From Streptomyces katrae (GTDB taxonomy: Bacteria > Actinomycetota > Actinomycetes > Streptomycetales > Streptomycetaceae): a stretch of DNA of 64,000 bases. Under the pieces are notes generated by a model. It saw nothing but the letters and a program-made list of their open reading frames with translations, made no database searches and was not told the origin of the DNA. The position numbers and the translations under genes were made by a program. The DNA is taken from contig NZ_CP020042.1 of NCBI RefSeq assembly GCF_002028425.1, positions 868,001 through 932,000 on the forward strand, read 5' to 3'. Below are positions 1 to 64,000 of this stretch, piece after piece; position 1 is the stretch's first letter; each line of letters starts with the position of its first letter.

Positions 1-19
1 CGGCCCGGCCGGACGCGGC

Positions 20-421
20 TCAACCCCGGGGCCTGGCGGTCAGATGCTCGCTCAGCTGCTCCACCAGTTCGGACATGTTGTGGCCGACGAGTCCGGCGTC
101 GGCGTCCTCGGCCGCGACGAGGGCGAGGTGGGCGCCCTCGCCGGCCTCGACGATGAAGAGGATCCCGCCGTAGAACTCGGCCATGGCGGAGCGGACTCCG
201 CCGGTTCCGTCGCCGAACTCGATGGAGGCTCCGTGCGAGAGGCTCTGGATACCGGCGGCGATGGCGGCGAGCTGGTCGGCCTGGTCGACGGAGAGCTCGG
301 GGGTGCGGCACAGCTTGAGGCCGTCGCGGGAGAGCACGAGGGCGTGCCGGGCGCCGGGGGTGCGCTCCAGGAGTCCTTCCAGGAGCCAGCTGAGCTTCTC
401 GTCGGTGGTGGAGCCGGTCAT
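20..421 (-). CDS. Roadblock/LC7 domain protein (CvnB-like)
   Basis: A 133-residue protein with a single roadblock/LC7 fold. It has a conserved N-terminal helix, the core ALVLSRDGLKL and a second strand ILFIVEAGEGAHLALV. Proteins of this type lie between a sensor kinase and a small GTPase in actinobacterial conservons and act as a scaffold or GTPase-activating partner. The start overlaps the stop of the kinase gene by four bases (ATGA), so the two are probably translationally coupled. The next conservon members (CvnC, CvnD) would lie beyond the left edge and cannot be seen. Confidence 0.88.
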   Translation of the reverse strand: MTGSTTDEKLSWLLEGLLERTPGARHALVLSRDGLKLCRTPELSVDQADQLAAIAAGIQSLSHGASIEFGDGTGGVRSAMAEFYGGILFIVEAGEGAHLALVAAEDADAGLVGHNMSELVEQLSEHLTARPRG

Positions 422-2046
422 CTCGTGTCGCCTTCCGGGTGCGGGGGATTCGTGGGCTGCTGCCGCGCCGGCGCGTCGCGCACGGCCTGGCGGAAGCTGC
501 CGAAGCGGGCGGCGGACCGGGACGCGCCGGTGGGGGCGCTCTGGGTGCGGGGCGCCGGTGACGCGGCGTCGGGCCCTTCGGGGTGGGCGGCGGCCAGGGC
601 ACGGCCGCGCCGTCGCTGGGGCAGTCCGCTCTCGCCGAGGACCGGGGCCGGGCCGGCGTGTCCGGGGTCGTGGGGGTCGGCGGGGCCGCCAGGCGATGCT
701 CCGGCCTCCGGGCGCGGGGCGGGCGCGGGGGCCGCCGGCGCGGGGGCGCGGTCCGCTGCGGGGGCGCGGCCCGGTGCGAGGGCGCGGTCCGGTCCGGCGG
801 TGGGGGCCGGTCCCGCCGTCGGGGCCGCGAGGAGCGGCGGGGCCGGGACGGGTTCGGCCGGGGCGTGGCTGATCAGCTCCTCCGGGATCCTCATCAGCGC
901 GCCGGTGCCGCCGCGCGCGGAGGGGCGGAAGGAGACGGTCAGGCCGTGCTTGCGGGCGAGGCGGCCGACGACGGCCAGGCCGAGGCGGGTGCCGGAGAGC
1001 CCGGCGAGGTCCAGGGTCTCGGCGCCGACGGCCTGTTCGGCGCGGCGCAGCTGGAGCTCGCTCATGACGAGGCCGCTGTCCTCGACGGTGATGACGATCC
1101 CGGCCGGGACCTCCTCCACGTAGACGTGGACCTCGGCGGTGGGCGGGGAGAAGTTCGCGGCGTTGTCGAGGAGCTCGGCGAGGGCGTGCATGACGCCCTC
1201 GGCGGCGTGCCCGGCGACGGCGGCCGTGCTGGTGGAGTGCAGCCGGACGCGCTGGTAGCCGCCGATGCGGCCCATGGCGCCGCGCAGGATCGACTCCATG
1301 ACGATGGGCTTGGCCCAGCGGCGGCCCGAGCGGGCGCCGGTGAGGACGGCGATGGAGTCGGCGAGGCGGCCGGCCTGGGCGGTGCGGTGGTCGAGGTGCA
1401 GGAGGTCGCCCAGGACCTCCTCGTCGGCGTGCTTGTGTTCCATCTCGCGCAGGTCGGCGAGCATTCCGGTGGCCAGGGCCTGCATCCGGCCGGCCGCGTT
1501 GGCGGCGGCGGCCATGGCGGCGGCCCGGCCCGACTGGGCGCGCCGCAGTTCCTCGCCCAGCCGCTCGCGGGTGGCCTGCTGGGCGGCGGCCAGGTGGTCG
1601 AGTTCGGCGGCGTGGGCGGCGGTGAGCCGGGCCGCGTCGGCGGTGCGGGCCGCCGTCAGCCGGTCTGTCTCGGCCGCGTGCCCGGCGGTGAGCCGGGCGA
1701 TCTGGGCGCTGTGGTCCGCGGTGAGCCGGGCGAGTTCGGCGGAGAGGTCCGCGCTCTCGCGGGCCGCGTCGGCGGTCAGCCGGGCGATGTACGCGTCACG
1801 GGTGGTGACTTCCCCGGCGAGGAGGGCCAGGCTGCCGCGCAGCTGCCGGGTGGTGCGTGCCCACCAGGTCACGGCGTAGGCGGCGAGGGCCAGCAGCAGG
1901 GTGCCGAAGGCGGCGAACCAGGCCAGTGGGAGGCGTACCCCCGACGGTGCCGCGGCCACCGCCGCCGCGGAGATGGTGCCCGCGGCCACCGCCGTGACCA
2001 GCAGGGCGAGCGCGGAGGGGCGGAGGGGAGAGGGCGACGCCGTCAT
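418..2046 (-). CDS. Conservon sensor histidine kinase-like protein (CvnA-like)
   Basis: A 542-residue membrane kinase-like protein. Two hydrophobic helices lie near residues 12-32 and 38-58. They are followed by a long alanine-rich coiled coil with repeated ARLTA/DRLTA heptads, a helical region HKHADEEVLGDLLHLDHRTAQ in place of a normal H-box, and a C-terminal HATPase domain (NAANFSPP, VEDSG, GTRLGLAVVGRLARKHG). The tail is a proline/alanine-rich disordered region. This layout matches the nitrate/nitrite-type kinases of conservons. ATG at 2046 is preferred over TTG at 2049 because GAGG lies nine bases upstream. Lack of a classic phospho-acceptor motif suggests signalling through the roadblock/GTPase partners, which is inference. 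Confidence 0.87.
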   Translation of the reverse strand: MTASPSPLRPSALALLVTAVAAGTISAAAVAAAPSGVRLPLAWFAAFGTLLLALAAYAVTWWARTTRQLRGSLALLAGEVTTRDAYIARLTADAARESADLSAELARLTADHSAQIARLTAGHAAETDRLTAARTADAARLTAAHAAELDHLAAAQQATRERLGEELRRAQSGRAAAMAAAANAAGRMQALATGMLADLREMEHKHADEEVLGDLLHLDHRTAQAGRLADSIAVLTGARSGRRWAKPIVMESILRGAMGRIGGYQRVRLHSTSTAAVAGHAAEGVMHALAELLDNAANFSPPTAEVHVYVEEVPAGIVITVEDSGLVMSELQLRRAEQAVGAETLDLAGLSGTRLGLAVVGRLARKHGLTVSFRPSARGGTGALMRIPEELISHAPAEPVPAPPLLAAPTAGPAPTAGPDRALAPGRAPAADRAPAPAAPAPAPRPEAGASPGGPADPHDPGHAGPAPVLGESGLPQRRRGRALAAAHPEGPDAASPAPRTQSAPTGASRSAARFGSFRQAVRDAPARQQPTNPPHPEGDTR

Positions 2047-2217
2047 CAATCAGAGCCTCAAGAAAGGGGCGTATACGGAAGTGAGGGTTCCTGCGGCAAC
2101 GAGGCATCACTATAAGAGGATTGGTGATCGTTTAGGAAAGCCCCTGACAAAGATCACGCTGTGTAGCGCCCACTAAGGTGGCTTCTGGAGCGGTTTCGGG
2201 GCTATGCCGTGGCATCC

Positions 2218-2229
2218 TGTGACGTCACA
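2218..2229. promoter_or_regulatory. Perfect 12-bp palindrome TGTGACGTCACA
   Basis: TGTGACGTCACA is self-complementary and lies 51 bp before the first ATP-grasp gene, in the divergent gap between that gene and the conservon kinase. It resembles a compressed CRP-type site, with half-sites TGTGA and TCACA separated by two bases instead of six. The surrounding gap (2047-2280) is much richer in A+T than its neighbours, as expected for a divergent promoter region. A role as operator is inference. Confidence 0.4.
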
Positions 2230-2280
2230 ACTCGCCGGACGGGACCGACGGCGGACGTCCGGCGAATATGGGGAAGATCC

Positions 2281-3192
2281 ATGAGGCTCTGCTTCCTGGT
2301 GGAGGAGCACTACCGGCATGACGGCATGCCGAACGAGGTGATCCGTCAGCTGACCGCGTGGGGCCACCGGGTGGACGTCGTGCGGCCCGGCGGCTCACTG
2401 CTGCGCATGACCGACCTGGTGCGGGCGGGCACGCACGACGCCTGGGTGCTCAAGACCGTCTCGGGAGGGCCCGGGCTCACCCTCCTGGAGGCCGCGGCCG
2501 CCGCCGGGGTGACCACCGTCAACGACGCCCGCTCGATCCGCGGCGTCCGGGACAAGGCGCTCGCCGCCGCCCTCGGCAGCGCGCGGGGGCTCCCCCTGCC
2601 GCCCACGTACGCGGTGGCCCGCCCCGAACTCCTGGCGGAGATACCGGACGAGCGCTACCCGCTCGTGGTCAAACCGGCCGACGGCAGCTCCGGCCGGGGG
2701 GTGCACCTGGTGCCCTCGCCGGACCGGCTCGCGGCGCTGCTCCCCGAACTCGCGGGCGAGGGCGTGCTCATCGCCCAGCCCTACGTCCCGAACCCCGGGA
2801 CCGACATCAAGGTGTACTGCGTGAACGGGGAGCTGCACGCCACCGAGCGCTGCTCCCCCCTGCACCCCGACGCCGCCGTCCGCGAGCGCCGGGTGCCGCT
2901 GCCGGCCGAGGTCGCGGGGATCGCCGCCCGGGTGGGCGAGGTGTACGGGCTGGACCTGTACGGGGTGGACGTGCTGCTGGGCCCCGACGGGCCGGTCGTG
3001 GTCGACGTCAACGACTTCCCGAGCTTCCGGCAGGTTCCGGACGCGGCGGCCCGGGTGGCGGGAGCCGTCCTGGACCTGGCCCGCGCGGGCGGCGGCCGGG
3101 CGTCCGCGCCGCTGTGCCCGCCGGCCCGGCCGTACTCCCTGCCGGTGGCCATCCCGGCGCAGGCGTCGGCGCGGGCGGGGGACGGCGCGTGA
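2281..3192 (+). CDS. ATP-grasp domain protein (RimK-like), first of a pair
   Basis: A 303-residue ATP-grasp ligase-like protein. It begins with a Rossmann-like pre-ATP-grasp region (MRLCFLVEEHY). The ATP-binding part follows: LVVKPADGSSGRGVHLV (nucleotide-binding lysine and glycine loop), VLIAQPYVPN, and DLYGVDVL with VVVDVNDFPSF, which supplies the metal-binding acidic and asparagine residues. The family forms amide or peptide bonds through acyl-phosphates. ATG 2281 is chosen because the protein then starts at the conserved fold; an in-frame upstream start at 2209 would add an unrelated tail. The stop overlaps the next ATP-grasp gene in a GTGA sequence. The substrate is unknown. Confidence 0.85.
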   Translation: MRLCFLVEEHYRHDGMPNEVIRQLTAWGHRVDVVRPGGSLLRMTDLVRAGTHDAWVLKTVSGGPGLTLLEAAAAAGVTTVNDARSIRGVRDKALAAALGSARGLPLPPTYAVARPELLAEIPDERYPLVVKPADGSSGRGVHLVPSPDRLAALLPELAGEGVLIAQPYVPNPGTDIKVYCVNGELHATERCSPLHPDAAVRERRVPLPAEVAGIAARVGEVYGLDLYGVDVLLGPDGPVVVDVNDFPSFRQVPDAAARVAGAVLDLARAGGGRASAPLCPPARPYSLPVAIPAQASARAGDGA

Positions 3193-3989
3193 GGATCGGC
3201 CTGATCACCCCGGACCCCGGGCACCCGCTGCTGGCGGCCACCGCCGCACTGCTCGGCGGACGGCACGAGGTGGAGGTGCTGCACCCCGGGGCGGGCGCCG
3301 CCGCGGCCCCCGCAGCGACCGCCGACGTGTACCTGCTCAAGGCCCGGACCCCGGCGGCGCTGGAACTCGCCCGCGCGCTGGAGGACGCGGGCGCGCCGGT
3401 GCTGAACTCCGCCGCCGCCACCGAGCGCTGCCAGGACCGCACCGGCATGGCCGAACTGGCCCGGGGGGCCGGGCTCCCGTTCGCGGCCACCCGCACCTTC
3501 GCCTCCCTGTCGCTCCTCGGGTCCGCCGCGGACCTGGGGTGGCCGCTGGTGGCCAAGAGCCGGCGCAGCCGCAAGGACGACCTGGTGGTCCGCCTCGACG
3601 GCCCCGGAGCGCTGCGGGAGCTGGAACCGCGCTGGGGCGGGGAGCCGGTGATCACGCAGGCGTTCGCACCGAACGACGGCTGGGACCACAAGCTGTGGGT
3701 GGTCGGGGACGAGGTCTTCGCCGGCCTGCGCCGCTCCGAACTCGCCGTCCGCGGCGAGGAGCCGGCCCGGAGCCCGGACCGGCTGCCGGACGGCTGGGCC
3801 GCGCTGGCCCTGCGCGTGGGCGAGGTCTTCGGGCTGGACGTGTACGGGGTGGACGTCATCGCGACCGGCGACGGGCCCCTCATCGTCGACGTCAACGCCT
3901 TCCCCGGCATCCGCGGCCAGGCCGGCGCCCCCGAGGCCCTTGCCGCCCTGGCCCTGAGCCGGGCCGCCACGGCCGCGCGGCAGACCTGA
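3189..3989 (+). CDS. ATP-grasp domain protein, second of a pair
   Basis: A 266-residue paralogue of the preceding gene, starting with GTG inside its stop codon. The C-terminal half is well conserved (DVYGVDVI, LIVDVNAFPGIRG), and GWDHKLWVVGDEVFAG matches the central strands. The ATP-lid region differs: where the first protein has a glycine-rich DGSSGRG, this one has KSRRSRKDDLVV. It may bind nucleotide differently or form a heteromer with its neighbour. Tandem unequal ATP-grasps suggest an enzyme pair acting on one substrate or as a complex, which is inference. No precursor peptide was found nearby. Confidence 0.82.
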   Translation: MRIGLITPDPGHPLLAATAALLGGRHEVEVLHPGAGAAAAPAATADVYLLKARTPAALELARALEDAGAPVLNSAAATERCQDRTGMAELARGAGLPFAATRTFASLSLLGSAADLGWPLVAKSRRSRKDDLVVRLDGPGALRELEPRWGGEPVITQAFAPNDGWDHKLWVVGDEVFAGLRRSELAVRGEEPARSPDRLPDGWAALALRVGEVFGLDVYGVDVIATGDGPLIVDVNAFPGIRGQAGAPEALAALALSRAATAARQT

Positions 3990-3995
3990 CGTGAA

Positions 3996-4029
3996 CCTGC
4001 CCCGGTCCTGGACGGAGGACCGGGGCAGG
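3996..4029. terminator. Bidirectional terminator hairpin
   Basis: A perfect 13-bp stem (CCTGCCCCGGTCC pairing with GGACCGGGGCAGG, 3996-4008 and 4017-4029) with an 8-base loop. It lies exactly between the convergent ATP-grasp and gap genes. No U-tract is present, as is usual in this group of bacteria. Confidence 0.8.
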
Positions 4030-4034
4030 AGGTC

Positions 4035-5030
4035 TCAGCCCGCCAGGAGGGTGAGGGTGTCGATCACGCGGTTCGAGAAGCCCCACTCGTTGTCGTACCA
4101 GGCGACCACCTTGACGTGGCGGCCGTCGACGCGGGTGAGCTCCGAGTCGAAGATGGAGGAGGCGGGGTTGCCGGTGATGTCGGAGGACACCAGCGGGTCC
4201 TCCGAGTACTCGAGCACCCCGGCCAGCGGGCCCTCGGCGGCGGCGCGGTAGGCCGCCAGCACCTCGTCGCGGGTGACGTCCCGGGAGACCGTCGTGTTCA
4301 GTTCGACGATCGAGCCGACCGGGACGGGCACGCGGATCGAGTCGCCCGACAGCTTCCCGTCGAGGTTGGGGAGCACGAGGCCGATCGCCTTGGCCGCGCC
4401 GGTCGTGGTCGGCACGATGTTCACGGCGGCGGCGCGGGCCCGGCGCGGGTCGCGGTGCGGGCCGTCCTGGAGGGCCTGCTCCTGGGTGTAGGCGTGCACG
4501 GTCGTCATGAACCCGTGCTCGATGCCGGCCAGTTCGTCCAGGACGGAGGCCAGCGGCGCGAGCGCGTTCGTCGTGCACGAGGCGTTCGAGACGATGGTGT
4601 GGAGCTCGGGGTCGTAGGCGCCGGTGTTCACGCCGTACGCGAGCGTCACGTCCGCGCCGTCCGAGGGGGCGCTGACGAGCACCTTCTTCGCGCCCGCCTT
4701 GATGTGGGCGCGGGCGGCCCCGGCGGAGGTGAAGCGGCCGGTGGCCTCCAGCACGATGTCGACGCCGAGTTCGGCCCAGGGCAGCCGCTCCGGCTCTCGC
4801 TCGGCGAGGACGGCGATGCGCCGGCCGTCGACCACGAGGGTGGTGCCGTCGACCGTCACCGGGCGGCCGAGCCGGCCGGCCGTGGAGTCGTAGGCGAGCA
4901 GCCGCGCGAGGGTGGCCGGCTCCGTGAGGTCGTTGACGGCCACGACCTCCAGGTCGCTGTCGCGTTCGAGCAGCGCGCGCAGCACGTTGCGTCCGATGCG
5001 GCCGAATCCGTTGATGGCGATGCGAGTCAT
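4035..5030 (-). CDS. gap: Type I glyceraldehyde-3-phosphate dehydrogenase
   Basis: A 331-residue glycolytic enzyme converting glyceraldehyde 3-phosphate, NAD and phosphate to 1,3-bisphosphoglycerate. The Rossmann motif INGFGRIGRN is at the N-terminus and the active-site SNASCTTNALAP has the catalytic cysteine at about residue 152. The C-terminus contains WYDNEWGFSNRV. Length is normal for the family. ATG 5030 gives the canonical MTRIAINGFG start, and a longer in-frame reading adds 31 unrelated residues. The upstream gap carries an unusual repeat array (5089-5137), and an AraC-type regulator gene is encoded just upstream on the same strand. Confidence 0.95.
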   Translation of the reverse strand: MTRIAINGFGRIGRNVLRALLERDSDLEVVAVNDLTEPATLARLLAYDSTAGRLGRPVTVDGTTLVVDGRRIAVLAEREPERLPWAELGVDIVLEATGRFTSAGAARAHIKAGAKKVLVSAPSDGADVTLAYGVNTGAYDPELHTIVSNASCTTNALAPLASVLDELAGIEHGFMTTVHAYTQEQALQDGPHRDPRRARAAAVNIVPTTTGAAKAIGLVLPNLDGKLSGDSIRVPVPVGSIVELNTTVSRDVTRDEVLAAYRAAAEGPLAGVLEYSEDPLVSSDITGNPASSIFDSELTRVDGRHVKVVAWYDNEWGFSNRVIDTLTLLAG

Positions 5031-5088
5031 GAGCGGTGTCCCCTTCTGTTCGTCCCCAGGTTCGCTCCCGCCACCCGCCCACGACAGT

Positions 5089-5137
5089 GGCGAGATCGCC
5101 ACGGTTCGCAAGTATCTCGCCATCTCGCCGTCTCGCC
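5089..5137. promoter_or_regulatory. Repeat array upstream of gap: three GGCGAGA direct repeats plus an inverted copy
   Basis: Read on the minus strand, GGCGAGA occurs three times at exact 8-bp spacing (plus-strand TCTCGCC at 5115-5121, 5123-5129 and 5131-5137). After a 19-bp gap comes an inverted copy inside GGCGATCTCGCC (5089-5100). The array lies 59 to 107 bp upstream of the gap start codon. This order suggests a multi-site operator for a regulator of gap. The adjacent GlxA/AraC-type protein is one candidate, but that link is inference. Confidence 0.5.
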
Positions 5138-5162
5138 CACCCGTCGGCCGGCGTCGCGCGGG

Positions 5163-6119
5163 CTACTCGCCCCGGGTGAAGGTGCGCCGGTACTCGGTGG
5201 GGGTGGTGCCGAGGATCCGCTGGAAGTGCAGGCGCAGGTTCGCGCCGGTGCCCAGGCCCACGTCGGCGGCGATCTGCTCGACGCTCCGCTCGGAGCGCTC
5301 CAGCAGCTCGCGGGCCACGTCGACCCGGGCCCGCATGACCCACTGCATCGGCGTGTACCCCGTGTCCTGGGCGAAGCGCCGCGAGAAGGTACGGGGCGAC
5401 ACGGCCGCGTGCTGGGCGAGCACGTCGAGGGTCAGGGGCTCGCCCAGCCGGTGCAGCGCCCATTCACGGGTGGCGGAGAACCGCTCCCCCAGCGGCTCCG
5501 GCACGCTGCGCGGCAGGTACTGCGCCTGGCCTCCGCTGCGGTACGGGGCCGCCACCAGACGCCGGGCCGCGTGGTTGGCGGCGGCGACGCCGAGGTCGCG
5601 GCGCAGGATGTGCAGGCACAGGTCGATGCCCGAGGCGGCGCCGGCCGAGGTCAGGACGCTGCCCTCGTCAACGAACAGCACGTTCTCGTCGAGCCGGACG
5701 AGGGGGTGTTTCGCCGTCAGCGCCCGGGTGTAGTGCCAGTGGGTGGTGGCGCGCTTGCCGTCGAGCAGCCCGGTGGCGGCGAGCGCGAAGGCGCCCGTCG
5801 AGATCGCGGCGAGGCGGGCGCCCCGGCCGTGGGCGGCGGTCAGCGCCTCGACGACCTCGCGCGGCGGGTCGTCCCGGTCGGGGAAACGGTAGCCGGGGAC
5901 GAAGACGATGTCGGCCCATTCGAGCGCCTCCAGGCCGTGGGAGACGTGGTAGGACAGGCCGTCGCCACCGGTGACCAGCCCGGGGGCCGCCCCGCACACC
6001 CGGACCTCGTACGGCATGCTCGCGCGGGTGCTGAAGACCTGCGCGGGGATCCCGACGTCGAGCGGTTTGGCGCCTTCGAGGACGAGGACGGCGACGCGGT
6101 GGAGGCGGGATCGGGGCAC
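5163..6119 (-). CDS. GlxA-type AraC family transcriptional regulator
   Basis: A 318-residue regulator. The N-terminal two thirds is a DJ-1/PfpI-like domain (VAVLVLEGAKPLDVGIPAQVF, DIVFVPGYRFPD, LAAISTGAFALAATGLLDGK). The C-terminal 100 residues are a double helix-turn-helix of the AraC/XylS type (TLDVLAQHAAVSPRTFSRRF, SVEQIAADVGLGTGANLRLHF). The DJ-1 nucleophile position reads AISTGAF, so a serine replaces the usual cysteine; the domain is probably a sensor rather than an enzyme. GTG 6119 places the start at the conserved VPRSRLHRVAVL. It lies 132 bp upstream of gap on the same strand. Confidence 0.85.
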   Translation of the reverse strand: MPRSRLHRVAVLVLEGAKPLDVGIPAQVFSTRASMPYEVRVCGAAPGLVTGGDGLSYHVSHGLEALEWADIVFVPGYRFPDRDDPPREVVEALTAAHGRGARLAAISTGAFALAATGLLDGKRATTHWHYTRALTAKHPLVRLDENVLFVDEGSVLTSAGAASGIDLCLHILRRDLGVAAANHAARRLVAAPYRSGGQAQYLPRSVPEPLGERFSATREWALHRLGEPLTLDVLAQHAAVSPRTFSRRFAQDTGYTPMQWVMRARVDVARELLERSERSVEQIAADVGLGTGANLRLHFQRILGTTPTEYRRTFTRGE

Positions 6120-6272
6120 GTCGCAGAGCGTACGCGGGACGAAACCCGGGTGCGTGCCGTGCCCGTGGGGTCGCCGCTGCGGGGGCCGGGCCGGGCGCCC
6201 GGGCGGCGGCCGCGTCCGCCCCCGGGACGGGGTGGTCGACCGGCCCCGCGCCCGCTCCCATACTTGGGGCTC

Positions 6273-6758
6273 ATGAGAGGGAAGGACAAGGACACCGCGC
6301 GCAGCAGCCCGCTGGTGCCCGCCGCCGTGGCGGCCGAGATCGCACGGCACGACTGGGCGTCCGTCGAGTGCGGCTGCGGCCGTTCGGCAGGCCATCTGGA
6401 GGACACCCTGTGGCATGCCGCCGAGGGGCATCCGGCGGCCTTCCACGCCCTGGAGGGGCATGTCTTCGCCCGGTCCAGACTCTGCCCGCCCGCCCCTGCG
6501 GCCTGTGCGGTCCTGATGGCCGTCTGGTCGGCCGGACCGCCCCGGCTGGCGACCCGTGAGGCCCTGCTGCGGACCCTGCTCGCGCTGCTGACCACCCTGG
6601 ACGACGGATCCGCGTACGAGGCGGGGCTCTACGGGCAGTGCGCCGCCTTCGTCCGCGCCGGCCTGCCGGGGCTGCGCGGCGGGCTGGCGGGCCGGCCCGG
6701 CAGCGTGAGCGCCGCCTACGCCGACGGGATCCGGGACATCATCGGGCTGTGCGCCTGA
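6273..6758 (+). CDS. Hypothetical protein
   Basis: A 161-residue protein beginning MRGKDKDTARSSPL. It is predicted cytoplasmic, helical and rich in alanine and leucine, with several cysteines and histidines near residues 33-45 (VECGCGRSAGHLEDTLWH). No signal peptide and no recognised domain. Its last 20 bases overlap the end of the convergent HAD gene, so the two 3' ends are antisense to each other. Function unknown. Confidence 0.6.
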   Translation: MRGKDKDTARSSPLVPAAVAAEIARHDWASVECGCGRSAGHLEDTLWHAAEGHPAAFHALEGHVFARSRLCPPAPAACAVLMAVWSAGPPRLATREALLRTLLALLTTLDDGSAYEAGLYGQCAAFVRAGLPGLRGGLAGRPGSVSAAYADGIRDIIGLCA

Positions 6759-7398
6759 GCCCGCGCAGCAGCTCCGGGGTGACCTCCTCCAGGGAGGACG
6801 CGAAGGTGCGCGCCGCCGAGCGGGGGACGTCCAGCAGGGAGGGCACGACCAGGACCGGGCAGCCCGCGGCCTCGGCGGAGGCCGCGCCGTCCGGGGAGTC
6901 CTCCACCGCGACGCACTCCCCCGGCTCCAGCCCGAGGCGGCCGGCCGCCTCGCGGTAGGGGTCGGGGTGCGGCTTGGTGCGTACGGTGTCGTCGGCGGAG
7001 AGGGTGAAGGCGAACGGGACGTGCGCCAGCGCGCCCCCCACCACCTGGTCGACGACCTTCCGGGGCGAGGCGCTGACCAGGGCGAAGGGCACGCCCTGGT
7101 CCTGAAGGGCGGTCAGCAGGCGCTGGGCGCCGGGCCGGACGGGGGCGCCGGCCGCGACCCGGCCGTGGAAGCCCTCGGTGAGCTCGTCCGCCACCGCCCG
7201 GGCGTCGGCGGCGCCGGTGATCCGTACGAGGTGGGCGGCGGTGTCGGCGACCGCGCGGCCGACGACCTCGGGGGCGTCGGCCTGACCGAGCCGGTGACCG
7301 AGGCGGTCCGCGACCTCCTCGGTGGTCTCCCACCACAGCACCTCGGTGTCCACGAGGGTGCCGTCCATGTCGAAGAGGACGGCGGCGGGTCCGCTCAC
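6739..7398 (-). CDS. HAD family hydrolase (phosphatase-like)
   Basis: A 219-residue haloacid-dehalogenase hydrolase with all four motifs: FDMDGTLVD (nucleophile and acid aspartates), LVSASPRK, the lysine in RTKPHPDPY, and VAVEDSPDGAASAEAAG. The cap region is of the small alpha-helical type seen in phosphoglycolate and sugar-phosphate phosphatases. GTG 7398 overlaps the stop of the ABC ATPase gene as GTGA, making it the last gene of the importer operon. Phosphonatase is a natural suspicion from the context, but the motif I environment is that of a phosphatase, so the substrate remains open. Confidence 0.85.
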   Translation of the reverse strand: MSGPAAVLFDMDGTLVDTEVLWWETTEEVADRLGHRLGQADAPEVVGRAVADTAAHLVRITGAADARAVADELTEGFHGRVAAGAPVRPGAQRLLTALQDQGVPFALVSASPRKVVDQVVGGALAHVPFAFTLSADDTVRTKPHPDPYREAAGRLGLEPGECVAVEDSPDGAASAEAAGCPVLVVPSLLDVPRSAARTFASSLEEVTPELLRGLRRTAR

Positions 7399-8489
7399 GC
7401 CGCCCTCGCCACGACGAGCACGGGACGCTCGGCCATGGCGACGGTGGCCCGTGCGCCGGGGGTGAGCCCGCCCGCGTCCCGGGAGGGGACGTCGGCCTTG
7501 ACCCGGGTGCCTCCCGGCAGGTCGAGGTGGAGGCGGGTGACGGCGCCGAAGAACGAGGCCGAGGTGACGGTGGCGTCGCCTTCCTCGTCGGCGGTGACGG
7601 TGAGGTTCTCGGGGCGGACCAGCACCTCGACGTCGGAGCCGGAGGGGACCGGCCCGTCGACGGGCAGCCGGGTGCCGGCGATCTCCACCCGGCCGTCGCC
7701 GGTGAGGCGGCCCGGGAGCCGGTTCATGGTGCCGACGAACTCGGCGACGAAGGGCGTGGCGGGCCGCTCGTAGAGCTCGGCGGGGGCGGCGCACTGCTCC
7801 AGCTTCCCGGCGTTGAGGACGGCGACCCGGTCGGCCATGGACAGGGCCTCCTCCTGGTCGTGGGTGACGAACACGGTGGTGATGCCGAGGGAGAGCTGGA
7901 GCCGGCGGATCTCCTCGCGCAGGTTGGCCCGTACCTTGGCGTCCAGGGCGGAGAGGGGTTCGTCGAGCAGGAGCACGCGCGGGCGCAGGGCCAGGGCGCG
8001 GGCGAGGGCCACGCGCTGCTGCTGGCCGCCGGACATCTGGTGCGGGTAGCGGGCGCCGTGGTCGGGCAGCCCGACCAGGTCGAGGAGTTCGGCGGCGCGC
8101 TCGCGGCGGCGGGCCGCCGGGACGCCCCGTACGCGCAGGCCGAAGGCGACGTTCTCGCGGGCGTTGAGGTGGGGGAAGAGACTGTACGACTGGAAGACCA
8201 TCCCGGCGTCGCGGCGGTTGGCCGGGACCCGGGTGATGTCCTCGCCGTCGACCAGCACGTCGCCGGAGTCGGGGTGTTCGAAGCCCGCGAGGACGCGCAG
8301 CGCGGTGGTCTTGCCGCAGCCCGACGGGCCGAGCAGGGCGAGGAGTTCGCCGGGCTCGACGGTCAGGTCGAGCCCGTCGAGGGCGGTGGTGGGGCCGAAC
8401 GCGCGGCGCAGGCCGCGGAATTCGACGCGGGCGCCCCCGGTGGCGGCGGACTCGGCCGGCTTCCCGGCCTCGGTCAGGGTGGTGGACAT
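7395..8489 (-). CDS. ABC transporter ATP-binding protein (phosphonate/iron/polyamine type)
   Basis: A 364-residue importer ATPase. Walker A is GPSGCGKTT (residues about 54-62), the Q-loop region is AGMVFQSYSLFPHLN, the signature is MSGGQQQRVALARAL and Walker B is LLLDEPLSALD. A C-terminal TOBE-like domain follows (VLVRPENLTVTADEE). Length and TOBE extension fit the CUT1/FbpC/PotA/PhnT group. ATG 8489 is five bases after the stop of the permease gene. It powers the two permeases encoded upstream. Confidence 0.92.
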   Translation of the reverse strand: MSTTLTEAGKPAESAATGGARVEFRGLRRAFGPTTALDGLDLTVEPGELLALLGPSGCGKTTALRVLAGFEHPDSGDVLVDGEDITRVPANRRDAGMVFQSYSLFPHLNARENVAFGLRVRGVPAARRRERAAELLDLVGLPDHGARYPHQMSGGQQQRVALARALALRPRVLLLDEPLSALDAKVRANLREEIRRLQLSLGITTVFVTHDQEEALSMADRVAVLNAGKLEQCAAPAELYERPATPFVAEFVGTMNRLPGRLTGDGRVEIAGTRLPVDGPVPSGSDVEVLVRPENLTVTADEEGDATVTSASFFGAVTRLHLDLPGGTRVKADVPSRDAGGLTPGARATVAMAERPVLVVARAA

Positions 8490-8494
8490 GCGGG

Positions 8495-9463
8495 TCAGGA
8501 CTCCTTGCGGGAGGTGGCGGGGGCGGAGGCCGTGGTGGACGGCGCGGTACCGGCCCGCGAGAGGACGAGCAGCAGCAGCCAGGTGATGAGGAGGCTGAGG
8601 ATGGAGACGGCCACCGACATCCGGGCCTGGGCGCCGGAGATGGAGACGATCCACACCGCGAAGGGCCGGAAGCCCAGCAGGGAGGCGATGGTGAACTCGC
8701 CGAGGACCAGCGCCAGGGTGAGGAAGGCCGCCCCGGCGAGGGAGGTCCGCAGGTTCGGCAGCAGCACCCGCCACACCACGTACGGCCAGCTCGCGCCGCA
8801 GCTGCGGGCGGCCTCGACCAGGGTGGGCACGTCCACGGCGCGCAGGCCCGCGTCGAGCGAGCGGTGGACGAAGGGCAGCGCGAGCACGGTGTACGCGAGG
8901 ACCAGCACGACGGGGAACCGCTCGTCCTGGACGGCGATGAAGGTCTGGTAGAGCGGGGTCCGCGAGAGGTGCTCGGGCCCCCAGCGCAGCACGGTGGTGA
9001 TCCCGGTGACCAGGGCGATCGGCGGAACCACCAGCGGCAGCATGCAGACCACCTCGACCACGGGCCGCAGCCTGGGCGAGCCAATGCGGACGGCGATCAG
9101 CGCGGGCACGGCCAGCAGGAGGGACAGCACGATGGTGGCGGCGGCCAGGCCGAGCGAGAGCAGCAGGCTCTGGGAGAACCCGTCGGCGCCGAGCAGTTCG
9201 GTGTAGGCCTCGAAAGTGACGCCCTGGCCGGGGACGTGCACGGTGAACACGAAGGAGGCCAGGAGCGGGAGCAGGAAGTACGCGCCGGCGAGGGCGAGCA
9301 CGGCGCCGCGCCACACGCGGGGGCGCGGACGGCGGCGGACCGCTTCCCCCGCGCGGGCGGCGGGTGCCTCCCGCACGGCCGCGGGGACGGTCTCGGCCGT
9401 CTTGGCCGTCTCGGCCGTCTCGGCGGACTCGGCGGTTTCGGCGGTCTCGGTCATCGCAGCCAT
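8495..9463 (-). CDS. ABC transporter permease 2
   Basis: A 322-residue membrane permease with about six transmembrane helices and the EAA loop near VEAARSCGASWPYVVWRVLLPNL. The N-terminus is unusual: about 25 residues of near-perfect TAE repeats (MTETAETAESAETAETAK) precede the first helix. ATG 9463 is chosen because GGAG lies six bases upstream; ATG 9454 would give an ATGA overlap with the previous gene. Closest in type to permeases of 2-aminoethylphosphonate or ferric-iron importers. Confidence 0.87.
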   Translation of the reverse strand: MAAMTETAETAESAETAETAKTAETVPAAVREAPAARAGEAVRRRPRPRVWRGAVLALAGAYFLLPLLASFVFTVHVPGQGVTFEAYTELLGADGFSQSLLLSLGLAAATIVLSLLLAVPALIAVRIGSPRLRPVVEVVCMLPLVVPPIALVTGITTVLRWGPEHLSRTPLYQTFIAVQDERFPVVLVLAYTVLALPFVHRSLDAGLRAVDVPTLVEAARSCGASWPYVVWRVLLPNLRTSLAGAAFLTLALVLGEFTIASLLGFRPFAVWIVSISGAQARMSVAVSILSLLITWLLLLVLSRAGTAPSTTASAPATSRKES

Positions 9464-10359
9464 CGGGCGCTCCGTCGCTGGAGGGGCAGGTAGACCGCCA
9501 TGACCAGGCCGGCGATCAGGATCATGTCGAGGCCGAGGGCGAGCGCCACGTTCTCCTGGCCGGTCAGCACGTTGCCGGAGAGGGCGTCCGCGATCTTCAG
9601 GGTGACCAGCGGTACCGAGCCGCCGACGAGGGCGGCCGCCGTGGCGTGGGCCGCGAAGGCGGTGCCGAAGAGCAGGACGAACCCGCCGAGCAGGGAGGGC
9701 GCGAGCACCGGCAGGCCGACGTGGCGCCAGAACTGCAGTGCGGTGGCCCCGTTGTTCTGGGCGGCCTCGCGCCACTGGGGGCGCAGCCCGTCCAGGGCGG
9801 GGACGGTGACCAGCACCATCAGCGGGACCAGGAAGTACAGGTAGACCACGGTGAGGCCGGTGAAGGAGTACAGGTCCCAGCCCAGGCCGGTGAGGTCGGC
9901 GAGCTGGGTGGCCACACCGGAGATGCCGGCGGTGGCGATGAACGCGAAGGCCAGCGGGACTCCGCCGAAGTTGGCGAGGACGCCGGAGGCGGTCAGGGCC
10001 GCCGAGCGCAGGGCGGCGGAGCGTGAGGTGACCAGCGCCTGGGCGATCAGCACGCCGAGGAGGGTGGCGATGAGGGCGGTCAGGGCGGAGAGCTGGACGC
10101 TGCCGGTCAGGGAGCCGAGGTAGGGGCCCTGGAGGGAGCGGGCCAGGTGCTCGCCGGTGGCCCGGGTGGCGCCGGTGTCGGGGTCGGTGCGGGTGACCGC
10201 GCCGAAGGCGATGGCGCCGAGCGGGATGCCGAAGCAGAGCCCGGTGAAGACGAGGAGGGGGAGGGCGGCGAGCCAGGTGCGCGGGCCGCGCCGCCGGCGG
10301 CGGGGGGTGGTGCCGCCGGCGGTTCCCTCACGGTGAGGGGTGGTGGTGGGTGCGGACAT
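9451..10359 (-). CDS. ABC transporter permease 1
   Basis: A 302-residue inner-membrane permease with an arginine-rich cytoplasmic N-terminus (PRRRRRGPR), about six membrane helices and the EAA-like loop WREAAQNNGATALQFWRHVGLPVL. Its start ATG shares one base with the stop of the solute-binding protein gene (TGATG), and its own end overlaps the start of the second permease. It presumably forms a heterodimeric channel with that second permease. Confidence 0.88.
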   Translation of the reverse strand: MSAPTTTPHREGTAGGTTPRRRRRGPRTWLAALPLLVFTGLCFGIPLGAIAFGAVTRTDPDTGATRATGEHLARSLQGPYLGSLTGSVQLSALTALIATLLGVLIAQALVTSRSAALRSAALTASGVLANFGGVPLAFAFIATAGISGVATQLADLTGLGWDLYSFTGLTVVYLYFLVPLMVLVTVPALDGLRPQWREAAQNNGATALQFWRHVGLPVLAPSLLGGFVLLFGTAFAAHATAAALVGGSVPLVTLKIADALSGNVLTGQENVALALGLDMILIAGLVMAVYLPLQRRSARWLR

Positions 10360-11522
10360 CAGCTGAGGGCCTTGTCCCACTTCTCGGCGAGGACGGCCTT
10401 GGCCTTGTCGAGCTCGGTCGAGGCCGGGAAGGACGGGGTGCCCTGGACCTGGGGGAGCTTGGTGACGGCGTCCTTGTCGGCGGTGCCGGCCTGGGTCATG
10501 TCCGGGAGCAGGACGGGGTGGGCGTGGCCCCCCAGCCAGATGTTCTGGCCCTGGGTGCTGTAGAGGAACTCCATCCACAGGCGGGCGGCCGCCGGGTTGG
10601 GGGCGTCCTTGTTGATGGCCTGGGAGTAGAACTGGGCGTAGACGCCGTCGGCGGGGACGACGGTCTTCCAGTCGACGCCCTTGCCCTTGAACTGCTCGGC
10701 GTAGCCGGCGTTGAGGTAGTCCCAGTCGATCGAGATGGGGGTCTCGCCCTTCTCGACGGTGGCCGGGGTGGACTCGACGGGGATGAAGTTGCCGCTCTTG
10801 CGGAGCTGGCCGAAGAAGTCGATGCCGGGCTGGATGTCGGCGAAGGAGCCCTTGTTGGCGAGGGCGGCCGCGTAGACGCCGCCGAAGGCGGAGCCGGACT
10901 TGGTCGGGTTGCCGTTGAGGGCGACCTTGCCCTTGTACTCGGGCTTGAGGAGGTCGGCGAAGGTCTGCGGGCAGGTGGGGATCTTCGCGGCGTCGCAGCC
11001 GATGGAGACGTAGCCGCCGTAGTCGTTGTACCAGCGGCCGTCCGCGTCCTTCTGGGAGGCGGGGATCTTGTCCCAGGCGGTGACCTTGTAGGGGGCGAAG
11101 AGGTTCTCGCCGGCTCCGCTGCGGGCGAAGGCGATGCCGAGGTCGAGGACGTCGGGGGCGCGCTTTTGGCCCTTGCGGGACTTGACGGCGGCGATCTCGT
11201 CGGCGCTGGTGGCGTCCGGGTTCTCGCTGGAGACCTTGATCTTCGGGTACTTGGCCTGGAAGGCCTTGAGCATCTCGCCGTAGTTCGCCCAGTCCGGCGG
11301 CAGGGCGATCACGTTGAGCTGGCCCTCCTTCTCGGCGGCCGCGACGAGGGCGTCCATGCCGCCGAGGTCGGCCGCGGAGGCTGCGGTGGCCGGCTGGGCC
11401 TTGCCCTTGGCGCCGTCACCGGCGGCGGGCTGGTCGGGGGCGGCGCCACACGCGCCGAGGGTGGCGAGGGCGGCGGCGCTGAGCAGGACGGCCGCACCGC
11501 GACGGGCGGAGGAACGGAACAC
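10359..11522 (-). CDS. Extracellular solute-binding lipoprotein of an ABC importer
   Basis: A 387-residue type 2 periplasmic-binding-like protein. It has a lipoprotein signal with lipobox LGAC (acylated cysteine at residue 25). The mature domain contains the hinge and binding strands typical of the PotD/AfuA/PhnS class (LVAAAEKEGQLNVIALPPDWANYGEM). As first gene of a five-gene operon it defines an importer, most like those annotated for 2-aminoethylphosphonate, with iron or polyamine as alternatives. A palindromic candidate operator lies 42 bp upstream. Confidence 0.9.
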   Translation of the reverse strand: MFRSSARRGAAVLLSAAALATLGACGAAPDQPAAGDGAKGKAQPATAASAADLGGMDALVAAAEKEGQLNVIALPPDWANYGEMLKAFQAKYPKIKVSSENPDATSADEIAAVKSRKGQKRAPDVLDLGIAFARSGAGENLFAPYKVTAWDKIPASQKDADGRWYNDYGGYVSIGCDAAKIPTCPQTFADLLKPEYKGKVALNGNPTKSGSAFGGVYAAALANKGSFADIQPGIDFFGQLRKSGNFIPVESTPATVEKGETPISIDWDYLNAGYAEQFKGKGVDWKTVVPADGVYAQFYSQAINKDAPNPAAARLWMEFLYSTQGQNIWLGGHAHPVLLPDMTQAGTADKDAVTKLPQVQGTPSFPASTELDKAKAVLAEKWDKALS

Positions 11523-11563
11523 GGTCTCTCCCGGAGACGAAGGGGGTTCACTTGCCAGGCGTC

Positions 11564-11579
11564 ACTTGTCTGAACAAGT
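11564..11579. promoter_or_regulatory. Candidate GntR operator ACTTGT-CTGA-ACAAGT
   Basis: A perfect 6-bp dyad (ACTTGT and ACAAGT, 4-bp spacer) in the 230-bp divergent gap between the importer operon and its GntR regulator gene, 42 bp upstream of the binding-protein start codon. Size and position suit a dimeric GntR/HutC-type repressor site. It was identified by symmetry only. The rest of the gap is A-rich near 11645-11680 and probably holds the promoters. Confidence 0.5.
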
Positions 11580-11752
11580 TGGCCCCAGTTCGCCCGGGCC
11601 GGCTGTACGGACGGTGAACGGCGCCTGGACCGTGGAGCACGGCTCGAAGAAAACACGAGATTGACCGAAAGAAGTCGTGACAGAACCTGCTGGAATGATC
11701 ATGAGTGGCGTTGCGGGAGGATCCGCACCAGGGCGAGCGGGGGACGAACGGC

Positions 11753-12505
11753 ATGGGCACGGTCCGGTATCTGGAGATCGCGGAGGAGCTGCGCCGGGAG
11801 ATCCTGTCCGGCGCCTACCCGGTGGGCGCCCGGCTGCCCTCGGAGAGCGAGCTGGCGGCGCGGTTCTCCGCCTCACGCGGCACGGTCCGCCAGGCGGTCG
11901 CCGGTCTGGCCGCCGACGGGCTGGTCGGCTCCAGCCAGGGGGCCCGCAGGATCGTCCTGCGCCACGAGCGCCGGCACAGCTTCGGGGAGCTGAACAGCTT
12001 CGCGCAGTGGGCCGAGGGGATCGGCCACGAGGCCAGCAGCCGCTTCCTGTCGCGGGCCCGGCGGCCCGCGACGGCCGAGGAGGTGGAACGGCTCGCCCTG
12101 GCACCGGGCACGGAGGTCCTGGCCGTGCTGCGGCTGCGGCTGCTGGACGGGGAGCCCGTGATGGTGGAGCGGACCGCCTACGCGGACTGGGTCGCGGAGG
12201 CCGTGGAGGCCATGCCGGAGGACTGCCGGTCGGTGATGGACGGCCTGGCGGCGGACTGCGGGGTCGTGGCCCACTACGGCGAGCACCTGATCGACGCGCT
12301 CGCCGCGGGCAGCGAGGACGCCCGGCTGCTGGAAGTCCGGCGCGGCAGCCCGCTGCTGCGCCAACGTCATGTATCGGCCACGCGTACGGGCCGCCCCATC
12401 GAGTGGTCCGACGACCGCTACCGGGCCGGAAGCGTCACGTTCAGTGTGAGCAACTCGGCGGTAACCGCCCCGCTGGAGCGGCACCCGGGCGGCGGGGAGC
12501 GCTGA
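11753..12505 (+). CDS. GntR family (HutC/UTRA) transcriptional regulator
   Basis: A 250-residue repressor-like protein. The N-terminal winged helix spans about residues 5-70 (YLEIAEELRREILSGAYPVG, LPSESELAARFSASRGTVRQAV). The C-terminal UTRA effector domain runs about 95-235 (LRLLDGEPVMVERTAY, LRQRHVSATRTGRPIEWSDDRY). It is divergent from the importer operon, whose expression it probably controls in response to the imported compound. The start at 11753 gives the usual short N-terminus MGTVRYLEIA; upstream in-frame codons add 16 unrelated residues. Confidence 0.9.
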   Translation: MGTVRYLEIAEELRREILSGAYPVGARLPSESELAARFSASRGTVRQAVAGLAADGLVGSSQGARRIVLRHERRHSFGELNSFAQWAEGIGHEASSRFLSRARRPATAEEVERLALAPGTEVLAVLRLRLLDGEPVMVERTAYADWVAEAVEAMPEDCRSVMDGLAADCGVVAHYGEHLIDALAAGSEDARLLEVRRGSPLLRQRHVSATRTGRPIEWSDDRYRAGSVTFSVSNSAVTAPLERHPGGGER

Positions 12506-12624
12506 GCCGCCCTCCGGCTGCCCGGAATGCAGGCCGCACCGCTGTAGGGTCCCAGCGCGGGCGCCCGGCCCCCCTGGCCGGCCCCGAGCCCCGAGCCCCA
12601 ACCCCCCAGCCCCGAGGAACACCC

Positions 12625-13539
12625 TTGATCGATGTGCACCGGCTGCGCGTCCTGCGGGCCGTGGCGGACCACGGCAGTTTCAACCGGGCCGCAGCGGCCC
12701 TGCGGCTGACCCCCTCGGCGGTCTCCCAGCACATCGCCGCGCTGGAGCGCGGCCTCGGCCACCCGGTGGCCGAGCGCAGCACGCGCGGGGTCACCCTGAC
12801 CGAGGCCGGCCGGCTGCTGGTGGAGACGGCCGAGACCGTCACCGCCGAACTGGACCGGGTCCGCGCGCGCATCGACCGGCTGGCCGCCGGCCGGCCGCGG
12901 CTGACCGTGGCCACCTTCACCAGTGGGGGCCGCCACCTGCTGCCGGGTGCCCTGTCCGCCTTCGTGCACGCGCACCCGGAGGTGGAGCTGACGGTGCTGG
13001 AGGCCGAGCCGGAGGCCTCGCTCCCGATGGTGCGGGCCGGTGCGGCGGACCTGGCGCTGGCCTACCACTTCGACGGCCCGCTGCCCTCCGGAACCGGGCT
13101 GTCCTGGCTGCCGCTCCTGGAGGACCCGCTGTACGCGGTCCTGCCCGCCGGGCACCGGCTGGCGGAGCGGGAGGCCCTGGAGCCGGCCGAACTGGCGGCC
13201 GACCGCTGGGTGCTGGGCTGTATGAAGACGGAGGCCTTCCTGCGCCGCTACGCGGACCGGGCCGGGTTCGACCTGCGGATCGCCGCGTCCACCACCGACT
13301 ACTTCTTCTCCCAGACCCTGGTCGGGGCGGGGGTGGGCGTGGCACTCGTCCCGCACATCGCCCTGGCCCCGCCCCCCGGTACGGCGGTGGTGCCCCTCGC
13401 CCCGCCCCGTCCGGCCCGCCACCTCGGCGTCGCCGCTCCGCTGCGCTCCCCGCAGCCGTACGCGACGGCCCTGGCGCGGGCCCTGCGGTCCTCGGTGGCC
13501 GGGGAGGCGGAACCGGGGACGGCGGACCCCGCCGCGTAG
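12625..13539 (+). CDS. LysR family transcriptional regulator
   Basis: A 304-residue LysR protein. The helix-turn-helix is at residues 1-60 (LRVLRAVADHGSFNRAAAAL, TPSAVSQHIAALERGLG), followed by the linker helix and a periplasmic-binding-like effector domain. The start is TTG 12625 (LIDVHRLRVL), six bases after GAGGAA. It follows the GntR gene after 119 bp and precedes a membrane protein gene by 40 bp, on the same strand. No divergent target gene is seen, so its regulon is unknown. Confidence 0.9.
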   Translation: MIDVHRLRVLRAVADHGSFNRAAAALRLTPSAVSQHIAALERGLGHPVAERSTRGVTLTEAGRLLVETAETVTAELDRVRARIDRLAAGRPRLTVATFTSGGRHLLPGALSAFVHAHPEVELTVLEAEPEASLPMVRAGAADLALAYHFDGPLPSGTGLSWLPLLEDPLYAVLPAGHRLAEREALEPAELAADRWVLGCMKTEAFLRRYADRAGFDLRIAASTTDYFFSQTLVGAGVGVALVPHIALAPPPGTAVVPLAPPRPARHLGVAAPLRSPQPYATALARALRSSVAGEAEPGTADPAA

Positions 13540-13579
13540 GAGCATGGAGCCGGCCGGGGAAGTCGCGGAGGGGGCCGGG

Positions 13580-14586
13580 ATGTTCGTCGCGTACGTGGCC
13601 GGGGAGGGGCGCTGGGCGCTGTGGCTGGTCTGCGCCTGCTACCTCGTGGTCGTCTACATCACCAGCCGGGGGCTGATCGCGGCCCCGCGCTACCGGCTGC
13701 TCCAGGCCCGCCTGCACGGCTGCCGGGTCCGGGCCGGGGTCTGCGCGGCCCGGGCGGCCCCGGACGGGGCGGACACGGCCGTTCGGGCCGCCGTGCTGAA
13801 GGCGGTCACCGACCGGCTGGACCGCCTGGAGCGCAACGGGCAGGTAGCGTGGCGGCTGCTGCCCCGGCGCTGGGTCGTCGCCATCCCGCTGTCCAAACTG
13901 GCCTCCGCCTGGAGGGTGCTGCACGAGGCCGAGGCGCAGCTCCTGCGCCTGGAGGACCTTGAGGAGACCGCCCTGCGCGCCCGCGCGCTGCGGCTGCGCC
14001 TGGAGGACGGCCGGGACCCGGCCGACGAAGGCCTCGCGCGGGAACTCGCCGCACCCACCGGTGACCCGGCGGCCGGACGGGCCGCGCTGATCGCCGTCAC
14101 CGAGCGGCTCGCCGAACGCGAGGACGGTGCCTTCGAGCGCGAGTACGAACTCCAGCGCATCGCCCTGTGGCTGGCCCTCATCGGCCTCGGGGCGGTGCTG
14201 CTGATCGGCAGGTCCTCGACCACCGGCTCTCGCTCCTCCTGGGCGGCCTGGGCGGGTTCCTGTCCCCGCTGGTCGGGGTCATGCGCGCGCAGCGGCCCGC
14301 CTCCTGGGGCGTCCTCGTCCTGGCGCCGGTCGGCGGGGCCCTGGCGGCACCCGGCGGGCTGCTGCTGGTACGGATGCTCGCCGACCCCGAACTGAACCTC
14401 CTGGGGCGGGTGTTTCTGGACAATTCCTGGGGCTCCCCCGCCCGGCCCATCGCCCTGGCGATCGCGCTCCTGTTCGGCTTCTCGGGCACCCTGTTCTCCC
14501 GGCTCGCGCTCGCCGCCACCGGCCAGCTGGTGCCGGTGGCGGACCGGGGGACGGAAGGGCGCAAACAGGCCACCGGACGCGCGTGA
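13580..14586 (+). pseudogene. Membrane protein gene with a one-base frameshift
   Basis: The 5' part encodes an N-terminal membrane helix (LWLVCACYLVVVYI), a helical cytoplasmic region and the start of a second helix IALWLALIGLGAVLLIG. The reading frame is lost at about 14207. The next frame continues seamlessly with QVLDHRLSLLLGGLGGFLSPLVGV and further helices to a stop at 14586. One extra G in ATCGGCAGG would rejoin both parts into a protein of about 335 residues. This is either a real mutation or a sequencing error in a G+C-rich stretch. ATG 13580, with GGAGG upstream, fits the start better than ATG 13544. Function unknown. Confidence 0.7.
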
Positions 14587-14653
14587 TCGCATGACGGACC
14601 GCTCGGCGGCCCGGGATCATGGAGGTCCGGCAGAACGGTCCGAAGGAGTGGTG

Positions 14654-15262
14654 ATGCGGGTAGCGGTGGTCACGTTCGACGGGTTCAACGAGCTCGACAG
14701 CTTCATCGCCTCGGCGCTGGTCAACCGCTGCCGGCCCGACGGCCTGGAGGCCTTCATCACGACGCCGACCCCCGTGGTGACGTCGATGAACGGCGTCGAG
14801 GTGACGGGCCAGCGCCCGATGGAATTCGTGCGGGAGGCCGAGGTCGTCCTGATCGGCAGCGGCATCAAGACCCGCGACGTGATCGCGGACGACCGGCTGC
14901 TGTCGATGCTGCCGCTCGACCCCTCGCGCCAGCTGATCGGCTCGCAGTGCTCCGGCGCGCTGGTCCTCGCCCGGCTCGGGCTCCTCGCCGGCCGGCCCGC
15001 CTGTTCGGACCTGACGACCCGCCCGTTCGTCGAGCAGCTGGGCGTCACCGTGCTGGACGAGCCCTTCCACGTCGAGGGGAACGTCGCCACGGCGGGCGGC
15101 TGCATGTCCTCGCTGTACCTGGGCGCCTGGGCCATCACCCGGACCCTGGGCGAGGAGGCCGCGCGCGCCGCCGTCGCCTACGTGGCACCGGTCGGCGAGC
15201 AGCGCGAGACCGTCGACCGCACGATGTCCGCCATCGGCGTACGGGACTCCGCCCTGCTCTGA
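14654..15262 (+). CDS. DJ-1/PfpI family protein
   Basis: A 202-residue glutamine-amidotransferase-like protein of the DJ-1/PfpI superfamily (MRVAVVTFDGFNELDSFI, VVLIGSGIKTRD). The nucleophile elbow reads LIGSQCSGALVLA, with a cysteine in the expected position. The motif AGRPACSDLTTRPFV follows. No DNA-binding domain is attached, so it may be a hydratase, deglycase or sensor protein. The start at 14654 has AAGGAG seven bases upstream. Confidence 0.82.
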   Translation: MRVAVVTFDGFNELDSFIASALVNRCRPDGLEAFITTPTPVVTSMNGVEVTGQRPMEFVREAEVVLIGSGIKTRDVIADDRLLSMLPLDPSRQLIGSQCSGALVLARLGLLAGRPACSDLTTRPFVEQLGVTVLDEPFHVEGNVATAGGCMSSLYLGAWAITRTLGEEAARAAVAYVAPVGEQRETVDRTMSAIGVRDSALL

Positions 15263-15293
15263 GCCCTCGGTACGGTCAACCACCGCCACCGGT

Positions 15294-15308
15294 GCGCCCG
15301 TTGGGCGC
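15294..15308 (+). terminator. Short terminator-like hairpin after the DJ-1 gene
   Basis: GCGCCC and GGGCGC pair around the loop GTT, 31 bp after the DJ-1 stop codon and upstream of the WD40 gene. The 6-bp stem is short and has no U-tract, so it is a weak candidate. Confidence 0.35.
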
Positions 15309-15352
15309 CCGGCGGTCGCGGGGCCGGGGGCGCGCGGCTAGGTTCTGGCGTC

Positions 15353-18300
15353 ATGCAACGACGACCGCTCGCCCTCGTCCTCGACGTCCTGCTCATGCTG
15401 GTGGGCGCCCTGCTCGGGATCGCGACCAACTACGCCACCAACGTGGAGGGCGAGGTGCCGCTCCCGCTGCGGCTGCTGCGCCAGTGGTCCATACCCCTGG
15501 TCGGCATCGGGCTCCTCGCCCTGGTCGGCGGCCAGTTGTGGCTGCGGTGGCTGGAACGGCGGCCGGTGGCGGCGCCCGTGACGTGGACCGCGGGGCAGCC
15601 GCCGTACCCGGGGCTGGAAGCCTTCGGGGAGGAGGACGCGGCCGTGTTCTTCGGGCGGGAGCGGGAGACCGCCGCGCTCGTGGCCCGGCTGCACCCGGCT
15701 GCCCCGGCCCGGGCGAACCGGTTCGTGACCGTGGTCGGGCCTTCCGGCTCCGGCAAGTCCTCACTGGTCCGGGCCGGGCTGCTGCCCGCCCTCACGGGAC
15801 GGCGCTCGCGCTGGACCGCGTACCCGGCGATCACCCCCGGCACCGACCCGGTGGGCGCCCTGCGGCGGGCCCTGGACGGGGCCGTGGCGGACGGGCGGCC
15901 CCGGGTGCTGGTGGTGGACCAGCTCGAGGAACTGCTGACCCTGTCGGGGCCGCGCGAGCGGGCCGCCTTCGTGGCCGCGGTGCGCCGGGAACTGGCCCGG
16001 CAGCCGGGGCTCTGGCTGGTGGGCACCCTGCGCTCCGACTTCCTGACCGGGTTCCTGGAGGCGGAACTGGCCTTCCTGGTACGGGATCCGGTGGTGATCG
16101 GGGCCCTGGAGCGGGAGGCGCTGCACGAGGTCGTGGCCCGGCCGGCCGCGGCCGCCGGGGTCTCCTTCGAGGCGGGCCTGGTGTCGCGGATCGTCGACGA
16201 CTGCGGGGGCGGCGACGCGCTGCCGCTGCTGGCCTTCACCCTCCAGGAGCTGTACCGGCTGGCGGGCGGCCCCGGGTCGGTGATCGGGTACGCGCACTAC
16301 CGGGAGGCCGGCGGGGTCGCGGGGGCGCTCGTCGGGCAGGCCGACCGGATCCGCGCCGAGCTGCTGGGACCGGACGCGGACACCGGACCCGGGCCCGACC
16401 CGGTGGTGCGGACCCTGCTGCGGCTGGTCACGGTACGGGGCGAGGAGCCCGTCCGCAGACGGGTCCCGCGCTCCGAACTGACCGCCCCGGAGCGGGAGAT
16501 CGCCGACGCCTTCGTGGCGGGCCGGCTGCTGACCTCCGACGCGGGGGTCCTGGACCTGGCCCACGAGGCCCTGCTGCGCCGCTGGCCGCCCCTGCGGCGG
16601 GCCGTCGCCGGGCACGTGGACGAACTGCGGCAGCGCGGCGAGTGGGAACGCTGGGCCCAGGAGTGGGAGTTCGCGGGCCGCGGGGATGCCTTCCTGCTGA
16701 CCGGGGAGCGGCTGGCGGCGGCCCGTGCCTGGCAGGGCCGGGCCCCTGCCGGGCTGGAGGTGCCGGCGCTGGTGGCGGAGTACGTGGAGCGCAGCACGCG
16801 GGCGGACGGTGCGGCCCGGGCGCGTACGGCGGACGCGGTGGCGGCCCGGGTACTGGAGAGCCGCGAACCGGAGACGGCCGTCGCCGTCGCCCTCGCGGCG
16901 GTCACGGAGTGGGCGCCGACCCCGGCCGCCCTCCAGGCGTTGCGGACCGCACTGGACGGGTCCCTGCTGCGGGCGGTGCGCGGGGACTTCGGCGCGGCGG
17001 TGACCGGGACGGCCTGGTCCCCCGACGGGTCGCGGCTCGCCGCCTGCGCCGGGGACGGCCGGGTGCGGGTCTGGCGGACGGACGGCCTGGACGGCGGGCC
17101 GGACGGGGGCCGTGCGGAGCCGGTCGTCCTCGACGTACCGGGCGAGTGGCCCCGTACGGTGGTCTGGTCGCCGGACGGCGCCCTGCTGGCCTGCGCCACG
17201 CGGGACGCCCGGCTCGCCGTCTGGGACACCGCCACCTGGCGCCGGGTGGCCGGTCTGCGGCTGCCCTTCCCCGGAGGCGGGCACGGGGAGGCTCCGGGCG
17301 CCCTCGCGTTCTCCCCGGACGGCCGCCGGCTGGTGTCGGCCGGGGCCGGCGGGGAGCTCCGGCTGTGGGACACCGCCTCGTTCACCCCGGCCGGAGCGCT
17401 GCGGGCCCCGGCGGCCGGGACGCCGTGGAGCGCGGCCTGGTCGCCCGACGGCGGCCGGATCGCCGCCGCCGGGGAGGACGGCACCGTGCGGGTCTGGCCG
17501 GCGGCCGGCGGGGAGCCCGTGCCGTGCGGGCCCGCGCACGGGGACGCGGTGACGGCCCTGGCCTGGTCCCCCGACGGCGCCCTGCTGGCCTCCGCCTCCG
17601 CCGACCGCACGGTGGTGCTCCGGGAGCCGGGCACGAGCCGGGTGGTGCGGGCCCTGTCGAGCATGGACGGGATCGACTGCCTGGCCTGGTCCCCGGACGG
17701 GACCCGGCTCGCCGCCGGCGACCGGCACCGCAACGTGCGGATCTGGGACCTCCGGGACGGGGCCGCGGCCGACGGCGAGGCCGCCGCCCTCTGGCTCACC
17801 GGGCACCTGGACGCCGTGCACGCCGTCGCCTGGACCCCGGACGGCCGGCGGCTGGCGACCGCCTCGCGGGACCGGACCCTGGCCGTCTGGGAGCCGGCCG
17901 CGCCGCCGTCCGTGCTGCGCGGGCACACCGAGTCGGTGTGGCAGGTCGCCTGGTCGCCCGACGGCGGCCGGGTGGCCAGCAGTTCGGAGGACGGGACCGT
18001 CCGGCTGTGGCGGGCACCGGAGTTCGGGCCGCCGCAGGTCCTGGCCACGGGGCAGTGCGGGGACCTCGCCTGGTCCCCGGACGGGTCGCTGCTCGCCGTC
18101 GGCCGTCACGACGGCGTGGCCGCGCTGTGGCACGGCGACGGCAGCCCGGCGGCCGAGCTTCCGGGCGGGCACGGCGCATGGGTGTCGTCGGTGTGCTGGT
18201 CCCCGGACGGCACCCGGGTGGCGACGGCCGCGCGTGACGGCCTCGTCCACCTCCGGGACGCCGCCGGGCGGGGTCCCACGCGGGTGCTGCGCGGGCACGG

Positions 18301-18904
18301 GGACTGGGTCACCGGAACGTCCTGGTCGCCGGACGGCGGCCGGCTGGCGACCTGCGGGACGGACCGTACGGTCATCGTCTGGGACACCGCGACGGGTGAG
18401 CGGCTGCGCACCCTGGAGGGTCACGAGGACCAGGTCTGGGAGGTGGCCTGGTCGCCGGACGGGCGCCTGCTGGCCACCGCTTCCCGGGACCGCACCGTCC
18501 GCCTGTGGGACCCGGACGCGGACGGACCGGCCGCGGCCCTCGCCCTGCTGGCCGGGCACGAGGACCGGGTCCAGGACATCGCCTGGTCCCCGGACGGCAC
18601 CCGGCTCGCCTCCGTCTCCCGGGACCGGACGCTGCGGCTGTGGGACCCGGCGGCGGCCGCGCCCGTCGCCGTGGCCGGACTGCACGCCGACTGGGTCAAC
18701 GGGGTGGCCTGGGCCCCCGGCGGCGGCCGGATCGCCACCTCCTCGCGCGACCGCACGGTCCGGCTGTGGACCCCTGTGCCCCGGGACGGCGCGGGGCCGC
18801 TGCTGCGCCTGGCGGCGGGGCGGGTCCTGCACCCGCCCACGCCGGAGCAGCGCCGCGCCCACCAGTTGCCTCCGCCCGCCCCGGTCCCACGGCCACGCGG
18901 GTGA
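15353..18904 (+). CDS. Membrane-anchored nSTAND1 NTPase with 14 WD40 repeats
   Basis: An 1183-residue protein. Two membrane helices lie at about residues 6-27 and 46-66. An nSTAND1-type AAA+ ATPase begins at PYPGLEAFGEEDAAVFFGRE; its Walker A is GPSGSGKSS (129-137) and Walker B is RVLVVDQLEELL (about 183-194). A helical winged-helix and superhelical segment runs to about residue 540. Fourteen WD40 repeats then fill residues 550-1160, each marked by AWSPDG and often ending in DRTVRLWD, enough for two seven-bladed propellers. STAND proteins are signalling switches that assemble on ligand binding; the membrane anchor suggests sensing at the cell surface. The partner is unknown. Confidence 0.92.
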   Translation: MQRRPLALVLDVLLMLVGALLGIATNYATNVEGEVPLPLRLLRQWSIPLVGIGLLALVGGQLWLRWLERRPVAAPVTWTAGQPPYPGLEAFGEEDAAVFFGRERETAALVARLHPAAPARANRFVTVVGPSGSGKSSLVRAGLLPALTGRRSRWTAYPAITPGTDPVGALRRALDGAVADGRPRVLVVDQLEELLTLSGPRERAAFVAAVRRELARQPGLWLVGTLRSDFLTGFLEAELAFLVRDPVVIGALEREALHEVVARPAAAAGVSFEAGLVSRIVDDCGGGDALPLLAFTLQELYRLAGGPGSVIGYAHYREAGGVAGALVGQADRIRAELLGPDADTGPGPDPVVRTLLRLVTVRGEEPVRRRVPRSELTAPEREIADAFVAGRLLTSDAGVLDLAHEALLRRWPPLRRAVAGHVDELRQRGEWERWAQEWEFAGRGDAFLLTGERLAAARAWQGRAPAGLEVPALVAEYVERSTRADGAARARTADAVAARVLESREPETAVAVALAAVTEWAPTPAALQALRTALDGSLLRAVRGDFGAAVTGTAWSPDGSRLAACAGDGRVRVWRTDGLDGGPDGGRAEPVVLDVPGEWPRTVVWSPDGALLACATRDARLAVWDTATWRRVAGLRLPFPGGGHGEAPGALAFSPDGRRLVSAGAGGELRLWDTASFTPAGALRAPAAGTPWSAAWSPDGGRIAAAGEDGTVRVWPAAGGEPVPCGPAHGDAVTALAWSPDGALLASASADRTVVLREPGTSRVVRALSSMDGIDCLAWSPDGTRLAAGDRHRNVRIWDLRDGAAADGEAAALWLTGHLDAVHAVAWTPDGRRLATASRDRTLAVWEPAAPPSVLRGHTESVWQVAWSPDGGRVASSSEDGTVRLWRAPEFGPPQVLATGQCGDLAWSPDGSLLAVGRHDGVAALWHGDGSPAAELPGGHGAWVSSVCWSPDGTRVATAARDGLVHLRDAAGRGPTRVLRGHGDWVTGTSWSPDGGRLATCGTDRTVIVWDTATGERLRTLEGHEDQVWEVAWSPDGRLLATASRDRTVRLWDPDADGPAAALALLAGHEDRVQDIAWSPDGTRLASVSRDRTLRLWDPAAAAPVAVAGLHADWVNGVAWAPGGGRIATSSRDRTVRLWTPVPRDGAGPLLRLAAGRVLHPPTPEQRRAHQLPPPAPVPRPRG

Positions 18905-18954
18905 AGTGCGCCCGGCCGCCGGTTCCCGCCCGGGGCGGGGCCCGTTGGAAGGGC

Positions 18955-19446
18955 GTGAACACCCCCATACACTCGATAGACGCCCACCTGACCTGCCTGG
19001 CCGGGGTCCCGGCCGCTCCCCCGCGCCCGGTCCCCCGGGGCGTCTCGCCCCGGGGCCCGTCGACCGCCCCGCCCGCTCCCGGCGACCCGCCGGGTCCGGC
19101 CGGTCCGCCGCTCCCCCGCGTGCGGTCCTCGCTCGGCGGCGGGGTCCTCTCCGTGACCCTGGCCGGGGAGTTCGACCACTACAGCTGCCTGCCCCTGCGG
19201 GCCCTGCTCGACGAGGGCGCGGCGCTCGGCGCCCGCCGTCTGGTCCTCGACGCGGCCCACGTCGCCTTCTGCGACTCCGCCCTGGCGCACCTCCTCGACC
19301 GGTGGGCCGCCGACGGCCGCACCTGGGAGCTCGCCGCCGGGTCGCGCTCCGTACGTCTGCTGCTGGACCTCTGGGACCGGCTGGGGCACGCGCCGGGACC
19401 CCCGGGCAGGACGCGGCGCGGGCTCCGGGACGGGAGCGGCGGGTGA
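18955..19446 (+). CDS. STAS domain protein (anti-sigma factor antagonist-like)
   Basis: A 163-residue protein. The first 60 residues are proline-rich and probably disordered. The STAS domain follows (VLSVTLAGEFDHYSCLPLRALL, LVLDAAHVAFCDSALAHLL). The phosphorylatable serine position is in the stretch FCDSAL, as in SpoIIAA-like antagonists that release sigma factors from anti-sigma kinases. GTG 18955 has GGAAGG just upstream. No anti-sigma kinase is encoded next to it. Confidence 0.75.
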   Translation: MNTPIHSIDAHLTCLAGVPAAPPRPVPRGVSPRGPSTAPPAPGDPPGPAGPPLPRVRSSLGGGVLSVTLAGEFDHYSCLPLRALLDEGAALGARRLVLDAAHVAFCDSALAHLLDRWAADGRTWELAAGSRSVRLLLDLWDRLGHAPGPPGRTRRGLRDGSGG

Positions 19447-19517
19447 GGGCGTCACCTCCGCGGTCCGGGTGTCGTTAGGCGCTCGGGGCTGATTCGGGGG
19501 ACGAAGGGATGGCGTGA

Positions 19518-20972
19518 ATGCGGCAGTTTCCGCTGGAGATGCACCAGGTGGCGCCGGGGCGCCTCGTCGAGTGGCGGTTGCGCTCCACGACCGCCCCGGG
19601 CGCGGCGGACCGGAGGGCTTCGTTCAATCAGGACAAGCACTTCACCGTCGCCGAGGAGAGCCGCGCCGACGGCGACCGGGTCGCGTCCTTCGTGGCCGTC
19701 ACCTTCGAGATCGACGGCCCCTTGGACGAGGCGGTGCTGGCCCGGGCCCTGCTGGGCTTCGTCCAGCGGCACGAGGTGCTGCGGTGCGAGTTCCTGCGGC
19801 TGGCCGGGGAGGTGTCCTGCGCCCCCCTGCCGGCCGCCGAACTCGCCCTGGAGGCCGAGGAGGTGGCCGCGCACGGTTCGGCCGGGCGGCTGGGGGCGTT
19901 CCTGTCGGAGCGGTTCCAGCAGAGCATCGACACGCTGTCGTGGCCGCTGTTCGTGATGGGCGCGGTGGTCCGTCCCGACTCCGCGACCGTCTACCTGGCG
20001 TTCGACCACATCGTCTGCGACGGCATGTCGATGCCGGTCGTCGCCCACCAGGTGCTGACCTCCTACGAGGCGCTGCTGCGCGGCGAGGAGCCCGAGCTGC
20101 CGCCGGCGCCGAGTTACCTGGACTTCGCCGACGAGCAGCGCCGCCGCTACCTGTCCATCGACGCCGAAGACGAGCGGCTGGACTACTGGAAGTCCTTCAT
20201 CGGGCGGGGCGGGGAGTTCTTCCCCCGCTGCCCGCTGGACCTGGGCGTCGAGCCGGGCCGGATGTACCCCATCGTCAACGAGGCCTCCTCGCTGCTGGAC
20301 GCCGCCGAGGCCGAGGTGTTCGAGAAGGTGTGCCGGGAGACCGGGGCGAAGCCGTTCATGGGGCTGCTCGCCTCCGTCGCCGTGTGTCTGCGCGAGGCCG
20401 GCGGGCCGGGGGTGTACCGGGGGTTCATGCCGGTCAGCGAGCGGGGCCGGGAGAAGTGGACCAACTCGGTGGGCTGGTTCGTCAACACCCTGCCGATCGA
20501 GTTCGACGCCTCCCCCGGCAAGGACTTCGCCCAGGTGACGGCCGGGGTCCAGGAGGGGTTCCGGGAGATGATGCGGCACCTGGACGTGCCGTTCGTGCGG
20601 GCCTGGGAGCTGCTGGCCCCGGAGGAGTTCGCCCTGCGGTCCTGGCCGTACGCGGTGAACTTCTTCTCGTACATCGACATGCGCCGCTGTCCGGGCGCCG
20701 AGCGGCACGAGGAGTGGCGGCCGACCACGCACGTGTGGTCGGCGACCGGCAACGGGACCTGCTCGTGGTTCCAGCGGGACGCGGACGGGCTGCACATGAA
20801 CTCCCTGTACGTGGACACCCCGGCCGCGCGGCGCACGATGGACGACTTCCAGGAGGCGCTGCGCCGGACGGTGCAGTGCGTCGCCCGCACGGGCGGCTTC
20901 CGCCGGCCGGTCGGGCTGACGGCCCCGCGGCGGCCTGAGCCGGATCCGCGGGCGGCGCGGGTCAGGGGCTGA
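19518..20972 (+). CDS. Stand-alone condensation-domain acyltransferase-like protein
   Basis: A 484-residue protein consisting of one NRPS-type condensation fold. The catalytic motif is HIVCDG (HxxxDG) in YLAFDHIVCDGMSMPVV, and the latch and core motif GWFVNTLPIEFD is present. There is no adenylation or carrier domain, and none is encoded nearby. Such free proteins can act as acyltransferases, as in PapA-type enzymes, or form ester or amide bonds in trans for a distant assembly line. The 3' end overlaps the convergent sigma-factor gene by 11 bases. Confidence 0.82.
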   Translation: MRQFPLEMHQVAPGRLVEWRLRSTTAPGAADRRASFNQDKHFTVAEESRADGDRVASFVAVTFEIDGPLDEAVLARALLGFVQRHEVLRCEFLRLAGEVSCAPLPAAELALEAEEVAAHGSAGRLGAFLSERFQQSIDTLSWPLFVMGAVVRPDSATVYLAFDHIVCDGMSMPVVAHQVLTSYEALLRGEEPELPPAPSYLDFADEQRRRYLSIDAEDERLDYWKSFIGRGGEFFPRCPLDLGVEPGRMYPIVNEASSLLDAAEAEVFEKVCRETGAKPFMGLLASVAVCLREAGGPGVYRGFMPVSERGREKWTNSVGWFVNTLPIEFDASPGKDFAQVTAGVQEGFREMMRHLDVPFVRAWELLAPEEFALRSWPYAVNFFSYIDMRRCPGAERHEEWRPTTHVWSATGNGTCSWFQRDADGLHMNSLYVDTPAARRTMDDFQEALRRTVQCVARTGGFRRPVGLTAPRRPEPDPRAARVRG

Positions 20973-22197
20973 GGGGGCGCAGGGCGGCGGCCCGGCCCAG
21001 CAGCAGCTCCCGTTCGCGGGTGTTGCGGGTGAGGGAGGCCGCCCTCTCGAACTCGGCGCGGGCCTCGGCCGCGCGTCCGAGCCGCTCCAGGAGGTCCCCC
21101 CGTACGCTCGGCAGCAGGTGGTAGGAGCGCAGGGCGGGTTCCGCGGCGAGGGCGTCGACCAGCGGCAGGGCCGCCGCGGGGCCGTCGGCCATGGAGACGG
21201 CGACGGCCCGGTTCAGCTCGACCACCGGTGAGGGCAGCAGGAGCACGAGGCGCCCGTAGAGGGTGGCGATGGCGGTCCAGTCGGTGTCCTCGTAACGGAC
21301 GGCGGCCGCGTGGCAGCCGGCGATGGCGGCCTGGAGGGAGTAGGGGCCGCTGCCGGCGCGCTGGAGGGCGTCGACCCCGCGCCGGATGAGGAGCCGGTTC
21401 CACCGGGCGCGGTTCTGGTCGGCGAGCAGGACCGGTTCGCCGTCGGGGCCGGTGCGGGTGGCGGTGCGGGAGGCCTGGAACTCCAGCAGTGCGGCGAGCC
21501 CGTGCGCTTCGGGCTCGTCCGGCATCAGGGCGGCCAGTTGCCGGGCCAGGCGCAGCGCGTCCTCGCAGAGGGCGGGGCGCAGGAGGTCGTCGCCGGCGGT
21601 GGCCGCGTAGCCCTCGTTGAAGATCAGGTAGATGACCTCGAGGACGGAGGCCAGGCGCTGGGCCCGGTCGGCGCCGTAGGGCACCTCGAAGGGCACCCCG
21701 GCCTTGGCCAGGGCACGTTTGGCGCGGACGACGCGCTGGGCGACGGTGGGCTCGGGGGCCAGGTAGGCGCGGGCGATCTCCTGGGTGGTGAGCCCGCCAA
21801 CCAGGCGCAGCGTGAGCGCGATCCGGGCGTCGGTGGACAGGACCGGATGGCAGGCGGTGAAGACCAGCCGGAGCAGGTCGTCGTCGATGTCGTCCGGGTC
21901 GGCGGGCTCGGCCGGCGGCGGTACGTCCTCCAGGGCCCGGCCGACCTCGGCGAGCTTGCGGGCGTACGTCTCCCTGCGGCGGACGAGGTCGACGGCCCGG
22001 TGCCGGGCGGTGGCCATGAGCCAGGCACCGGGCCGGTCGGGGATCCCGGAGGCGGGCCACTGCTCGAGGGCGGCCACGAGGGCGTCCTGGGCGAGCTCCT
22101 CGGCGATGCCGACGTCCCGCACGATCCGGGTGACGCCGGCGATGATCCGCGCCGACTCCATCCTGAACACCGTCTCGACCGCCCCGGCCGTGGTCAC
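20962..22197 (-). CDS. ECF42-type RNA polymerase sigma factor with TPR-like C-terminal extension
   Basis: A 411-residue ECF sigma factor. Region 2 contains ELAQDALVAALEQW and AWLMATARHRAVDLVRRR. Region 4 contains LTTQEIARAYLAPEPTVAQR. A long helical extension of about 200 residues follows, with SLQAAIAGCHAAA and the TPR-like LERLGRAAEARAEFERA. This architecture, together with a DGPF-domain gene directly upstream, identifies group ECF42, which has no anti-sigma factor. GTG 22197 shares one base with the stop of the DGPF gene, so the two are coupled. The promoter upstream of the pair matches the ECF42 consensus, suggesting autoregulation. Confidence 0.9.
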   Translation of the reverse strand: MTTAGAVETVFRMESARIIAGVTRIVRDVGIAEELAQDALVAALEQWPASGIPDRPGAWLMATARHRAVDLVRRRETYARKLAEVGRALEDVPPPAEPADPDDIDDDLLRLVFTACHPVLSTDARIALTLRLVGGLTTQEIARAYLAPEPTVAQRVVRAKRALAKAGVPFEVPYGADRAQRLASVLEVIYLIFNEGYAATAGDDLLRPALCEDALRLARQLAALMPDEPEAHGLAALLEFQASRTATRTGPDGEPVLLADQNRARWNRLLIRRGVDALQRAGSGPYSLQAAIAGCHAAAVRYEDTDWTAIATLYGRLVLLLPSPVVELNRAVAVSMADGPAAALPLVDALAAEPALRSYHLLPSVRGDLLERLGRAAEARAEFERAASLTRNTRERELLLGRAAALRPLSP

Positions 22198-22553
22198 TAC
22201 ATCTCCTGGATCTCGCGGACCTCGGCGCCCACGTGCCACGACGTCGGATGGGTTTCGAGGAACCGCTTGGTCCACTCCAGGGCCTCGGCCTTGTCCTTGC
22301 ACTGCAGGAGGGCGTACCCGCCGACGACCTCCTTGGTCTCGGTGAAGGGACCGTCGGTGAAGCTGGTCTTCCCGCCGGACCAGTCGAGGCGGGTGCCCTG
22401 GGCGGTGGGGAGCAGTCCGGCGGTGTCGAGCATGACGCCGGCCTTGGTGACCTCCTCCAGGAGGGCGCCCATGCGCTGCTCGAACTCCGGCGGGAAGTCC
22501 TTCGGGGGGAGGTCCTGCTCGTCGATGCGGATGAGCGTCAGGAAGCGCGGCAT
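22197..22553 (-). CDS. YciI/DGPF domain protein
   Basis: A 118-residue small alpha/beta-barrel protein of the YCII family, with the signature TDGPFTETKEVVGGYALLQ. It is the usual partner of ECF42 sigma factors, encoded in the same transcript and normally a target of the sigma factor. Its biochemical role is not established. The start at 22553 lies about 50 bp downstream of the candidate -10 element. Confidence 0.92.
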   Translation of the reverse strand: MPRFLTLIRIDEQDLPPKDFPPEFEQRMGALLEEVTKAGVMLDTAGLLPTAQGTRLDWSGGKTSFTDGPFTETKEVVGGYALLQCKDKAEALEWTKRFLETHPTSWHVGAEVREIQEM

Positions 22554-22605
22554 GGTGACTCCTCGGTGGCGGTGGGCGGGGGCTCTCCCCGCCTCTCACC
22601 CCTGC

Positions 22606-22632
22606 GTCGAACGGAAGGGGCCCGGATCGACA
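22606..22632 (-). promoter_or_regulatory. Predicted ECF42 promoter TGTCGA-N17-CGAC
   Basis: On the minus strand, TGTCGA (22632-22627) is followed after exactly 17 bp by CGAC (22609-22606), about 50 bp before the DGPF start codon. ECF42 target promoters described in Streptomyces carry TGTCGA at -35 and CGA/TC at -10, and both are matched here. This implies that the sigma factor drives its own two-gene operon. Confidence 0.7.
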
Positions 22633-22693
22633 GGTCCCGGGAAAATTCTTGGGGGAATCCTCCGGGCGGGCCATCGGGCGCGCGGGAGGCCCC

Positions 22694-23314
22694 TCAGGCG
22701 CACCAGAAGAACATCGTGTCCTGGCCGGGCCGCGCGTCCTCCTGCGCGGAGGCCCATTCCTCGGCCTCGCAGCGGATCGCCTTGAGGAAGACCTCGACGG
22801 TCTCCCGTACCTCCGGGTCCAGCCGGGCCAGCACCGCCTCGTGCGCGGCGACGAACTCGGCGGCCAGTTCGGTCGGGAAGGTGCCCATCCAGGGGGTGGA
22901 GTCACCGGCCGGCGGCAGGCGGACGGGCGGCCCGGACGTGAGGATCCGGGAGATGGCCAGGCGGTCCGGGACCCCGGCGCGCGACACCTCCTCGTCCACC
23001 GTCCAGAACCAGGACTGGCGCCGCCAGTCCCCGAGGTCGTGGGTGTCCGAGAAGTGCGCGGAGATCAGCGCGTGCAGCGCGTGGTGGTAGCCGGGGCCCT
23101 GCGCAGCGCGGACCGTGCCGTCGAGCAGCTCCTCCAGGGCCTGGGCCACGGAGACCTCGAGGTCGATGCCCTGGCTGTGCAGCCGCCCGTCCACGGTCCG
23201 GCACTTCTCCCGGACGGTGGCGAGCGTGCGCTCCTGCCCGGGTGTGCGTTCCACGGCGGTGAGCAGCCTCATCGCTTCGCGCATGCTGCCGGTGCTCATG
23301 ACAAGGTGACCCAC
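22694..23314 (-). CDS. Hypothetical protein
   Basis: A protein of about 206 residues with a conserved-looking body (LRLLTAVERTPGQERTLATV, HHALHALISAHFSDTHDLGDW, SWFWTVDEEVSRAG). It is rich in tryptophan and acidic residues, with no signal peptide or membrane helix. The start is uncertain: GTG 23314 has GGAAGG eight bases upstream, while ATG 23344 and ATG 23404 are possible longer starts. No domain was recognised. It stands alone between the ECF42 operon and a small orphan gene. Confidence 0.65.
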   Translation of the reverse strand: MGHLVMSTGSMREAMRLLTAVERTPGQERTLATVREKCRTVDGRLHSQGIDLEVSVAQALEELLDGTVRAAQGPGYHHALHALISAHFSDTHDLGDWRRQSWFWTVDEEVSRAGVPDRLAISRILTSGPPVRLPPAGDSTPWMGTFPTELAAEFVAAHEAVLARLDPEVRETVEVFLKAIRCEAEEWASAQEDARPGQDTMFFWCA

Positions 23315-23410
23315 GGTCACTTCCTTCCCCAGGCGATGCTTCATGTTCTCCGAACCGGGCCCTTCCGGCGAAACCGGCGTGCTGTTCGGGCCGACTGCGG
23401 GCAAGGGGGT

Positions 23411-23680
23411 CTAGCGGCTGTCCCCCGACCAGTCCCAGCGGCCGGGGTCCGCGGCGCGGCGGCGGTAGTGGGCGCGGCCGCCCGGCCCGTAGCGGCCTAT
23501 CTCCGTGGGCAGGCGGGCCTCTTCGGCCAGCCGGGCGGGGCTCCAGCCGGTGACGTCGAGGAGCAGCCCGTCGAGGGGGCCGCCGACGAGCTCGCCGTAG
23601 GCGCGGCCGGGGCGGGGGCCCGGATCGGGGTCGTCGTGGTCGGCGCCGTACACCCTCCGGCGCGGTGTGCTGAGGTCCAT
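23411..23680 (-). CDS. Small hypothetical protein
   Basis: An 89-residue protein with GGPLDGLLLDVTGWSPARLA, typical of a small soluble alpha/beta protein, and a tail RRAADPGRWDWSGDSR rich in arginine and tryptophan. ATG 23680 is chosen; upstream in-frame codons add 25 residues of low complexity. Function unknown. Confidence 0.55.
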   Translation of the reverse strand: MDLSTPRRRVYGADHDDPDPGPRPGRAYGELVGGPLDGLLLDVTGWSPARLAEEARLPTEIGRYGPGGRAHYRRRAADPGRWDWSGDSR

Positions 23681-23775
23681 GCCCCCAGGATCACAGCCAC
23701 CACTGACAACGGGCCGTCCGGCCGCTGCGCCTAGGCTGGCGGTGAGCACAGGCACGAACGAGGAGAGCGCCGCCC

Positions 23776-24120
23776 ATGAACCGTCGGGTGCACCGGCCCC
23801 TGGAGGACCAGGAATTCGACTTCATCACCGGTATGGCGCAGGGAACACCGGTGCTGGCCTACTTCACCGGCAGCTGGCCTAAGGCCGTGGGGCCCTCGCG
23901 GGCGCTGGACGCCGTCGTGGAGGAGGTGGCGCAGGAGTACGGCGCCCGGCTGACGGTCGTCCGCACGGACATCACCCGCTGCCCGGCCACGACCCGCCGC
24001 CACGGGGTGACGGGCGCCCCGGCCGTGGTCCTGCTGCGCTCGGGGGAGGCGGTGGCGGCCCACGCGGGCCCGATGACGGCGGCGGAACTGCGCACCCTGC
24101 TGGAAGACGCCGGGGTCTAG
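23776..24120 (+). CDS. Thioredoxin-fold protein lacking the CxxC active site
   Basis: A 114-residue thioredoxin-like protein. Strands and turns match thioredoxin (VLAYFTGSWP, LTVVRTDITRCPATTRRHGV, GAPAVVLLRSGEAVAAHAG, with cis-proline in GAPAVV). At the active-site position, however, it has GSWPKAVGPS where thioredoxins have WCGPC, so both catalytic cysteines are absent. It cannot be a conventional disulfide reductase and may be a binding or chaperone module. AGGAGA precedes the ATG. Confidence 0.75.
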   Translation: MNRRVHRPLEDQEFDFITGMAQGTPVLAYFTGSWPKAVGPSRALDAVVEEVAQEYGARLTVVRTDITRCPATTRRHGVTGAPAVVLLRSGEAVAAHAGPMTAAELRTLLEDAGV

Positions 24121-24309
24121 CCGCGGGGGTCCAGCCCGGGGGGCCGGCCCCTCTGTCCCCCCCCTGCCCCACTGGTCCGGTGGGCCCCGGGCGTTTCCCT
24201 GAGGGTGAACTCGGGCAGGCTGGCCGAAAGTGGCATAGGTAGGATAGGTGCCTGAGGCATGTAATGGAGCCGGCAAAACGGAACCAGCCCCTGCGAGGTG
24301 TTGTTCTCC

Positions 24310-25509
24310 ATGTCCGAAACCCTGCCCGGTGCCCTCTCCTTCCCGCAGGACCGCACCTGCCCGTACCACCCGCCGGCCGCCTACCAGCCGCTGCGGGACA
24401 CCCGGCCGCTGACCCGGGTCACCCTCTTCGACGGCCGCAGCGTGTGGATGGTCACCGGCCACGCCGAGGCGCGGGCCCTGCTGGCCGACGGGCGGCTGTC
24501 CACCGACCGCACCCACGAGGACTTCCCCCTGCCCAGCGCCCGGTTCAAGGGGATCACCCGGCAGCGGACCGCGCTGCTCGGGCAGGACGACCCCGTCCAC
24601 AACACCCAGCGCCGGATGCTGATCCCGAGCTTCTCGGTCAAGCGCGCGGCGGCCCTGCGGCCCCGGATCCAGGAGACCGTGGACCGGCTGATCGACGCGA
24701 TGGTGGCGAAGGGCCCGCGGGCCGAGCTGGTCGGCGCCTTCGCCCTGCCGGTGCCGTCCATGGTGATCTGCGCGCTACTGGGGGTCCCGTACGAGGACCA
24801 CGAGTTCTTCGAGGCCCAGTCGCGGCGGCTGCTGCGCGGCCCCGGACCCGCCGACGTCGAGGACGCCCGTGCGCAGCTGCAGGGCTACCTCAGGGCCCTG
24901 ATCCTGCGCAAGCGCGCCGAGCCGGGCGAGGGGCTGCTGGACGAGCTGATCGGCACCCGCCTGGAGACCGGTGAGATCGACGTCGAGGAGCTGGTCTCGC
25001 TGGCGGCGATCCTGCTGATCGCCGGGCACGAGACCACCGCCAACATGATCTCCCTCGGCACCTTCACCCTGCTGCGCCACCCCGAGCAGCTCGCGGAGCT
25101 GCGGGCCGACCCCTCGCTGCTGTCGGGGGCGGTGGAGGAACTGATGCGGTTCCTGTCGATCGCGGACGGGATGCTGAGGCTGGCCACCGAGGAGATCGAG
25201 GTCGGCGGGGTCACGATCCGGCCCGGCGACGGAGTGGTCTTCTCCACGTCGGTGATCAACCGCGACGAGGCGGCGTTCCAGGACCCCGACGTGCTCGACT
25301 GGCACCGCGGGTCCAACCGCCACCTGGCGTTCGGCTTCGGCATCCACCAGTGCCTGGGCCAGAACCTGGCCCGCGCGGAGATGGAGATCGCGCTCGGCAC
25401 GCTGTTCGACCGGCTGCCCGGCCTGCGGCTGGCCGCCGATCCGGAGACGATCCCGTTCAAGCCCGGGGACACCATCCAGGGCATGGTCGAGCTGCCGGTG
25501 GAGTGGTGA
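24310..25509 (+). CDS. Cytochrome P450 (CYP105-like)
   Basis: A 399-residue class I bacterial P450. The I-helix is LLIAGHETTANM, the K-helix ExxR is EELMR and the haem loop is FGFGIHQCLGQNLAR, whose cysteine ligates haem iron. Length and motifs fit Streptomyces CYP105-like monooxygenases. The stop overlaps the GTG start of a ferredoxin gene, its probable electron donor. ATG 24310 was chosen; GTG 24298 would sit directly on the ribosome-binding site. The substrate is unknown and no biosynthetic cluster surrounds the pair. Confidence 0.93.
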   Translation: MSETLPGALSFPQDRTCPYHPPAAYQPLRDTRPLTRVTLFDGRSVWMVTGHAEARALLADGRLSTDRTHEDFPLPSARFKGITRQRTALLGQDDPVHNTQRRMLIPSFSVKRAAALRPRIQETVDRLIDAMVAKGPRAELVGAFALPVPSMVICALLGVPYEDHEFFEAQSRRLLRGPGPADVEDARAQLQGYLRALILRKRAEPGEGLLDELIGTRLETGEIDVEELVSLAAILLIAGHETTANMISLGTFTLLRHPEQLAELRADPSLLSGAVEELMRFLSIADGMLRLATEEIEVGGVTIRPGDGVVFSTSVINRDEAAFQDPDVLDWHRGSNRHLAFGFGIHQCLGQNLARAEMEIALGTLFDRLPGLRLAADPETIPFKPGDTIQGMVELPVEW

Positions 25510-25724
25510 GCGGCATGCGCATCTCCGTGAACCGGGAGGTCTGCATCGGCGCGGGCCAGTGCGTGCTGACCGCTCCGGAGGTGTTCACCCAGGACGACGA
25601 CGGGCTCAGCGAAGTGCTCCCCGGCCGCGAGGGCGGCCACGGCAGCCCGATGGTCCGGGAGGCGGCGCGGGCCTGCCCGGTCTCGGCGATCACCGTACGG
25701 GAGGACGCGCGGACCCCGGAGTGA
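25506..25724 (+). CDS. [3Fe-4S] ferredoxin, P450 redox partner
   Basis: A 72-residue ferredoxin with the cluster ligands CIGAGQC and ACP (first two cysteines spaced C-x5-C, then ARACPVSAI). This three-cysteine pattern defines the single 3Fe-4S type paired with actinobacterial P450s. GTG 25506 overlaps the P450 stop as GTGA; ATG 25515 is an alternative start. It carries electrons from a ferredoxin reductase encoded elsewhere. Confidence 0.9.
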   Translation: MSGMRISVNREVCIGAGQCVLTAPEVFTQDDDGLSEVLPGREGGHGSPMVREAARACPVSAITVREDARTPE

Positions 25725-25728
25725 CGCG

Positions 25729-25761
25729 GCGGCCCCCGCCGGCCGGGCCGGCGGGGGCCGC
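25729..25761. terminator. Bidirectional terminator hairpin
   Basis: A perfect 14-bp G+C stem (25729-25742 and 25748-25761) with loop CCGGG, five bases after the ferredoxin stop and between convergent ferredoxin and cold-shock genes. Confidence 0.8.
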
Positions 25762-25789
25762 TGTCAGGTGCGGGGTGCGCGGGGTGCGG

Positions 25790-25993
25790 TCAGAGCGGCC
25801 GCACCATCTCCGCCTGGGGGCCCTTGGAGCCCTGGGTGACCTCGTACTCGACGAGGGCGTTCTCGTCGAGCGACCTGTAGCCCTGCGCCTGAATGGCGGA
25901 GAAGTGCACGAAGACGTCGGGGCCGCCGTTGTCCTGCTGGATGAACCCGAACCCCTTTTCCGCGTTGAACCACTTCACGGTGCCAGTTGCCAT
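25790..25993 (-). CDS. Cold-shock domain protein (CspA family)
   Basis: A 67-residue single OB-fold RNA/DNA chaperone, [18 protein letters not shown] at the N-terminus. RNP1 (KGFGFI) and RNP2 (VFVHF) are both intact. The size is standard. AAGGAT lies upstream of the ATG. It is divergent from a DEAD-box helicase gene across a 338-bp gap; both proteins would act on RNA structure, and the pairing suggests shared stress control, which is inference. Confidence 0.95.
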
Positions 25994-26232
25994 CGGTACT
26001 GATCCTTACTCGACGTTCCACTCGGGCCGCCTGCGCGGCCGTCTCGATACTGCCCACCCGTCCCGCGCACCACACTCCGGGCGCCGCCAACCGGGGCGTT
26101 TCGAACACCCGGCCGATATGACGGGCCCCGGGACGGGCGTCCCGCCCCGCGCCCCCGCCGCCCCGGCGGGCCCGCTGGTAAAATGGGCCAGGACTTCAGG
26201 CGCGGGGCGGTTTCGCCCGGTGCGGACGCGTA

Positions 26233-26278
26233 CGACGAGCCGGGGACCGTACCGAAGGGTACGGACCCCGGCTCGTCG
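26233..26278 (+). promoter_or_regulatory. Long hairpin in the leader of the DEAD-box helicase gene
   Basis: Two 21-base arms (26233-26253 and 26258-26278) pair with a single A-A mismatch around a GAAG loop, ending 53 bases before the helicase ATG and about 40 before its GGAAGG ribosome-binding site. It lies inside the 338-bp divergent gap between the csp and helicase genes, so it is not placed as an ordinary terminator. It could be an attenuator, an RNA-stability element or a substrate for the helicase itself. Apart from this hairpin I see nothing else definite in the gap. Confidence 0.6.
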
Positions 26279-26331
26279 CCGTGTGGGACCCGTTCCCCTG
26301 CGCGCTCGGTTCTCCTCACGGAAGGTTCTGC

Positions 26332-27834
26332 ATGAAGAACCCGTCAGCTCACGGGCGTTTCGGCATCAAGGCCGCGGCGCCGGCAGGCTCCCGCTCCAAG
26401 GGCGGGAGCGGCGCCGGCAAGGCCCCGCGGACCCTGGGCCCGCAGGGCGAGTTCGCCATGCCCCGGACGGCCACCGCGGCCCTGCCGCCGGTGGACTCGT
26501 TCGACGAACTCGGTCTGCCCGCCGAGCTGGTGGAGACCCTGGCCGCCCAGGAGGTGCGGGAGCCCTTCCCGATCCAGGCGGCCACGCTGCCCAATTCCCT
26601 CGCCGGCCGTGACGTCCTCGGCCGGGGCCGCACCGGCTCCGGCAAGACCCTCGCCTTCGGCCTCGCCCTGCTGGCGCGCACCGCGGGCAGGCGGGCGGAG
26701 CCCAAGCGGCCGCTGGCGCTGGTGCTCGTACCCACGCGCGAGCTGGCCCAGCAGGTGACCGAGGCCCTGGCCCCCTACGCGGAGGCGCTGCAGCTGCGCA
26801 TGGCCACCGTCGTCGGCGGACTGTCCATCGGCCGCCAGTCCGGAACGCTGCGCACCGGCGCCGAGGTCGTGGTGGCCACTCCGGGACGCCTGAGCGACCT
26901 GGTCAAGCGGCGCGACGTGCACCTGGAGCGGGTGCGGATCACGGTGCTGGACGAGGCGGACCAGATGTGCGACCTGGGCTTCATGCCGCAGGTCACCGAG
27001 CTCCTGGACCAGGTGCACCACGACGGGCAGCACATGCTGTTCTCGGCCACCCTGGACCGCAACGTCGACCAGCTGGTGCGCCGCTACCTGAAGGACCCGG
27101 TCTCGCACTCGGTGGACCCGCAGTCGGCGTCGGTGGGCACGATGGACCACCACGTGCTGCACATCCACGCGGCGGACAAGGTCTCGGCGGCCACCGAGAT
27201 CGCGGCGCGCGAGGGCCGGGTGATCATGTTCCTGGACACCAAGCACGGTGTCGACCAGTTCGTGAAGCACCTGCGGGCCATGGGCGTACGGGCGGAGGGC
27301 CTGCACAGCGGGAAGTCCCAGCCGCAGCGCACGAAGACCCTCGGGCAGTTCAAGGACGGGCAGCTGACGGTCCTGGTCGCGACCAACGTCGCCGCGCGCG
27401 GCATCCACATCGACGACCTGGACCTCGTGGTCAACGTGGACCCGCCGGCCGACAGCAAGGACTACCTGCACCGCGGCGGGCGCACCGCCCGCGCGGGCGG
27501 GTCGGGCAAGGTCGTCACCCTGGTCACGCCCAACCAGCGGCGCGACATGGTCCGGCTGATGGCCGACGCGAAGATCCGGCCCACCATCACCCAGGTGCGC
27601 TCGGGCGAGGCGGCGCTGAGCCGGATCACCGGCGCGCGCAAGCCGTCGGGGGTGCCGCTGTCCGGGGCCCTGCCGACCGACGCCAAGGGCCGCCCGAGCG
27701 GTACGGAGCTGGGCTTCCGCGGACTCGGCACCCGCCCGGGCCGGACCGGCCGGGGCAAGGAGTCCCGCAAGACGATCGAGGCCCGCCAGGCCGCGGAGGC
27801 CCGCCGCGCGGCCCGGGTCCGCAAGGGGCTCTGA
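26332..27834 (+). CDS. DEAD-box ATP-dependent RNA helicase
   Basis: A 500-residue helicase with all core motifs: the Q-motif region PFPIQAATLP, motif I GRTGSGKT, PTRELAQQ, VVATPGRL, DEAD in VLDEADQMCDLGF, FSATL, VATNVAARGIHIDDL and HRGGRTARAG. Basic, low-complexity extensions lie at both ends (GSRSKGGSGAGK; a C-terminal RK-rich tail), as in cold-induced or ribosome-associated helicases. ATG 26332 follows GGAAGG. It probably unwinds mRNA or rRNA during cold or assembly stress, in line with its csp neighbour. Confidence 0.93.
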   Translation: MKNPSAHGRFGIKAAAPAGSRSKGGSGAGKAPRTLGPQGEFAMPRTATAALPPVDSFDELGLPAELVETLAAQEVREPFPIQAATLPNSLAGRDVLGRGRTGSGKTLAFGLALLARTAGRRAEPKRPLALVLVPTRELAQQVTEALAPYAEALQLRMATVVGGLSIGRQSGTLRTGAEVVVATPGRLSDLVKRRDVHLERVRITVLDEADQMCDLGFMPQVTELLDQVHHDGQHMLFSATLDRNVDQLVRRYLKDPVSHSVDPQSASVGTMDHHVLHIHAADKVSAATEIAAREGRVIMFLDTKHGVDQFVKHLRAMGVRAEGLHSGKSQPQRTKTLGQFKDGQLTVLVATNVAARGIHIDDLDLVVNVDPPADSKDYLHRGGRTARAGGSGKVVTLVTPNQRRDMVRLMADAKIRPTITQVRSGEAALSRITGARKPSGVPLSGALPTDAKGRPSGTELGFRGLGTRPGRTGRGKESRKTIEARQAAEARRAARVRKGL

Positions 27835-27904
27835 CCCCGCCGGCCCGTCAGCGATACGGGGCCGCCGGCCGCGCGCGCCGTCAGCGGTGCCGGGCCGGTA
27901 CGGC

Positions 27905-27940
27905 CCGGGGTGTCCGGCCCTGACCTGCCGGACACCCCGG
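27905..27940. terminator. Bidirectional terminator hairpin
   Basis: A perfect 14-bp stem (27905-27918 and 27927-27940, CCGGGGTGTCCGGC) with an 8-base loop, lying between the convergent helicase and methyltransferase genes and ending four bases before the methyltransferase stop codon. Confidence 0.8.
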
Positions 27941-27944
27941 CGGC

Positions 27945-28889
27945 TCAGCCCCGGCGGCGCCGGGCGGTGACGATCGCCCGGGTGAGCACCGGCGGGAGCA
28001 CGTCCTTGGCCACCGCGCGCCAGGCGGCACCCGGCGCCGGCCGGGGGGCGGGCTTCGGAGCGGGCGGCGGGGTCACCGCCGCGACCGGCTCGGCCGGGGC
28101 GTGCAGCGGCTCGGGCGCGGACGGGGCGGCCACGCCGTGGTCGCCGATGCGCACCAGCGGGCGGCCGCATACCGTGTCCACGCCGTGCCACAGGTCGGTG
28201 CGGCCGTCCAGCCAGCCGAGCAGCGCCTTCTGGTGGGGCTCGGGGTCGTCCCAGGTCGCGTAGAGCTTCGAGGCGGACACGGCGATCACCCGCAGTCCGC
28301 CGACGGCCACCGCCTCCCAGACCGCGGCCGCGACGCCGGGGCAGTGTTCGGAGCGGTAGTCGTCGAAGACCACGACGGCCCCGGGGGCGGCGACCGCCTT
28401 CGAGGAGGCGATGTCCGTGACCACGTGCTCGTGCAGGTGGGAGGCGTCGATGTGGACGAAGCGGCAGCTGCCGTGGCGGACCCGGTCGGGCACGACGGAG
28501 GTCGGGGCCTGTATGACGGTCGGCAACTCCTCGTGGAAGGCGAGGTAGTTGGCCTCGAACCCGCGCCGGGTCAGGGTGGGGTAGGAGTCCCGCACCTCTT
28601 CGAGGTTGTCGCCGTCGGGCGCGGGCGAGTCGAAGAGGTCGACGACGGTGAACTCCTCGCCCTCCCGCAGGTACTTCGCGAGGAAGATCGCGCTCTTGCC
28701 CATGAACGCGCCCAGTTCGAGGAGGTCGCCCTTCGCCTCTCCGGTGTCGTTCTGGCGGGCCAGGAACCAGTCGAAGAGCACCTGGTCATACGCCGAGAAC
28801 CAGCCCTTGACCTCGTCGAACGACCGGGGTGCGGGCGGTGCGGGCTCGGTGTCCGGGGTGGTGACGGGAGCCTGAGAAACGTGCGACAC
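27945..28889 (-). CDS. Class I SAM-dependent methyltransferase
   Basis: A 314-residue protein with a Rossmann methyltransferase fold of the Methyltransf_24/TylF-like group. Motif I is LLELGAFMGKSAIFLA, the acidic strand is FTVVDLFDSP, and FVHIDASHLHEHVVTDI with VVVFDDYRSEHCPGV supplies the metal-binding aspartates typical of sugar or catechol O-methyltransferases. A proline-rich tail of about 40 residues ends in a basic helix. GTG 28889 is preceded by GGAGG. Other hallmarks of a biosynthetic cluster are absent, so the acceptor is unknown. Confidence 0.8.
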   Translation of the reverse strand: MSHVSQAPVTTPDTEPAPPAPRSFDEVKGWFSAYDQVLFDWFLARQNDTGEAKGDLLELGAFMGKSAIFLAKYLREGEEFTVVDLFDSPAPDGDNLEEVRDSYPTLTRRGFEANYLAFHEELPTVIQAPTSVVPDRVRHGSCRFVHIDASHLHEHVVTDIASSKAVAAPGAVVVFDDYRSEHCPGVAAAVWEAVAVGGLRVIAVSASKLYATWDDPEPHQKALLGWLDGRTDLWHGVDTVCGRPLVRIGDHGVAAPSAPEPLHAPAEPVAAVTPPPAPKPAPRPAPGAAWRAVAKDVLPPVLTRAIVTARRRRG

Positions 28890-29007
28890 GGAGAGTCATC
28901 CTCCAGCGGAATGGCATCGGTCCAACGCTGATACCCGGCCGGGTAAAGGAGACCTTAAACCCCCGAACAGCCGTATGGCGAGCCATCCGGGGTATTGATC
29001 GTTCCGT

Positions 29008-29577
29008 TCAGAGGGTGGCGCGCCGGTGCAGCCGCCGGGCCGCGGCGTTGCGTACGCGGCGGGTCCGGCCGGAGGCGGCCAGCAGGGCCAGCGCCTCGTC
29101 GGAGGCGGGCGACAGGACCGCGGTGCGCTGGCACCAGTCGGAGGCGGCCTCCAGTTCGGCGGCGGACCAACTCCCGCCGCCCGCTATGGCCTTGAGCAGG
29201 GTCCACTCGCGCAGCCGGCGGGCCGGGAACGCGTGGCCCTCCAGTACGGAGCGCAGCGCGCGGGCCCAGTCGCAGAACCCGGCGTCGGGCAGCAGCCGCA
29301 CGGCGCGGCGGTCGAGGTGGGTGACCACGGCGCTCTGCGCCATCACCGGGTCGGGGTCGCGCAGGACGGCGGCCACCGCCCCGGCCTCGCCCGCCACACC
29401 GGCCGCCCCGGCGGCGGCGAGCCGGTCGAGGTGGCGGGCGTAACGCCAGCGGTCCGGGGCGGGGACGCCCTGCGGCCGGCCGGCGGGCTCCCGGTGCTCC
29501 CCCGGTGCCGGCCGCGCGGCCGGCGTCCGCGGGGCGCCTCCCGGCGCCCCGCCCGTCTGTGTCTCGCTGCTCCCCAT
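29008..29577 (-). CDS. Hypothetical helical protein
   Basis: A 189-residue protein. The first 40 residues are proline-rich and disordered. The rest is a series of alanine-rich helices (RYARHLDRLAAAGAAGVAGE, SWSAAELEAASDWCQRTAVL, ASDEALALLAASGRTRRVRN) suggestive of a HEAT-like or other helical repeat protein. ATG 29577 follows GGAGG; ATG 29586 is an alternative. No known domain was recognised. Confidence 0.6.
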   Translation of the reverse strand: MGSSETQTGGAPGGAPRTPAARPAPGEHREPAGRPQGVPAPDRWRYARHLDRLAAAGAAGVAGEAGAVAAVLRDPDPVMAQSAVVTHLDRRAVRLLPDAGFCDWARALRSVLEGHAFPARRLREWTLLKAIAGGGSWSAAELEAASDWCQRTAVLSPASDEALALLAASGRTRRVRNAAARRLHRRATL

Positions 29578-29662
29578 GCCCTCCATTCCACACGACCGGC
29601 CCGGCCGCGCGCGGGGCGGGGTCCGGTCCCGGCGGCGCCGTCCGGGCCCGTTGCCCGTGCCT

Positions 29663-30397
29663 TCAGACCTGCTCGAAGTGGAAGGACTTGATGAAGCAGT
29701 CCCGGGGCTGGCCGACGGCGAAGAACACGCAGTCCACCAGCGACTGGGCGGTGAGGGGGTCCTTCGCGGTGCGCGGGGCGTCCTCCCAGGCCGGCGACAG
29801 CGGGTCGTGGTTGTCGAAGTCCGGCGGGTAGAGGGAGATCACCCGCACGCCCCGGCCGCGCAGCCGCCGGGAGAGGGTCTCGGTGAAGCCTGCCTGGGCG
29901 CTCTTGGCGGCGTAGAAGGCGTCGTGGGCGTCGGAGCGGTGGTTCCCGTGCTCGCCGCAGCCGGAGACCATGGTGACGATGTCCGGCCGGTCCGACTCCA
30001 GCAGCAGCGGCAGGAAGGCCTTGGTGACGAGGACGGTGCCGGTGGCGCCGGAGGCGAGGGTCTCGACGACGTCCTCGTCGGAGGCGGAGAGCAGGTCCGG
30101 GCCGTGCTGGTAGCGGGCGCCGTTGTTGACCAGGACGTCGATGTGCCCGCTGCGGGCGGCGACCGCGGCGGCGAAGGCGCGTACGGACGCCGGGTCCGTG
30201 AGGTCGCAGGCGTGGGCGTGGACCCGGGCGGGGTCGTGGCCCTGCCCGATGATCTCCTCGCGGACGCGGGCGGCGGCTTCGGGGGTGCGGGCGGAGAGGT
30301 GGACCTCCGCGCCCCGCGCGGCGAAGCCGAGGGCCAGGGTCCGGCCGAAGTCCCGCCCCGCCGCGGTGATGACGACGCGATGGTGTTCGAATGCCAT
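29663..30397 (-). CDS. Atypical short-chain dehydrogenase/reductase-like protein
   Basis: A 244-residue SDR-fold protein. Order and spacing follow the classical family, but key motifs deviate. The glycine motif reads TAAGRDFGR instead of TGxxxGIG, the NNAG motif reads NNGA, and the catalytic YxxxK segment reads FYAAK, placing phenylalanine where the active-site tyrosine belongs with a tyrosine next to it. Activity on a normal alcohol/ketone pair is therefore doubtful. AGGAGC precedes ATG 30397. Confidence 0.8.
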   Translation of the reverse strand: MAFEHHRVVITAAGRDFGRTLALGFAARGAEVHLSARTPEAAARVREEIIGQGHDPARVHAHACDLTDPASVRAFAAAVAARSGHIDVLVNNGARYQHGPDLLSASDEDVVETLASGATGTVLVTKAFLPLLLESDRPDIVTMVSGCGEHGNHRSDAHDAFYAAKSAQAGFTETLSRRLRGRGVRVISLYPPDFDNHDPLSPAWEDAPRTAKDPLTAQSLVDCVFFAVGQPRDCFIKSFHFEQV

Positions 30398-30516
30398 GTC
30401 GACGCTCCTGATGTGTGGCGGATACACATGGTCGCAGGCGCCGATCATGGGCTTCCGGGCCCCCGGCCCGGTCCGTCACCTCCGGGGTCCGCTTCGGGGG
30501 CCGCTCCGCAGGCAGC

Positions 30517-31524
30517 TCACCAGCGCAGGCCCTGCTCGGGGAGTTCGGTGGGCGGGGTGCGGGGCGGGACGGGCAGGCCGAGCTGGGTGCGGGCCGCGTG
30601 GACCGCCGCGATCTCCTGCGGGCCCGCCGGCCCCCAGTCGCTGAGCTCGCGCACCTGCTCCGGGGTGGCCAGCAGCCGGGCGTACGCCGGGTCCCCGGCC
30701 GGGGCGAGCCCGGTGAGGCGGGCCGCCGTGCGGGCCAGGGCGGCCCGGTCGGCGTACCGGTAGCCGAGCGGCAGCGCGGCCACGGCGGGCTCCGCCTTCG
30801 GGGCGGGCAGGTGCGCGGCGCCGGTGGCGCGGGCGACGAGCAGCAGGACCCGGCCGTCGGGGGCGAAGAGCCAGCCCGAGTGGCCGCGTACGGGCAGGTG
30901 CGCGGGGACGGGGCCGGGGTGCCAGGTGCCGTGCTGCGGGACGCGGCGGGTGCGCAGGACCCCGAGCCGGTCGAGGGCGGTGGGGGTGGTGGGGCGGCCG
31001 TCCTCCAGCAGGGCGGGCCCGGAGCCGTTGATCCGGGCCCGGAGGGCGGCCAGGGCGCGGCGGGCGTCGCCCGGCTCCATCAGGGCGGGCAGGTCGGCGG
31101 GCTCGGCGAAGTCGATGCCGGTGATCTCCTGGGCGGGCAGCCGGATGGACGCGATCCGGTCGGGGCTCCAGGTGCCGCCGTCGTACACGTGCAGGATCTC
31201 GCCGGGGAAGCGCGTCTCGGGCGGGAAGCCGGCGGTACCGGCGGGGATCCAGTCCACGGCGAGCCCGCGCGGGTAGCGCCCCTCGACCCCCAGCTCCTCG
31301 CGCACCTCGCGGGCGGCGGCCGCCGCGGGGGACTCCCCCGCGTCCACCGCGCCACCGGGCAGCAACCGGTCGGGGCGGTAGTCGACGCTCTGGACGAGGA
31401 CCCGCCCGTCGGTGTCGGTGACGAGGACGACCGCTCCGGTCCAGAGGGCGGCGCGCGAGGCCCCGTACTCCGCCGGGGTCATCCGGGTGCCCGTCCGTCC
31501 GGGGTCGTCGGTCAGCTGGGGCAT
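30517..31524 (-). CDS. Nudix hydrolase with a degenerate second Nudix-like domain
   Basis: A 335-residue protein. The N-terminal half has a complete Nudix box: GGAVDAGESP, then REVREELGV (G-x5-E-x7-REUxEExGU). It would hydrolyse a nucleoside diphosphate linked to another group. The C-terminal half starts with a similar strand pattern (HSGWLFAPDGRVLLLVARA) but lacks the Nudix box, suggesting a duplicated, inactive copy. ATG 31524 follows GGAGT; a further upstream reading adds 35 low-complexity residues. Confidence 0.8.
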   Translation of the reverse strand: MPQLTDDPGRTGTRMTPAEYGASRAALWTGAVVLVTDTDGRVLVQSVDYRPDRLLPGGAVDAGESPAAAAAREVREELGVEGRYPRGLAVDWIPAGTAGFPPETRFPGEILHVYDGGTWSPDRIASIRLPAQEITGIDFAEPADLPALMEPGDARRALAALRARINGSGPALLEDGRPTTPTALDRLGVLRTRRVPQHGTWHPGPVPAHLPVRGHSGWLFAPDGRVLLLVARATGAAHLPAPKAEPAVAALPLGYRYADRAALARTAARLTGLAPAGDPAYARLLATPEQVRELSDWGPAGPQEIAAVHAARTQLGLPVPPRTPPTELPEQGLRW

Positions 31525-31654
31525 GGGCACTCCGTTCACCGTGGGTGGGTCCACCGCCTGTGCAACAGCGGGCGCGGCCGTCGGGTTACGGCGGGCCCCG
31601 GGTGGTCGGGACCGCCCGCGCTTCACCACCCGCCATACCTTCCGGGCCTCCTTA

Positions 31655-31683
31655 TTGCCCGATTATGTCGATCTTGATACGGT
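31655..31683 (+). promoter_or_regulatory. Candidate housekeeping promoter TTGCCC-N17-TACGGT
   Basis: TTGCCC and TACGGT at 17-bp spacing lie in an A+T-richer patch, 118 bp upstream of the small lipoprotein gene. The match to the primary sigma consensus (TTGACA, TAnnnT) is moderate. The rest of the 276-bp gap between the Nudix and lipoprotein genes shows nothing clear. Confidence 0.35.
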
Positions 31684-31800
31684 CCGTCGTGCGGGCTGGC
31701 GATGTGAAAGTCGCTGGTCCGACCACGTATGCGGCCCCGTACTCACCCCTTCGTGTGAGCGGGGGCGCCGGGCGGTGCTCCGGTACGGCAGGGTGGGCGG

Positions 31801-32265
31801 ATGCCGTCGCGCCCCTCCCTCCCGCTCTGGGTCCCCGTCCTCATGCTGGCCGCCGGGTGTGTGACCGTACGGCCGCCGGCGCCCGTCGAGGCTCCCCGGC
31901 AGGAGCCCGCGGCGGTCCGGACGGCGTGGAGGCCCCGGCCGCCGTCGGCGCCGGACCTGCCGCTGGGGCCCGCCCCGGAGGCACGGGAGGCTCCGCCCGC
32001 CGAGGAGGCGGCCCCCGCCGGGGCCCCGGAGGCGGAGACCGGGCGGCAGGCCCCGCCCGCCGCCCCGCCCCGCTCCGACGACCGTCCTCCGCGCCGCGTC
32101 TCCCCCGCCCGCACGGCCCACCGCACCCCCGCCGCGAAGCCGCGCGCCCGCAAGCCCGTGCACGACGGTTCCCGGCCCGCGCCCCGGCGTTCGTACGACA
32201 TGTCCGCGCTGTGCGAGGCCGCGAAGGGCCGGGTGGACCCCGCGATCGTCGCCCTCTGCCACTAG
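31801..32265 (+). CDS. Small proline-rich lipoprotein with C-terminal LCE...LC motif
   Basis: A 154-residue protein. The signal peptide ends in lipobox LAAGC (cysteine about residue 20), followed by about 110 residues of proline/alanine/arginine-rich disordered linker. A short conserved C-terminus, SALCEAAKGRVDPAIVALCH, contains two cysteines. The same architecture, including the C-terminal motif, recurs in the frameshifted gene at 43751-44178, so this is a small surface-lipoprotein family of unknown function. The two cysteines could form a disulfide in a tiny folded domain held off the membrane by the linker. Confidence 0.7.
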   Translation: MPSRPSLPLWVPVLMLAAGCVTVRPPAPVEAPRQEPAAVRTAWRPRPPSAPDLPLGPAPEAREAPPAEEAAPAGAPEAETGRQAPPAAPPRSDDRPPRRVSPARTAHRTPAAKPRARKPVHDGSRPAPRRSYDMSALCEAAKGRVDPAIVALCH

Positions 32266-32315
32266 TGACCGGGCCGGGCACCGCGTTGTCGGTGGCCCCT
32301 GGCACAGTGCACCGC

Positions 32316-32960
32316 ATGAACGAGAACATGCACGGCGCCGCGCTGATCGACCGGGTGATCGAACGGGTCCGGGAGCAGGGCTGGCCCACCTGCGAGGCCC
32401 CGGACCTCGACGAGCCGGTGCCGGTCGCGCCCGAGGTGCTCGACCGGCTGACGCTGCCCGGCGGCCGGCCGCTGCCGCCCAGCCTGCGCCGCTGGCTGGC
32501 CTTCGACGGCTCCTGGCTCGCCCGCGTCGGCTGGTACGAGGACCCGTCCGAGCCGGTCCTCGGCGACCGGGGGCTGGGGGCGACGGCGGAGTGGATGTAC
32601 GGCTCCGGCGACGGCATGGCCTCCATGTTCGGCGACTTCGAGGAGCTGCTGCCCGCCGTGTGCCTGCCACTGGTCGGCGGCTGCGACTCGCGCCGCCTGC
32701 TCTACCTGGGCTCCCCGGACTCCACGGGCGAGTACCCGGTACTGGTGACCGACATCGACGACCTGCCGTACGTGGCCGTGATGTATCCCGGACTCGACGT
32801 GTACCTCGCGGACCTGGCCGAAGTCCTGGACCTGGACTCCGACACCTACACCTCGCTCGCCGGACATCCCGAGTACGCCGCGCGGATGGCCGAGCACGCG
32901 GAGAACACCGGACTCGGTGCGGACGGGCTGGAGTTCCACGAGCTCGACCTCTTCGACTGA
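32316..32960 (+). CDS. SMI1/KNR4 (SUKH)-like protein
   Basis: A 214-residue acidic protein. The segment LPPSLRRWLAFDGSWLARVGW, the central PAVCLPLVGGCDSRRLLYLG and the late strand VLVTDIDDLPYVAVMYPGLD fit a SUKH-fold protein. SUKH members are often immunity proteins against nuclease or modifying toxins, or protein-interaction modules. No toxin gene is adjacent. It directly precedes the RNA-repair operon on the same strand, with an 89-bp gap. Confidence 0.6.
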   Translation: MNENMHGAALIDRVIERVREQGWPTCEAPDLDEPVPVAPEVLDRLTLPGGRPLPPSLRRWLAFDGSWLARVGWYEDPSEPVLGDRGLGATAEWMYGSGDGMASMFGDFEELLPAVCLPLVGGCDSRRLLYLGSPDSTGEYPVLVTDIDDLPYVAVMYPGLDVYLADLAEVLDLDSDTYTSLAGHPEYAARMAEHAENTGLGADGLEFHELDLFD

Positions 32961-32987
32961 CAGCCCCCCGGCCGCACGGGAAATGGG

Positions 32988-33016
32988 TGGATGCCCCCGC
33001 TCCGGATACCTACAGT
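32988..33016 (+). promoter_or_regulatory. Candidate promoter of the RNA-repair operon
   Basis: TGGATG and TACAGT at 17-bp spacing lie 34 bp before the RNA ligase-kinase ATG, in the gap after the SUKH gene. The -10 fits TAnnnT well and the -35 is weak. Confidence 0.3.
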
Positions 33017-33049
33017 GACCGGACACCCGTCCCCGAGCAGGAGTCCGCG

Positions 33050-34879
33050 ATGCGTACGCACTACCCCCGCACCGCGCACCTGCCGTGGTCCCCCGGAGCC
33101 ACGGCGGACGACGTGCGCGCCCGCGGGACGGCAGCGCTGGCCGGGCGGGAGGTGGTGGTCACCGAGAAGCTCGACGGGGAGAACACCACCCTGTACGCGG
33201 ACGGGCTGCACGCCCGCTCCCTGGACTCCGGCCACCACCCCTCCCGTGCCTGGGTCAAGGCCCTCCAGGGCCGGATCGGGCCGCGGATACCGGAGGGCCG
33301 GCGGATCTGCGGGGAGAACGTGTACGCCCGTCATTCGCTCGGCTACGGGGAACTCGACAGCTGGTTCTACGGGTTCTCGGTGTGGGACGGCGACCACTGC
33401 CTGGACTGGGACCGCACCGTCCGGTTCCTGCACGGTCTCGGCGTCCCCGTACCCCGGGTGCTGTGGCGCGGGACCTACGACGAACGCGCCCTGCGCCGGC
33501 TGCGGATCGACACCTCCCGGCAGGAGGGGTACGTCGTCCGTACGACGGCCGGCTTCGACCGTGCGGACTTCGGGCGGTACGTGGCCAAGTGGGTGCGCGG
33601 CGGGCACGTGCGCACCGACACGCACTGGATGTACGCGCCCGTGGTGGTCAACGGGCTCGGCCCCGCCGCCCCGCTGTGGGCCGTCCGCTCCGGGGCGGAC
33701 CCCGACGCCGGTGGGCTGCTGTCCGCCCTTGGCATGGACGCGGCGGTCCCCCCGCAGGACGAGGCGGCCGTCGCCGCGGTCACGGCCCGGCTCGACGGCG
33801 CCGGGCGCACCGGGGAGGCCCGGCTGGCCGGCGTCCTGGCCGCCGCCCTGCGCCGCGAGCCCCGGGCCACCCTCGGGGCCCGGCTCGCGGCGGGGCCGCT
33901 CGGGATGCGGACGGCGCGGCGGGTGGCGGACCTGGTGGGGCTGTACCCGGTGCTGCGCAGGCCCTTTCCGGAGGAGGAGCGGCGGGCCGGGCTGGTCCGG
34001 CTGGCCGCGGCGGCCGACCTGGGGGTGCTGCACGCCCTGGCGGCGGCCCTGCCGGAGCTGTCGGCCGGGGAGGCCGAGTGCGTGGAGTGGTCCGCGCTGT
34101 GCGCCGAGGAGGCCGGCCTGCTCGGGCCGGACCCGCTGGGCCCGCTGCGGGCCGGGATGCGCGAGGCCCTGGGCGCTCTGGACCCCGACGCCGCCGACCG
34201 CTGCTGGGCGGAGGCACGCGAGGCCTTCGGCCGGGGTGCGCTGGCCGCCGCGCACACCACGTCCGCCGCGTCTGCCACCGTCTCTGCCTCCACCGTGTCT
34301 GCCTCCGCCGCGGCCTCCGCCGCCTCGGCCGCCGTCGAGGAGGCCGTGGCCGCGACCTGGCGGTGGCGGGACGGGGCGGCGTACCCGCGGCTGGTCCAGC
34401 TGTGCGGGCCCTCGGGCAGCGGGAAGAGCACCTTCGCGCGGACCCTGACGGGGGTGGACGCGTACATCGCCCTGGACGACCTGCGCGAGGCCCGGGGTGC
34501 GCGCGCCGACCAGCGGGCCAACCCCGAGGTGCTGCGGGAGGGCCTGGACCGGCTCGACCGCGCCCTGGCCGCCGGGGGCACGGTCGTGTGGGACGCGACC
34601 TCCCTGACGGAGCAGCAGCGCGGCCTCGCCGGGGCCGTCGCACGGCGCCGGGACGCCCTGGTCACCCGGGTCGTGGCGCTGGTCGGCGAGGAGGAGCTGC
34701 GGCGGCGCAACGCGGTGCGCCCGCACCCGGTGCCGGAGCCCGTACTGGGCACGCAGCTGCGCCGGTTCAGCCCGCCCTACCCCGGGCAGGCGCACCGGAC
34801 CTGGTACGTCGGGGCGGGCGGCACGGTCGAGGACACGGCTGGCTCCCTGGCGGCGACCGGTGAGGGGGAGGCGTTCTGA
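33050..34879 (+). CDS. RNA ligase fused to a P-loop polynucleotide kinase
   Basis: A 609-residue RNA-repair enzyme. The N-terminal nucleotidyltransferase-ligase has motif I EKLDGEN (AMP-accepting lysine about residue 40), motif III SWFYGFSVWDGD, motif IV EGYVVR and motif V VAKWVRGG, as in Rnl2-type RNA ligases. A helical region of about 200 residues follows, ending in a Ser/Ala-rich hinge. The C-terminal kinase has Walker A GPSGSGKST (about 452-460), YIALDDLREARG and VVWDATSL, as in T4-type 5' polynucleotide kinases. It would phosphorylate 5'-OH ends and seal them to 3'-OH ends. GCAGGAG precedes the ATG. The stop shares a base with the next start. Confidence 0.88.
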   Translation: MRTHYPRTAHLPWSPGATADDVRARGTAALAGREVVVTEKLDGENTTLYADGLHARSLDSGHHPSRAWVKALQGRIGPRIPEGRRICGENVYARHSLGYGELDSWFYGFSVWDGDHCLDWDRTVRFLHGLGVPVPRVLWRGTYDERALRRLRIDTSRQEGYVVRTTAGFDRADFGRYVAKWVRGGHVRTDTHWMYAPVVVNGLGPAAPLWAVRSGADPDAGGLLSALGMDAAVPPQDEAAVAAVTARLDGAGRTGEARLAGVLAAALRREPRATLGARLAAGPLGMRTARRVADLVGLYPVLRRPFPEEERRAGLVRLAAAADLGVLHALAAALPELSAGEAECVEWSALCAEEAGLLGPDPLGPLRAGMREALGALDPDAADRCWAEAREAFGRGALAAAHTTSAASATVSASTVSASAAASAASAAVEEAVAATWRWRDGAAYPRLVQLCGPSGSGKSTFARTLTGVDAYIALDDLREARGARADQRANPEVLREGLDRLDRALAAGGTVVWDATSLTEQQRGLAGAVARRRDALVTRVVALVGEEELRRRNAVRPHPVPEPVLGTQLRRFSPPYPGQAHRTWYVGAGGTVEDTAGSLAATGEGEAF

Positions 34880-37818
34880 TGCGCACCAGTGAACAGCTCT
34901 ACCACCAGGTCCGCTGGGACCCCCGCTTCGATCCGGCGCGGTTCACGCTCGGGCTGCTCCAGCGCGGGGCCGCCCCCAAGCGGGTGCCGCTGCCCTCCTT
35001 CGTGCCGGGCGGGGACATCCCCTGGCACCGGGTGCTGTTCGTCGAGGCCGACGGCGAGCTGGTGTGGGACCGGGCCCGCGGGCTGGACCTGATCGACTCG
35101 ACGACGGCCGGGCGGGTGCGCGGCCGCCGGGTGCTGCCCGAGCCCTTCTTCACCGCGCGGACCCCGCACGCCTGGGACCCGGCGGACGGCGCCTGGCGGC
35201 CGGTCCAGGCGGGTCCGGCCGCGTACCCGCCGGCCCGGGTGCGGCTGCTGACCTGGAACACCCTGTGGGACCGGTACGACGCCCCCCGCATCGCCACCGC
35301 CCGGCGCAGGCCGATGCTGCTGGCGGACCTGGCGGCGGCCGACGCCGATGTGATCGCCCTCCAGGAGGTGGAACCGGCCCTGCTCGCCCTGCTGCTGGCC
35401 GAGCCGTGGGTGCGGTCCGGGTACACCCTGGGCACCGATCCGGACGGCGCGGACGTGGCGGACAGCGGGCTGCTGGTGCTGAGCCGGCTTCCGGTGCGCG
35501 AGGCGGGGCTGCACGTGCTGGGCCGGCACAAGGCGGTCGCCGCCGTCGCCGTGGACACGGCCGGCGGACCCCTGGCCGTCGCCGCGACGCACCTCAGCAG
35601 CGACCACTCCGAGAACGGCGCGGGCCGCCGGGTGGCCGAACTGGCCCGCCTGGCCGAGGGGCTGGGCGGGATCGGTGCGGGCCTCGCGCTGCTCGGGGAC
35701 TTCAACGACGGCCGCACCGGCGCCGAGGGGCCTGCGGCCGCGCTGGGGCTGCGGGACGCCTGGGCGGAGGTGCACGGCCCCGCCGACGACACGCCCACCT
35801 TCGACCCCGGGGTCAATCCGCTGGCCGCGGTCGGCTCCCTGACGGGACGGGCGGGCCGGATCGACCGGATCCTGCTCTCCTCGGGCGCGGGCGCCCGGGT
35901 GCGGGAGGCCGCGCTGCGGGGCGACTCCCCCGCGCCGGACGGGCTGTTCCCCTCCGACCACTTCGGGGTGGAGGCCACCGTGGAGTATGGGGCGACCGAC
36001 GCGGGCGACGCGCTGCCGGGCGAGGCGGCGACCACGCGGACGGCCGTGGCCTGGCTCCCGCCGCACGATCCGGCGGTCGAGGAGCTGCGCCGGGCCCACG
36101 ACCCCGGGGTGGCGCGCTGGCCGGCGCACGTCAACCTGCTGTTCGGCTTCGTACCGGAGTCCTCCTTCGCGCGGGCGCTGCCCCTGCTGGCCGAAGCCGC
36201 GGCGCAGGGGCGGCCGTTCACTGCCCGGCTGGACGGCGTGCACTCCTTCGGGCGCCGCGAGGACGCCGTGCTGTGGCTGGACCCGGCGGCCGGTGAGGGC
36301 GGGGACGGCCCCTGGCAGGAGCTGCGCCGGGCCCTCGCCGACCGCTTCCCGGGCTGCCGGGGCCGCTCCACGGGATGGACCCCGCACCTGACGCTGGGCC
36401 GCAGCGGGGACCCCCGGCGCGCGGAACGGGAGTTCGCGCAGCGTCTCGGACCGGGCGGGCGGACGGCCCGCGTCGGGGAGCTGGCGGTGCTGTCGCGACG
36501 CGGGGACGGCCCGATGCGGGTCCGGGCGGTCGTGGAACTGGGTACCGGCACCTGGCGGTGGGCGGAACCGGAGGCAACGCCCGGCGAACCGGCCGACCCC
36601 CCGGAGCCGTCGCGCCCCCGAGCCCCGGAGCCCCCTCGGCCGGCGGAGGCCGGCGGTCCGGAGAACGCCCGGAAGGCTTCCGGCTCCCGGGCGGCGGGCG
36701 GCGTCGTGGGTGTGGGGGACGCTGAGCGGATCACCGCGCGGCTCGCGGGGGCGCTGTCCGGGGCGGTGGTGCGGGTGGCCGGGTCGCGGGCGATGGGGTG
36801 TGCCCTGGCGGGGGCCGACCTGGACCTGGTGGCGGTGCTGCCGGGGGCGGCCGACGCCGGGGCGGTGCGGGCACGGGTGGCGGCCGCGCTCCCGGAGGCG
36901 GAGCGGCTGCGGGAGGTGACGGGGGCGCGGGTGCCGGGGCTGCGGCTGCGTGCGTCCGGGCTCGACGTGGACCTGGTGGTGGTCGGGGCCGGCGGGCTGG
37001 ATCCGGCCCGGGCCGTGGAGCGGCGGGCCGAGCTCGGCGAGGCGGCCGCGGTGGCGCTGAGCGCCGTCTCCGACGCCGAAGCCGTACGGGCGGCCGTGGG
37101 CGCGGAGCACGCCGCCTTCGCCGGGCTGGCGCGGGAGGTCAAGGCCTGGGCGCGGGCCCGGGGGCTGGACTCGGCGCCCTTCGGCGGCCTGCCCGGGCTG
37201 GCCTGGACGGTGCTGGCGGCGCGCACGGTACGGGAGGCCGCGGACCGGTCGCCCGCGGCGCTGCGGCGGGAGTTCTTCGGGACGTGGGCCGCCTGGGACT
37301 GGAGCGAGCCGGTGTCCCTGGACCCGGAGGCCGACGCCGCTCCGGGTCCGGACCCGGTCACGGTCCTGACGCCCTCGGCTCCGGTCCGCAGCTGCACCGC
37401 CCAGGTGGGGGCGGGCCTGCGGGACCTGCTGGTCCGGGAGCTGTACGAGGCCTGGGAGCGGCTGGAGGCGGAGCCGGAGGGACTGCTGCCGGCGGCCCCG
37501 CCGCACCGGCGGCACGCCGCCTGGGCGGTGGTGAGCGTACGGGCGGACACGGCGCGGGAGTTCGAGGAGCACCTGGGCCGGGCGCGGGGCCGGATGCGGG
37601 GACTGCTCGCCGCCCTGGAGGAGGCCGGGCTCCCGGAGGCCCACGCCTGGCCGCGCCCCTTCGCACGCTCCGGGACCCTGGCCCGCTACGCGGTCGGCCT
37701 GGGGTCCGCCCCGCCGGACGCCACCGCCCTGGCCGCCCTCACGGGCCCCTGGGCGGCGACCCTGCCGGGGGTGACGGTGACCCGCGCGGACGGCGGCGAG
37801 GTCCCGGACCTGCCCTGA
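34879..37818 (+). CDS. Multidomain RNA-repair protein: DUF504, EEP phosphatase/nuclease, 2H phosphoesterase, poly(A)-polymerase-type nucleotidyltransferase
   Basis: A 979-residue fusion. A DUF504 domain (1-75) contains WDPRFDPARF and IPWHRVLFVE. An endonuclease/exonuclease/phosphatase domain (121-365) carries LLTWNTLW, ALQEVEP, GDFND and SDHFGVE. A 2H (LigT-like) phosphoesterase has HVNLLFGF (417) and HLTLGR (503). After a proline-rich linker comes a nucleotidyltransferase with GSRAMGCALAGADLDL (635) and VDLVVV, continuing with AREVKAWARARGL, GLPGLAWTVLAAR and VTVLTPSAPVRSC, as in eukaryotic-type poly(A) polymerases. These activities would remove blocked or cyclic-phosphate ends and add nucleotides before sealing. 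ATG overlaps the ligase-kinase stop by one base. Confidence 0.87.
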   Translation: MRTSEQLYHQVRWDPRFDPARFTLGLLQRGAAPKRVPLPSFVPGGDIPWHRVLFVEADGELVWDRARGLDLIDSTTAGRVRGRRVLPEPFFTARTPHAWDPADGAWRPVQAGPAAYPPARVRLLTWNTLWDRYDAPRIATARRRPMLLADLAAADADVIALQEVEPALLALLLAEPWVRSGYTLGTDPDGADVADSGLLVLSRLPVREAGLHVLGRHKAVAAVAVDTAGGPLAVAATHLSSDHSENGAGRRVAELARLAEGLGGIGAGLALLGDFNDGRTGAEGPAAALGLRDAWAEVHGPADDTPTFDPGVNPLAAVGSLTGRAGRIDRILLSSGAGARVREAALRGDSPAPDGLFPSDHFGVEATVEYGATDAGDALPGEAATTRTAVAWLPPHDPAVEELRRAHDPGVARWPAHVNLLFGFVPESSFARALPLLAEAAAQGRPFTARLDGVHSFGRREDAVLWLDPAAGEGGDGPWQELRRALADRFPGCRGRSTGWTPHLTLGRSGDPRRAEREFAQRLGPGGRTARVGELAVLSRRGDGPMRVRAVVELGTGTWRWAEPEATPGEPADPPEPSRPRAPEPPRPAEAGGPENARKASGSRAAGGVVGVGDAERITARLAGALSGAVVRVAGSRAMGCALAGADLDLVAVLPGAADAGAVRARVAAALPEAERLREVTGARVPGLRLRASGLDVDLVVVGAGGLDPARAVERRAELGEAAAVALSAVSDAEAVRAAVGAEHAAFAGLAREVKAWARARGLDSAPFGGLPGLAWTVLAARTVREAADRSPAALRREFFGTWAAWDWSEPVSLDPEADAAPGPDPVTVLTPSAPVRSCTAQVGAGLRDLLVRELYEAWERLEAEPEGLLPAAPPHRRHAAWAVVSVRADTAREFEEHLGRARGRMRGLLAALEEAGLPEAHAWPRPFARSGTLARYAVGLGSAPPDATALAALTGPWAATLPGVTVTRADGGEVPDLP

Positions 37819-37843
37819 GCCGGTGGCGGCCGCACATCCGCTC

Positions 37844-37866
37844 CCCCGGCCCTCCGCGGGCCGGGG
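37844..37866 (+). terminator. Terminator hairpin after the RNA-repair operon
   Basis: CCCCGGCCC and GGGCCGGGG form a perfect 9-bp stem around TCCGC, 26 bp after the stop codon of the multidomain gene and before the MITE-like element. Confidence 0.6.
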
Positions 37867-37907
37867 CGGGCGGCCGAACTCCCGGCCGTGCTGCCGTTGT
37901 TGCCGCT

Positions 37908-38061
37908 AGGGCCTGTCGTCAAAGTCCCGCCTGCCCCGCGACGCTCCCCCAGCTACCGCTGGGAGGTGCCCCCAGGCACGCACTCTCGCCGCACCGGGAG
38001 CACGCACCAGACGGCGCGGGGCCGCCCTCCGGGCGACGACGGGACTTTGACGACAGGCCCT
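37908..38061. mobile_element. 154-bp MITE-like element with perfect 21-bp terminal inverted repeats
   Basis: The ends 37908-37928 and 38041-38061 are perfect reverse complements over 21 bp (AGGGCCTGTCGTCAAAGTCC... at the left). The 112-bp interior has no coding capacity and contains a nested hairpin, CCCAGC-TACC-GCTGGG (37938-37953). No clear target duplication is visible. Size, perfect ends and lack of a gene match a miniature inverted-repeat element mobilised in trans by a transposase. It sits between the RNA-repair operon and a dehydrogenase gene. Confidence 0.8.
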
Positions 38062-38101
38062 GGTGGCGTCCCGCGCGGACCCGGCCGGGGCGGCGGCACG
38101 G

Positions 38102-39052
38102 TCAGAGGTCGATGACGATCTTTCCGGCGGTGTGGCCGGCCTGGCTGAGGGTGAAGGCCTCGGCGAGGCCGGAGAGCGGGAAGGTCTCGGCCACCGTGAC
38201 CGTCAGCCGGCCCTCGTCGGCGAGCCGGGCCAGTGCCGCAAGGTCCTCGCCGACGGGGCGGACCCACATCCACTGGCCGCCCGCCCCCAGCACCGTGTGG
38301 TCGGCGATGGAGGCGTGCCGGCCGCCGTCGGCGAGCACGGCCGTGGTGACGTCCAGCACCCCGCCGACGAAGTCGGCGACCACGCTCACGCCCTGCGGGG
38401 CCAGGGCCCGGACCCGCTCGGTGAGCCCGTCCCCGTAGGCGACGGGCTCGCAGCCCAGCTCCCGCAGCCGGTCGTGGTTGCGGGGCGAGGCGGTGCCGAT
38501 GACGCGGGCGCCGAGGGCGCGGGCGATCTGCACGCCGAACGAGCCGACCCCGCCCGCGGCGCCGTGGACGAGGACGGTGTCCCCCTCGCCGGTGCCCAGG
38601 CGGGTCAGCAGCTGATAGGCGGTGAGCCCGGCCAGCGGAAGGCCGGCCGCCTGCCGCCAGTCGAGCGAGGCGGGCTTGCGCGCGAGGGCCCGTACGGGAA
38701 CGGAGACGAACTCGGCGAAGGTGCCGCCGTGCACATAGTCCTTGCGGGCGTACGCGATCACCTCGTCGCCTTCCGCGAACTCGGGGACGTCGATGCCGAC
38801 CCGCTCGACGGTCCCGGCCACGTCCCAGCCGGGGACCACCGGGTACACGACGTCCATGAGGCCGTCGAGACCGCCCGCCATGATCTTCCAGTCGACGGGG
38901 TTGACCCCCGCGCACCGCACGCGGACGAGGACCTCGCCGGGGGCGACCTTGGGGACCGGGAGCCTGGTCTCGGCCAGCACCTCCGGCCCGCCGTACGTCT
39001 CGTACGCCATCGCCCGCATCGTGGGCCGACCGTCCTGGGGTTCCTGTGACAT
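38102..39052 (-). CDS. Zinc-independent medium-chain NADP-dependent alcohol dehydrogenase / quinone oxidoreductase
   Basis: A 316-residue MDR-family reductase. It has the GroES-like N-terminal domain (YETYGGPEVL, VRVRCAGVNPVDWKI, VPGWDVAGTVERVG) and a Rossmann domain with VLVHGAAGGVGSFGVQIARALGARV. The catalytic zinc ligands of true alcohol dehydrogenases are missing, as in quinone or enone reductases. It ends with AGHTAGKIVIDL, a standard C-terminus. GAGGG precedes ATG 39052. It separates the two parts of the RNA-repair island and has no evident link with them. Confidence 0.92.
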   Translation of the reverse strand: MSQEPQDGRPTMRAMAYETYGGPEVLAETRLPVPKVAPGEVLVRVRCAGVNPVDWKIMAGGLDGLMDVVYPVVPGWDVAGTVERVGIDVPEFAEGDEVIAYARKDYVHGGTFAEFVSVPVRALARKPASLDWRQAAGLPLAGLTAYQLLTRLGTGEGDTVLVHGAAGGVGSFGVQIARALGARVIGTASPRNHDRLRELGCEPVAYGDGLTERVRALAPQGVSVVADFVGGVLDVTTAVLADGGRHASIADHTVLGAGGQWMWVRPVGEDLAALARLADEGRLTVTVAETFPLSGLAEAFTLSQAGHTAGKIVIDL

Positions 39053-39159
39053 GGGTGTGCCCTCTCGGTGAACCGGCGGAACCACCCCTTCCCCATCCCA
39101 CCACGAACCGGGCGGCGGGCCCCGGCGCAACACGGGCGGCGCCGGAACCGGCCGCCGGC

Positions 39160-40236
39160 TCACTCGTACTCGGTGCCGCCCTTGCGCGTCAGGTAGGCCG
39201 GGCTGACCGCCTTGGCGATGGCCCGGCCGCCGACGACCGGGCTGTACCGCTCGGTGGCCGGCCGGATGACCACGCCCTCGCGCAGGTGCAGGCCCCGCCC
39301 GGAGACGGTCTCCCGCCCACTGGCCAGCTCCAGCACGGTCTCCAGGGCGTAGGGCCCCGTGTAGAGCCGGGGCACCAGCGGGAGTTCGCCGTCCTGCAGC
39401 ACCTGCGCCGGGTCCAGCCAGCGCACCTGCCCGTCCATCTCGGCGCAGACGTCGAAGACGGCGAACCCGGGCGGGGTGTCGGCGGCCCGGGCCTGCGCCC
39501 CGTACGGCAGGTCCTGCACGCCGGCTCCGTAGACCTCGCCGAAGATGCCGACCCGGGTCGCGCCGAGCCGCTCGGCGAGCCGGGCGGCGGCCCGCTCGAC
39601 GCCGTGGCCGCGGACGGCCCGCCAGTAGACGTTGCGCTCCTCCTCCTTGAGCGCCAGGCCGCGTGCGCCGAAGCCCTTGGAGGAGACGAGGACCCGGCCC
39701 TCCTCGGCCAGATAGGTGACCAGGCAGGCCGTGCCGTGAAGCTTCTCGGTCAGGACGATGGGCTCCCCCGGCTCGAAGATCCCCGGGTAGCGCTGCAGGT
39801 TCTCGATGTCCACCCAGGGCAGCAGCCCGGGCGCCGCCTCGACCTCTCCGCTCATCGACGTGGGGACCGGTGGCGACCATTTGACGATGCCCAGGGCCTC
39901 GGCGAAGTCGGTGCCCTCCTTCGCGGCCAGCTCCAGGTCCGTCCCGTCGAGCGCACGGGGCCGGCACACCAGCCCCTGCGAGAGCTCTCCGCGCAGCCGG
40001 ACCGCCCGGACCCGGTCGTGGGAGCTTCCGGCCAGCCGGCCGGTGAGGCCCAGCTCCTCGATGAGGGCGGCGGGCAGGACGGCCTGTTCGGGGATGTAGA
40101 GGGCCAAGTCCCCGGTCCGGTAGGCGCCCTTGGCTACGACGGCCCGGTAGAGGCCCACCTGGGCCAGCTCCAGGGCGTCGGCGTTCGGATGCGGGTGGAT
40201 GGTGAGTTCCTCCACGGTGACGCGCAGGGTGGACAT
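39160..40236 (-). CDS. RNA ligase, DRB0094 (DraRnl) family
   Basis: A 358-residue ATP-dependent RNA ligase. The N-terminal OB-like domain (LRVTVEELTIHPHPNADALE, YRTGDLALYIPEQAVLP) is followed by a nucleotidyltransferase domain with motif I EKLHGT (lysine 165), FGEVYGAGVQDLPYG, FAVFDVCAE, EGVVIR and AIAKAVSPAYLTRK. The N-terminal OB domain together with KLHG instead of KxDG defines the Deinococcus DRB0094 family, which seals nicks with 3'-OH and 5'-phosphate on an RNA strand. GGAG precedes ATG 40236. It is a second, unrelated ligase 1.3 kb from the ligase-kinase operon, on the opposite strand. Confidence 0.9.
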   Translation of the reverse strand: MSTLRVTVEELTIHPHPNADALELAQVGLYRAVVAKGAYRTGDLALYIPEQAVLPAALIEELGLTGRLAGSSHDRVRAVRLRGELSQGLVCRPRALDGTDLELAAKEGTDFAEALGIVKWSPPVPTSMSGEVEAAPGLLPWVDIENLQRYPGIFEPGEPIVLTEKLHGTACLVTYLAEEGRVLVSSKGFGARGLALKEEERNVYWRAVRGHGVERAAARLAERLGATRVGIFGEVYGAGVQDLPYGAQARAADTPPGFAVFDVCAEMDGQVRWLDPAQVLQDGELPLVPRLYTGPYALETVLELASGRETVSGRGLHLREGVVIRPATERYSPVVGGRAIAKAVSPAYLTRKGGTEYE

Positions 40237-40378
40237 GGCGGCTCCTCGGTTCGGGTCGTCGGTGTTGGTTGCCGGACCACTGTCGGGGCCGCCATTTCCG
40301 CTGGTCCACCGGATATTCGGGTGTTAGCCTGCGCCGCGCCCGGCAACCGGCCGCGGCGCAGCACGTCTTGGAGGAGCC

Positions 40379-41119
40379 ATGGAACGCCGACCCGTCACCC
40401 TCGTCACCGGAGGCAGCCGGGGGATCGGCGCGGCCGCCTGTGTCCGGCTCGCCGCGGAGGGCCACGACCTGGTGCTGGGCTACGCGCGCGACGAGGAGGC
40501 CGCCGAAGCGGTCGCGGAGCGGGTACGGGCGGCGGGCGCGCGGTGCCTGACGGTACGGGGCGACACCTCCCGGGAGGAGGAGGTGGAACGGCTCTTCGAC
40601 GTGGCCCGGGCCGAACTGGGGCCGGTCACCGGCCTGGTCAACAACGCCGGGGTGACCGGCCCGCTGGGCCGTCTCGCCGACGCCCGGACCGAGGACCTGC
40701 GCCGGGTGGTGGAGGTGAACCTGCTGGGGTACCTGCTGTGCTGCCGCCGCGCCGCCCGGGACATGGCGGAGGGCGGCGGGGCCATCGTGAACGTCTCCTC
40801 CGCGGCCGCCACCCTGGGCAGCCCGGGGGACTACGTGCACTACGCGGCGACGAAGGCGGCCGTCGACGCCCTGACCGTGGGGCTGTCGAAGGAGCTGGGG
40901 CCGGACCGCATCCGGGTCAACGCCGTGGCGCCGGGGATCATCGAGACCGACATGCACGCCGCGATGGGCGACCCGGACCGCCCCGCCCGGGCGGCCGCCA
41001 CGATCCCGCTGGGGCGGCCGGGACGGCCCGAGGAGGTCGCCGGGGCCATCGCGTGGCTGCTGTCGGCGGACGCCTCGTACACGACGGGGGCGGTCCTGCG
41101 GGTCTCCGGCGGCCGCTGA
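40379..41119 (+). CDS. SDR family oxidoreductase
   Basis: A 246-residue classical short-chain dehydrogenase with cofactor motif TGGSRGIG, NNAG in LVNNAGVTG, the catalytic serine in VNVSSAAATLG, YAATK and the C-terminal PGIIETDM and GAVLRVSGG. All active-site residues are intact, unlike the SDR-like protein at 29663-30397. GGAGGAG lies directly upstream of the ATG. It is divergent from the DRB0094-type ligase. Substrate unknown. Confidence 0.92.
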   Translation: MERRPVTLVTGGSRGIGAAACVRLAAEGHDLVLGYARDEEAAEAVAERVRAAGARCLTVRGDTSREEEVERLFDVARAELGPVTGLVNNAGVTGPLGRLADARTEDLRRVVEVNLLGYLLCCRRAARDMAEGGGAIVNVSSAAATLGSPGDYVHYAATKAAVDALTVGLSKELGPDRIRVNAVAPGIIETDMHAAMGDPDRPARAAATIPLGRPGRPEEVAGAIAWLLSADASYTTGAVLRVSGGR

Positions 41120-41174
41120 CCCCGGGCGCGGTACACCGAACCGCCGGGCCGCGCGGGCCGGCCGGCCCCCGGCT

Positions 41175-41903
41175 TCAGCCGAAGGCGGCTCGGGTCGCCG
41201 GGCCGTAGACACCGTTCGGGTCGCCCTTGATGCCGCGGTCCCGCTGGAGCTGGGAGACCCCGCGCTTGGTCTGGCCGTCGTAGACCCCGGTGATCCGCAC
41301 GTACGTGAACCCCTGCCCGTAGAGCCGTTCCTGGAGCTCCCTGACCGCGGGCCCCTTGTCGCCCGGGCGCAGGGTGCCGGAGTCCGGCGGCTGGGTCGGC
41401 CGGCCGGGCGCGCCGGTCGTGGGGCTGGTCGAGGGCTTCGCGCTGGACGGGGACGCCGAGGGGCTGCGCGTCGGGGCGGAGGCCGAGGGCTTCGCCGTGG
41501 CCGCCTGGGCGCGCACCTCGGGGTCCCCGGCGCCCGGGCTGCGGGCGGGCAGCGCCGGCAGGGCCAGGTCCGGGCGGACCGGGGCCGGGTCCTGCGGTTC
41601 GGGCCCGCTCGTCAGGAACACCAGCGTTCCCGCCCCGGCGGCCAGCACCACCAGTGCGAGGACGGCCAGGGGCAGCCGGCTCCCCCGCCGTCCGGGCGCG
41701 TGACGGGCCCCGGCCGCCACCGGGACGGCCTGGGCTGCGGCCGGCACCCGTGGCAGGGGCTGCGTCGGTTCCTCCCCCGCTTCCGGGACCGTCGGCCAGG
41801 CGGGGTACGCCGGGCCGGACGGGCCCTCGGGCGCGGCGACGTAGGGGCGGACGAACAGGCGGTCGTCGGGCTCGGGCCCGCTCTCATCGGGGTGTGGGGA
41901 CAC
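41175..41903 (-). CDS. Membrane-anchored peptidoglycan-binding protein
   Basis: A 242-residue protein. An acidic/proline-rich cytoplasmic N-terminus of about 75 residues is followed by one membrane helix (LPLAVLALVVLAAGAGTLVFL) and a Ser/Thr/Pro-rich extracellular linker. The C-terminal PG_binding_1 domain contains RPGDKGPAVRELQERLYGQG and ITGVYDGQTKRGVSQLQRD. It probably tethers the membrane to the cell wall. GTG 41903 is preceded by GGAGA. Confidence 0.85.
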   Translation of the reverse strand: MSPHPDESGPEPDDRLFVRPYVAAPEGPSGPAYPAWPTVPEAGEEPTQPLPRVPAAAQAVPVAAGARHAPGRRGSRLPLAVLALVVLAAGAGTLVFLTSGPEPQDPAPVRPDLALPALPARSPGAGDPEVRAQAATAKPSASAPTRSPSASPSSAKPSTSPTTGAPGRPTQPPDSGTLRPGDKGPAVRELQERLYGQGFTYVRITGVYDGQTKRGVSQLQRDRGIKGDPNGVYGPATRAAFG

Positions 41904-41964
41904 GGTTGTCTCCCGGCACGGTCGGGGTCGGCGCGGCGGTGCGGCACCGGCCCCCACGCGCCGG

Positions 41965-43455
41965 TCAGGCCCTGCGCCGCCGCGCGGCCGGGGCCTGGCC
42001 CGCTCCCGGGGCCGGCGGAGTGAGCGGGGAGCGGACGGGTATCGGCATCTGGGGCGTCTCCGAAGTGCGGCTCAGGTGGTCGTTCTTGAGCGGACTCTGT
42101 CCGTCCGGGGCCGCTCCGGTCAAGCCGCGTGTCCGATCCGCCCCATCCATCCGTTCTCCTTCCTCCGCGCCGGGGCCCGGACCCGGGTTCGGGTTCGGGT
42201 TCGGGCCCCGGCGGAGGTGGACGGTCACCGTGAGGGCGGCGAGGAGCATCAGGGCGGCACCCGTCAGCGGGGCGGCGGGCACCGAGACGCGGTCCACGGC
42301 GAGTCCGCCGGCCAGTGCCCCCGCCGCGATGGCGAAGTTGAACATGGCCACCATCAGCGCGGACGCGGCCTCGGCGGCCCGGGGCGCGGCCCTGAGCATC
42401 CAGCCCTGGAGGCTGACGGAGACGCCCCCGTAGGCCAGGCCCCAGAGCATCAGCAGCCCGGTCCCGGCGACGGGCCCCGGCAGGACGGCCGTCAGCGCCA
42501 GCACCACCGTGAGGGTGGCGCTGACGGTGAGCAGCGTGCGGCGCGGGTCGCGCGGTCCGGCCAGGAAGTTGCCGGCGACTCCGGCGAGGCCGTAGCCGAG
42601 GAGCAGGGTGCTGACGAGACCGGTGTCGACGCCGGAGACGTCGCGTAGGAGGGGGCGGACGAAGGTGTAGGCGGCGAACTGGCCGGTGACCACCAGGAAG
42701 GTCACGGTCACCCCGGTGCGGACCCCCGCGTCTGTCCGCAGCAGGGCGGGCAGTTCGGCGAACGTGACGGGCGTGGCCGGGGGCAGGGCGGGCAGGAGCA
42801 GGAGCAGGGCGGCCAGGGTGAGCGCGCCGAGGGCGCCGACGGCCGCGAAGGCCGTCCGCCAGCCGCCGAGTTCGCCGAGGAGGGTGCCGGCGGGGACCCC
42901 GAGCACCGAGGCGGTGGGGACACCGCCGAATATCAGGGCCGTGGCCCGGCCGACCCGGTGAGCGGGGACCAGCCGGACGGCGAGGCCGCCCGCGATGGCC
43001 CAGAACCCGCCGACGCTGATGCCGACGAGCAGCCGGGCGGCCAGGACGACGGCGAAGCCGGGGGCGAGCGCGGCGGCGAGGTTGGCGGCGGCCATCAGGC
43101 CGATCAGCGCGCACAGCACCTGCCGCCGGTCGAGCCGGGCGGCGCCGACGGTGACCAGGGGCGCGCAGAAGCCGGCGACGAGCCCGGGGACGGTCACCAT
43201 CAGGCCGGCGGTGCCGTCGGAGACCCGGAGGTCGGCGCCGACGGAGGTGAGCAGTCCGACGGGCAGGAGTTCGGAGGTGATCAGGCAGAAGATCGCGAGG
43301 GAGACGGCGGCGACGGCCGCCCACCCCTTCGCGGGACGGACGCCGGACCGGGGAACGCCGGGTGGGGCAACGGCGGACCGGGGAGCGCGGGTCGGGGCAA
43401 CGCTGGACGGGGGAACGCTGGACGGGGGAACGCTGGACGCGGCTGGTTCGGTCAT
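41965..43455 (-). CDS. MFS transporter (drug/sugar exporter type)
   Basis: A 496-residue major facilitator of about 12 helices. It begins after a repeat-rich N-terminus (SSVPP repeats) with AAVSLAIFCLITSELLPVGLL, typical of DHA1-type exporters, and carries RLLVGISVGGFWAIAGGLA and RVGRATALIFGGVPTASVLGVP. After the last helix comes an NPNPNPGPGPG tract and a 60-residue unstructured basic tail, which is unusual. ATG 43455 gives the N-terminus MTEPAASSV. The substrate cannot be told. Confidence 0.88.
   Translation of the reverse strand: MTEPAASSVPPSSVPPSSVAPTRAPRSAVAPPGVPRSGVRPAKGWAAVAAVSLAIFCLITSELLPVGLLTSVGADLRVSDGTAGLMVTVPGLVAGFCAPLVTVGAARLDRRQVLCALIGLMAAANLAAALAPGFAVVLAARLLVGISVGGFWAIAGGLAVRLVPAHRVGRATALIFGGVPTASVLGVPAGTLLGELGGWRTAFAAVGALGALTLAALLLLLPALPPATPVTFAELPALLRTDAGVRTGVTVTFLVVTGQFAAYTFVRPLLRDVSGVDTGLVSTLLLGYGLAGVAGNFLAGPRDPRRTLLTVSATLTVVLALTAVLPGPVAGTGLLMLWGLAYGGVSVSLQGWMLRAAPRAAEAASALMVAMFNFAIAAGALAGGLAVDRVSVPAAPLTGAALMLLAALTVTVHLRRGPNPNPNPGPGPGAEEGERMDGADRTRGLTGAAPDGQSPLKNDHLSRTSETPQMPIPVRSPLTPPAPGAGQAPAARRRRA
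43401..43439. repeat. 15-bp tandem repeat inside the MFS gene
   Basis: The unit CGCTGGACGGGGGAA occurs in 2.6 exact copies (43401-43415, 43416-43430, then a partial) followed by degenerate copies, coding for the SSVPP repeats at the N-terminus of the MFS transporter. The copy number is likely to vary between strains. Confidence 0.7.
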
Positions 43456-43493
43456 GCTCGGCACTCCGTACGGGGTGAAGGCGGACGGACGGT

Positions 43494-43527
43494 TGGGGGT
43501 CCCCCCGGACGGAGTCTGGGGGAGGGG
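43494..43527 (+). repeat. 34-bp dispersed palindromic repeat, copy 1
   Basis: Begins TGGGGGTCCCCCCGGACGG and contains a GGGGGTCCCCC palindrome. It is 39 bp upstream of the MFS start codon. It matches 33 of 34 positions of an inverted copy at 48824-48857 inside the GH5 gene. This is a short interspersed repeat without coding capacity. Confidence 0.75.
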
Positions 43528-43750
43528 CACGGCGGCACCAGGTCCCGGGGGTCGCGCCTCCCCCGTCGCCCGCACTGCCGTGCCGTGCCGATCGCGTTCG
43601 TGCCCATTCTGCGGCCGTCCGGCCGCTTTCCGTCCGGCCTGTGGAGAATCGGTTCTCCGTGGGTGCGGGGCGGTTCCCCCGCCACTCCCGCTTCACCCGG
43701 ATGCGTGACGGGCGCCACGGCTCCGGCCCGGACTACGGCATGGTGGTCGG

Positions 43751-44178
43751 GTGCTGTTGCGCCGGGCCGCCCTGCCCCTCTCCCTCCTGGCCCTCCTGGC
43801 GAGCGCCGGCTGTGTCTCCGTCGGCCCGGAGCACGGTGCACCGCGCCCCGCCCGGGGTTCCGCACCGCCCGCCGGGGCTCCGGACGCCGGGCGCCCCGCC
43901 CCGGCCCCGCCCGCCCGGCCCCTCCCCCTGGGCGAGGTCCCGGAGCCTTCCCCCGACCCCGACCCGGCCCCCGCCCCGGCACCCCCCGTCCGCAAGGCCC
44001 GCCCGCCCGCCCCGCGCGCGGCGAAGCCCGCCCCGCCCCGCCGCGCCAGACCCCCAAGCCCGCGCCCCCGCGCCGCGCGATCCCTCCCGTGCCGCGCGGG
44101 GAGGAACTGTGCGAGTCCGCGGAGGGGACGCTCCCGCCGTCCATCGTCGACCTCTGCGTCCGCCAGTACGGCAGCTGA
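43751..44178 (+). pseudogene. Proline-rich lipoprotein paralogue with a frameshift
   Basis: The 5' frame encodes a signal peptide with lipobox LASAGC and a proline-rich linker. The frame breaks within about 44031-44046 in a C/G run. The next frame continues as PKPAPPRRAIPPVPRGEELC and ends ESAEGTLPPSIVDLC, with a stop at 44178. That C-terminus aligns with LCEAAKGRVDPAIVALC of the lipoprotein at 31801-32265, showing which frame is native. One missing base explains the break, from mutation or sequence error. GTG 43751 is the start, in a sequence context (TACGGCATGGTGGTCGG) like that before the paralogue. Confidence 0.65.
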
Positions 44179-44219
44179 CCGGCGCACGCCGGCCTGCCCG
44201 GAGGAGCGGGACCGCTGGG

Positions 44220-44525
44220 TCACCGAGTTCCAGGAGCCGTCGGCCTCCTGAGCGCCGCGCACCGGCCGCGCACCGTCCGCCGGGCCGTCTGCCGGGCCGT
44301 CCGCAGCCGGCGCACCGCGCCGTGGCCGCGCCGGCTCCATTCGGCGCGCGGCAGCCCGGCACGCCGCCCGCCGCCGGTGATCAGGGCGTTGACCGGGGCG
44401 TGCGGGTCGGCGCCCATCCCCTTGGCGGCCAGGATCCCGACCGCGAGCGGTACGAGGGCCACGGCGAGGGCGGAGCCCGCGCAGGTCAAGCGCTGCAGGC
44501 GGGGGCGGGGGGATCGCGAGGTCAT
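44220..44525 (-). CDS. Small hypothetical membrane or exported protein
   Basis: A 101-residue protein with one hydrophobic segment near residues 15-35 (AGSALAVALVPLAVGILAAKG) and a strongly arginine-rich remainder. GGAA lies seven bases upstream of ATG 44525. It runs convergently towards the frameshifted lipoprotein gene. Weakly supported; the basic tail may reflect read-through of non-coding sequence. Confidence 0.35.
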   Translation of the reverse strand: MTSRSPRPRLQRLTCAGSALAVALVPLAVGILAAKGMGADPHAPVNALITGGGRRAGLPRAEWSRRGHGAVRRLRTARQTARRTVRGRCAALRRPTAPGTR

Positions 44526-44614
44526 GCCGTCATTCCAGCAGCAGCGGCGCCACGGGGAATCGGCGCGGGTACTCAGGCCGTTGGACCGGGGTACTCAGGC
44601 GAGGGAGGGCGGGC

Positions 44615-45073
44615 GTGGTGGCGGATCCCCAGGGGCAGGGCTTCGAGCCCGCGACGGGCGACGGCGCGGAGCCGTCGGGCGCAGAGCGGGCGGCGCAGCT
44701 GCGCACCGCGTACGAGGGGCTGCTGCAGATCCGCCGCCTGCTGACGGGATCCACCTCCACGCCCGCCCCGTGGGAGCTGCGGGTGATACCGCGGGCGGTG
44801 GCCCTGGTGCTGGAGGCGGCGGGGTTCCCGCCGTCGGCGGTGGACGCCGGCGGGCGCCGCAGCCGCACGGGCTACCGGGTGGCGTCCGGGGCGCGGGGGC
44901 TGGTCGAGGTCACCTGGGCGGGCCCGCCCGGCAGCGGCGCCGCCGGGGAGGAGGCGGAGCGTCTGGCGGCGTGCGCGGCGGAGCTGGAGCGCCACGGCTG
45001 GGACTGCCTGGTCTACCGGGGTCCGCGCGGGCGCCGCTTCCTGGAAGTGGGCGCGCCCCACCCCGGAGGGTGA
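44615..45073 (+). CDS. Hypothetical protein
   Basis: A 152-residue soluble protein with a helical core (LRTAYEGLLQIRRLLTGS, WELRVIPRAVALVLEAAGFP) and a C-terminal alpha/beta segment (AACAAELERHGWDCLVYRGP). It starts at GTG 44615 after GAGGGAGGG. No known domain was recognised; the shape is like small conserved actinobacterial proteins. Confidence 0.55.
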   Translation: MVADPQGQGFEPATGDGAEPSGAERAAQLRTAYEGLLQIRRLLTGSTSTPAPWELRVIPRAVALVLEAAGFPPSAVDAGGRRSRTGYRVASGARGLVEVTWAGPPGSGAAGEEAERLAACAAELERHGWDCLVYRGPRGRRFLEVGAPHPGG

Positions 45074-45348
45074 GGCAGGGTCGGCGGCCCGGCCGGTGGC
45101 GGGGTCTTGTCGGCGGGGACGCGGGTGTGCGGGCGCACCAGGGCGGTGTCGCCGACGGCCGGTTGCTCCACGGCCCCCTCGGCGGCCACTGCGGCGGCGG
45201 CGACGAGCTCGGGGAGCCGCGTCCTGGCCCGGCTGCCGGACGCGCCCCGTTCGGTCCGGGAGCCGGCCGGGGCAGTCCGCCCCGGCCGGCCCGCCGTCGA
45301 CCACCACCTGCGCCCGCTGCGCCACCGCGCGGCCGGCGCAGGGCCCGG
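45074..45348. other. Intergenic stretch without recognised features
   Basis: This 275-bp stretch between a hypothetical gene and the convergent LamG protein gene has open frames only of shadow quality (alanine/arginine-rich, no ribosome-binding site). No hairpin or repeat stood out. Confidence 0.4.
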
Positions 45349-48078
45349 TCAGGGCGCGCCGAAGGTGAGCGCCAGCCGCGGCGTCGCCTCGCCCGCCGCC
45401 GCCTCCGAGGACCACAGCCACAGGGCGTCGGTCCCGGCGCTGGTCAGCGCCAGGCTGTAGGGGCCGCCCAGCGCGCCGGCCACGGCGGCGGTGTTCAGCC
45501 CGGCGGTGTGGACCGCCGAGCCGTCCGGGATCCCGGGGAACGCGCCGAGCGCCGGGGCGCCCGTGCCCGGGCGGTTGGCGTACGTGGTCCCGGCTTCCGT
45601 CCAGGCGCCGGTGACCGGTACCACCGAGACGGTGTCCGTGGTGCCGGCGCCCGCCATGGTGCTGGTCTTCACGCTGAGCGTGGCCGACTTGAGCACCTTG
45701 CCCGCCGGGGCGGCCGGCAGGTCGAAGCGCAGGTAGCTGGTGTAGAGGGAGGTCCCGCGGACGGCCAGGGAGCCGGAGGTGCCGTAGTTGGCGTCCGGGG
45801 CGCCCGCGTTGGCGTAGGTGTCCTCGGCCGCGGTGACCTGGACGGTGGAGTCCGCCGGGGCGGAGGCGAGGGCGTAGTGGTTCTGCACCTGCGCCGCGCT
45901 CAGGACGGTCGGGTAGACGGCCGTCTCGTCCATCAGGCCGGCCCAGTGCTCGCTCGTGGGGCGGTCCGGCCAGCCGCCGAGCCCGTCGAAGCCGACGCGC
46001 CAGTAGCCCGTGTAGTTCTCGTGGGTGGTGACGTTCAGGGTGCCCCGCTGGACGCCGTCCACGTACAGGGTCATGCCGCCGGGGCCCTGGGTGGCGACGA
46101 CGTGGTGCCACTTGTCGTCGTTGAAGGCGGCGGCGGTGGTGATGGTGCGGGTGGCGCCGGTGTAGACCCCGTAGACCAGCCGGCCGTCGTCGGTCATGTA
46201 GACGTGCTTGTCGTACTGGCTGCTGCCGTTGATCTGCCGGCTGCCGAAGCCGACGAGCTTGCCGCCGCGGGTGGTGTTCGTCTTGAACCAGGTCTCGATG
46301 CTGTAGGTGCTGCCCACCGTCTGGCGGCGGTCGCCGTACACGTGGGCGTCGGTGCCGTTGAAGGCGATCGCCGTGCTCGCGCCGGCCACCGCCCCGGGGC
46401 TCTGGCGCAGGGCCGGGCCGTTGTGGTGCACGCCCGCCTGGTTGCCGTCGGAGGAGTCGGCGACGTACGGCAGCACGGCGTCGTCGTAGCGCCAGTACAG
46501 CTGGGCGCCGTCCGCCCGGACCTGGTTGGCGTAGGCCTCCGGCGAGGTCGGCACGGTCACGCTCGCCGGGGCGGAGAGGGCACTGGTGTTGCCCGCCGCG
46601 TCGGTGGCCGTCACCCGGTAGGTGTACGACTGGCCGGGCTGGACGGTGGTGTCGGTCCAGGAGGCCTGCGGACGCTTGAAGAACAGCGAGTCGGCGGTGA
46701 CCGTGCCGATCGGGGAGGCCGCGCCGTTGCGGTAGATCCGGTAGGTGAGCGCGCTGTCGTCCAGGTCCAGGCTGGTGCGCCAGCGCACCTGCACCTCGCC
46801 GGGCCGCACGCTCGCCGCGCCGGCCAGCGGAACCGTCGGGGCACCCGTGTCACCGGTGGAGGAGAAGCGCGTGAGGCTCTGCTGGGCCGTCCCGTTGACG
46901 GTGGTGAACTCACCGCCCACCCACAGGTACTGCGTACCGCCCTTGGAGCCGACGGTCATCACGCGCGGCCCGATGCCCTCGCCGACGCCGTCGTTGGTGT
47001 CGGGCGCCCAGCCCAGCTTGCCGACGCTGGTGGTGGGCTGCGCCAGCAGGTGGTGGCGCTGGCCGTCGGGGTACTCGCCGACACTGGAGCAGTCGTGCGC
47101 GTGCGAGGCGCTGTAGAGCACGTTCTGGTACGGCAGCACGGCCTGGGTGGCCCCCAGGCAGGTGTCGCGCCAGCGCTGGCCGAAGTCGGAGAGGTCGAGG
47201 GCGATGCGGCCGTCGAAGACCCCGCCGCCGGTGCCCTCGTTGGCGGTGTAGAAGCCGGTGGCGTCGGTGGCGATGTCCTTGACCACCGAGTTGGTCTCGA
47301 TGAAGCCCGGGTAGCCCTTGGTGAGGGCGCCGGTGGCGGAGTCGACGACGGCCAGGGCGTGCGTGCTGGTGCCGTTGACGGTGAAGAAGTCGCCGCCGAG
47401 CAGGACGTTCCTGCCGTCCGGGGTGACCTCGACGGCACGGCCCGGCTCGTCCGCGTTCGCCGTGAAGGGGCGCAGCGCGCCGTCCGCGGCTGCGACGGCG
47501 GCGAAGCGCTGCCTGGGCTGCCCGTTGACGTTGAGGAAGTCGCCGCCCGCGTAGACGGTGTCGCCGGTGACGGCGATGGCCCGTACGGTGGCCGCGAAGG
47601 CGGGGCGGAAGGACGGCTTCACGGTGCAGGTGGCCACGTCGATGGCGGCCATGCTGGAGACCGGGGTGCCGTTGACGGCGCCGAAGTAGCCGCCCGCGTA
47701 GAGGGTCTTCTTGTCCGGGGACAGGGTGAGCGCGCGGACGGTCGCGGTGCCGCTGCCGATGGTGAAGGACAGGGTGCAGGAGGTCGGGGCGCCCGTCGCC
47801 GCGTCCAGGGCGGCGAAGTTCACCGCCGGCCGCTCACTGCCGGCCCCGCCCGCGGGCGGGCGGACGGCGGAGAAGGTCCCGCCGGCGAAGACGGTGCCCC
47901 CGGCCTCGGCGAGGGCCCAGACGATGCCGTTGGGCTGCCAGGTGGGCAGCGCGTCGGCGGTGAAGGCCACGGGCGGGGTGACGGCCGCGGCCTGCGGGGC
48001 GAGCCCGAGCCCCACGAACGCCCCCGTGCCGGCCAGGGACAGGGCGAGAGCGGCTGCCGGCCCTCTGGATCTGCGCAT
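45349..48078 (-). CDS. Secreted beta-propeller, FN3, LamG and DNRLRE domain protein
   Basis: A 909-residue secreted protein. The Sec signal peptide is followed by propeller-like repeats marked by VFAGGTFSAV, LYAGGYFGAVNG, VYAGGDFLNVNG, VLLGGDFFTVNG and WVGGEFTTVNG (residues about 45-400). Then come a fibronectin III domain (VQVRWRTSLDLDDSALTYRI), a LamG/concanavalin domain (YSIETWFKTNTTRGGKL, WHHVVATQGPGGMTLYVDG) and a C-terminal DNRLRE-type domain (AEDTYANAGAPDANYGTSG, YLRFDLP). It probably binds extracellular polysaccharide. It shares its strand with the GH5 gene, 116 bp away. Confidence 0.88.
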   Translation of the reverse strand: MRRSRGPAAALALSLAGTGAFVGLGLAPQAAAVTPPVAFTADALPTWQPNGIVWALAEAGGTVFAGGTFSAVRPPAGGAGSERPAVNFAALDAATGAPTSCTLSFTIGSGTATVRALTLSPDKKTLYAGGYFGAVNGTPVSSMAAIDVATCTVKPSFRPAFAATVRAIAVTGDTVYAGGDFLNVNGQPRQRFAAVAAADGALRPFTANADEPGRAVEVTPDGRNVLLGGDFFTVNGTSTHALAVVDSATGALTKGYPGFIETNSVVKDIATDATGFYTANEGTGGGVFDGRIALDLSDFGQRWRDTCLGATQAVLPYQNVLYSASHAHDCSSVGEYPDGQRHHLLAQPTTSVGKLGWAPDTNDGVGEGIGPRVMTVGSKGGTQYLWVGGEFTTVNGTAQQSLTRFSSTGDTGAPTVPLAGAASVRPGEVQVRWRTSLDLDDSALTYRIYRNGAASPIGTVTADSLFFKRPQASWTDTTVQPGQSYTYRVTATDAAGNTSALSAPASVTVPTSPEAYANQVRADGAQLYWRYDDAVLPYVADSSDGNQAGVHHNGPALRQSPGAVAGASTAIAFNGTDAHVYGDRRQTVGSTYSIETWFKTNTTRGGKLVGFGSRQINGSSQYDKHVYMTDDGRLVYGVYTGATRTITTAAAFNDDKWHHVVATQGPGGMTLYVDGVQRGTLNVTTHENYTGYWRVGFDGLGGWPDRPTSEHWAGLMDETAVYPTVLSAAQVQNHYALASAPADSTVQVTAAEDTYANAGAPDANYGTSGSLAVRGTSLYTSYLRFDLPAAPAGKVLKSATLSVKTSTMAGAGTTDTVSVVPVTGAWTEAGTTYANRPGTGAPALGAFPGIPDGSAVHTAGLNTAAVAGALGGPYSLALTSAGTDALWLWSSEAAAGEATPRLALTFGAP

Positions 48079-48194
48079 GAACCCCCCAGTTCGGTGTGTC
48101 CGTTGTCCGTACGGGCGCACCCTAGGTCGAATTCCCGCACCGGGCACCAGACTTGACGTATCGCATGCCGAACGGCGGCCGGGCCGGAGGGCCC

Positions 48195-50150
48195 TCAGCC
48201 GGCCGGCAGCGCCCGGCACAGCAGGGATGCCGGGGAGGGGCGGAAACCGGCCCGGGCGGTGAAGGCGATGCCCGCCGCGTACTCGGTGGGCAGGCACTGG
48301 CCCTTGTAGTGGCCTGAGGCGTAGTCCCCGCCCGGGTTCCCGGCCGGGCGGGCGTCGCCCCGGTCGAACCAGACCGTACGGCCGGCGCCGGCGAGGGGGA
48401 CGCGGGCCGGGGCGCACAGGGCCGCCGAGACCCGGTCGCCGCGCAGGCTGTACCCGGTGAGGAACTGCCCGGCCGGGCACTGGAGCTTCGTGTAGCCGGT
48501 GGCCCAGTCCCCGCCCGCCGGGACGTACGTCTCGTCGCGGACCACGGTCTGGCCGCCGCCCGGGGCGCGCAGGTCGGAGGTGGAGCACAGCCCGCGCCCG
48601 CCGGTGTGGCTCAGGCCCGCCAGGCGCGCGCCGTCGGGGCAGACGGCCTTGCGGGCGCCGCTGTCCCAGTCCCCGGCGGCGCGGGTGAGCAGCGAGGCGT
48701 TCTGGTCCCGGTGGTCGGTGCTGAGCTGGTACCAGGCGGTGGTGGCGGGGACCGGCCCGGTGCGGCCCGCGGCCGAGACGAGCGCGGTCCAGGGGGCGGT
48801 GCGCCAGTCTGCGGGGTCGAGGACCCCTCCCCCGGACTCCGTCCGGGGGGACCCCCACCGTCGGCCGGTGTTGTCGTAGCGGAGCATCGCCCAGCTGTCG
48901 CCGCCGGGAGCGCCCTGTGCGGTGGTGCTCCAGCCGACGAGGGGCCAGTAGGCGAAGTCGGCGTCGGAGGCGGCCAGGTAGCCGGTCATGTTCTGGAACC
49001 AGGCGCGCGGGGCGGCGCCGGTCTCGTCGGCGCCGATGCCGAACTCGCTGATCCACACCGGGGCGGTGAAGTGGGCGCCCGTCTCGGCGGAGACGAAGAA
49101 CGCCTGGTCGTAGAGGGTCTGTTCGAGCTCGGCCCGGCTCATGTCCTGGTAGCGGGCGTCGTGTGTCTCGCCGAGGCCGGTGGCGCCGCTGTGGTGGGGG
49201 CCGGTGTAGCCGTAGAAGTGGGCGGAGTAGACCAGCTTGTTCGAGACGACGAGGGTGTGGGAGAGGGTGCGGACGGGGGTGAGGGCGGGGCGGCCGTGCG
49301 GGAGTCCGTCGGCGGGGATGCCCGTCCAGTTGATGCCCTCGACGACGATGAGCAGGTTGGGGTTGGCCTCCGTCAGGATCCGGTCGGCGGCCTCCTCGGA
49401 GGCGGCCTGCCAGTCGTGGCCGTCGCCCAGGCCCCAGTTGGGGTCGTCCCAGGTGTCGCGGCGGACCTCGTTGTACAGGTCGGCGCCGACCACGCGGGGG
49501 TTGTCGCGGTAGCGGCGGGCGAGGAAGACCCAGTCGTCGGCCCACTGGGCGGTGGAACGGCTGCTGTTCCACCGCTCGTTGCCGTCGAGACCGCAGCACC
49601 AGCGGGTGGTTCCGGTGTGGTTGTTGAGGATGACGGCGAAGCCCGCGTCGGTGAGGGCCGAGACCACGGCGTCGTAGACCTGGAGCGGGGTGCGGCCGCG
49701 CAGCGCCGAGTTGGCGGCGACGGCCGCGTCCGGGACGGGGGCGGTGGCGTGCAGCATCTCGTTGGAGAAGGGCAGCCGGACGCTGTTCAGCCCGAGCGCG
49801 CGGAAGTCGGCCAGCAGTGCGGGCAGGGGCACCCGGTCCAGGCCGAGGGGGATGCCGTGCGAGTCCTGGCCCGCGTGGTGGTTGGCGGGGTCGGCGATGT
49901 TCCCCGAGCCGTTCCAGGAGCCCTGGGCGCCGTCCCAGTTGCCGGAGCGCAGGCGGAAGCGGTTGCCCTGGGCGTCGACGATGTACCGGCCCCGGGTCGA
50001 GAGCGGGGGCGTCCACGGCGCGGGGTCGGAGGCGGCGGGCGCCGTGGCCGGGGCGGCCGGGGCGGCGGCGAGTGCGGGGGCGGCGCCCGGCAGGACGACG
50101 CCGCCCGCCAGGAGCAGCACGATCGACAGCACCCGTACGAGGCTCTTCAT
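48195..50150 (-). CDS. Secreted glycoside hydrolase family 5 (cellulase-like) with cysteine-pair repeats
   Basis: A 651-residue exported enzyme. A signal peptide (VLSIVLLLAGGVVLPGAAPALA) precedes a TIM-barrel with VRLPFSNEML, ILNNHTG, the acid/base glutamate in DLYNEV and the nucleophile glutamate in WISEFGIG, matching GH5. The last 150 residues consist of three copies of a module of about 50 residues, each with two cysteines (KAVCPDGARLAG, KLQCPAGQFLTG, KGQCLPTEYAAG), perhaps a carbohydrate-binding tail. A 34-bp dispersed repeat lies in frame within the gene (48824-48857). ATG 50150 gives the signal peptide MKSLVRVLSI. Confidence 0.9.
   Translation of the reverse strand: MKSLVRVLSIVLLLAGGVVLPGAAPALAAAPAAPATAPAASDPAPWTPPLSTRGRYIVDAQGNRFRLRSGNWDGAQGSWNGSGNIADPANHHAGQDSHGIPLGLDRVPLPALLADFRALGLNSVRLPFSNEMLHATAPVPDAAVAANSALRGRTPLQVYDAVVSALTDAGFAVILNNHTGTTRWCCGLDGNERWNSSRSTAQWADDWVFLARRYRDNPRVVGADLYNEVRRDTWDDPNWGLGDGHDWQAASEEAADRILTEANPNLLIVVEGINWTGIPADGLPHGRPALTPVRTLSHTLVVSNKLVYSAHFYGYTGPHHSGATGLGETHDARYQDMSRAELEQTLYDQAFFVSAETGAHFTAPVWISEFGIGADETGAAPRAWFQNMTGYLAASDADFAYWPLVGWSTTAQGAPGGDSWAMLRYDNTGRRWGSPRTESGGGVLDPADWRTAPWTALVSAAGRTGPVPATTAWYQLSTDHRDQNASLLTRAAGDWDSGARKAVCPDGARLAGLSHTGGRGLCSTSDLRAPGGGQTVVRDETYVPAGGDWATGYTKLQCPAGQFLTGYSLRGDRVSAALCAPARVPLAGAGRTVWFDRGDARPAGNPGGDYASGHYKGQCLPTEYAAGIAFTARAGFRPSPASLLCRALPAG
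48824..48857 (-). repeat. 34-bp dispersed palindromic repeat, copy 2, inside the GH5 gene
   Basis: Reverse complement of the repeat at 43494-43527 with one mismatch. It lies within the GH5 coding sequence, where it encodes roughly WGSPRTESGGG between the catalytic domain and the C-terminal modules, without breaking the frame. Position in a linker suggests a tolerated insertion. Confidence 0.7.
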
Positions 50151-50379
50151 CTGGCTCCCGCCCGATCCGGCCGCCCCCGTCCGGGCGGCTGCGGCGGACA
50201 AGTTACCGGCCGGTCGCTCGGGAGGGAAGGTACGGGCGCACCCCGGTCCCCGGGCGTCAACGGGGCGGGCCCGCGCGGGCCCTTCCCATGGGTGACCCCC
50301 GGCAAAACCGCCCCGGCCGGCGCCGGACCGCTCTACCGTGCCCTGAGGGGTCGGGCCGAAGGACCGGAGGGCGGGGCTG

Positions 50380-50682
50380 ATGGACGAGGAAGAGGACATG
50401 CGGCTGGCGGAGATCACCCCGGAGATCTCCCGCCGCACGCTGGCGATGCTGCGCGGGCTCGCCGGGCTGGAGCCTGCGGAACGGGTGCCCGAGGACGCCA
50501 TGGCCGTGGCCGACGCGATCCTCGCCGAGCACGGTACGGACGGGCTGAGGGTGCTGGTGATGACCCTGGCCGCCTGGGCGACGGCGCAGATCGAGAACGT
50601 GGCCGAGCTCAGCGGGCGCAGCCACGAGGCGGTGCTCGACGCGATGGAACTGGCCTGCCTGGAGGCCAACGCCGACGACTAG
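50380..50682 (+). CDS. Small hypothetical acidic protein
   Basis: A 100-residue all-helical acidic protein (MRLAEITPEISRRTLAMLRG, AMAVADAILAEHGTDGLRVL, SGRSHEAVLDAMELACLEAN). It is soluble and without cysteine motifs or a signal. Its size and charge are like small regulatory or adaptor proteins. Function unknown. ATG 50398 (MRLAEI) is an alternative start. Confidence 0.6.
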   Translation: MDEEEDMRLAEITPEISRRTLAMLRGLAGLEPAERVPEDAMAVADAILAEHGTDGLRVLVMTLAAWATAQIENVAELSGRSHEAVLDAMELACLEANADD

Positions 50683-50946
50683 GGCCTACGCCCGGGAACG
50701 CGAGCCGAGGGTGTGGCGGGCGTCCGCGGCGGGCCGTGGCGCCGTGCGGCGGCCTCGCGGGGGCAGCGGCGCGAGTGCGCCCCGGGAGGACCGGGGCGCG
50801 GCCTGGCTCACGGGCCAGACGGCACCGGGGAGCGCCCGCGCCGGCGGGGCCGGGCGGCCGGTGGTCCGCCGTATGCGGCTTTCCGGCCCGGGTCGGCGAC
50901 ACTGGGGGGACCAGAAGGTTGCGGGGGGTCCTGAACGGAGGCCGTC

Positions 50947-51417
50947 GTGAGCACACCTTCCCCCATCCGGATCGCCGCCGTACTGTCCGCCGAACACCGC
51001 GGCCGGCTGATGTCCTACGCACGTGAGGTCAATTTCCCCGAGGGCGCCCGGATCTTCGAAGAGGGCGGCCGGGCGGAGGCCTTCTGGATCGTGCGCTCCG
51101 GCACGGTGACCCTGGAGGTCCCGCTGCCCTCCGGCGGCCACCGGGGTGCCGCGGCCGTCGAGAGCCTCGGGCCCGGCGAGCTCGTCGGCTGGTCCTGGCT
51201 GTTCCCGCCGTACACCTGGCAGCTGAGCGCCGAGGCCATGACCCCGGTACGGGCCTACGAGTTCGACGGGGCGGCCGTCCGGATGCTGATGGACGCCGAC
51301 CCGGCCTTCGGCTCGGCCATCGGCCACTGGGTCGGGCGGATCCTCGCGGTCCGGCTCCAGCAGACCCGCACCCGCCTCCTCGACCTCTACGCCCCCCGCC
51401 CGACCGCCACCCGCTGA
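50947..51417 (+). CDS. Cyclic nucleotide-binding domain protein without DNA-binding domain
   Basis: A 156-residue protein consisting of one Crp-type cNMP-binding beta-barrel (VNFPEGARIFEEGGRAEAFWIVRSGTV split by the usual loops; ESLGPGELVGWSWLFPPYTW) and the following long helix. It stops where the helix-turn-helix of CRP/FNR would begin. The phosphate-binding cassette reads GELVGWSWL and lacks the canonical arginine-serine pair, so it may not bind cAMP. GTG 50947 is the start. The 264 bp before it hold nothing evident. Confidence 0.78.
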   Translation: MSTPSPIRIAAVLSAEHRGRLMSYAREVNFPEGARIFEEGGRAEAFWIVRSGTVTLEVPLPSGGHRGAAAVESLGPGELVGWSWLFPPYTWQLSAEAMTPVRAYEFDGAAVRMLMDADPAFGSAIGHWVGRILAVRLQQTRTRLLDLYAPRPTATR

Positions 51418-51674
51418 CTCCTCGGGGCGGCCCCCGGCCCCCCGGAGGCGCTTCCCACCCGTCACACCGGCCCCTCACGGGTCCCGCGCGGGGAAGGTGT
51501 TCGGCCGATTCCCGGAATCCCTCCTTCACAGGTCACGACGACGGAGGTCGCTGCGGACTGCACTCATGCGCTCACGAACGGTGACGAGAAATGGCGGTAC
51601 GAACGGGCGTTCTCACCCCGGATGGGCAAGACTCCCGTCCGCTATCCGAAACACCGACCCGAGGAGTGTTCGAA

Positions 51675-52118
51675 ATGCGGTCCATCACCAGGAGTCTGGG
51701 ACTGGCCTCCGGAGCAATGGCGCTCACCGCCCTCACCGCCCTGGCCGGGACCGGAGCCGCCGACGCGGCACCGGCCGGAACGCAGAGCCTGTACGCCCCC
51801 TCCGCACTCGTGGTCAGCGTGACGGCCGGTCAGGACGCCGTCGGCGGGACCGTACTGCGCGCGGTGACCCTCGTGTGCGCGCCGCGCCCGGGCGGAACGC
51901 ACCCCTCGCCGGCCGCCGCCTGCGCCGAGCTGAAGGCGAACGGGGCGTCGCTGGACGCGCTCGCCGCTCCCCGCCCCGACTCCGCGTGCACCCGGGAGTG
52001 GAACCCGGTGACGGTCACCGCCGACGGGGTGTGGCAGGGGAAGCGGATGAGCTACACCTACACCTTCGGCAACCCCTGCGGGCTGCGCAGCAGCACCGGC
52101 GTGCTCTTCGGCATCTGA
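51675..52118 (+). CDS. Subtilisin inhibitor-like (SSI family) secreted protease inhibitor
   Basis: A 147-residue secreted protein. The signal peptide ends at ADAAPA. The mature part starts SLYAPSALVVSVTAG, the hallmark of the SSI family, with the four family cysteines (LVCAP, AACAE, SACTR, NPCG) for two disulfides. The reactive-site loop reads CTREWNPV, placing arginine at P1 and glutamate at P1'. It should therefore inhibit trypsin-like as well as subtilisin-like proteases. GAGGAG precedes the ATG at 51675. Confidence 0.93.
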   Translation: MRSITRSLGLASGAMALTALTALAGTGAADAAPAGTQSLYAPSALVVSVTAGQDAVGGTVLRAVTLVCAPRPGGTHPSPAAACAELKANGASLDALAAPRPDSACTREWNPVTVTADGVWQGKRMSYTYTFGNPCGLRSSTGVLFGI

Positions 52119-52150
52119 GCCCCCGCGTAGGGGTGACACCCCCGCGGACC

Positions 52151-52182
52151 GGCCGGGCGGCGCCGCCGACCGCCGCCCGGCC
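52151..52182. terminator. Bidirectional terminator hairpin
   Basis: GGCCGGGCGGCG and CGCCGCCCGGCC form a perfect 12-bp stem with an 8-base loop, between the convergent protease-inhibitor and acetyltransferase genes. Confidence 0.75.
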
Positions 52183-52199
52183 CCCGCGGCCCCGGCCCC

Positions 52200-53042
52200 T
52201 CAGCCCAGTTCGAGGCTGGTGACCCCGTACAGCCCGGACAGGTCCAGCTCGGGCGCCGGGCCGGTGTACATGCGGGCGGTCTCGAAGGCCGGGACCAGCC
52301 CCAGCCGGGCCGCCACGGCGGCCGCGGCCGGGTTCACGTCGGGCACGTCCACCGCAACCTCCCCGCCGGGGGCGTGCCCGGCGAGCCGCCGCACCAGGGC
52401 GGCGGCCACCTCCGGTGTGGCCGCGTACAGGGGGCCGATCCGCGTGGCGGAGCTACAGGGGCGGACCACGCCCAGGCCCTCGATCCGCCCGTCGCGGACG
52501 GCGGCGAGGGCGGTCCGGCCGGGCAGGGAGGTCCAGGCGGAGAGGAAGGCGTCGCGCGCCTCGGGGAAGAAGGACCGGTCGTAGGCGGCGAGCCGGGCGA
52601 AGGGCAGCGAGGCCGCGTCCACGATCTCCACCCCCCGGTCGTCCCCGGGCTCCGGAACGCCCTGGTAGCGCATGTTCGTCCAGGCGGAACGGAACCCGGA
52701 CTTGCGGTAGTTGTCCTGCTGCTCGACCACCCCGTCCAGGCCGACGAGCCGTCCGTCGAGCCGTTCCATCCCGGCCCGCCACAGCCGGATGCCGTAGCCG
52801 CGGCCGCGCACGTCGGGGCGGGCGATGTAGAAACCGATGAACCCGAAGCCGCTGCCGTAGCGCACGGCGGAGATGCAGGCGACCGGGTCCCCGTCGAGCC
52901 GTCCGACGAGGAAGCCCTCCGGGTCGGCGACCGCGAAGGCGAAACGGTCGCTGTCCCCCGGGTTCCAGCCTTCCCCGTCGGCCCAGGTGCGCAGCATCTC
53001 CATGTCGGCGGCGCTCGCGCCGGTGATCTCGAAGCGTGTCAT
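52200..53042 (-). CDS. GNAT family N-acetyltransferase
   Basis: A 280-residue acetyltransferase. The GNAT core is in the first 130 residues: ACISAVRYGSGFGFIGFYI, then VRGRGYGIRLWRAGM, the pyrophosphate-binding motif A (R/Q-x2-G-x-G). The second half (RTALAAVRDGRIEGLGVVRP, VDVPDVNPAAAAVAARLGL) is a second acetyltransferase-like domain of the YitH type. The substrate is unknown. It lies 22 bp downstream of a secreted-protein gene on the same strand. Confidence 0.87.
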   Translation of the reverse strand: MTRFEITGASAADMEMLRTWADGEGWNPGDSDRFAFAVADPEGFLVGRLDGDPVACISAVRYGSGFGFIGFYIARPDVRGRGYGIRLWRAGMERLDGRLVGLDGVVEQQDNYRKSGFRSAWTNMRYQGVPEPGDDRGVEIVDAASLPFARLAAYDRSFFPEARDAFLSAWTSLPGRTALAAVRDGRIEGLGVVRPCSSATRIGPLYAATPEVAAALVRRLAGHAPGGEVAVDVPDVNPAAAAVAARLGLVPAFETARMYTGPAPELDLSGLYGVTSLELG

Positions 53043-53064
53043 GCCGGGTGTTCTACCCCGGATC

Positions 53065-53547
53065 TCACCCCGCGCAGATCACGTCGTCGAGGGTGATCGG
53101 GCGGGAGTCCGTGCGGACGTACGCGGTGAAGGTGTCGGTGACCCCGGACGGCCAGGTGGTGGTGACGGTGGCCCAGCCGACGAATGCGGACGGGGCGGCG
53201 GTGGCCTGGCCGACGGTGATGGACTGCGGGGTGCCCGGGCGGCAGAGCAGGACGTCGGTCTCCGGGAAATGCGCCTGTTTGTCCTTGAGCAGCTGCGAGA
53301 CCCGGTTGACCCGGTCCTGTTCCGAGGGCCCGTGGTTGCCGTAGAAGGCCCGCAGGAAGCTGGTGATCTCCTCCGTGGTGTGCCTCTGGAGCCGGCGGGG
53401 CTGCGGATCGTCCGGGGCGTGCACCCGGAGCCGGCCGGGCTGCGGATCGGCGAGGGCGGCCGCCGGTGCCGACGACGCGACCAGGGTGATCAGGGCGGAC
53501 ACGGCGGCGAGCAGCAGGGCGCCGGAGCGGTGTGGGGTGAGCGTCAT
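53065..53547 (-). CDS. Secreted hypothetical protein
   Basis: A 160-residue protein. The signal peptide (GALLLAAVSALITLVASSAPAA) is followed by a low-complexity stretch with a repeated DDPQPRRL/DPQPGRL, a helix (EEITSFLRAFYGNHGPSEQD) and a beta-rich C-terminal domain with two cysteines (VLLCRPG, DVICAG), which could be disulfide-bonded. The fold resembles small secreted actinobacterial proteins without assigned function. ATG 53547 is preferred because it begins just before the signal peptide. Confidence 0.7.
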   Translation of the reverse strand: MTLTPHRSGALLLAAVSALITLVASSAPAAALADPQPGRLRVHAPDDPQPRRLQRHTTEEITSFLRAFYGNHGPSEQDRVNRVSQLLKDKQAHFPETDVLLCRPGTPQSITVGQATAAPSAFVGWATVTTTWPSGVTDTFTAYVRTDSRPITLDDVICAG

Positions 53548-53734
53548 GTCCGGTATGTAACCGGCGGCCGGGCCCGTCTGCCGGGGGCGAGGCAGGTTCT
53601 CACTCCGGTGGGCGTGGAGATTCACCGCAGAAACGCCCCTCCGCTTGCGCCGACCGGCTCCGGGTGCCTTGCCGGGGCGGCCCCGGAGGGGAAATCGTTC
53701 GCGGGCCGGGGCGGGCGCTGTCTAGGGTCGGCGC

Positions 53735-54457
53735 ATGGGGAAGCAGCTTGTCGCAGTGTTCAGCGGGGCCGGGATGTCCACCGATTCCGGGATTCCGGAC
53801 TACCGGGGGCCGCAGGGGCTCTGGCGCCGGGATCCGGAGGCCGAGAAGCTCGTGACGTACGAGTACTACATGGCCGATCCGGACGTCCGCCGCCGCTCCT
53901 GGCTCATGCGCGCGGAGATCGGGGCCCTCGCGCCCCGGCCCAACGCGGCGCACACGGCCGTGGCGGAACTGGAGCGCGCGGGCACCCCGGTGCGGGTGAT
54001 CACGCAGAACGTGGACGGGCTGCACCAGCTCGCCGGGATGCCCGGGCGCAAGGTGTTCGAGCTGCACGGGACGGCCCGGTCGGTGGTGTGCACCCGCTGC
54101 CACGCCCGCTCGGGGATGGACGAGGCCCTGGCCCGGGTCGCCGCCGGGGAGCCCGATCCGGCCTGTACGGCCTGCGGGGGGATCCTCAAGGCGGCGACCG
54201 TGATGTTCGGGGAGCGGCTGGACCCGGAGGTGCTGGCGCGGGCGGTGGCCGTGGCCAAGGGCTGCCAGGTGTTCATCGCCGTCGGGACGACCCTCCAGGT
54301 GCAGCCCGCGGCCTCGCTCGCCGGGATGGCGGCCGAGGCCGGGGCGCGGCTGATCATCGTCAACGCGGAGGAGACCCCGTACGACTCCCTGGCCGACGAG
54401 GTGATCCGCGAGCCGATCGGCACCGCCCTCCCGGCCCTCCTGGCCCGGTTCGCCTAG
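53735..54457 (+). CDS. NAD-dependent protein deacylase (Sir2 family)
   Basis: A 240-residue sirtuin with GAGMSTDSGIPDYRG, TQNVDGLH, the catalytic histidine in FELHG, two zinc-binding cysteine pairs (CTRC and CTAC), MFGERL and the NAD-binding GTTLQVQPA. All catalytic residues are present. It removes acyl groups from protein lysines with NAD as co-substrate, typically tuning acetyl-CoA synthetase and other enzymes. Its last four bases overlap the convergent VOC gene. Confidence 0.94.
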   Translation: MGKQLVAVFSGAGMSTDSGIPDYRGPQGLWRRDPEAEKLVTYEYYMADPDVRRRSWLMRAEIGALAPRPNAAHTAVAELERAGTPVRVITQNVDGLHQLAGMPGRKVFELHGTARSVVCTRCHARSGMDEALARVAAGEPDPACTACGGILKAATVMFGERLDPEVLARAVAVAKGCQVFIAVGTTLQVQPAASLAGMAAEAGARLIIVNAEETPYDSLADEVIREPIGTALPALLARFA

Positions 54458-54945
54458 ACCCTCTCCTCCCCGTCGGCCGCGCGCCGCATGGCCGCCACGT
54501 CGAGCTTCTTCATCTGCAACATCGCGGCGGTGGCGCGGGCCGCCCGGCCCGGGTCCGGGTCACTGATCAGGTCGATGGCGCCGGGCGGGATGACCTGCCA
54601 GGAGACCCCGAACCGGTCCTTGACCCAGCCGCAGGCCGACTCCTGCCCGCCGTCGCCGGTCAGCGCGGCGTAGTAGTAGTCCGCCTCGGCTTCGTCGGAG
54701 CAGTGGATCTGGAAGGAGATGGCCTCGGTGAAGGGGAACTGGGGGCCGCCGTTGAGTCCGATGAACCGCTGGCCGTTGATCTCGAACTCGACGACCATCA
54801 CCTCCCCGGCCGGGCCCGGGCCGGCCTCGGTGTAGCGGACGGTGCGCAGGATCCGGCCGTCCTTGAAGACGGAGAGGTAGTAGTCGGCGGCGGCCTCCGC
54901 GTCGCCGTCGAACCACAGACAGGTGGTGAAGCCGTTGCTGGTCAT
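54454..54945 (-). CDS. VOC family protein (PhnB/3-demethylubiquinone-type glyoxalase fold)
   Basis: A 163-residue protein of the vicinal-oxygen-chelate superfamily (TTCLWFDGDAEAAADYYLSV, EVMVVEFEINGQRFIGLNGG, GWVKDRFGVSWQVIP). It matches the PhnB-like group, widespread in actinobacteria and mostly of unknown activity. ATG 54945 follows GAGG. Confidence 0.9.
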   Translation of the reverse strand: MTSNGFTTCLWFDGDAEAAADYYLSVFKDGRILRTVRYTEAGPGPAGEVMVVEFEINGQRFIGLNGGPQFPFTEAISFQIHCSDEAEADYYYAALTGDGGQESACGWVKDRFGVSWQVIPPGAIDLISDPDPGRAARATAAMLQMKKLDVAAMRRAADGEERV

Positions 54946-54998
54946 GGCCGCTGCCTCCAGGTGGTGGGTGGGCGAAGGCCGGGCGGCCTTCCCCCACA

Positions 54999-55051
54999 TA
55001 CGGACCGGCCCCGCGCCCGGAACTCATCGGTGGGCGCGGGGCCGGTCCGTA
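54999..55051 (-). terminator. Strong terminator of the teichoic-acid-type gene
   Basis: A perfect 20-bp G+C-rich stem (54999-55018 and 55032-55051) with a 13-base loop, 25 bp after the stop codon of the giant glycosyl/glycerophosphotransferase gene. It is the longest perfect terminator-like stem in the window. Confidence 0.82.
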
Positions 55052-55075
55052 CTTTCACCCGTCCGGGCTACACGG

Positions 55076-58000
55076 CTACTTCTGGAGCATCCGGTCGACG
55101 ACCCGCTCGGCGGCGCGGCCGTCGTCGAGGTCGCAGAACTCGGCGCGGAACGCCTTCCGCGCCCCGGCGAACCGGGCGGCCACGGCGTCGGCGTCGCGGA
55201 CGGCCTCGATCAGTGCGGCCGAGTCCTTCAGCAGCGGGCCGGGGGCCTTCTCCTCCAGATCGAAGGTGAAGCCGCGCAGGGTGTCGCGGTAGTGCTCCAG
55301 GTCGTACGTGAACAGCAGGATCGGCTTGTCGGTCAGCGCGAAGTCGAACAGCGCGGAGGAGTAGTCCGAGATCAGCACGTCGGCGACGAGCAGCAGGTCC
55401 GTGGTGTCGGGCCAGCGGGACACGTCCACGACGAACCCGTCGCGCACGCCGTCGCGGAGCTGCTCCTTCACCAGGTGGTGGCCGCGGACGAGCAGGACGT
55501 GGTCCTCGCCGAGCTCGCGGCGGGCCGCGGCCAGGTCGATGCGCAGGTCGAGCTTGTAGCCGCCGCTCCAGTCCTCGCGGTTCTCGCGCCAGGTCGGCAG
55601 GTAGAGGACGACCTTCTTGCCCTCGGGCAGGCCGAGCCGCCTGCGGACCTCGGCGATCCGCTCCGCGTCGGGACGTACCAGCGCGTCGGTGCGCGGGCTG
55701 CCGGACTCGACGACCTCGCCGTCGTAGCCGAGGGCCCGCTTGAGGATGGGGGTGGCGTACGAGCTCGGGGAGGCGAGCAGCGTCCACTGGGCGCTGTCGT
55801 GGGCCAGCCCCTCCAGCACCTCGGGGCTGGTGTAGTAGTCGTGCGTGAAGTCGTAGCCGATCTGCTTGAGCGGCGTGCCGTGCCAGGTCTGGACGACGGT
55901 CTGGCCCGGGCGGCGCCGGAAGGTCATCGGCACGCTGTCGTTGACGACGTAGTAGCGGGCGCGGGCCAGGACCTCCCAGGCCTCCAGGCTGCCGTACTGG
56001 ACGGCACGGGCGGTCGGCGGGACCTCGGCGCGGCCGTCGCGGACCAGCCAGACGTGGTCCAGCTTCTCGCCCCGGCGCACGAGTTCCTCGTGGATGGCGC
56101 GGGGCGAGTCGCCCGCGCCGTTGCCGCGGAAGGTGTCGTAGACGGCCAGGTCCTTGACCGGGAGCTGCCGCTGCGCCGGGTAGGTCTCGTCGCGGGCGAC
56201 GCGCTGGGCGTAGCGGGAGCGGTCGTGCGGGCTCAGCAGCGGGTCGCTGACCAGGGCCATCCGGTCGTGGTGGCGGGCCTCGACGCGCATGCGGCGGCCC
56301 AGGACCGTGACCGGGTGGGGGCCGGTGGTCAGCGCGGGGGCGATCAGCTGGACGGGGGCTCCGCGGTCGACGCCGAGCAGGCCGGCGGTGGTGCCGCCCT
56401 GGCTCACCGGGCGCAGGGTCGGCCACCAGCGGCCCTGCGGGAGGGTGGTGCGGCCGGCGTACGGCTCGGGGAGCACGGGCTCGAAGGTGGCTTCGAAGCG
56501 GTCCCCGTCGCGGGTGACGGGGTAGCTGAACTCGGTGCCGTGGTGGTCGTGCAGGACCAGCTCGTACGGCTCGTCGGCACTGTCCGCGGGGGCGCGGAAG
56601 GTGCCGCGCAGGGTCAGCGTGCCGTTCTCGGCGGAGACGGTGTCGACGAGCGGCGGGGAGGGCTGGACGGAGAGGACGAGGTGGCCGCTCTTGGCGCGCT
56701 TGGCGAAGACCGCGAGGTCGGTGTCCTCGCCGGGGAGCGGTACGGCCAGGCCCGCGAAGCCGCCGCGTTCGTCGTGGACCAGGGGGTGGCGGGTGCCGTC
56801 GGGGCGGACCACGGTCAGGGTCCAGGCTTCGGGGGTCCATTCGCCGGGAGCCCGCGTGGCAGGGGCGACGGAGCCGAGTCCGGCGAGCGGGACGACGGCG
56901 GTGAAGGGGACGCGGCCGCCGGACGCGGCGCTGCCCAGGGCGAGCGGGATGTCGAGGCCCGCGCCGGTGCCTGCGTGTTCGGCGCGCAGGATGATGCCCT
57001 CGCCGGCGCCGGGGGCCAGCTCGCCGGTCAGTTCGAGGGCGTCGTCGCCGTGGGGGCGGACGTCCAGGACGCGGGCGCGGACGATCTCGACCTGGACGGT
57101 GAGGACGCCCGTGACGGTCGGCAGGATGCGGACGTCGGGGGTGGCCCAGTAGGCGGGCGGGTTCATCCCGCTGTCGTGCTCACCGCCCTTGAGGCGGGCC
57201 CGGTGCAGGCCGCCGGGGCCGGTGACGGCGATGGAGGTGGTCCATATGCCCTCGCGCCACTTGCCGCCGGACTGGAAGAGGGTGGGTTCGACGACGGCGG
57301 TGAAGCCGGCCCAGTCTGCGTGCCGCAGGGCGAGGTGGGGGGAGTTCACGGTGGCCATCGGGGAGGCCACCGTGCGGGTGGGGACGACCGTGCGGCGGCG
57401 CTTGCCCTGCTCGCGGAAGACCAGCATCTTGCGGGAGGCCAGGCGGCTCTCGGCGCCCATGTGGCCGGGGAGGGCGTAGCCGCGCAGCAGCAGCTTGCCG
57501 TCGCTCCAGGCGGCCTGCTCCAGCCGGCTGACGACGCGGCGCTCGCGCGGGCCGAGGGTCAGCAGCTTCGGGGGGACGGGCGCCTTGAGGAAGGGGTAGT
57601 CGGCCTGCGGGCGGGCCAGGCCCTTGACCGGCACGCTGTAGGAGAAGTCCCGCTGGTGGTGCAGGAGGGCGATGAACTCCTCGACGCGGCCCTCGCGGGC
57701 CAGGTAGGCCTTGAGCCGGTCGGCGACGGTGAGGTCGCTCCACGGTCCGGTGCCGATCTCGCGGATGAGGCCGCCCACCTCCTTGACGAAGGCGGCGCGG
57801 AAGTCGTCGCCGCCTTCGGCGACGTACTTGTAGATGAGCGGAAGTTCCTCACTCAGCACGTTGTGGTCGTAGTCGCGCAGGTAGCGGGCGTACTTCTCGC
57901 CCGTCTTGCCGAGCAGGGCCTCGCGGACCAGGCGGACGGAGGTCACGCGGTCGATCACGGAGACCGGGTCGGTGGAGCGCTGGGTGATGGACCGCTCGCC

Positions 58001-58642
58001 GGTCTCGCGGACGCGCCAGTGGTAGACGCAGTCGCTGATCACGTCGACGCTCGTGGCGAAGTAGTGCGCCGGGATGCTGACGGGGGCGTCCTCGTAGAGG
58101 ATGCCCTCGGGGTACTGGAAGCCGTGCTCTTCCCAGAAGCCGCGCCGGTAGACCTTGTTCCAGGCGGTGCGGTCGGTGACCAGCGCCGGGAACTTGGAGA
58201 TGTGGGTCTTCAGGCGGGTGTTCGCGAACGCGACGCGGTGGCCCCAGGACTGCTGCATGCCGACGGAGCGGAAGCGCTTGACGTTGCCCGCGGCGAAGTC
58301 GGAGCCGCTCGCGTCGAGGGCGTCGATCAGCTTCTGGTAGGCGTCCGGGGGCATGGTGTCGTCGCTGTCGACGAAGGCGACGTACTCGCTGTCCGGCGAG
58401 GCGTGCCGGAAGCCTACGTTCCGCGCGGCACCGAGGCCGGCGTTCTTCTGCAGGACGACCCGGAAGCGCTTGTCACGCTCAGCGAAGGCCTCGGCTATGA
58501 CCGCACTGCTGTCCGTGGACCCGTCGTCGACGATGACGACTTCGAAGTCGTCGAACGTCTGAGCTGCAAGGGATTCCAGGCACTCGTCGAGGTAGAGCTC
58601 GACGTTGTAGGAGGGAACGACGATGCTCAGGCGCGGGGGCAT
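55076..58642 (-). CDS. Bifunctional GT2 glycosyltransferase / CDP-glycerol glycerophosphotransferase
   Basis: An 1188-residue wall-polymer enzyme. The N-terminal GT-A glycosyltransferase (1-330) has LSIVVPSYNVELYLDECL, VVIVDDGSTDSS and the metal-binding DSD in FVDSDDTMPP. A central beta-rich region (about 330-780) follows. The C-terminal TagB/TagF-like domain has YYVVNDSVPMTFRRRPGQ, QTWHGTPLKQIG, GSPRTDALVR and DVLISDYSSALFDFALTDKP. It would build a glycosylated polyol-phosphate polymer such as teichoic acid at the membrane. It is a single large gene with its own promoter region and terminator. Confidence 0.93.
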   Translation of the reverse strand: MPPRLSIVVPSYNVELYLDECLESLAAQTFDDFEVVIVDDGSTDSSAVIAEAFAERDKRFRVVLQKNAGLGAARNVGFRHASPDSEYVAFVDSDDTMPPDAYQKLIDALDASGSDFAAGNVKRFRSVGMQQSWGHRVAFANTRLKTHISKFPALVTDRTAWNKVYRRGFWEEHGFQYPEGILYEDAPVSIPAHYFATSVDVISDCVYHWRVRETGERSITQRSTDPVSVIDRVTSVRLVREALLGKTGEKYARYLRDYDHNVLSEELPLIYKYVAEGGDDFRAAFVKEVGGLIREIGTGPWSDLTVADRLKAYLAREGRVEEFIALLHHQRDFSYSVPVKGLARPQADYPFLKAPVPPKLLTLGPRERRVVSRLEQAAWSDGKLLLRGYALPGHMGAESRLASRKMLVFREQGKRRRTVVPTRTVASPMATVNSPHLALRHADWAGFTAVVEPTLFQSGGKWREGIWTTSIAVTGPGGLHRARLKGGEHDSGMNPPAYWATPDVRILPTVTGVLTVQVEIVRARVLDVRPHGDDALELTGELAPGAGEGIILRAEHAGTGAGLDIPLALGSAASGGRVPFTAVVPLAGLGSVAPATRAPGEWTPEAWTLTVVRPDGTRHPLVHDERGGFAGLAVPLPGEDTDLAVFAKRAKSGHLVLSVQPSPPLVDTVSAENGTLTLRGTFRAPADSADEPYELVLHDHHGTEFSYPVTRDGDRFEATFEPVLPEPYAGRTTLPQGRWWPTLRPVSQGGTTAGLLGVDRGAPVQLIAPALTTGPHPVTVLGRRMRVEARHHDRMALVSDPLLSPHDRSRYAQRVARDETYPAQRQLPVKDLAVYDTFRGNGAGDSPRAIHEELVRRGEKLDHVWLVRDGRAEVPPTARAVQYGSLEAWEVLARARYYVVNDSVPMTFRRRPGQTVVQTWHGTPLKQIGYDFTHDYYTSPEVLEGLAHDSAQWTLLASPSSYATPILKRALGYDGEVVESGSPRTDALVRPDAERIAEVRRRLGLPEGKKVVLYLPTWRENREDWSGGYKLDLRIDLAAARRELGEDHVLLVRGHHLVKEQLRDGVRDGFVVDVSRWPDTTDLLLVADVLISDYSSALFDFALTDKPILLFTYDLEHYRDTLRGFTFDLEEKAPGPLLKDSAALIEAVRDADAVAARFAGARKAFRAEFCDLDDGRAAERVVDRMLQK

Positions 58643-58698
58643 GGGTGACGGGTTCTCCAGCGTTTTTATCTTTGTCGACCGGGTTGATGATCAGCCAA

Positions 58699-58719
58699 TT
58701 ACAGCATCTTACTCTGTAA
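58699..58719. promoter_or_regulatory. Dyad TTACAG-N9-CTGTAA upstream of the GT2/glycerophosphotransferase gene
   Basis: Perfect 6-bp arms (58699-58704 and 58714-58719) in an A+T-rich island 57 bp before the start codon. The position suits a repressor or activator site. The rest of the 197-bp gap contains A+T-rich stretches that could hold the promoter. Confidence 0.4.
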
Positions 58720-58809
58720 CAGGATGATAAAGCTGACCCATCTCGGACATATCGCTCGGTCCGCCGGGACGGGCGGCAAAGAATTCAGCCGCCCGCCACC
58801 GTGCCGTCA

Positions 58810-58826
58810 CGGCCCTCCGCGGGCCG
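58810..58826 (-). terminator. Short hairpin after the roadblock operon
   Basis: CGGCCC and GGGCCG pair around TCCGC, 14 bp after the last roadblock stop. The core GGCCCTCCGCGGGCC is identical to that of the hairpin at 37844-37866. A moderate terminator candidate. Confidence 0.45.
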
Positions 58827-58839
58827 CCCGCCGGAGCCG

Positions 58840-59214
58840 TCAGACCTCCAGGCCCTCCTCGATCTTCTTCAGCTGGTGCCGGGCCATGGCCAGATTGGCC
58901 CTGTTCCGGTCGAGCGCGAGGTAGAGGAAGAAGCCCTCGCTGTTGCGGCCCTTCATCAGCCGGATCAGGTGGTACTGGCTGCCGAGAGTGATCAGGATGT
59001 CCTCGATCTCGTCCTTCAGGCCGAGCATCTCCATGGTGCGGACCTTGGCCCGCACCACGTCGGTGTTGCCGGCCGCGGCCACCGTCAGGTCCAGGTCCTT
59101 GCCGCCGCCGACGTGGCCGAGGGCCATGCCGCTGCCGTAGTCGACGAGGGCCGCGCCGATCGCGCCCTCGATGCTGGTGGTGGCTTCCTTGAGGGCGGTT
59201 TCCACGTTGGCCAT
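58840..59214 (-). CDS. Roadblock/LC7-like protein, last gene of the roadblock operon
   Basis: A 124-residue protein of the roadblock-like type (GAIGAALVDYGSGMALGHVG, DILITLGSQYHLIRLMKGRN, FLYLALDRNRANLAMARHQL). It is clearly paralogous to the protein at 60566-60976 and lacks that protein's proline-rich insert. It presumably serves as a dimerising scaffold in small-GTPase or kinase signalling. The ATG at 59214 follows GGAA. Last gene of a four-gene cluster. Confidence 0.85.
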   Translation of the reverse strand: MANVETALKEATTSIEGAIGAALVDYGSGMALGHVGGGKDLDLTVAAAGNTDVVRAKVRTMEMLGLKDEIEDILITLGSQYHLIRLMKGRNSEGFFLYLALDRNRANLAMARHQLKKIEEGLEV

Positions 59215-59274
59215 GGGGGATTCCTTTGCAGTCGTTTGCTTTTTGGCTGGTTCTGGCCTGTCGGCCGGGAGCGG

Positions 59275-59712
59275 TCAGGGACGGTCCGGGGCCGGCGCCT
59301 CGGGGCCTGACCTGCGGCCCAGGCTGTGCTCGATGAGCTCGGTTATCCGGAGGCTGGAGCGGCGCGCCTCCAGGTGGAGGCGGCCGACGTTGACGCGCGG
59401 CTCGGCGGTCAGGGTGAGGACGGCCGCCTCGCCCGCGGCGTACGTGGCGACGTAGCCGTGCTCGCCGCGTACGAGCAGTTCGCGGAAGCCGCCCTGGCCG
59501 GTGCAGTCGCTCAGCCGCTGGGCCACGCCGAGGGCGGCGGCGGTCAGCGCGGCGACGGACTCGGCTTCGGTGGTCGCGCTGTCCTGCGCCAGGACCAGGC
59601 CGTCGGCGCTCGCGGCGAGCGCCCCGCTGAGCTGGGGCACCCGGGCCCGCAGCCGCCGGAGCTCGGCGAGTATCTCGGCTTCGGCCTCGGCGGGCAGCAT
59701 CACCGTGTTCAT
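59275..59712 (-). CDS. Roadblock/LC7 domain protein (CvnB/MglB-like)
   Basis: A 145-residue protein with a canonical roadblock fold (ILAELRRLRARVPQLSGALA, GLVLAQDSATTEAESVAALT, REL and LVRGEHGYVATYAAGEAAVL). It is closer to conservon CvnB proteins than its two operon neighbours are. ATG 59712 is the start. No kinase or GTPase gene is present in this cluster. Confidence 0.87.
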   Translation of the reverse strand: MNTVMLPAEAEAEILAELRRLRARVPQLSGALAASADGLVLAQDSATTEAESVAALTAAALGVAQRLSDCTGQGGFRELLVRGEHGYVATYAAGEAAVLTLTAEPRVNVGRLHLEARRSSLRITELIEHSLGRRSGPEAPAPDRP

Positions 59713-59783
59713 GTCGGCCTTCCTCCCTTCGGGCGGCCTCCGCTCGGAACGGTCGGCTCGCAGAACCGGTCGGAGCGGGAGCC

Positions 59784-60569
59784 TCACAGGCTTGCCTCCA
59801 GTGCGTCGCGTAACCGGCGGAGCAGCGCCACGTCCGGGGGTTGGGCCTGGGTCATCCAGTCGGGCAAGGGTGGGGCCGGCGCCGGGGCCGGCCGGGTGTG
59901 CGGTGTCTCGACGAGCCCGGCGGCCGCGAGTCTTCGTACGTCGAGCAGGGTGTGGAAGGCCGGCCGGCCCAGCACCCACGCCAGGTCGGCCGGGGTCCGT
60001 ACGCCGTCCGCCTGGGCGAGCAGGGCCCGTTGCCGGGCGGTGACGATCTGCCCGGGCGCGGCCGGCCGGGGCACCACCGGGGCGGTGTCGAGCTGCGGGT
60101 AGGGCCACACGGCGTCGAGCAGCTCGCGGCGGCGGCGGGTCTCGCGCTCCACGGCGGCGGCCGGGACGGAGCGCATGGAGCCGATCCAGTGGGTGGCGCC
60201 GCGGCGGAAGCGGGAGGGGCCGCTGCCCGGGGAGAGGGCGAAGAAGGCGGCGTCGAATATCGCGGCCAGGTGGCAGATCTCCAGCTCGCCGCCGGCCAGG
60301 CCCCCGCTGTCCACGAGGAACCGGGCGACCTGCCGGGTGGCGCCGGCTTCGCTCAGGGCCTCGTTCCAGCGCTCGGGCGCCAGGCCCCCGCCGGTGGTGA
60401 GCAGCACGTCCAGGCCCGGCGTGGAGGGGCTCTCGGCGTGCACGATGCGGCCGTCCTCCAGGAAGAGGGTGCCGCGGTCGCGCAGCAGGGCGCCGGTGGC
60501 GCGCTCGGCGGCGAGCCGGGTCAGCAGCGGGGAGACGGCGGCGAGGCCCTGTACGGGAACGGTGGTCAC
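59784..60569 (-). CDS. PATAN (DUF4388)-like protein with winged-helix C-terminus
   Basis: A 261-residue protein. The N-terminal segment LAAERATGALLRDRGTLFLE with DGRIVHAESPSTPGLDVLL fits the PATAN/DUF4388 domain of two-component and gliding-motility proteins. A helical insert follows. Residues about 185-225 (RQRALLAQADGVRTPADLAW, LDVRRLAAAGLVETP) form a winged-helix-like module. GTG 60569 overlaps the stop of the preceding roadblock gene as GTGA, so the products probably work together. The function is unknown; a signalling adaptor is likely. Confidence 0.7.
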   Translation of the reverse strand: MTTVPVQGLAAVSPLLTRLAAERATGALLRDRGTLFLEDGRIVHAESPSTPGLDVLLTTGGGLAPERWNEALSEAGATRQVARFLVDSGGLAGGELEICHLAAIFDAAFFALSPGSGPSRFRRGATHWIGSMRSVPAAAVERETRRRRELLDAVWPYPQLDTAPVVPRPAAPGQIVTARQRALLAQADGVRTPADLAWVLGRPAFHTLLDVRRLAAAGLVETPHTRPAPAPAPPLPDWMTQAQPPDVALLRRLRDALEASL

Positions 60570-60976
60570 CGGAGCACCAGCCCTTCGGCGAGGGCGCGGA
60601 GTCTGTGCCGGGCGAGCGCGAGGTTGCCCTCGGCGCGGTCGAGCCAGAGGTGGAGGAAGACGCTGCTGTCGAAGCTGGTCTCCACGAAGCGCAGCACGTG
60701 GTAGCCGGTGCGGGTGGTGACGATCAGGTCCTCCACGGGCGGGCCCGCCGGTCCCGCCCCGGCCGGCGCCGGCGCGGGGGCGGGCTGGGCGAAGGACTCG
60801 TACTCGGCGGCCGCCCGGGCCAGCTCGGCGGTCTCGGCGGCGGTGGTCTCGTGGTCGCCCACGGGGGACTCCCCGACGGTGCCGAGGGCCAGTCCGCTGC
60901 TCCAGTCGACCAGCGCGGCCCCCCGCGCACCCGGCAGGGCCATGGCTTCGAGCAGGCATTCGTCGATCCCGGGCAC
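60566..60976 (-). CDS. Roadblock/LC7-like protein with proline-rich insert
   Basis: A 136-residue paralogue of the protein at 58840-59214 (GARGAALVDWSSGLALGTVG, DLIVTTRTGYHVLRFVE, FLHLWLDRAEGNLALARHRL). A 20-residue Ala/Pro insert separates its two halves. GTG 60976 has GGAGGGGA upstream. It is the first gene of the roadblock/PATAN operon, and a perfect dyad lies 61 bp upstream. Confidence 0.82.
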   Translation of the reverse strand: MPGIDECLLEAMALPGARGAALVDWSSGLALGTVGESPVGDHETTAAETAELARAAAEYESFAQPAPAPAPAGAGPAGPPVEDLIVTTRTGYHVLRFVETSFDSSVFLHLWLDRAEGNLALARHRLRALAEGLVLR

Positions 60977-61036
60977 GCGGGCTCCCCTCCCGGCCGAACG
61001 CGCTGGGCACACGTTCGTCGTACGGCGTGACAGGAG

Positions 61037-61054
61037 GGAACTTACTCAAGTTCC
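61037..61054. promoter_or_regulatory. Perfect dyad GGAACTT-ACTC-AAGTTCC
   Basis: Two 7-bp arms separated by 4 bp, in the gap between the roadblock operon and the APC permease gene. It lies 61 bp upstream of the operon's first start codon. A likely operator for a dimeric regulator; the regulator is unknown. Confidence 0.5.
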
Positions 61055-61159
61055 ACACTGCGGAAGGGGGTTCTGGCATTTTCCGCGGGAACATGCGCGG
61101 TCCGGCACGACAGCTTGGCCGGAACCCGTTCGTTTTTGATCAAGAGTGCCCGGCGAACC

Positions 61160-63127
61160 CTACGGCCGGGCCGGCGCCTGCGGATGCGGATGCGGGTGGC
61201 GGGCCGACTCCAGCAGGTACGGCACGTCGATCACCGCGATGCCCGGGGTGAACAGCAGCCTCGCCTTGAGCCGCAGCGCGTTCTGGTTGTGCAGGGGCTG
61301 CTCCCACCAGTGGCCGACGACGTACTCGGGGATGACCACCGAGAGCATGTCGGTGCCTTCGGCCGCGGCCTCCTCCTCCAGGTACGCCACCACGGGTGCG
61401 ACCACCTCGCGGTACGGCGAGTGCAGCACCTTCAGCGGCATGCCGGGGTCGATCTCCGCCCAGGCCTGGCGCAGCCGCTGCGCCTCCTGCTCGTCGGCGG
61501 CCACGGACAGCGCGCTGAGGGTGTCGGGCCGCAGCCCCTGGGCGTAGCCGAGGGCCTTGAGCGTCGGCGCGTGGACGTTGGCGACGAGGACGACGACGTG
61601 GTGGCGGGCCGGTTTGCGCGGCCGGTCGCCGGGTGCGACGGCCACCTGTCCGGCGACCTGGTCGTAGTGCCGGCGGACCCCTTTCATGCCGGCGAAGAGG
61701 GCGGGCATGGCGATGACGACCAGCCAGGCGCCGTGCGTGAACTTGGTGATCAGGACGATGACCAGGACCACGGCGGTCATCAGCGCGCCGACCGCGTTGA
61801 TGGCGAGCCGGCGGTGGATGTGGACCCGCCCGGTGCGCGGGGTGGCCGGGTCGGCGAGGGCGCGCCGCCAGTGCCGGACCATGCCGGCCTGCGAGAGGGT
61901 GAAGGAGACGAAGACCCCGATGATGTAGAGCTGGATGAGGCGGGTCAGCTGGGCGTCGAAGGCGACGATGAGGGCGATGGCGGCGAGGGCGAGCAGGACG
62001 ACGCCGTTGGAGTAGACGAGCCGGTCGCCGCGGTTGTAGAGCTGGCGGGGCGCGTAGTGGTCCTTGGCGAGGATCGAGGCCAGCATCGGGAAGCCGTTGA
62101 AGGCGGTGTTGGCGGCGAGGACCAGGACGCCCGCGGTGGCGGCCTGGAGCAGGTAGAAGAGGAAGTCCAGGTCCCCGAAGGTGGCGCGGCCGATCTGGGC
62201 GAGGGCGGTGGACATAGGGGTGCCCGGGGGCAGGCCGAGTTCGGTGGGGTCGGCGGCGACGTGCACCCGGTAGGCCATGGCGAGGGCGGTGATCCCGGCG
62301 AACATGGTCACGGACAGCACGCCCATCGCGGCGAGCGTGGTCGCCGCGTTCTTCGCCTTGGGCTTCTGGAAGGCGGGCACTCCGTTGCTGATGGCCTCGA
62401 CTCCGGTGAGGGCGGTACAGCCGGAGGCGAAGGCGCGCAGGGCGAGGAAGACGACGGCGATGCCGGTGTAGGTGCCGGCGGCGTCGATCGGGAGGTGGGC
62501 GGACTCGGCCCGGATGGTGGCGCCGGTGCCGATGCGGACGGCGGCGACGGCGAACATGACGTAGATGACGAGTACGAACCCGTAGGTGGGGATGGCGAAG
62601 ACGCGCCCGGACTCCCGTACCCCGCGCAGGTTCATCAGCGTCAGGAGGACCACGAAGGTGACGGAGAGGGCGACCTGGTGGTCGTTGAGGGAGGGGATCG
62701 CCGAGGTGATCGCGGCGACCCCGGAGACCACGGACACGGCGACGGTCATCACGTAGTCGACGAGCAGGGCGCTGGCGGCGGTGAGGGCCGCGGTGGGGCC
62801 CAGGTTCTCGGAGCTGACGACGTAGGCACCGCCGCCGCCGGGGTAGGCGTGGCAGGTCTGCCGGTAGGAGGCGACGACGACCACCAGCAGGAAGACGATC
62901 GCGGCGGCCGCGTACCACGCGAGGTGGAGCAGCGCGACTCCGCCGAGGGCGAGGATCAGCAGGATCTCCTCGGTGGCGTAGGCCACGGAGGAGAGCGGGT
63001 CGCTGCAGAAGATGGGCAGCGCGAGCCGCTTGGGCAGCAGGGTCTCGCCCAGGCGCGCGGTGTCGAGCGGCTCACCGACCAGCAAGCGTTTCGCATTGAT
63101 TCGCCTCATTCCGCGATGGATATCCAC
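61160..63127 (-). CDS. APC family amino-acid/polyamine permease with cytoplasmic C-terminal domain
   Basis: A permease of about 655 residues. It opens with LGETLLPKRLALPIFCSDPLSSVAYATEEILL, here spanning the family start and helix 1, followed by about 12 membrane helices. The C-terminal soluble region of about 180 residues (HHVVVLVANVHAPTLKALGY, EQEAQRLRQAWAEIDPGMPL) resembles a universal-stress-like domain. The substrate is not evident. The start is uncertain: GTG 63127 or ATG 63109, neither with a clear ribosome-binding site. It stands alone. Confidence 0.88.
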   Translation of the reverse strand: MDIHRGMRRINAKRLLVGEPLDTARLGETLLPKRLALPIFCSDPLSSVAYATEEILLILALGGVALLHLAWYAAAAIVFLLVVVVASYRQTCHAYPGGGGAYVVSSENLGPTAALTAASALLVDYVMTVAVSVVSGVAAITSAIPSLNDHQVALSVTFVVLLTLMNLRGVRESGRVFAIPTYGFVLVIYVMFAVAAVRIGTGATIRAESAHLPIDAAGTYTGIAVVFLALRAFASGCTALTGVEAISNGVPAFQKPKAKNAATTLAAMGVLSVTMFAGITALAMAYRVHVAADPTELGLPPGTPMSTALAQIGRATFGDLDFLFYLLQAATAGVLVLAANTAFNGFPMLASILAKDHYAPRQLYNRGDRLVYSNGVVLLALAAIALIVAFDAQLTRLIQLYIIGVFVSFTLSQAGMVRHWRRALADPATPRTGRVHIHRRLAINAVGALMTAVVLVIVLITKFTHGAWLVVIAMPALFAGMKGVRRHYDQVAGQVAVAPGDRPRKPARHHVVVLVANVHAPTLKALGYAQGLRPDTLSALSVAADEQEAQRLRQAWAEIDPGMPLKVLHSPYREVVAPVVAYLEEEAAAEGTDMLSVVIPEYVVGHWWEQPLHNQNALRLKARLLFTPGIAVIDVPYLLESARHPHPHPQAPARP

Positions 63128-63317
63128 TTCCAGCGGATTTCAGACGTTCAGGGCGGGTGCTCCGCCGGGTCGGCGTCCCCCGGACGGCCCAGGGGCGATC
63201 TTGACGGGGCGCTGCGGTGGTGATCCGGTCGGCCGCCGCGCGGTCATCCGTGCGGGACGGCCGGCCCTTGCGCAAGGAGACGGCCGTGGTGGCATCCGTC
63301 GGCCCGGCCCGCGGCCG

Positions 63318-63773
63318 TCACATCCGGGCGGCCGCGCTGCGGATGGCCTCGCGGATGCGGAAGTAGGTGCCGCAGCGGCAGATGTTGGCGATGGCGTCGA
63401 TGTCCTCGTCCGTGGGCTCGGCGGTCCGCTGGAGCAGGGCCACGGCGGCCATGATCTGCCCGGGCTGGCAGTAGCCGCACTGGGCGACGTCCTGTTCGAG
63501 CCAGGCCTCCTGGACGGGGTGGAGCCGGTCCCCGTCCGCCAGCCCCTCGATGGTGGTGACCCGCTTGCCGGCGCAGGCGGAGACCGGCACCACGCAGGGG
63601 CGGACGTCCACGCCGTCGAGGTGGCTGGTGCAGGCCTTGCAGACGTCCACCCCGCAGCCGTACTTGGGCCCGGTGATCCCGAGCAGGTCGCGGAGCACCC
63701 ACAGCAGGGGGAGGTCGTCGGGCGCGTCGACGGTGACACTGCGGCCGTTGACGGTGAAGGTGTGCGAGGGCAC
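63318..63773 (-). CDS. (2Fe-2S)-binding small subunit of a molybdenum hydroxylase
   Basis: A 151-residue iron-sulfur subunit of the xanthine dehydrogenase/isoquinoline oxidoreductase family. Plant-ferredoxin-type ligands occur in [14 protein letters not shown] and the second cluster ligands in [10 protein letters not shown] and [14 protein letters not shown]. It transfers electrons from the molybdenum site. The usual CxxC order is intact. It starts at GTG 63773, 18 bp after the large-subunit stop. A gap of 190 bp separates it from the permease gene. Confidence 0.92.
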
Positions 63774-63791
63774 GGCGGCGTACTCCAGGGG

Positions 63792-64000
63792 TCAGCGCGG
63801 GTAGGGGGTGAAGTCGACGTCGAAGTCCAGGGGGAAGCTGCGCGGCTTGGAACCGGTGGCCCGGGCCCAGGCGTTGGCGATGGCCCCCACGGCGGCGGGC
63901 AGGCCGAGCTCGCCCGCCCCGCCCGGCTCGGTTCCGGTAGCCGGGAGCACGAAGACCCGGACGTCCTTCGGGGTGTCGCGCTGCTTCGCCCAGTGGAACT
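63792..64000 (-). CDS. Molybdopterin-binding large subunit (C-terminal fragment at window edge)
   Basis: Only the last 68 codons are inside the window. They contain GGAGELGLPAAVGAIANAWA, the GxGE...P active-site segment with the catalytic glutamate of molybdenum hydroxylases, and end DFDVDFTPYPR. This matches isoquinoline 1-oxidoreductase beta-type subunits. The gene continues beyond the right edge and precedes the small subunit in one operon. Confidence 0.85.
   Translation of the reverse strand, partial: FHWAKQRDTPKDVRVFVLPATGTEPGGAGELGLPAAVGAIANAWARATGSKPRSFPLDFDVDFTPYPR

Follow-up and report, generated by a model that had tools for sequence, protein, structure and literature searches.

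The window (the whole 64,000-nt stretch of Streptomyces katrae DNA that was analysed) holds two adjoining genes on the forward strand, here called A and B. Gene A (33050..34879, 609 aa) encodes a fusion of ligase, dead HD domain and polynucleotide kinase. Its parts are an ATP-dependent RNA ligase nucleotidyltransferase domain of the DRB0100 type (residues 33-182, 33146..33595), a pseudo-HD domain, i.e. a homologue of HD phosphohydrolases without the key residues (residues 205-427, 33662..34330), and a predicted 5'-OH polynucleotide kinase (residues 445-600, 34382..34849). Gene B (34879..37818, 979 aa) encodes an MJ1316 domain, formerly DUF504 (residues 1-65, 34879..35073), an EEP phosphoesterase (residues 117-372, 35227..35994), a 2H phosphoesterase with the motifs H417-V-N and H503-L-T (residues 394-543, 36058..36507) and a eukaryote-type poly(A) polymerase (PAP) with nucleotidyltransferase, central and C-terminal parts (residues 607-977, 36697..37809). 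All four domain types that the original prediction had read in this 979-residue protein were matched by Pfam, and the profile searches of A, B and the more distant gene C recovered every domain it had named. As it had also noted, the last base of the TGA stop of A (34877..34879) is the first base of the ATG of B. This one-base overlap at 34879 recurs in 23/34 related loci scored, and in 32/34 the junction measures -14 to +6 bases. Rfam searches at gathering thresholds gave no match anywhere in the window.

Gene C (39160..40236, reverse strand, 358 aa) was found where a DRB0094-type ligase had been announced, 1.3 kb beyond B. It lies 1341 bases past B and scores 446.1 bits against NCBIfam TIGR02306 (RNA_lig_DRB0094; cut-off 151.15). 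Between B and C lies a zinc-type alcohol dehydrogenase gene (38102..39052, reverse strand); both genes are placed outside the A-B unit. In the sample of 199 genomes of the genus, sorted by bit score into A (>110) and C (66.9 to 91.6; weaker rows, several at 57 to 63, were left out), 46 genomes carried C without A. In the 24 genomes with both, C lay within 25 kb in 10 (on the opposite strand each time), at a distance above 1 Mb in 7 and on another contig in 7. C was therefore rejected as a third gene of the unit, contrary to the membership proposed earlier. The co-occurrence of A and C gave an odds ratio of 3.7 (p 4e-4, relatedness ignored), and a loose tie between them may exist, since the two ligases are similarly near each other in D. 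radiodurans, with a DRB0094-type ligase 2.1 kb past the HD-Pnk gene on the other strand. A third RNA_ligase match in the S. katrae genome (L016) looks by eye like an ATP-dependent DNA ligase. Upstream of A, the ORF at 32316..32960 (forward strand), earlier called SUKH-like, was scanned in its correct frame against Pfam (E up to 1) and NCBIfam (E up to 0.1) without a match, and 55 related loci showed no counterpart; it may be a diverged SUKH member. With neither C nor this ORF supported as a member, an island of three or four genes is not supported either.

Protein A and its dead HD domain

The predicted fusion of a ligase with a P-loop kinase was borne out. Pfam RNA_ligase (PF09414) matches residues 33-182 of A (3e-33, 115.8 bits, cut-off 27) and AAA_33 matches residues 448-576 (1.2e-21); the translation contains both EKLDGEN and GPSGSGKST. 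Catalytic residues are kept across homologues, as had been expected: in all 35 A relatives aligned these are K40 (the motif I lysine), D42, G43, E89, E159 and K180 in the ligase, and K459, S460, D476, D515 and R557 in the kinase. Among the plasmid-record matches outside Actinomycetota, the closest to the ligase of A is DRB0100 of D. radiodurans (58.3% over 203 aa). In T4 Rnl2 proper, the nucleotidyltransferase domain is followed by a C-terminal domain particular to Rnl2, whereas the ligase part of A is a nucleotidyltransferase domain by itself, as in the DRB0100 type, whose D. radiodurans homologue has a whole length of 210 aa. From about residue 205 on, A aligns with HD-Pnk, which rules out T4 Rnl2 proper; the label 'Rnl2-like' thus holds for the Pfam RNA_ligase family but not for Rnl2 itself. 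Bacterial Pnkp was likewise rejected, A reaching 33.6 bits against NCBIfam Pnkp (TIGR04075), in the kinase only, with a cut-off of 750. Unlike bacterial Pnkp/Hen1 and Pnkp1-Rnl-Hen1, neither A nor B has a metallophosphatase or Hen1 methyltransferase domain in Pfam.

The middle of A was compared with Deinococcus HD-Pnk. In plain tblastn, this protein matched the A gene of Embleya over query residues 12-405 (33%, 1e-11) and that of Nonomuraea over 117-405 (38.5%, 2e-18). An hhalign comparison of separate A and HD-Pnk alignments gave 86.6% (E 4.5e-6, 191 columns), which dropped to 34% (E 4e-4, 130 columns) after six more distant HD-Pnk were added. The structural model of A is of moderate quality (mean pLDDT 72), and its VIA-align fold rows cover mainly residues 444-605, i.e. 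the kinase, outside the HD part. In D. radiodurans HD-Pnk numbering, H51, D82, H107 and D173 are kept in none of 36 A proteins; H81 is still present in 32, as a fossil of the former HD site. All five residues are kept in 10/10 HD-Pnk from plasmid records without a B match, B having been looked for on those plasmid records and not on the chromosomes of the strains. The H138-H140 run is less telling, as HD-Pnk proteins themselves differ in it; L129, one of the ten, has no His there. The intact HD domain weakly matches the HD portion of CCA-adding/repair enzymes, with scores under the cut-off. A has the polynucleotide kinase with its catalytic core, as HD-Pnk does, but not the HD residues. Its third, dead domain ties the ligase-kinase to Deinococcus HD-Pnk.

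The likeness extends to the Deinococcus operon of DRB0100 and DRB0098, with or without the PARG gene DRB0099: the ligases are homologous, the HD-kinases are homologous, also along the helical stretch that separates their two domains, and the order is ligase then kinase. In Streptomyces, by contrast, ligase and HD-Pnk are fused, the key HD residues are lost, no PARG gene belongs to the unit and B is added. Passages of PMC1997131 report that DRB0100 adenylylates itself, that it ligated neither DNA nor RNA in vitro, that no DNA was ligated together with its operon partners either, and that a phosphatase role of the HD domain could not be shown. Neither sealing by A nor the nature of the lost step is therefore assured.

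Protein B and the region upstream of A

MJ1316 (PF04457) was matched in B at 2.7e-17 (63.7 bits, cut-off 26.3). According to passages of PMC6514570, this domain is thought to recognise 2',3'-cyclic RNA ends, and NTases take part in RNA repair. The EEP domain (Exo_endo_phos, 8.9e-16) has the full catalytic set of Asn, Glu, His, Asp-x-Asn, Asp and Ser-Asp-His in 49/49 homologues, and its eight residues are kept in 38/38 B. Fold and catalytic set are shared with ANGEL2/CCR4 and with TDP2; TDP2 is the nearest solved fold among the matches listed, and ANGEL2 is absent from the 50 listed for B, an absence that carries no weight against it. The known job of TDP2 is removing protein from DNA or RNA ends, not cyclic phosphate, a point against cyclic-end opening by this EEP. 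ANGEL2 is described in part of PMC13247085 as an EEP enzyme converting 2',3'-cyclic phosphate ends to 2',3'-OH.

The 700 bases before A were searched in 49 loci for three motifs, with plain shuffles that do not keep dinucleotides as background. TTGTCRGTG with one mismatch was found in 11/49 (shuffles 5.8%), GAACN4GTTC with one mismatch in 16/49 (shuffles 13%) and CGAACN4GTTCG with two mismatches in 33/49 (shuffles 31%); these motifs resemble LexA boxes and PafBC-like sites. Since the matches are scattered in position, several are one site common to related loci and dinucleotide content was not preserved in the shuffles, no clear conserved DNA-damage site is shown before A. The LexA-box-like and PafBC-like palindromes above shuffle rates, the nearness of the EEP fold to TDP2 and the A relatives in Deinococcus, whose DRB0098-0100 operon is described as radiation-induced in parts of PMC1997131 and PMC1274311, would fit repair of DNA (or RNA/DNA) strand breaks, in which EEP removes end adducts like TDP2, the kinase heals 5' ends and the ligase seals. 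We consider this unlikely, even if it is the least improbable of the alternatives: MJ1316, 2H and PAP all belong to RNA families, no DNA was ligated by DRB0100 in the work cited from PMC1997131, and the upstream motifs show no clear conserved site.

The 2H domain (2_5_RNA_ligase2, 3.1e-32) retains both histidines in 49/49 homologues, the family being defined by two H-x-T/S motifs. The first motif reads H-V-N in 29/29 actinobacterial rows, and in the cyanobacterial rows (n=20) H-I-N in 12 and H-I-T in 8. The domain is missing in 10/38 B. In the tree, which includes the 9 of these 10 rows that were long enough, the 2H-less B form one side of a branch (support 82/79) with one change in 80% of bootstrap trees; most simply, therefore, there was one loss and not ten. 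A revived HD domain making up for this loss was rejected, as the A genes beside 2H-less B (9/10 complete) also have a dead HD.

The PAP part (PAP_central, 1.4e-8) has nucleotidyltransferase, central and C-terminal domains and three catalytic Asp, as canonical poly(A) polymerase does; G635, S636 and D647 occur in 38/38 B, D649 and D698 in 37/38. What had been called 'poly(A)-polymerase-type' is a whole eukaryote-type PAP, for which tailing activity is predicted. It differs from the nuclear poly(A) polymerases of eukaryotes (PAP alpha, gamma) in being bacterial and fused behind MJ1316-EEP-2H. The RlaP NTase model (PF10127) had no match in B (Pfam, E up to 0.1). In 2016, Burroughs and Aravind reportedly described RNA repair systems that contain MJ1316, 2H and NTase domains. 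As far as the parts of PMC6514570 and PMC7824862 on such systems go, A-B shares with them ligase, kinase, cyclic-end handling and an NTase, and differs in that its NTase is a canonical eukaryote-type PAP with no RlaP match. The general class of RNA repair systems built of such parts is already known.

Distribution of the A-B pair

A is present in 40/199 genomes of the genus, and its kinase end lies directly before B in 39/39 genomes with a readable downstream side, so the predicted conservation of the two-gene pair in related genomes was confirmed. For 37/40 A genes, MJ1316 follows on the same strand no more than 3 kb downstream; in two others (G116, G012) B comes immediately after a kinase piece, and one (G050) stops at a contig edge. 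In G084 the MJ1316 start is the sole readable portion of B. EEP and PAP active-site residues are intact in every readable B beside A. Across 396 Actinomycetota genomes, only three, S. katrae among them, carry an A-type ligase (>110 bits), and these three are also the only ones with MJ1316. The genes flanking A-B showed no conservation among related loci.

B is also seen with no A beside it, both in the stretch retrieved from Actinoplanes couchii (L007) and on a single Calothrix plasmid, and cyanobacteria commonly carry four-domain homologues. Together with the PAP being the canonical tailing enzyme, this would suit B as the main enzyme, an RNA 3'-end tailing and decay factor that trims with its EEP and tails with its PAP. 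A would then act separately in RNA turnover, at 5' ends or in ligation, and not in mending damage by toxins or stress. In the Streptomyces sample, however, A accompanies all readable B whose PAP is intact, and the one broken PAP (L088, G085) sits in the sole EEP-PAP protein from a genome without A; moreover, MJ1316 and 2H point toward cyclic ends. A tailing and decay role is thus improbable, slightly more so than strand-break repair.

The patchy spread of A in the genus, and the link of RNA repair to conflict that passages of PMC7824862 and PMC6514570 describe as wide, could speak for an anti-phage or toxin-immunity module repairing tRNA cut by anticodon nucleases or bacteriocins and retained alongside conflict systems, which would be compatible with an RNA healing-and-sealing operon. 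Collections of phage and defence sequences argue against it. B had no match in 50,697 phage records; A matched 30 of them, with no match covering 80% of A, and the 20 matches listed cover the ligase domain only. Viral contigs gave one EEP-only match for B and at least five kinase-only matches for A, and in PADLOC the sole match for A, B or C was a weak one to the kinase (E 0.005). As the flanking genes are not conserved either, we regard an immunity role as the least likely of the alternatives.

Candidate RNA repair pathway

We favour, with a probability of roughly 60%, A and B as an RNA healing-and-sealing operon of two genes, with 3' cleaning taken over by B. The broken RNA, probably a tRNA, would have been cut by a ribonuclease to give 2',3'-cyclic phosphate and 5'-OH ends. 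The MJ1316 domain of B would grip the cyclic end, 2H and/or EEP would open it and take off the 3' phosphate, or else trim the terminal nucleotide, and PAP would put back missing nucleotides, most likely adenylates. The kinase of A would then phosphorylate the 5'-OH and its ligase seal the RNA. B would replace the HD phosphatase, the assumed 3' step of a Deinococcus-like HD-Pnk, and the dead HD of A probably persists as scaffolding that links ligase to kinase, or as a surface on which B docks. The original prediction is upheld in its domains, residues and A-B pair, but not in counting C and the SUKH-like gene as members; tRNA damaged by toxins or stress is an inferred substrate.

A more specific account, to which we give only tentative credence, is that a fusion of HD-Pnk and ligase lost its HD 2',3'-phosphoesterase and that 3'-end healing went over to the coupled B, which hands the ends to the ligase, with its MJ1316, TDP2-like EEP and PAP, as a trim-refill-seal RNA repair machine. 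The pairing of dead HD and B was probably one evolutionary event, and their correlation is therefore no repeated evidence. If this account is true, B, or some equivalent protein, would be a 'missing factor' of the type that DRB0100 ligases require.

A Streptomyces operon of RNA-end enzymes is now linked to an unsolved radiation-induced operon of Deinococcus. This link suggests that ligases of the DRB0100 type act on RNA and depend on a partner that heals 3' ends. The operon also brings to light a bacterial protein of RNA-end domains with a built-in eukaryote-type poly(A) polymerase. Because close A relatives are annotated in Streptomyces venezuelae, of a tractable genus, nucleotide refilling during RNA repair becomes directly testable.

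Conservation of the A-B gene pair

A, the ligase-kinase fusion (RNA_ligase domain and P-loop kinase; window 33050-34879, plus strand, 609 aa), is directly followed by B (34879-37818, plus strand, 979 aa), which carries MJ1316 (the old DUF504), EEP, 2H and poly(A)-polymerase (PAP) parts. One base is common to the stop codon of A and the start codon of B; both domains and junction were found as the original prediction had claimed. The source genome comprises 8.06 Mb in 3 contigs.

Among 199 Streptomyces genomes, an A-type ligase (class defined as > 110 bits) was present in 40 and MJ1316 in 55. All 40 A loci were fetched and read except the window's own copy, which was already in hand. MJ1316 was located < 3 kb downstream on the same strand for 37 of the 40. 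Regarding the three exceptions, contig ends break the locus in genome G116, where a kinase piece lies right before B, and the locus runs off the contig in G050. A of G012 is split inside the HD region, and the ligase with the first HD half is separated by 2.8 Mb from the remainder with kinase and B (L084 and L085, contig C1 at 8.84 Mb and 6.01 Mb), due to rearrangement or assembly error. The expected conservation of the pair in related genomes was confirmed, as the kinase end of A directly precedes B in all readable cases (39/39; in G084, B is readable only at its MJ1316 start). The junction is a one-base overlap in 23 of 34 scored loci and ranges from -14 to +6 in 32. In two loci (L074 of G101, and L025), A lies in two frames with the kinase out of frame with ligase and HD, reflecting sequencing error or decay.

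Outside Streptomyces, the pair was found in Streptoalloteichus, Nonomuraea (two) and Embleya (two). In 396 Actinomycetota genomes, either gene occurred in 3 only, all Streptomyces including the S. katrae genome, and all 3 had both. All organism-named B homologues among the 120 matches listed belong to Streptomyces; some B homologues are already annotated 'RNA repair domain-containing protein'. In Actinoplanes couchii, B is present and A was not found in the fetched 10 kb on each side. The occurrence of B without A is a weak point of the best explanation.

Several partial or distant relatives were recorded. Within the Streptomyces sample, just one EEP-PAP protein (L088, G085) comes from a genome without A, and it has lost two catalytic aspartates of PAP (D649N, D698G). 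Fifteen short MJ1316-2H proteins (L089-L091, L105, L117-L122, L124-L128) were found, 14 in genomes without A; L105 (G130) sits near the A-B pair of its genome. Similar partial matches occur on Streptomyces plasmids, and L123 (G058) is MJ1316-EEP only. A conjugative Calothrix plasmid encodes a four-domain B homologue (L011, 7995-10970) close to a dynamin-type GTPase gene; the 8 kb retrieved on each side contain no annotated RNA ligase. An RNA ligase of a Miltoncostaea plasmid (L035, 5614-6663) has a possible N-terminal HNH domain (below cut-off) and peptidyl-tRNA hydrolase genes close by.

Neighbouring genes

C (39160-40236, minus strand) is indeed a DRB0094-type RNA ligase. Its proposed membership in an RNA-repair island was not upheld, since C is not tied to the A-B unit: such ligases occur in 46 of the 199 Streptomyces genomes without A and, hence, probably have a role of their own. 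D. radiodurans shows a placement like that of C, 1.3 kb past A-B: a DRB0094-type ligase is encoded on the other strand, 2.1 kb past the genes for ligase, PARG and HD-Pnk (L031, 7001-12867).

The other neighbours are not tied to the unit either. Of 55 retrieved loci, which include a few lacking A, 11 contain, at ≥ 80% identity, the alcohol dehydrogenase encoded on the minus strand between B and C. The ORF upstream of A (32316-32960, plus strand), previously taken for a SUKH-like gene, had no match in the family search and was found in none of the 55. Directly 5' of this ORF, TTGTCGGTGGC (32286-32296) resembles the actinobacterial PafBC DNA-damage promoter motif.

The dead HD domain of A

When A was compared with plasmid records, the Deinococcus matches were gene pairs of a ligase and an 'AAA family ATPase'. 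The pair on D. radiodurans MP1 was identified as DRB0100 and DRB0098 by matching gene order to published numbers (PMC1997131, PMC11833690 and PMC1274311). DRB0100 is a ligase domain alone and DRB0098 an HD domain plus kinase (HD-Pnk); thus, A joins in one protein what Deinococcus splits between two. When aligned to HD-Pnk, residues 205-427 of A cover its HD domain and the helical stretch behind it. Two further comparisons support this independently. In a plain tblastn search, the match of a Deinococcus HD-Pnk to the Embleya A gene covered query residues 12-405 with 33% identity. Using hhalign with separately built alignments, A matched HD-Pnk with 86.6% probability (E 4.5e-6), which fell to 34% (E 4e-4) after six more distant HD-Pnk were added; this decrease ties A to the Deinococcus branch. 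The kinase model of A matches the Pnk of Clostridium thermocellum and of T4. The predicted structure of A is of moderate confidence.

Using D. radiodurans numbering, H51, H81, D82, H107 and D173 are kept in 10/10 HD-Pnk, as read off the alignment (plasmid records without B match); the H138-H140 run differs among the ten, L129 having no His there. In 36 A proteins (35 relatives and the window's A), H51, D82, H107, H138, H140 and D173 are kept in none, H81 in 32 and H139 in 11, and the H107 loop is deleted in 34 of the 35 relatives. All 35 relatives retain the ligase and kinase residues. Tested by its HD catalytic residues, A falls outside HD-Pnk, and the Pnkp and Rnl2 tests likewise place it outside those families. 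Two weak points concern this domain: the association of dead HD and B may represent one evolutionary event, and the absence of B with an intact HD-Pnk was seen on plasmid records only.

A putative healing and sealing pathway

A Runella HD-Pnk is reportedly a 2',3'-phosphoesterase and kinase (Munir and Shuman), and the HD domain of HD-Pnk weakly matches HD domains of CCA-adding/repair enzymes. Based on this likeness and activity, the ancestor of A probably performed a 3'-healing step that A no longer carries out. For D. radiodurans, the phosphoesterase role of HD could not be demonstrated (PMC1997131). B has the parts needed and would supply the missing step: MJ1316 would read the cyclic end (PMC6514570), 2H would open it, and EEP would finish this step or stand in for 2H. 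ANGEL2, an EEP enzyme, converts cyclic phosphate ends to 2',3'-OH (PMC13247085), which would explain the dispensability of 2H. Each readable B accompanied by A carries both EEP and PAP, a combination consistent with trimming and then refilling of the RNA end by these domains. The kinase and ligase of A would close the break last. A weak point is that DRB0100 showed no ligation in vitro (PMC1997131).

The A-B unit may instead have a DNA-damage role, for which the TDP2 likeness of EEP and the above-chance counts of DNA-damage motifs leave room. Returning to RNA repair, operons built of such parts are of a known kind. The fused ligase-kinase, the dead HD and the pairing with B were not found described in the portions of the literature available to our search, a 2016 survey of such systems lying outside its scope. 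From the observed homology, residue conservation and gene coupling, we infer that the A-B unit works like a healing-and-sealing system, and likewise all activities, the order of steps and the substrate. By analogy with general RNA repair biology (PMC7824862), our guess is that this substrate would be tRNA.
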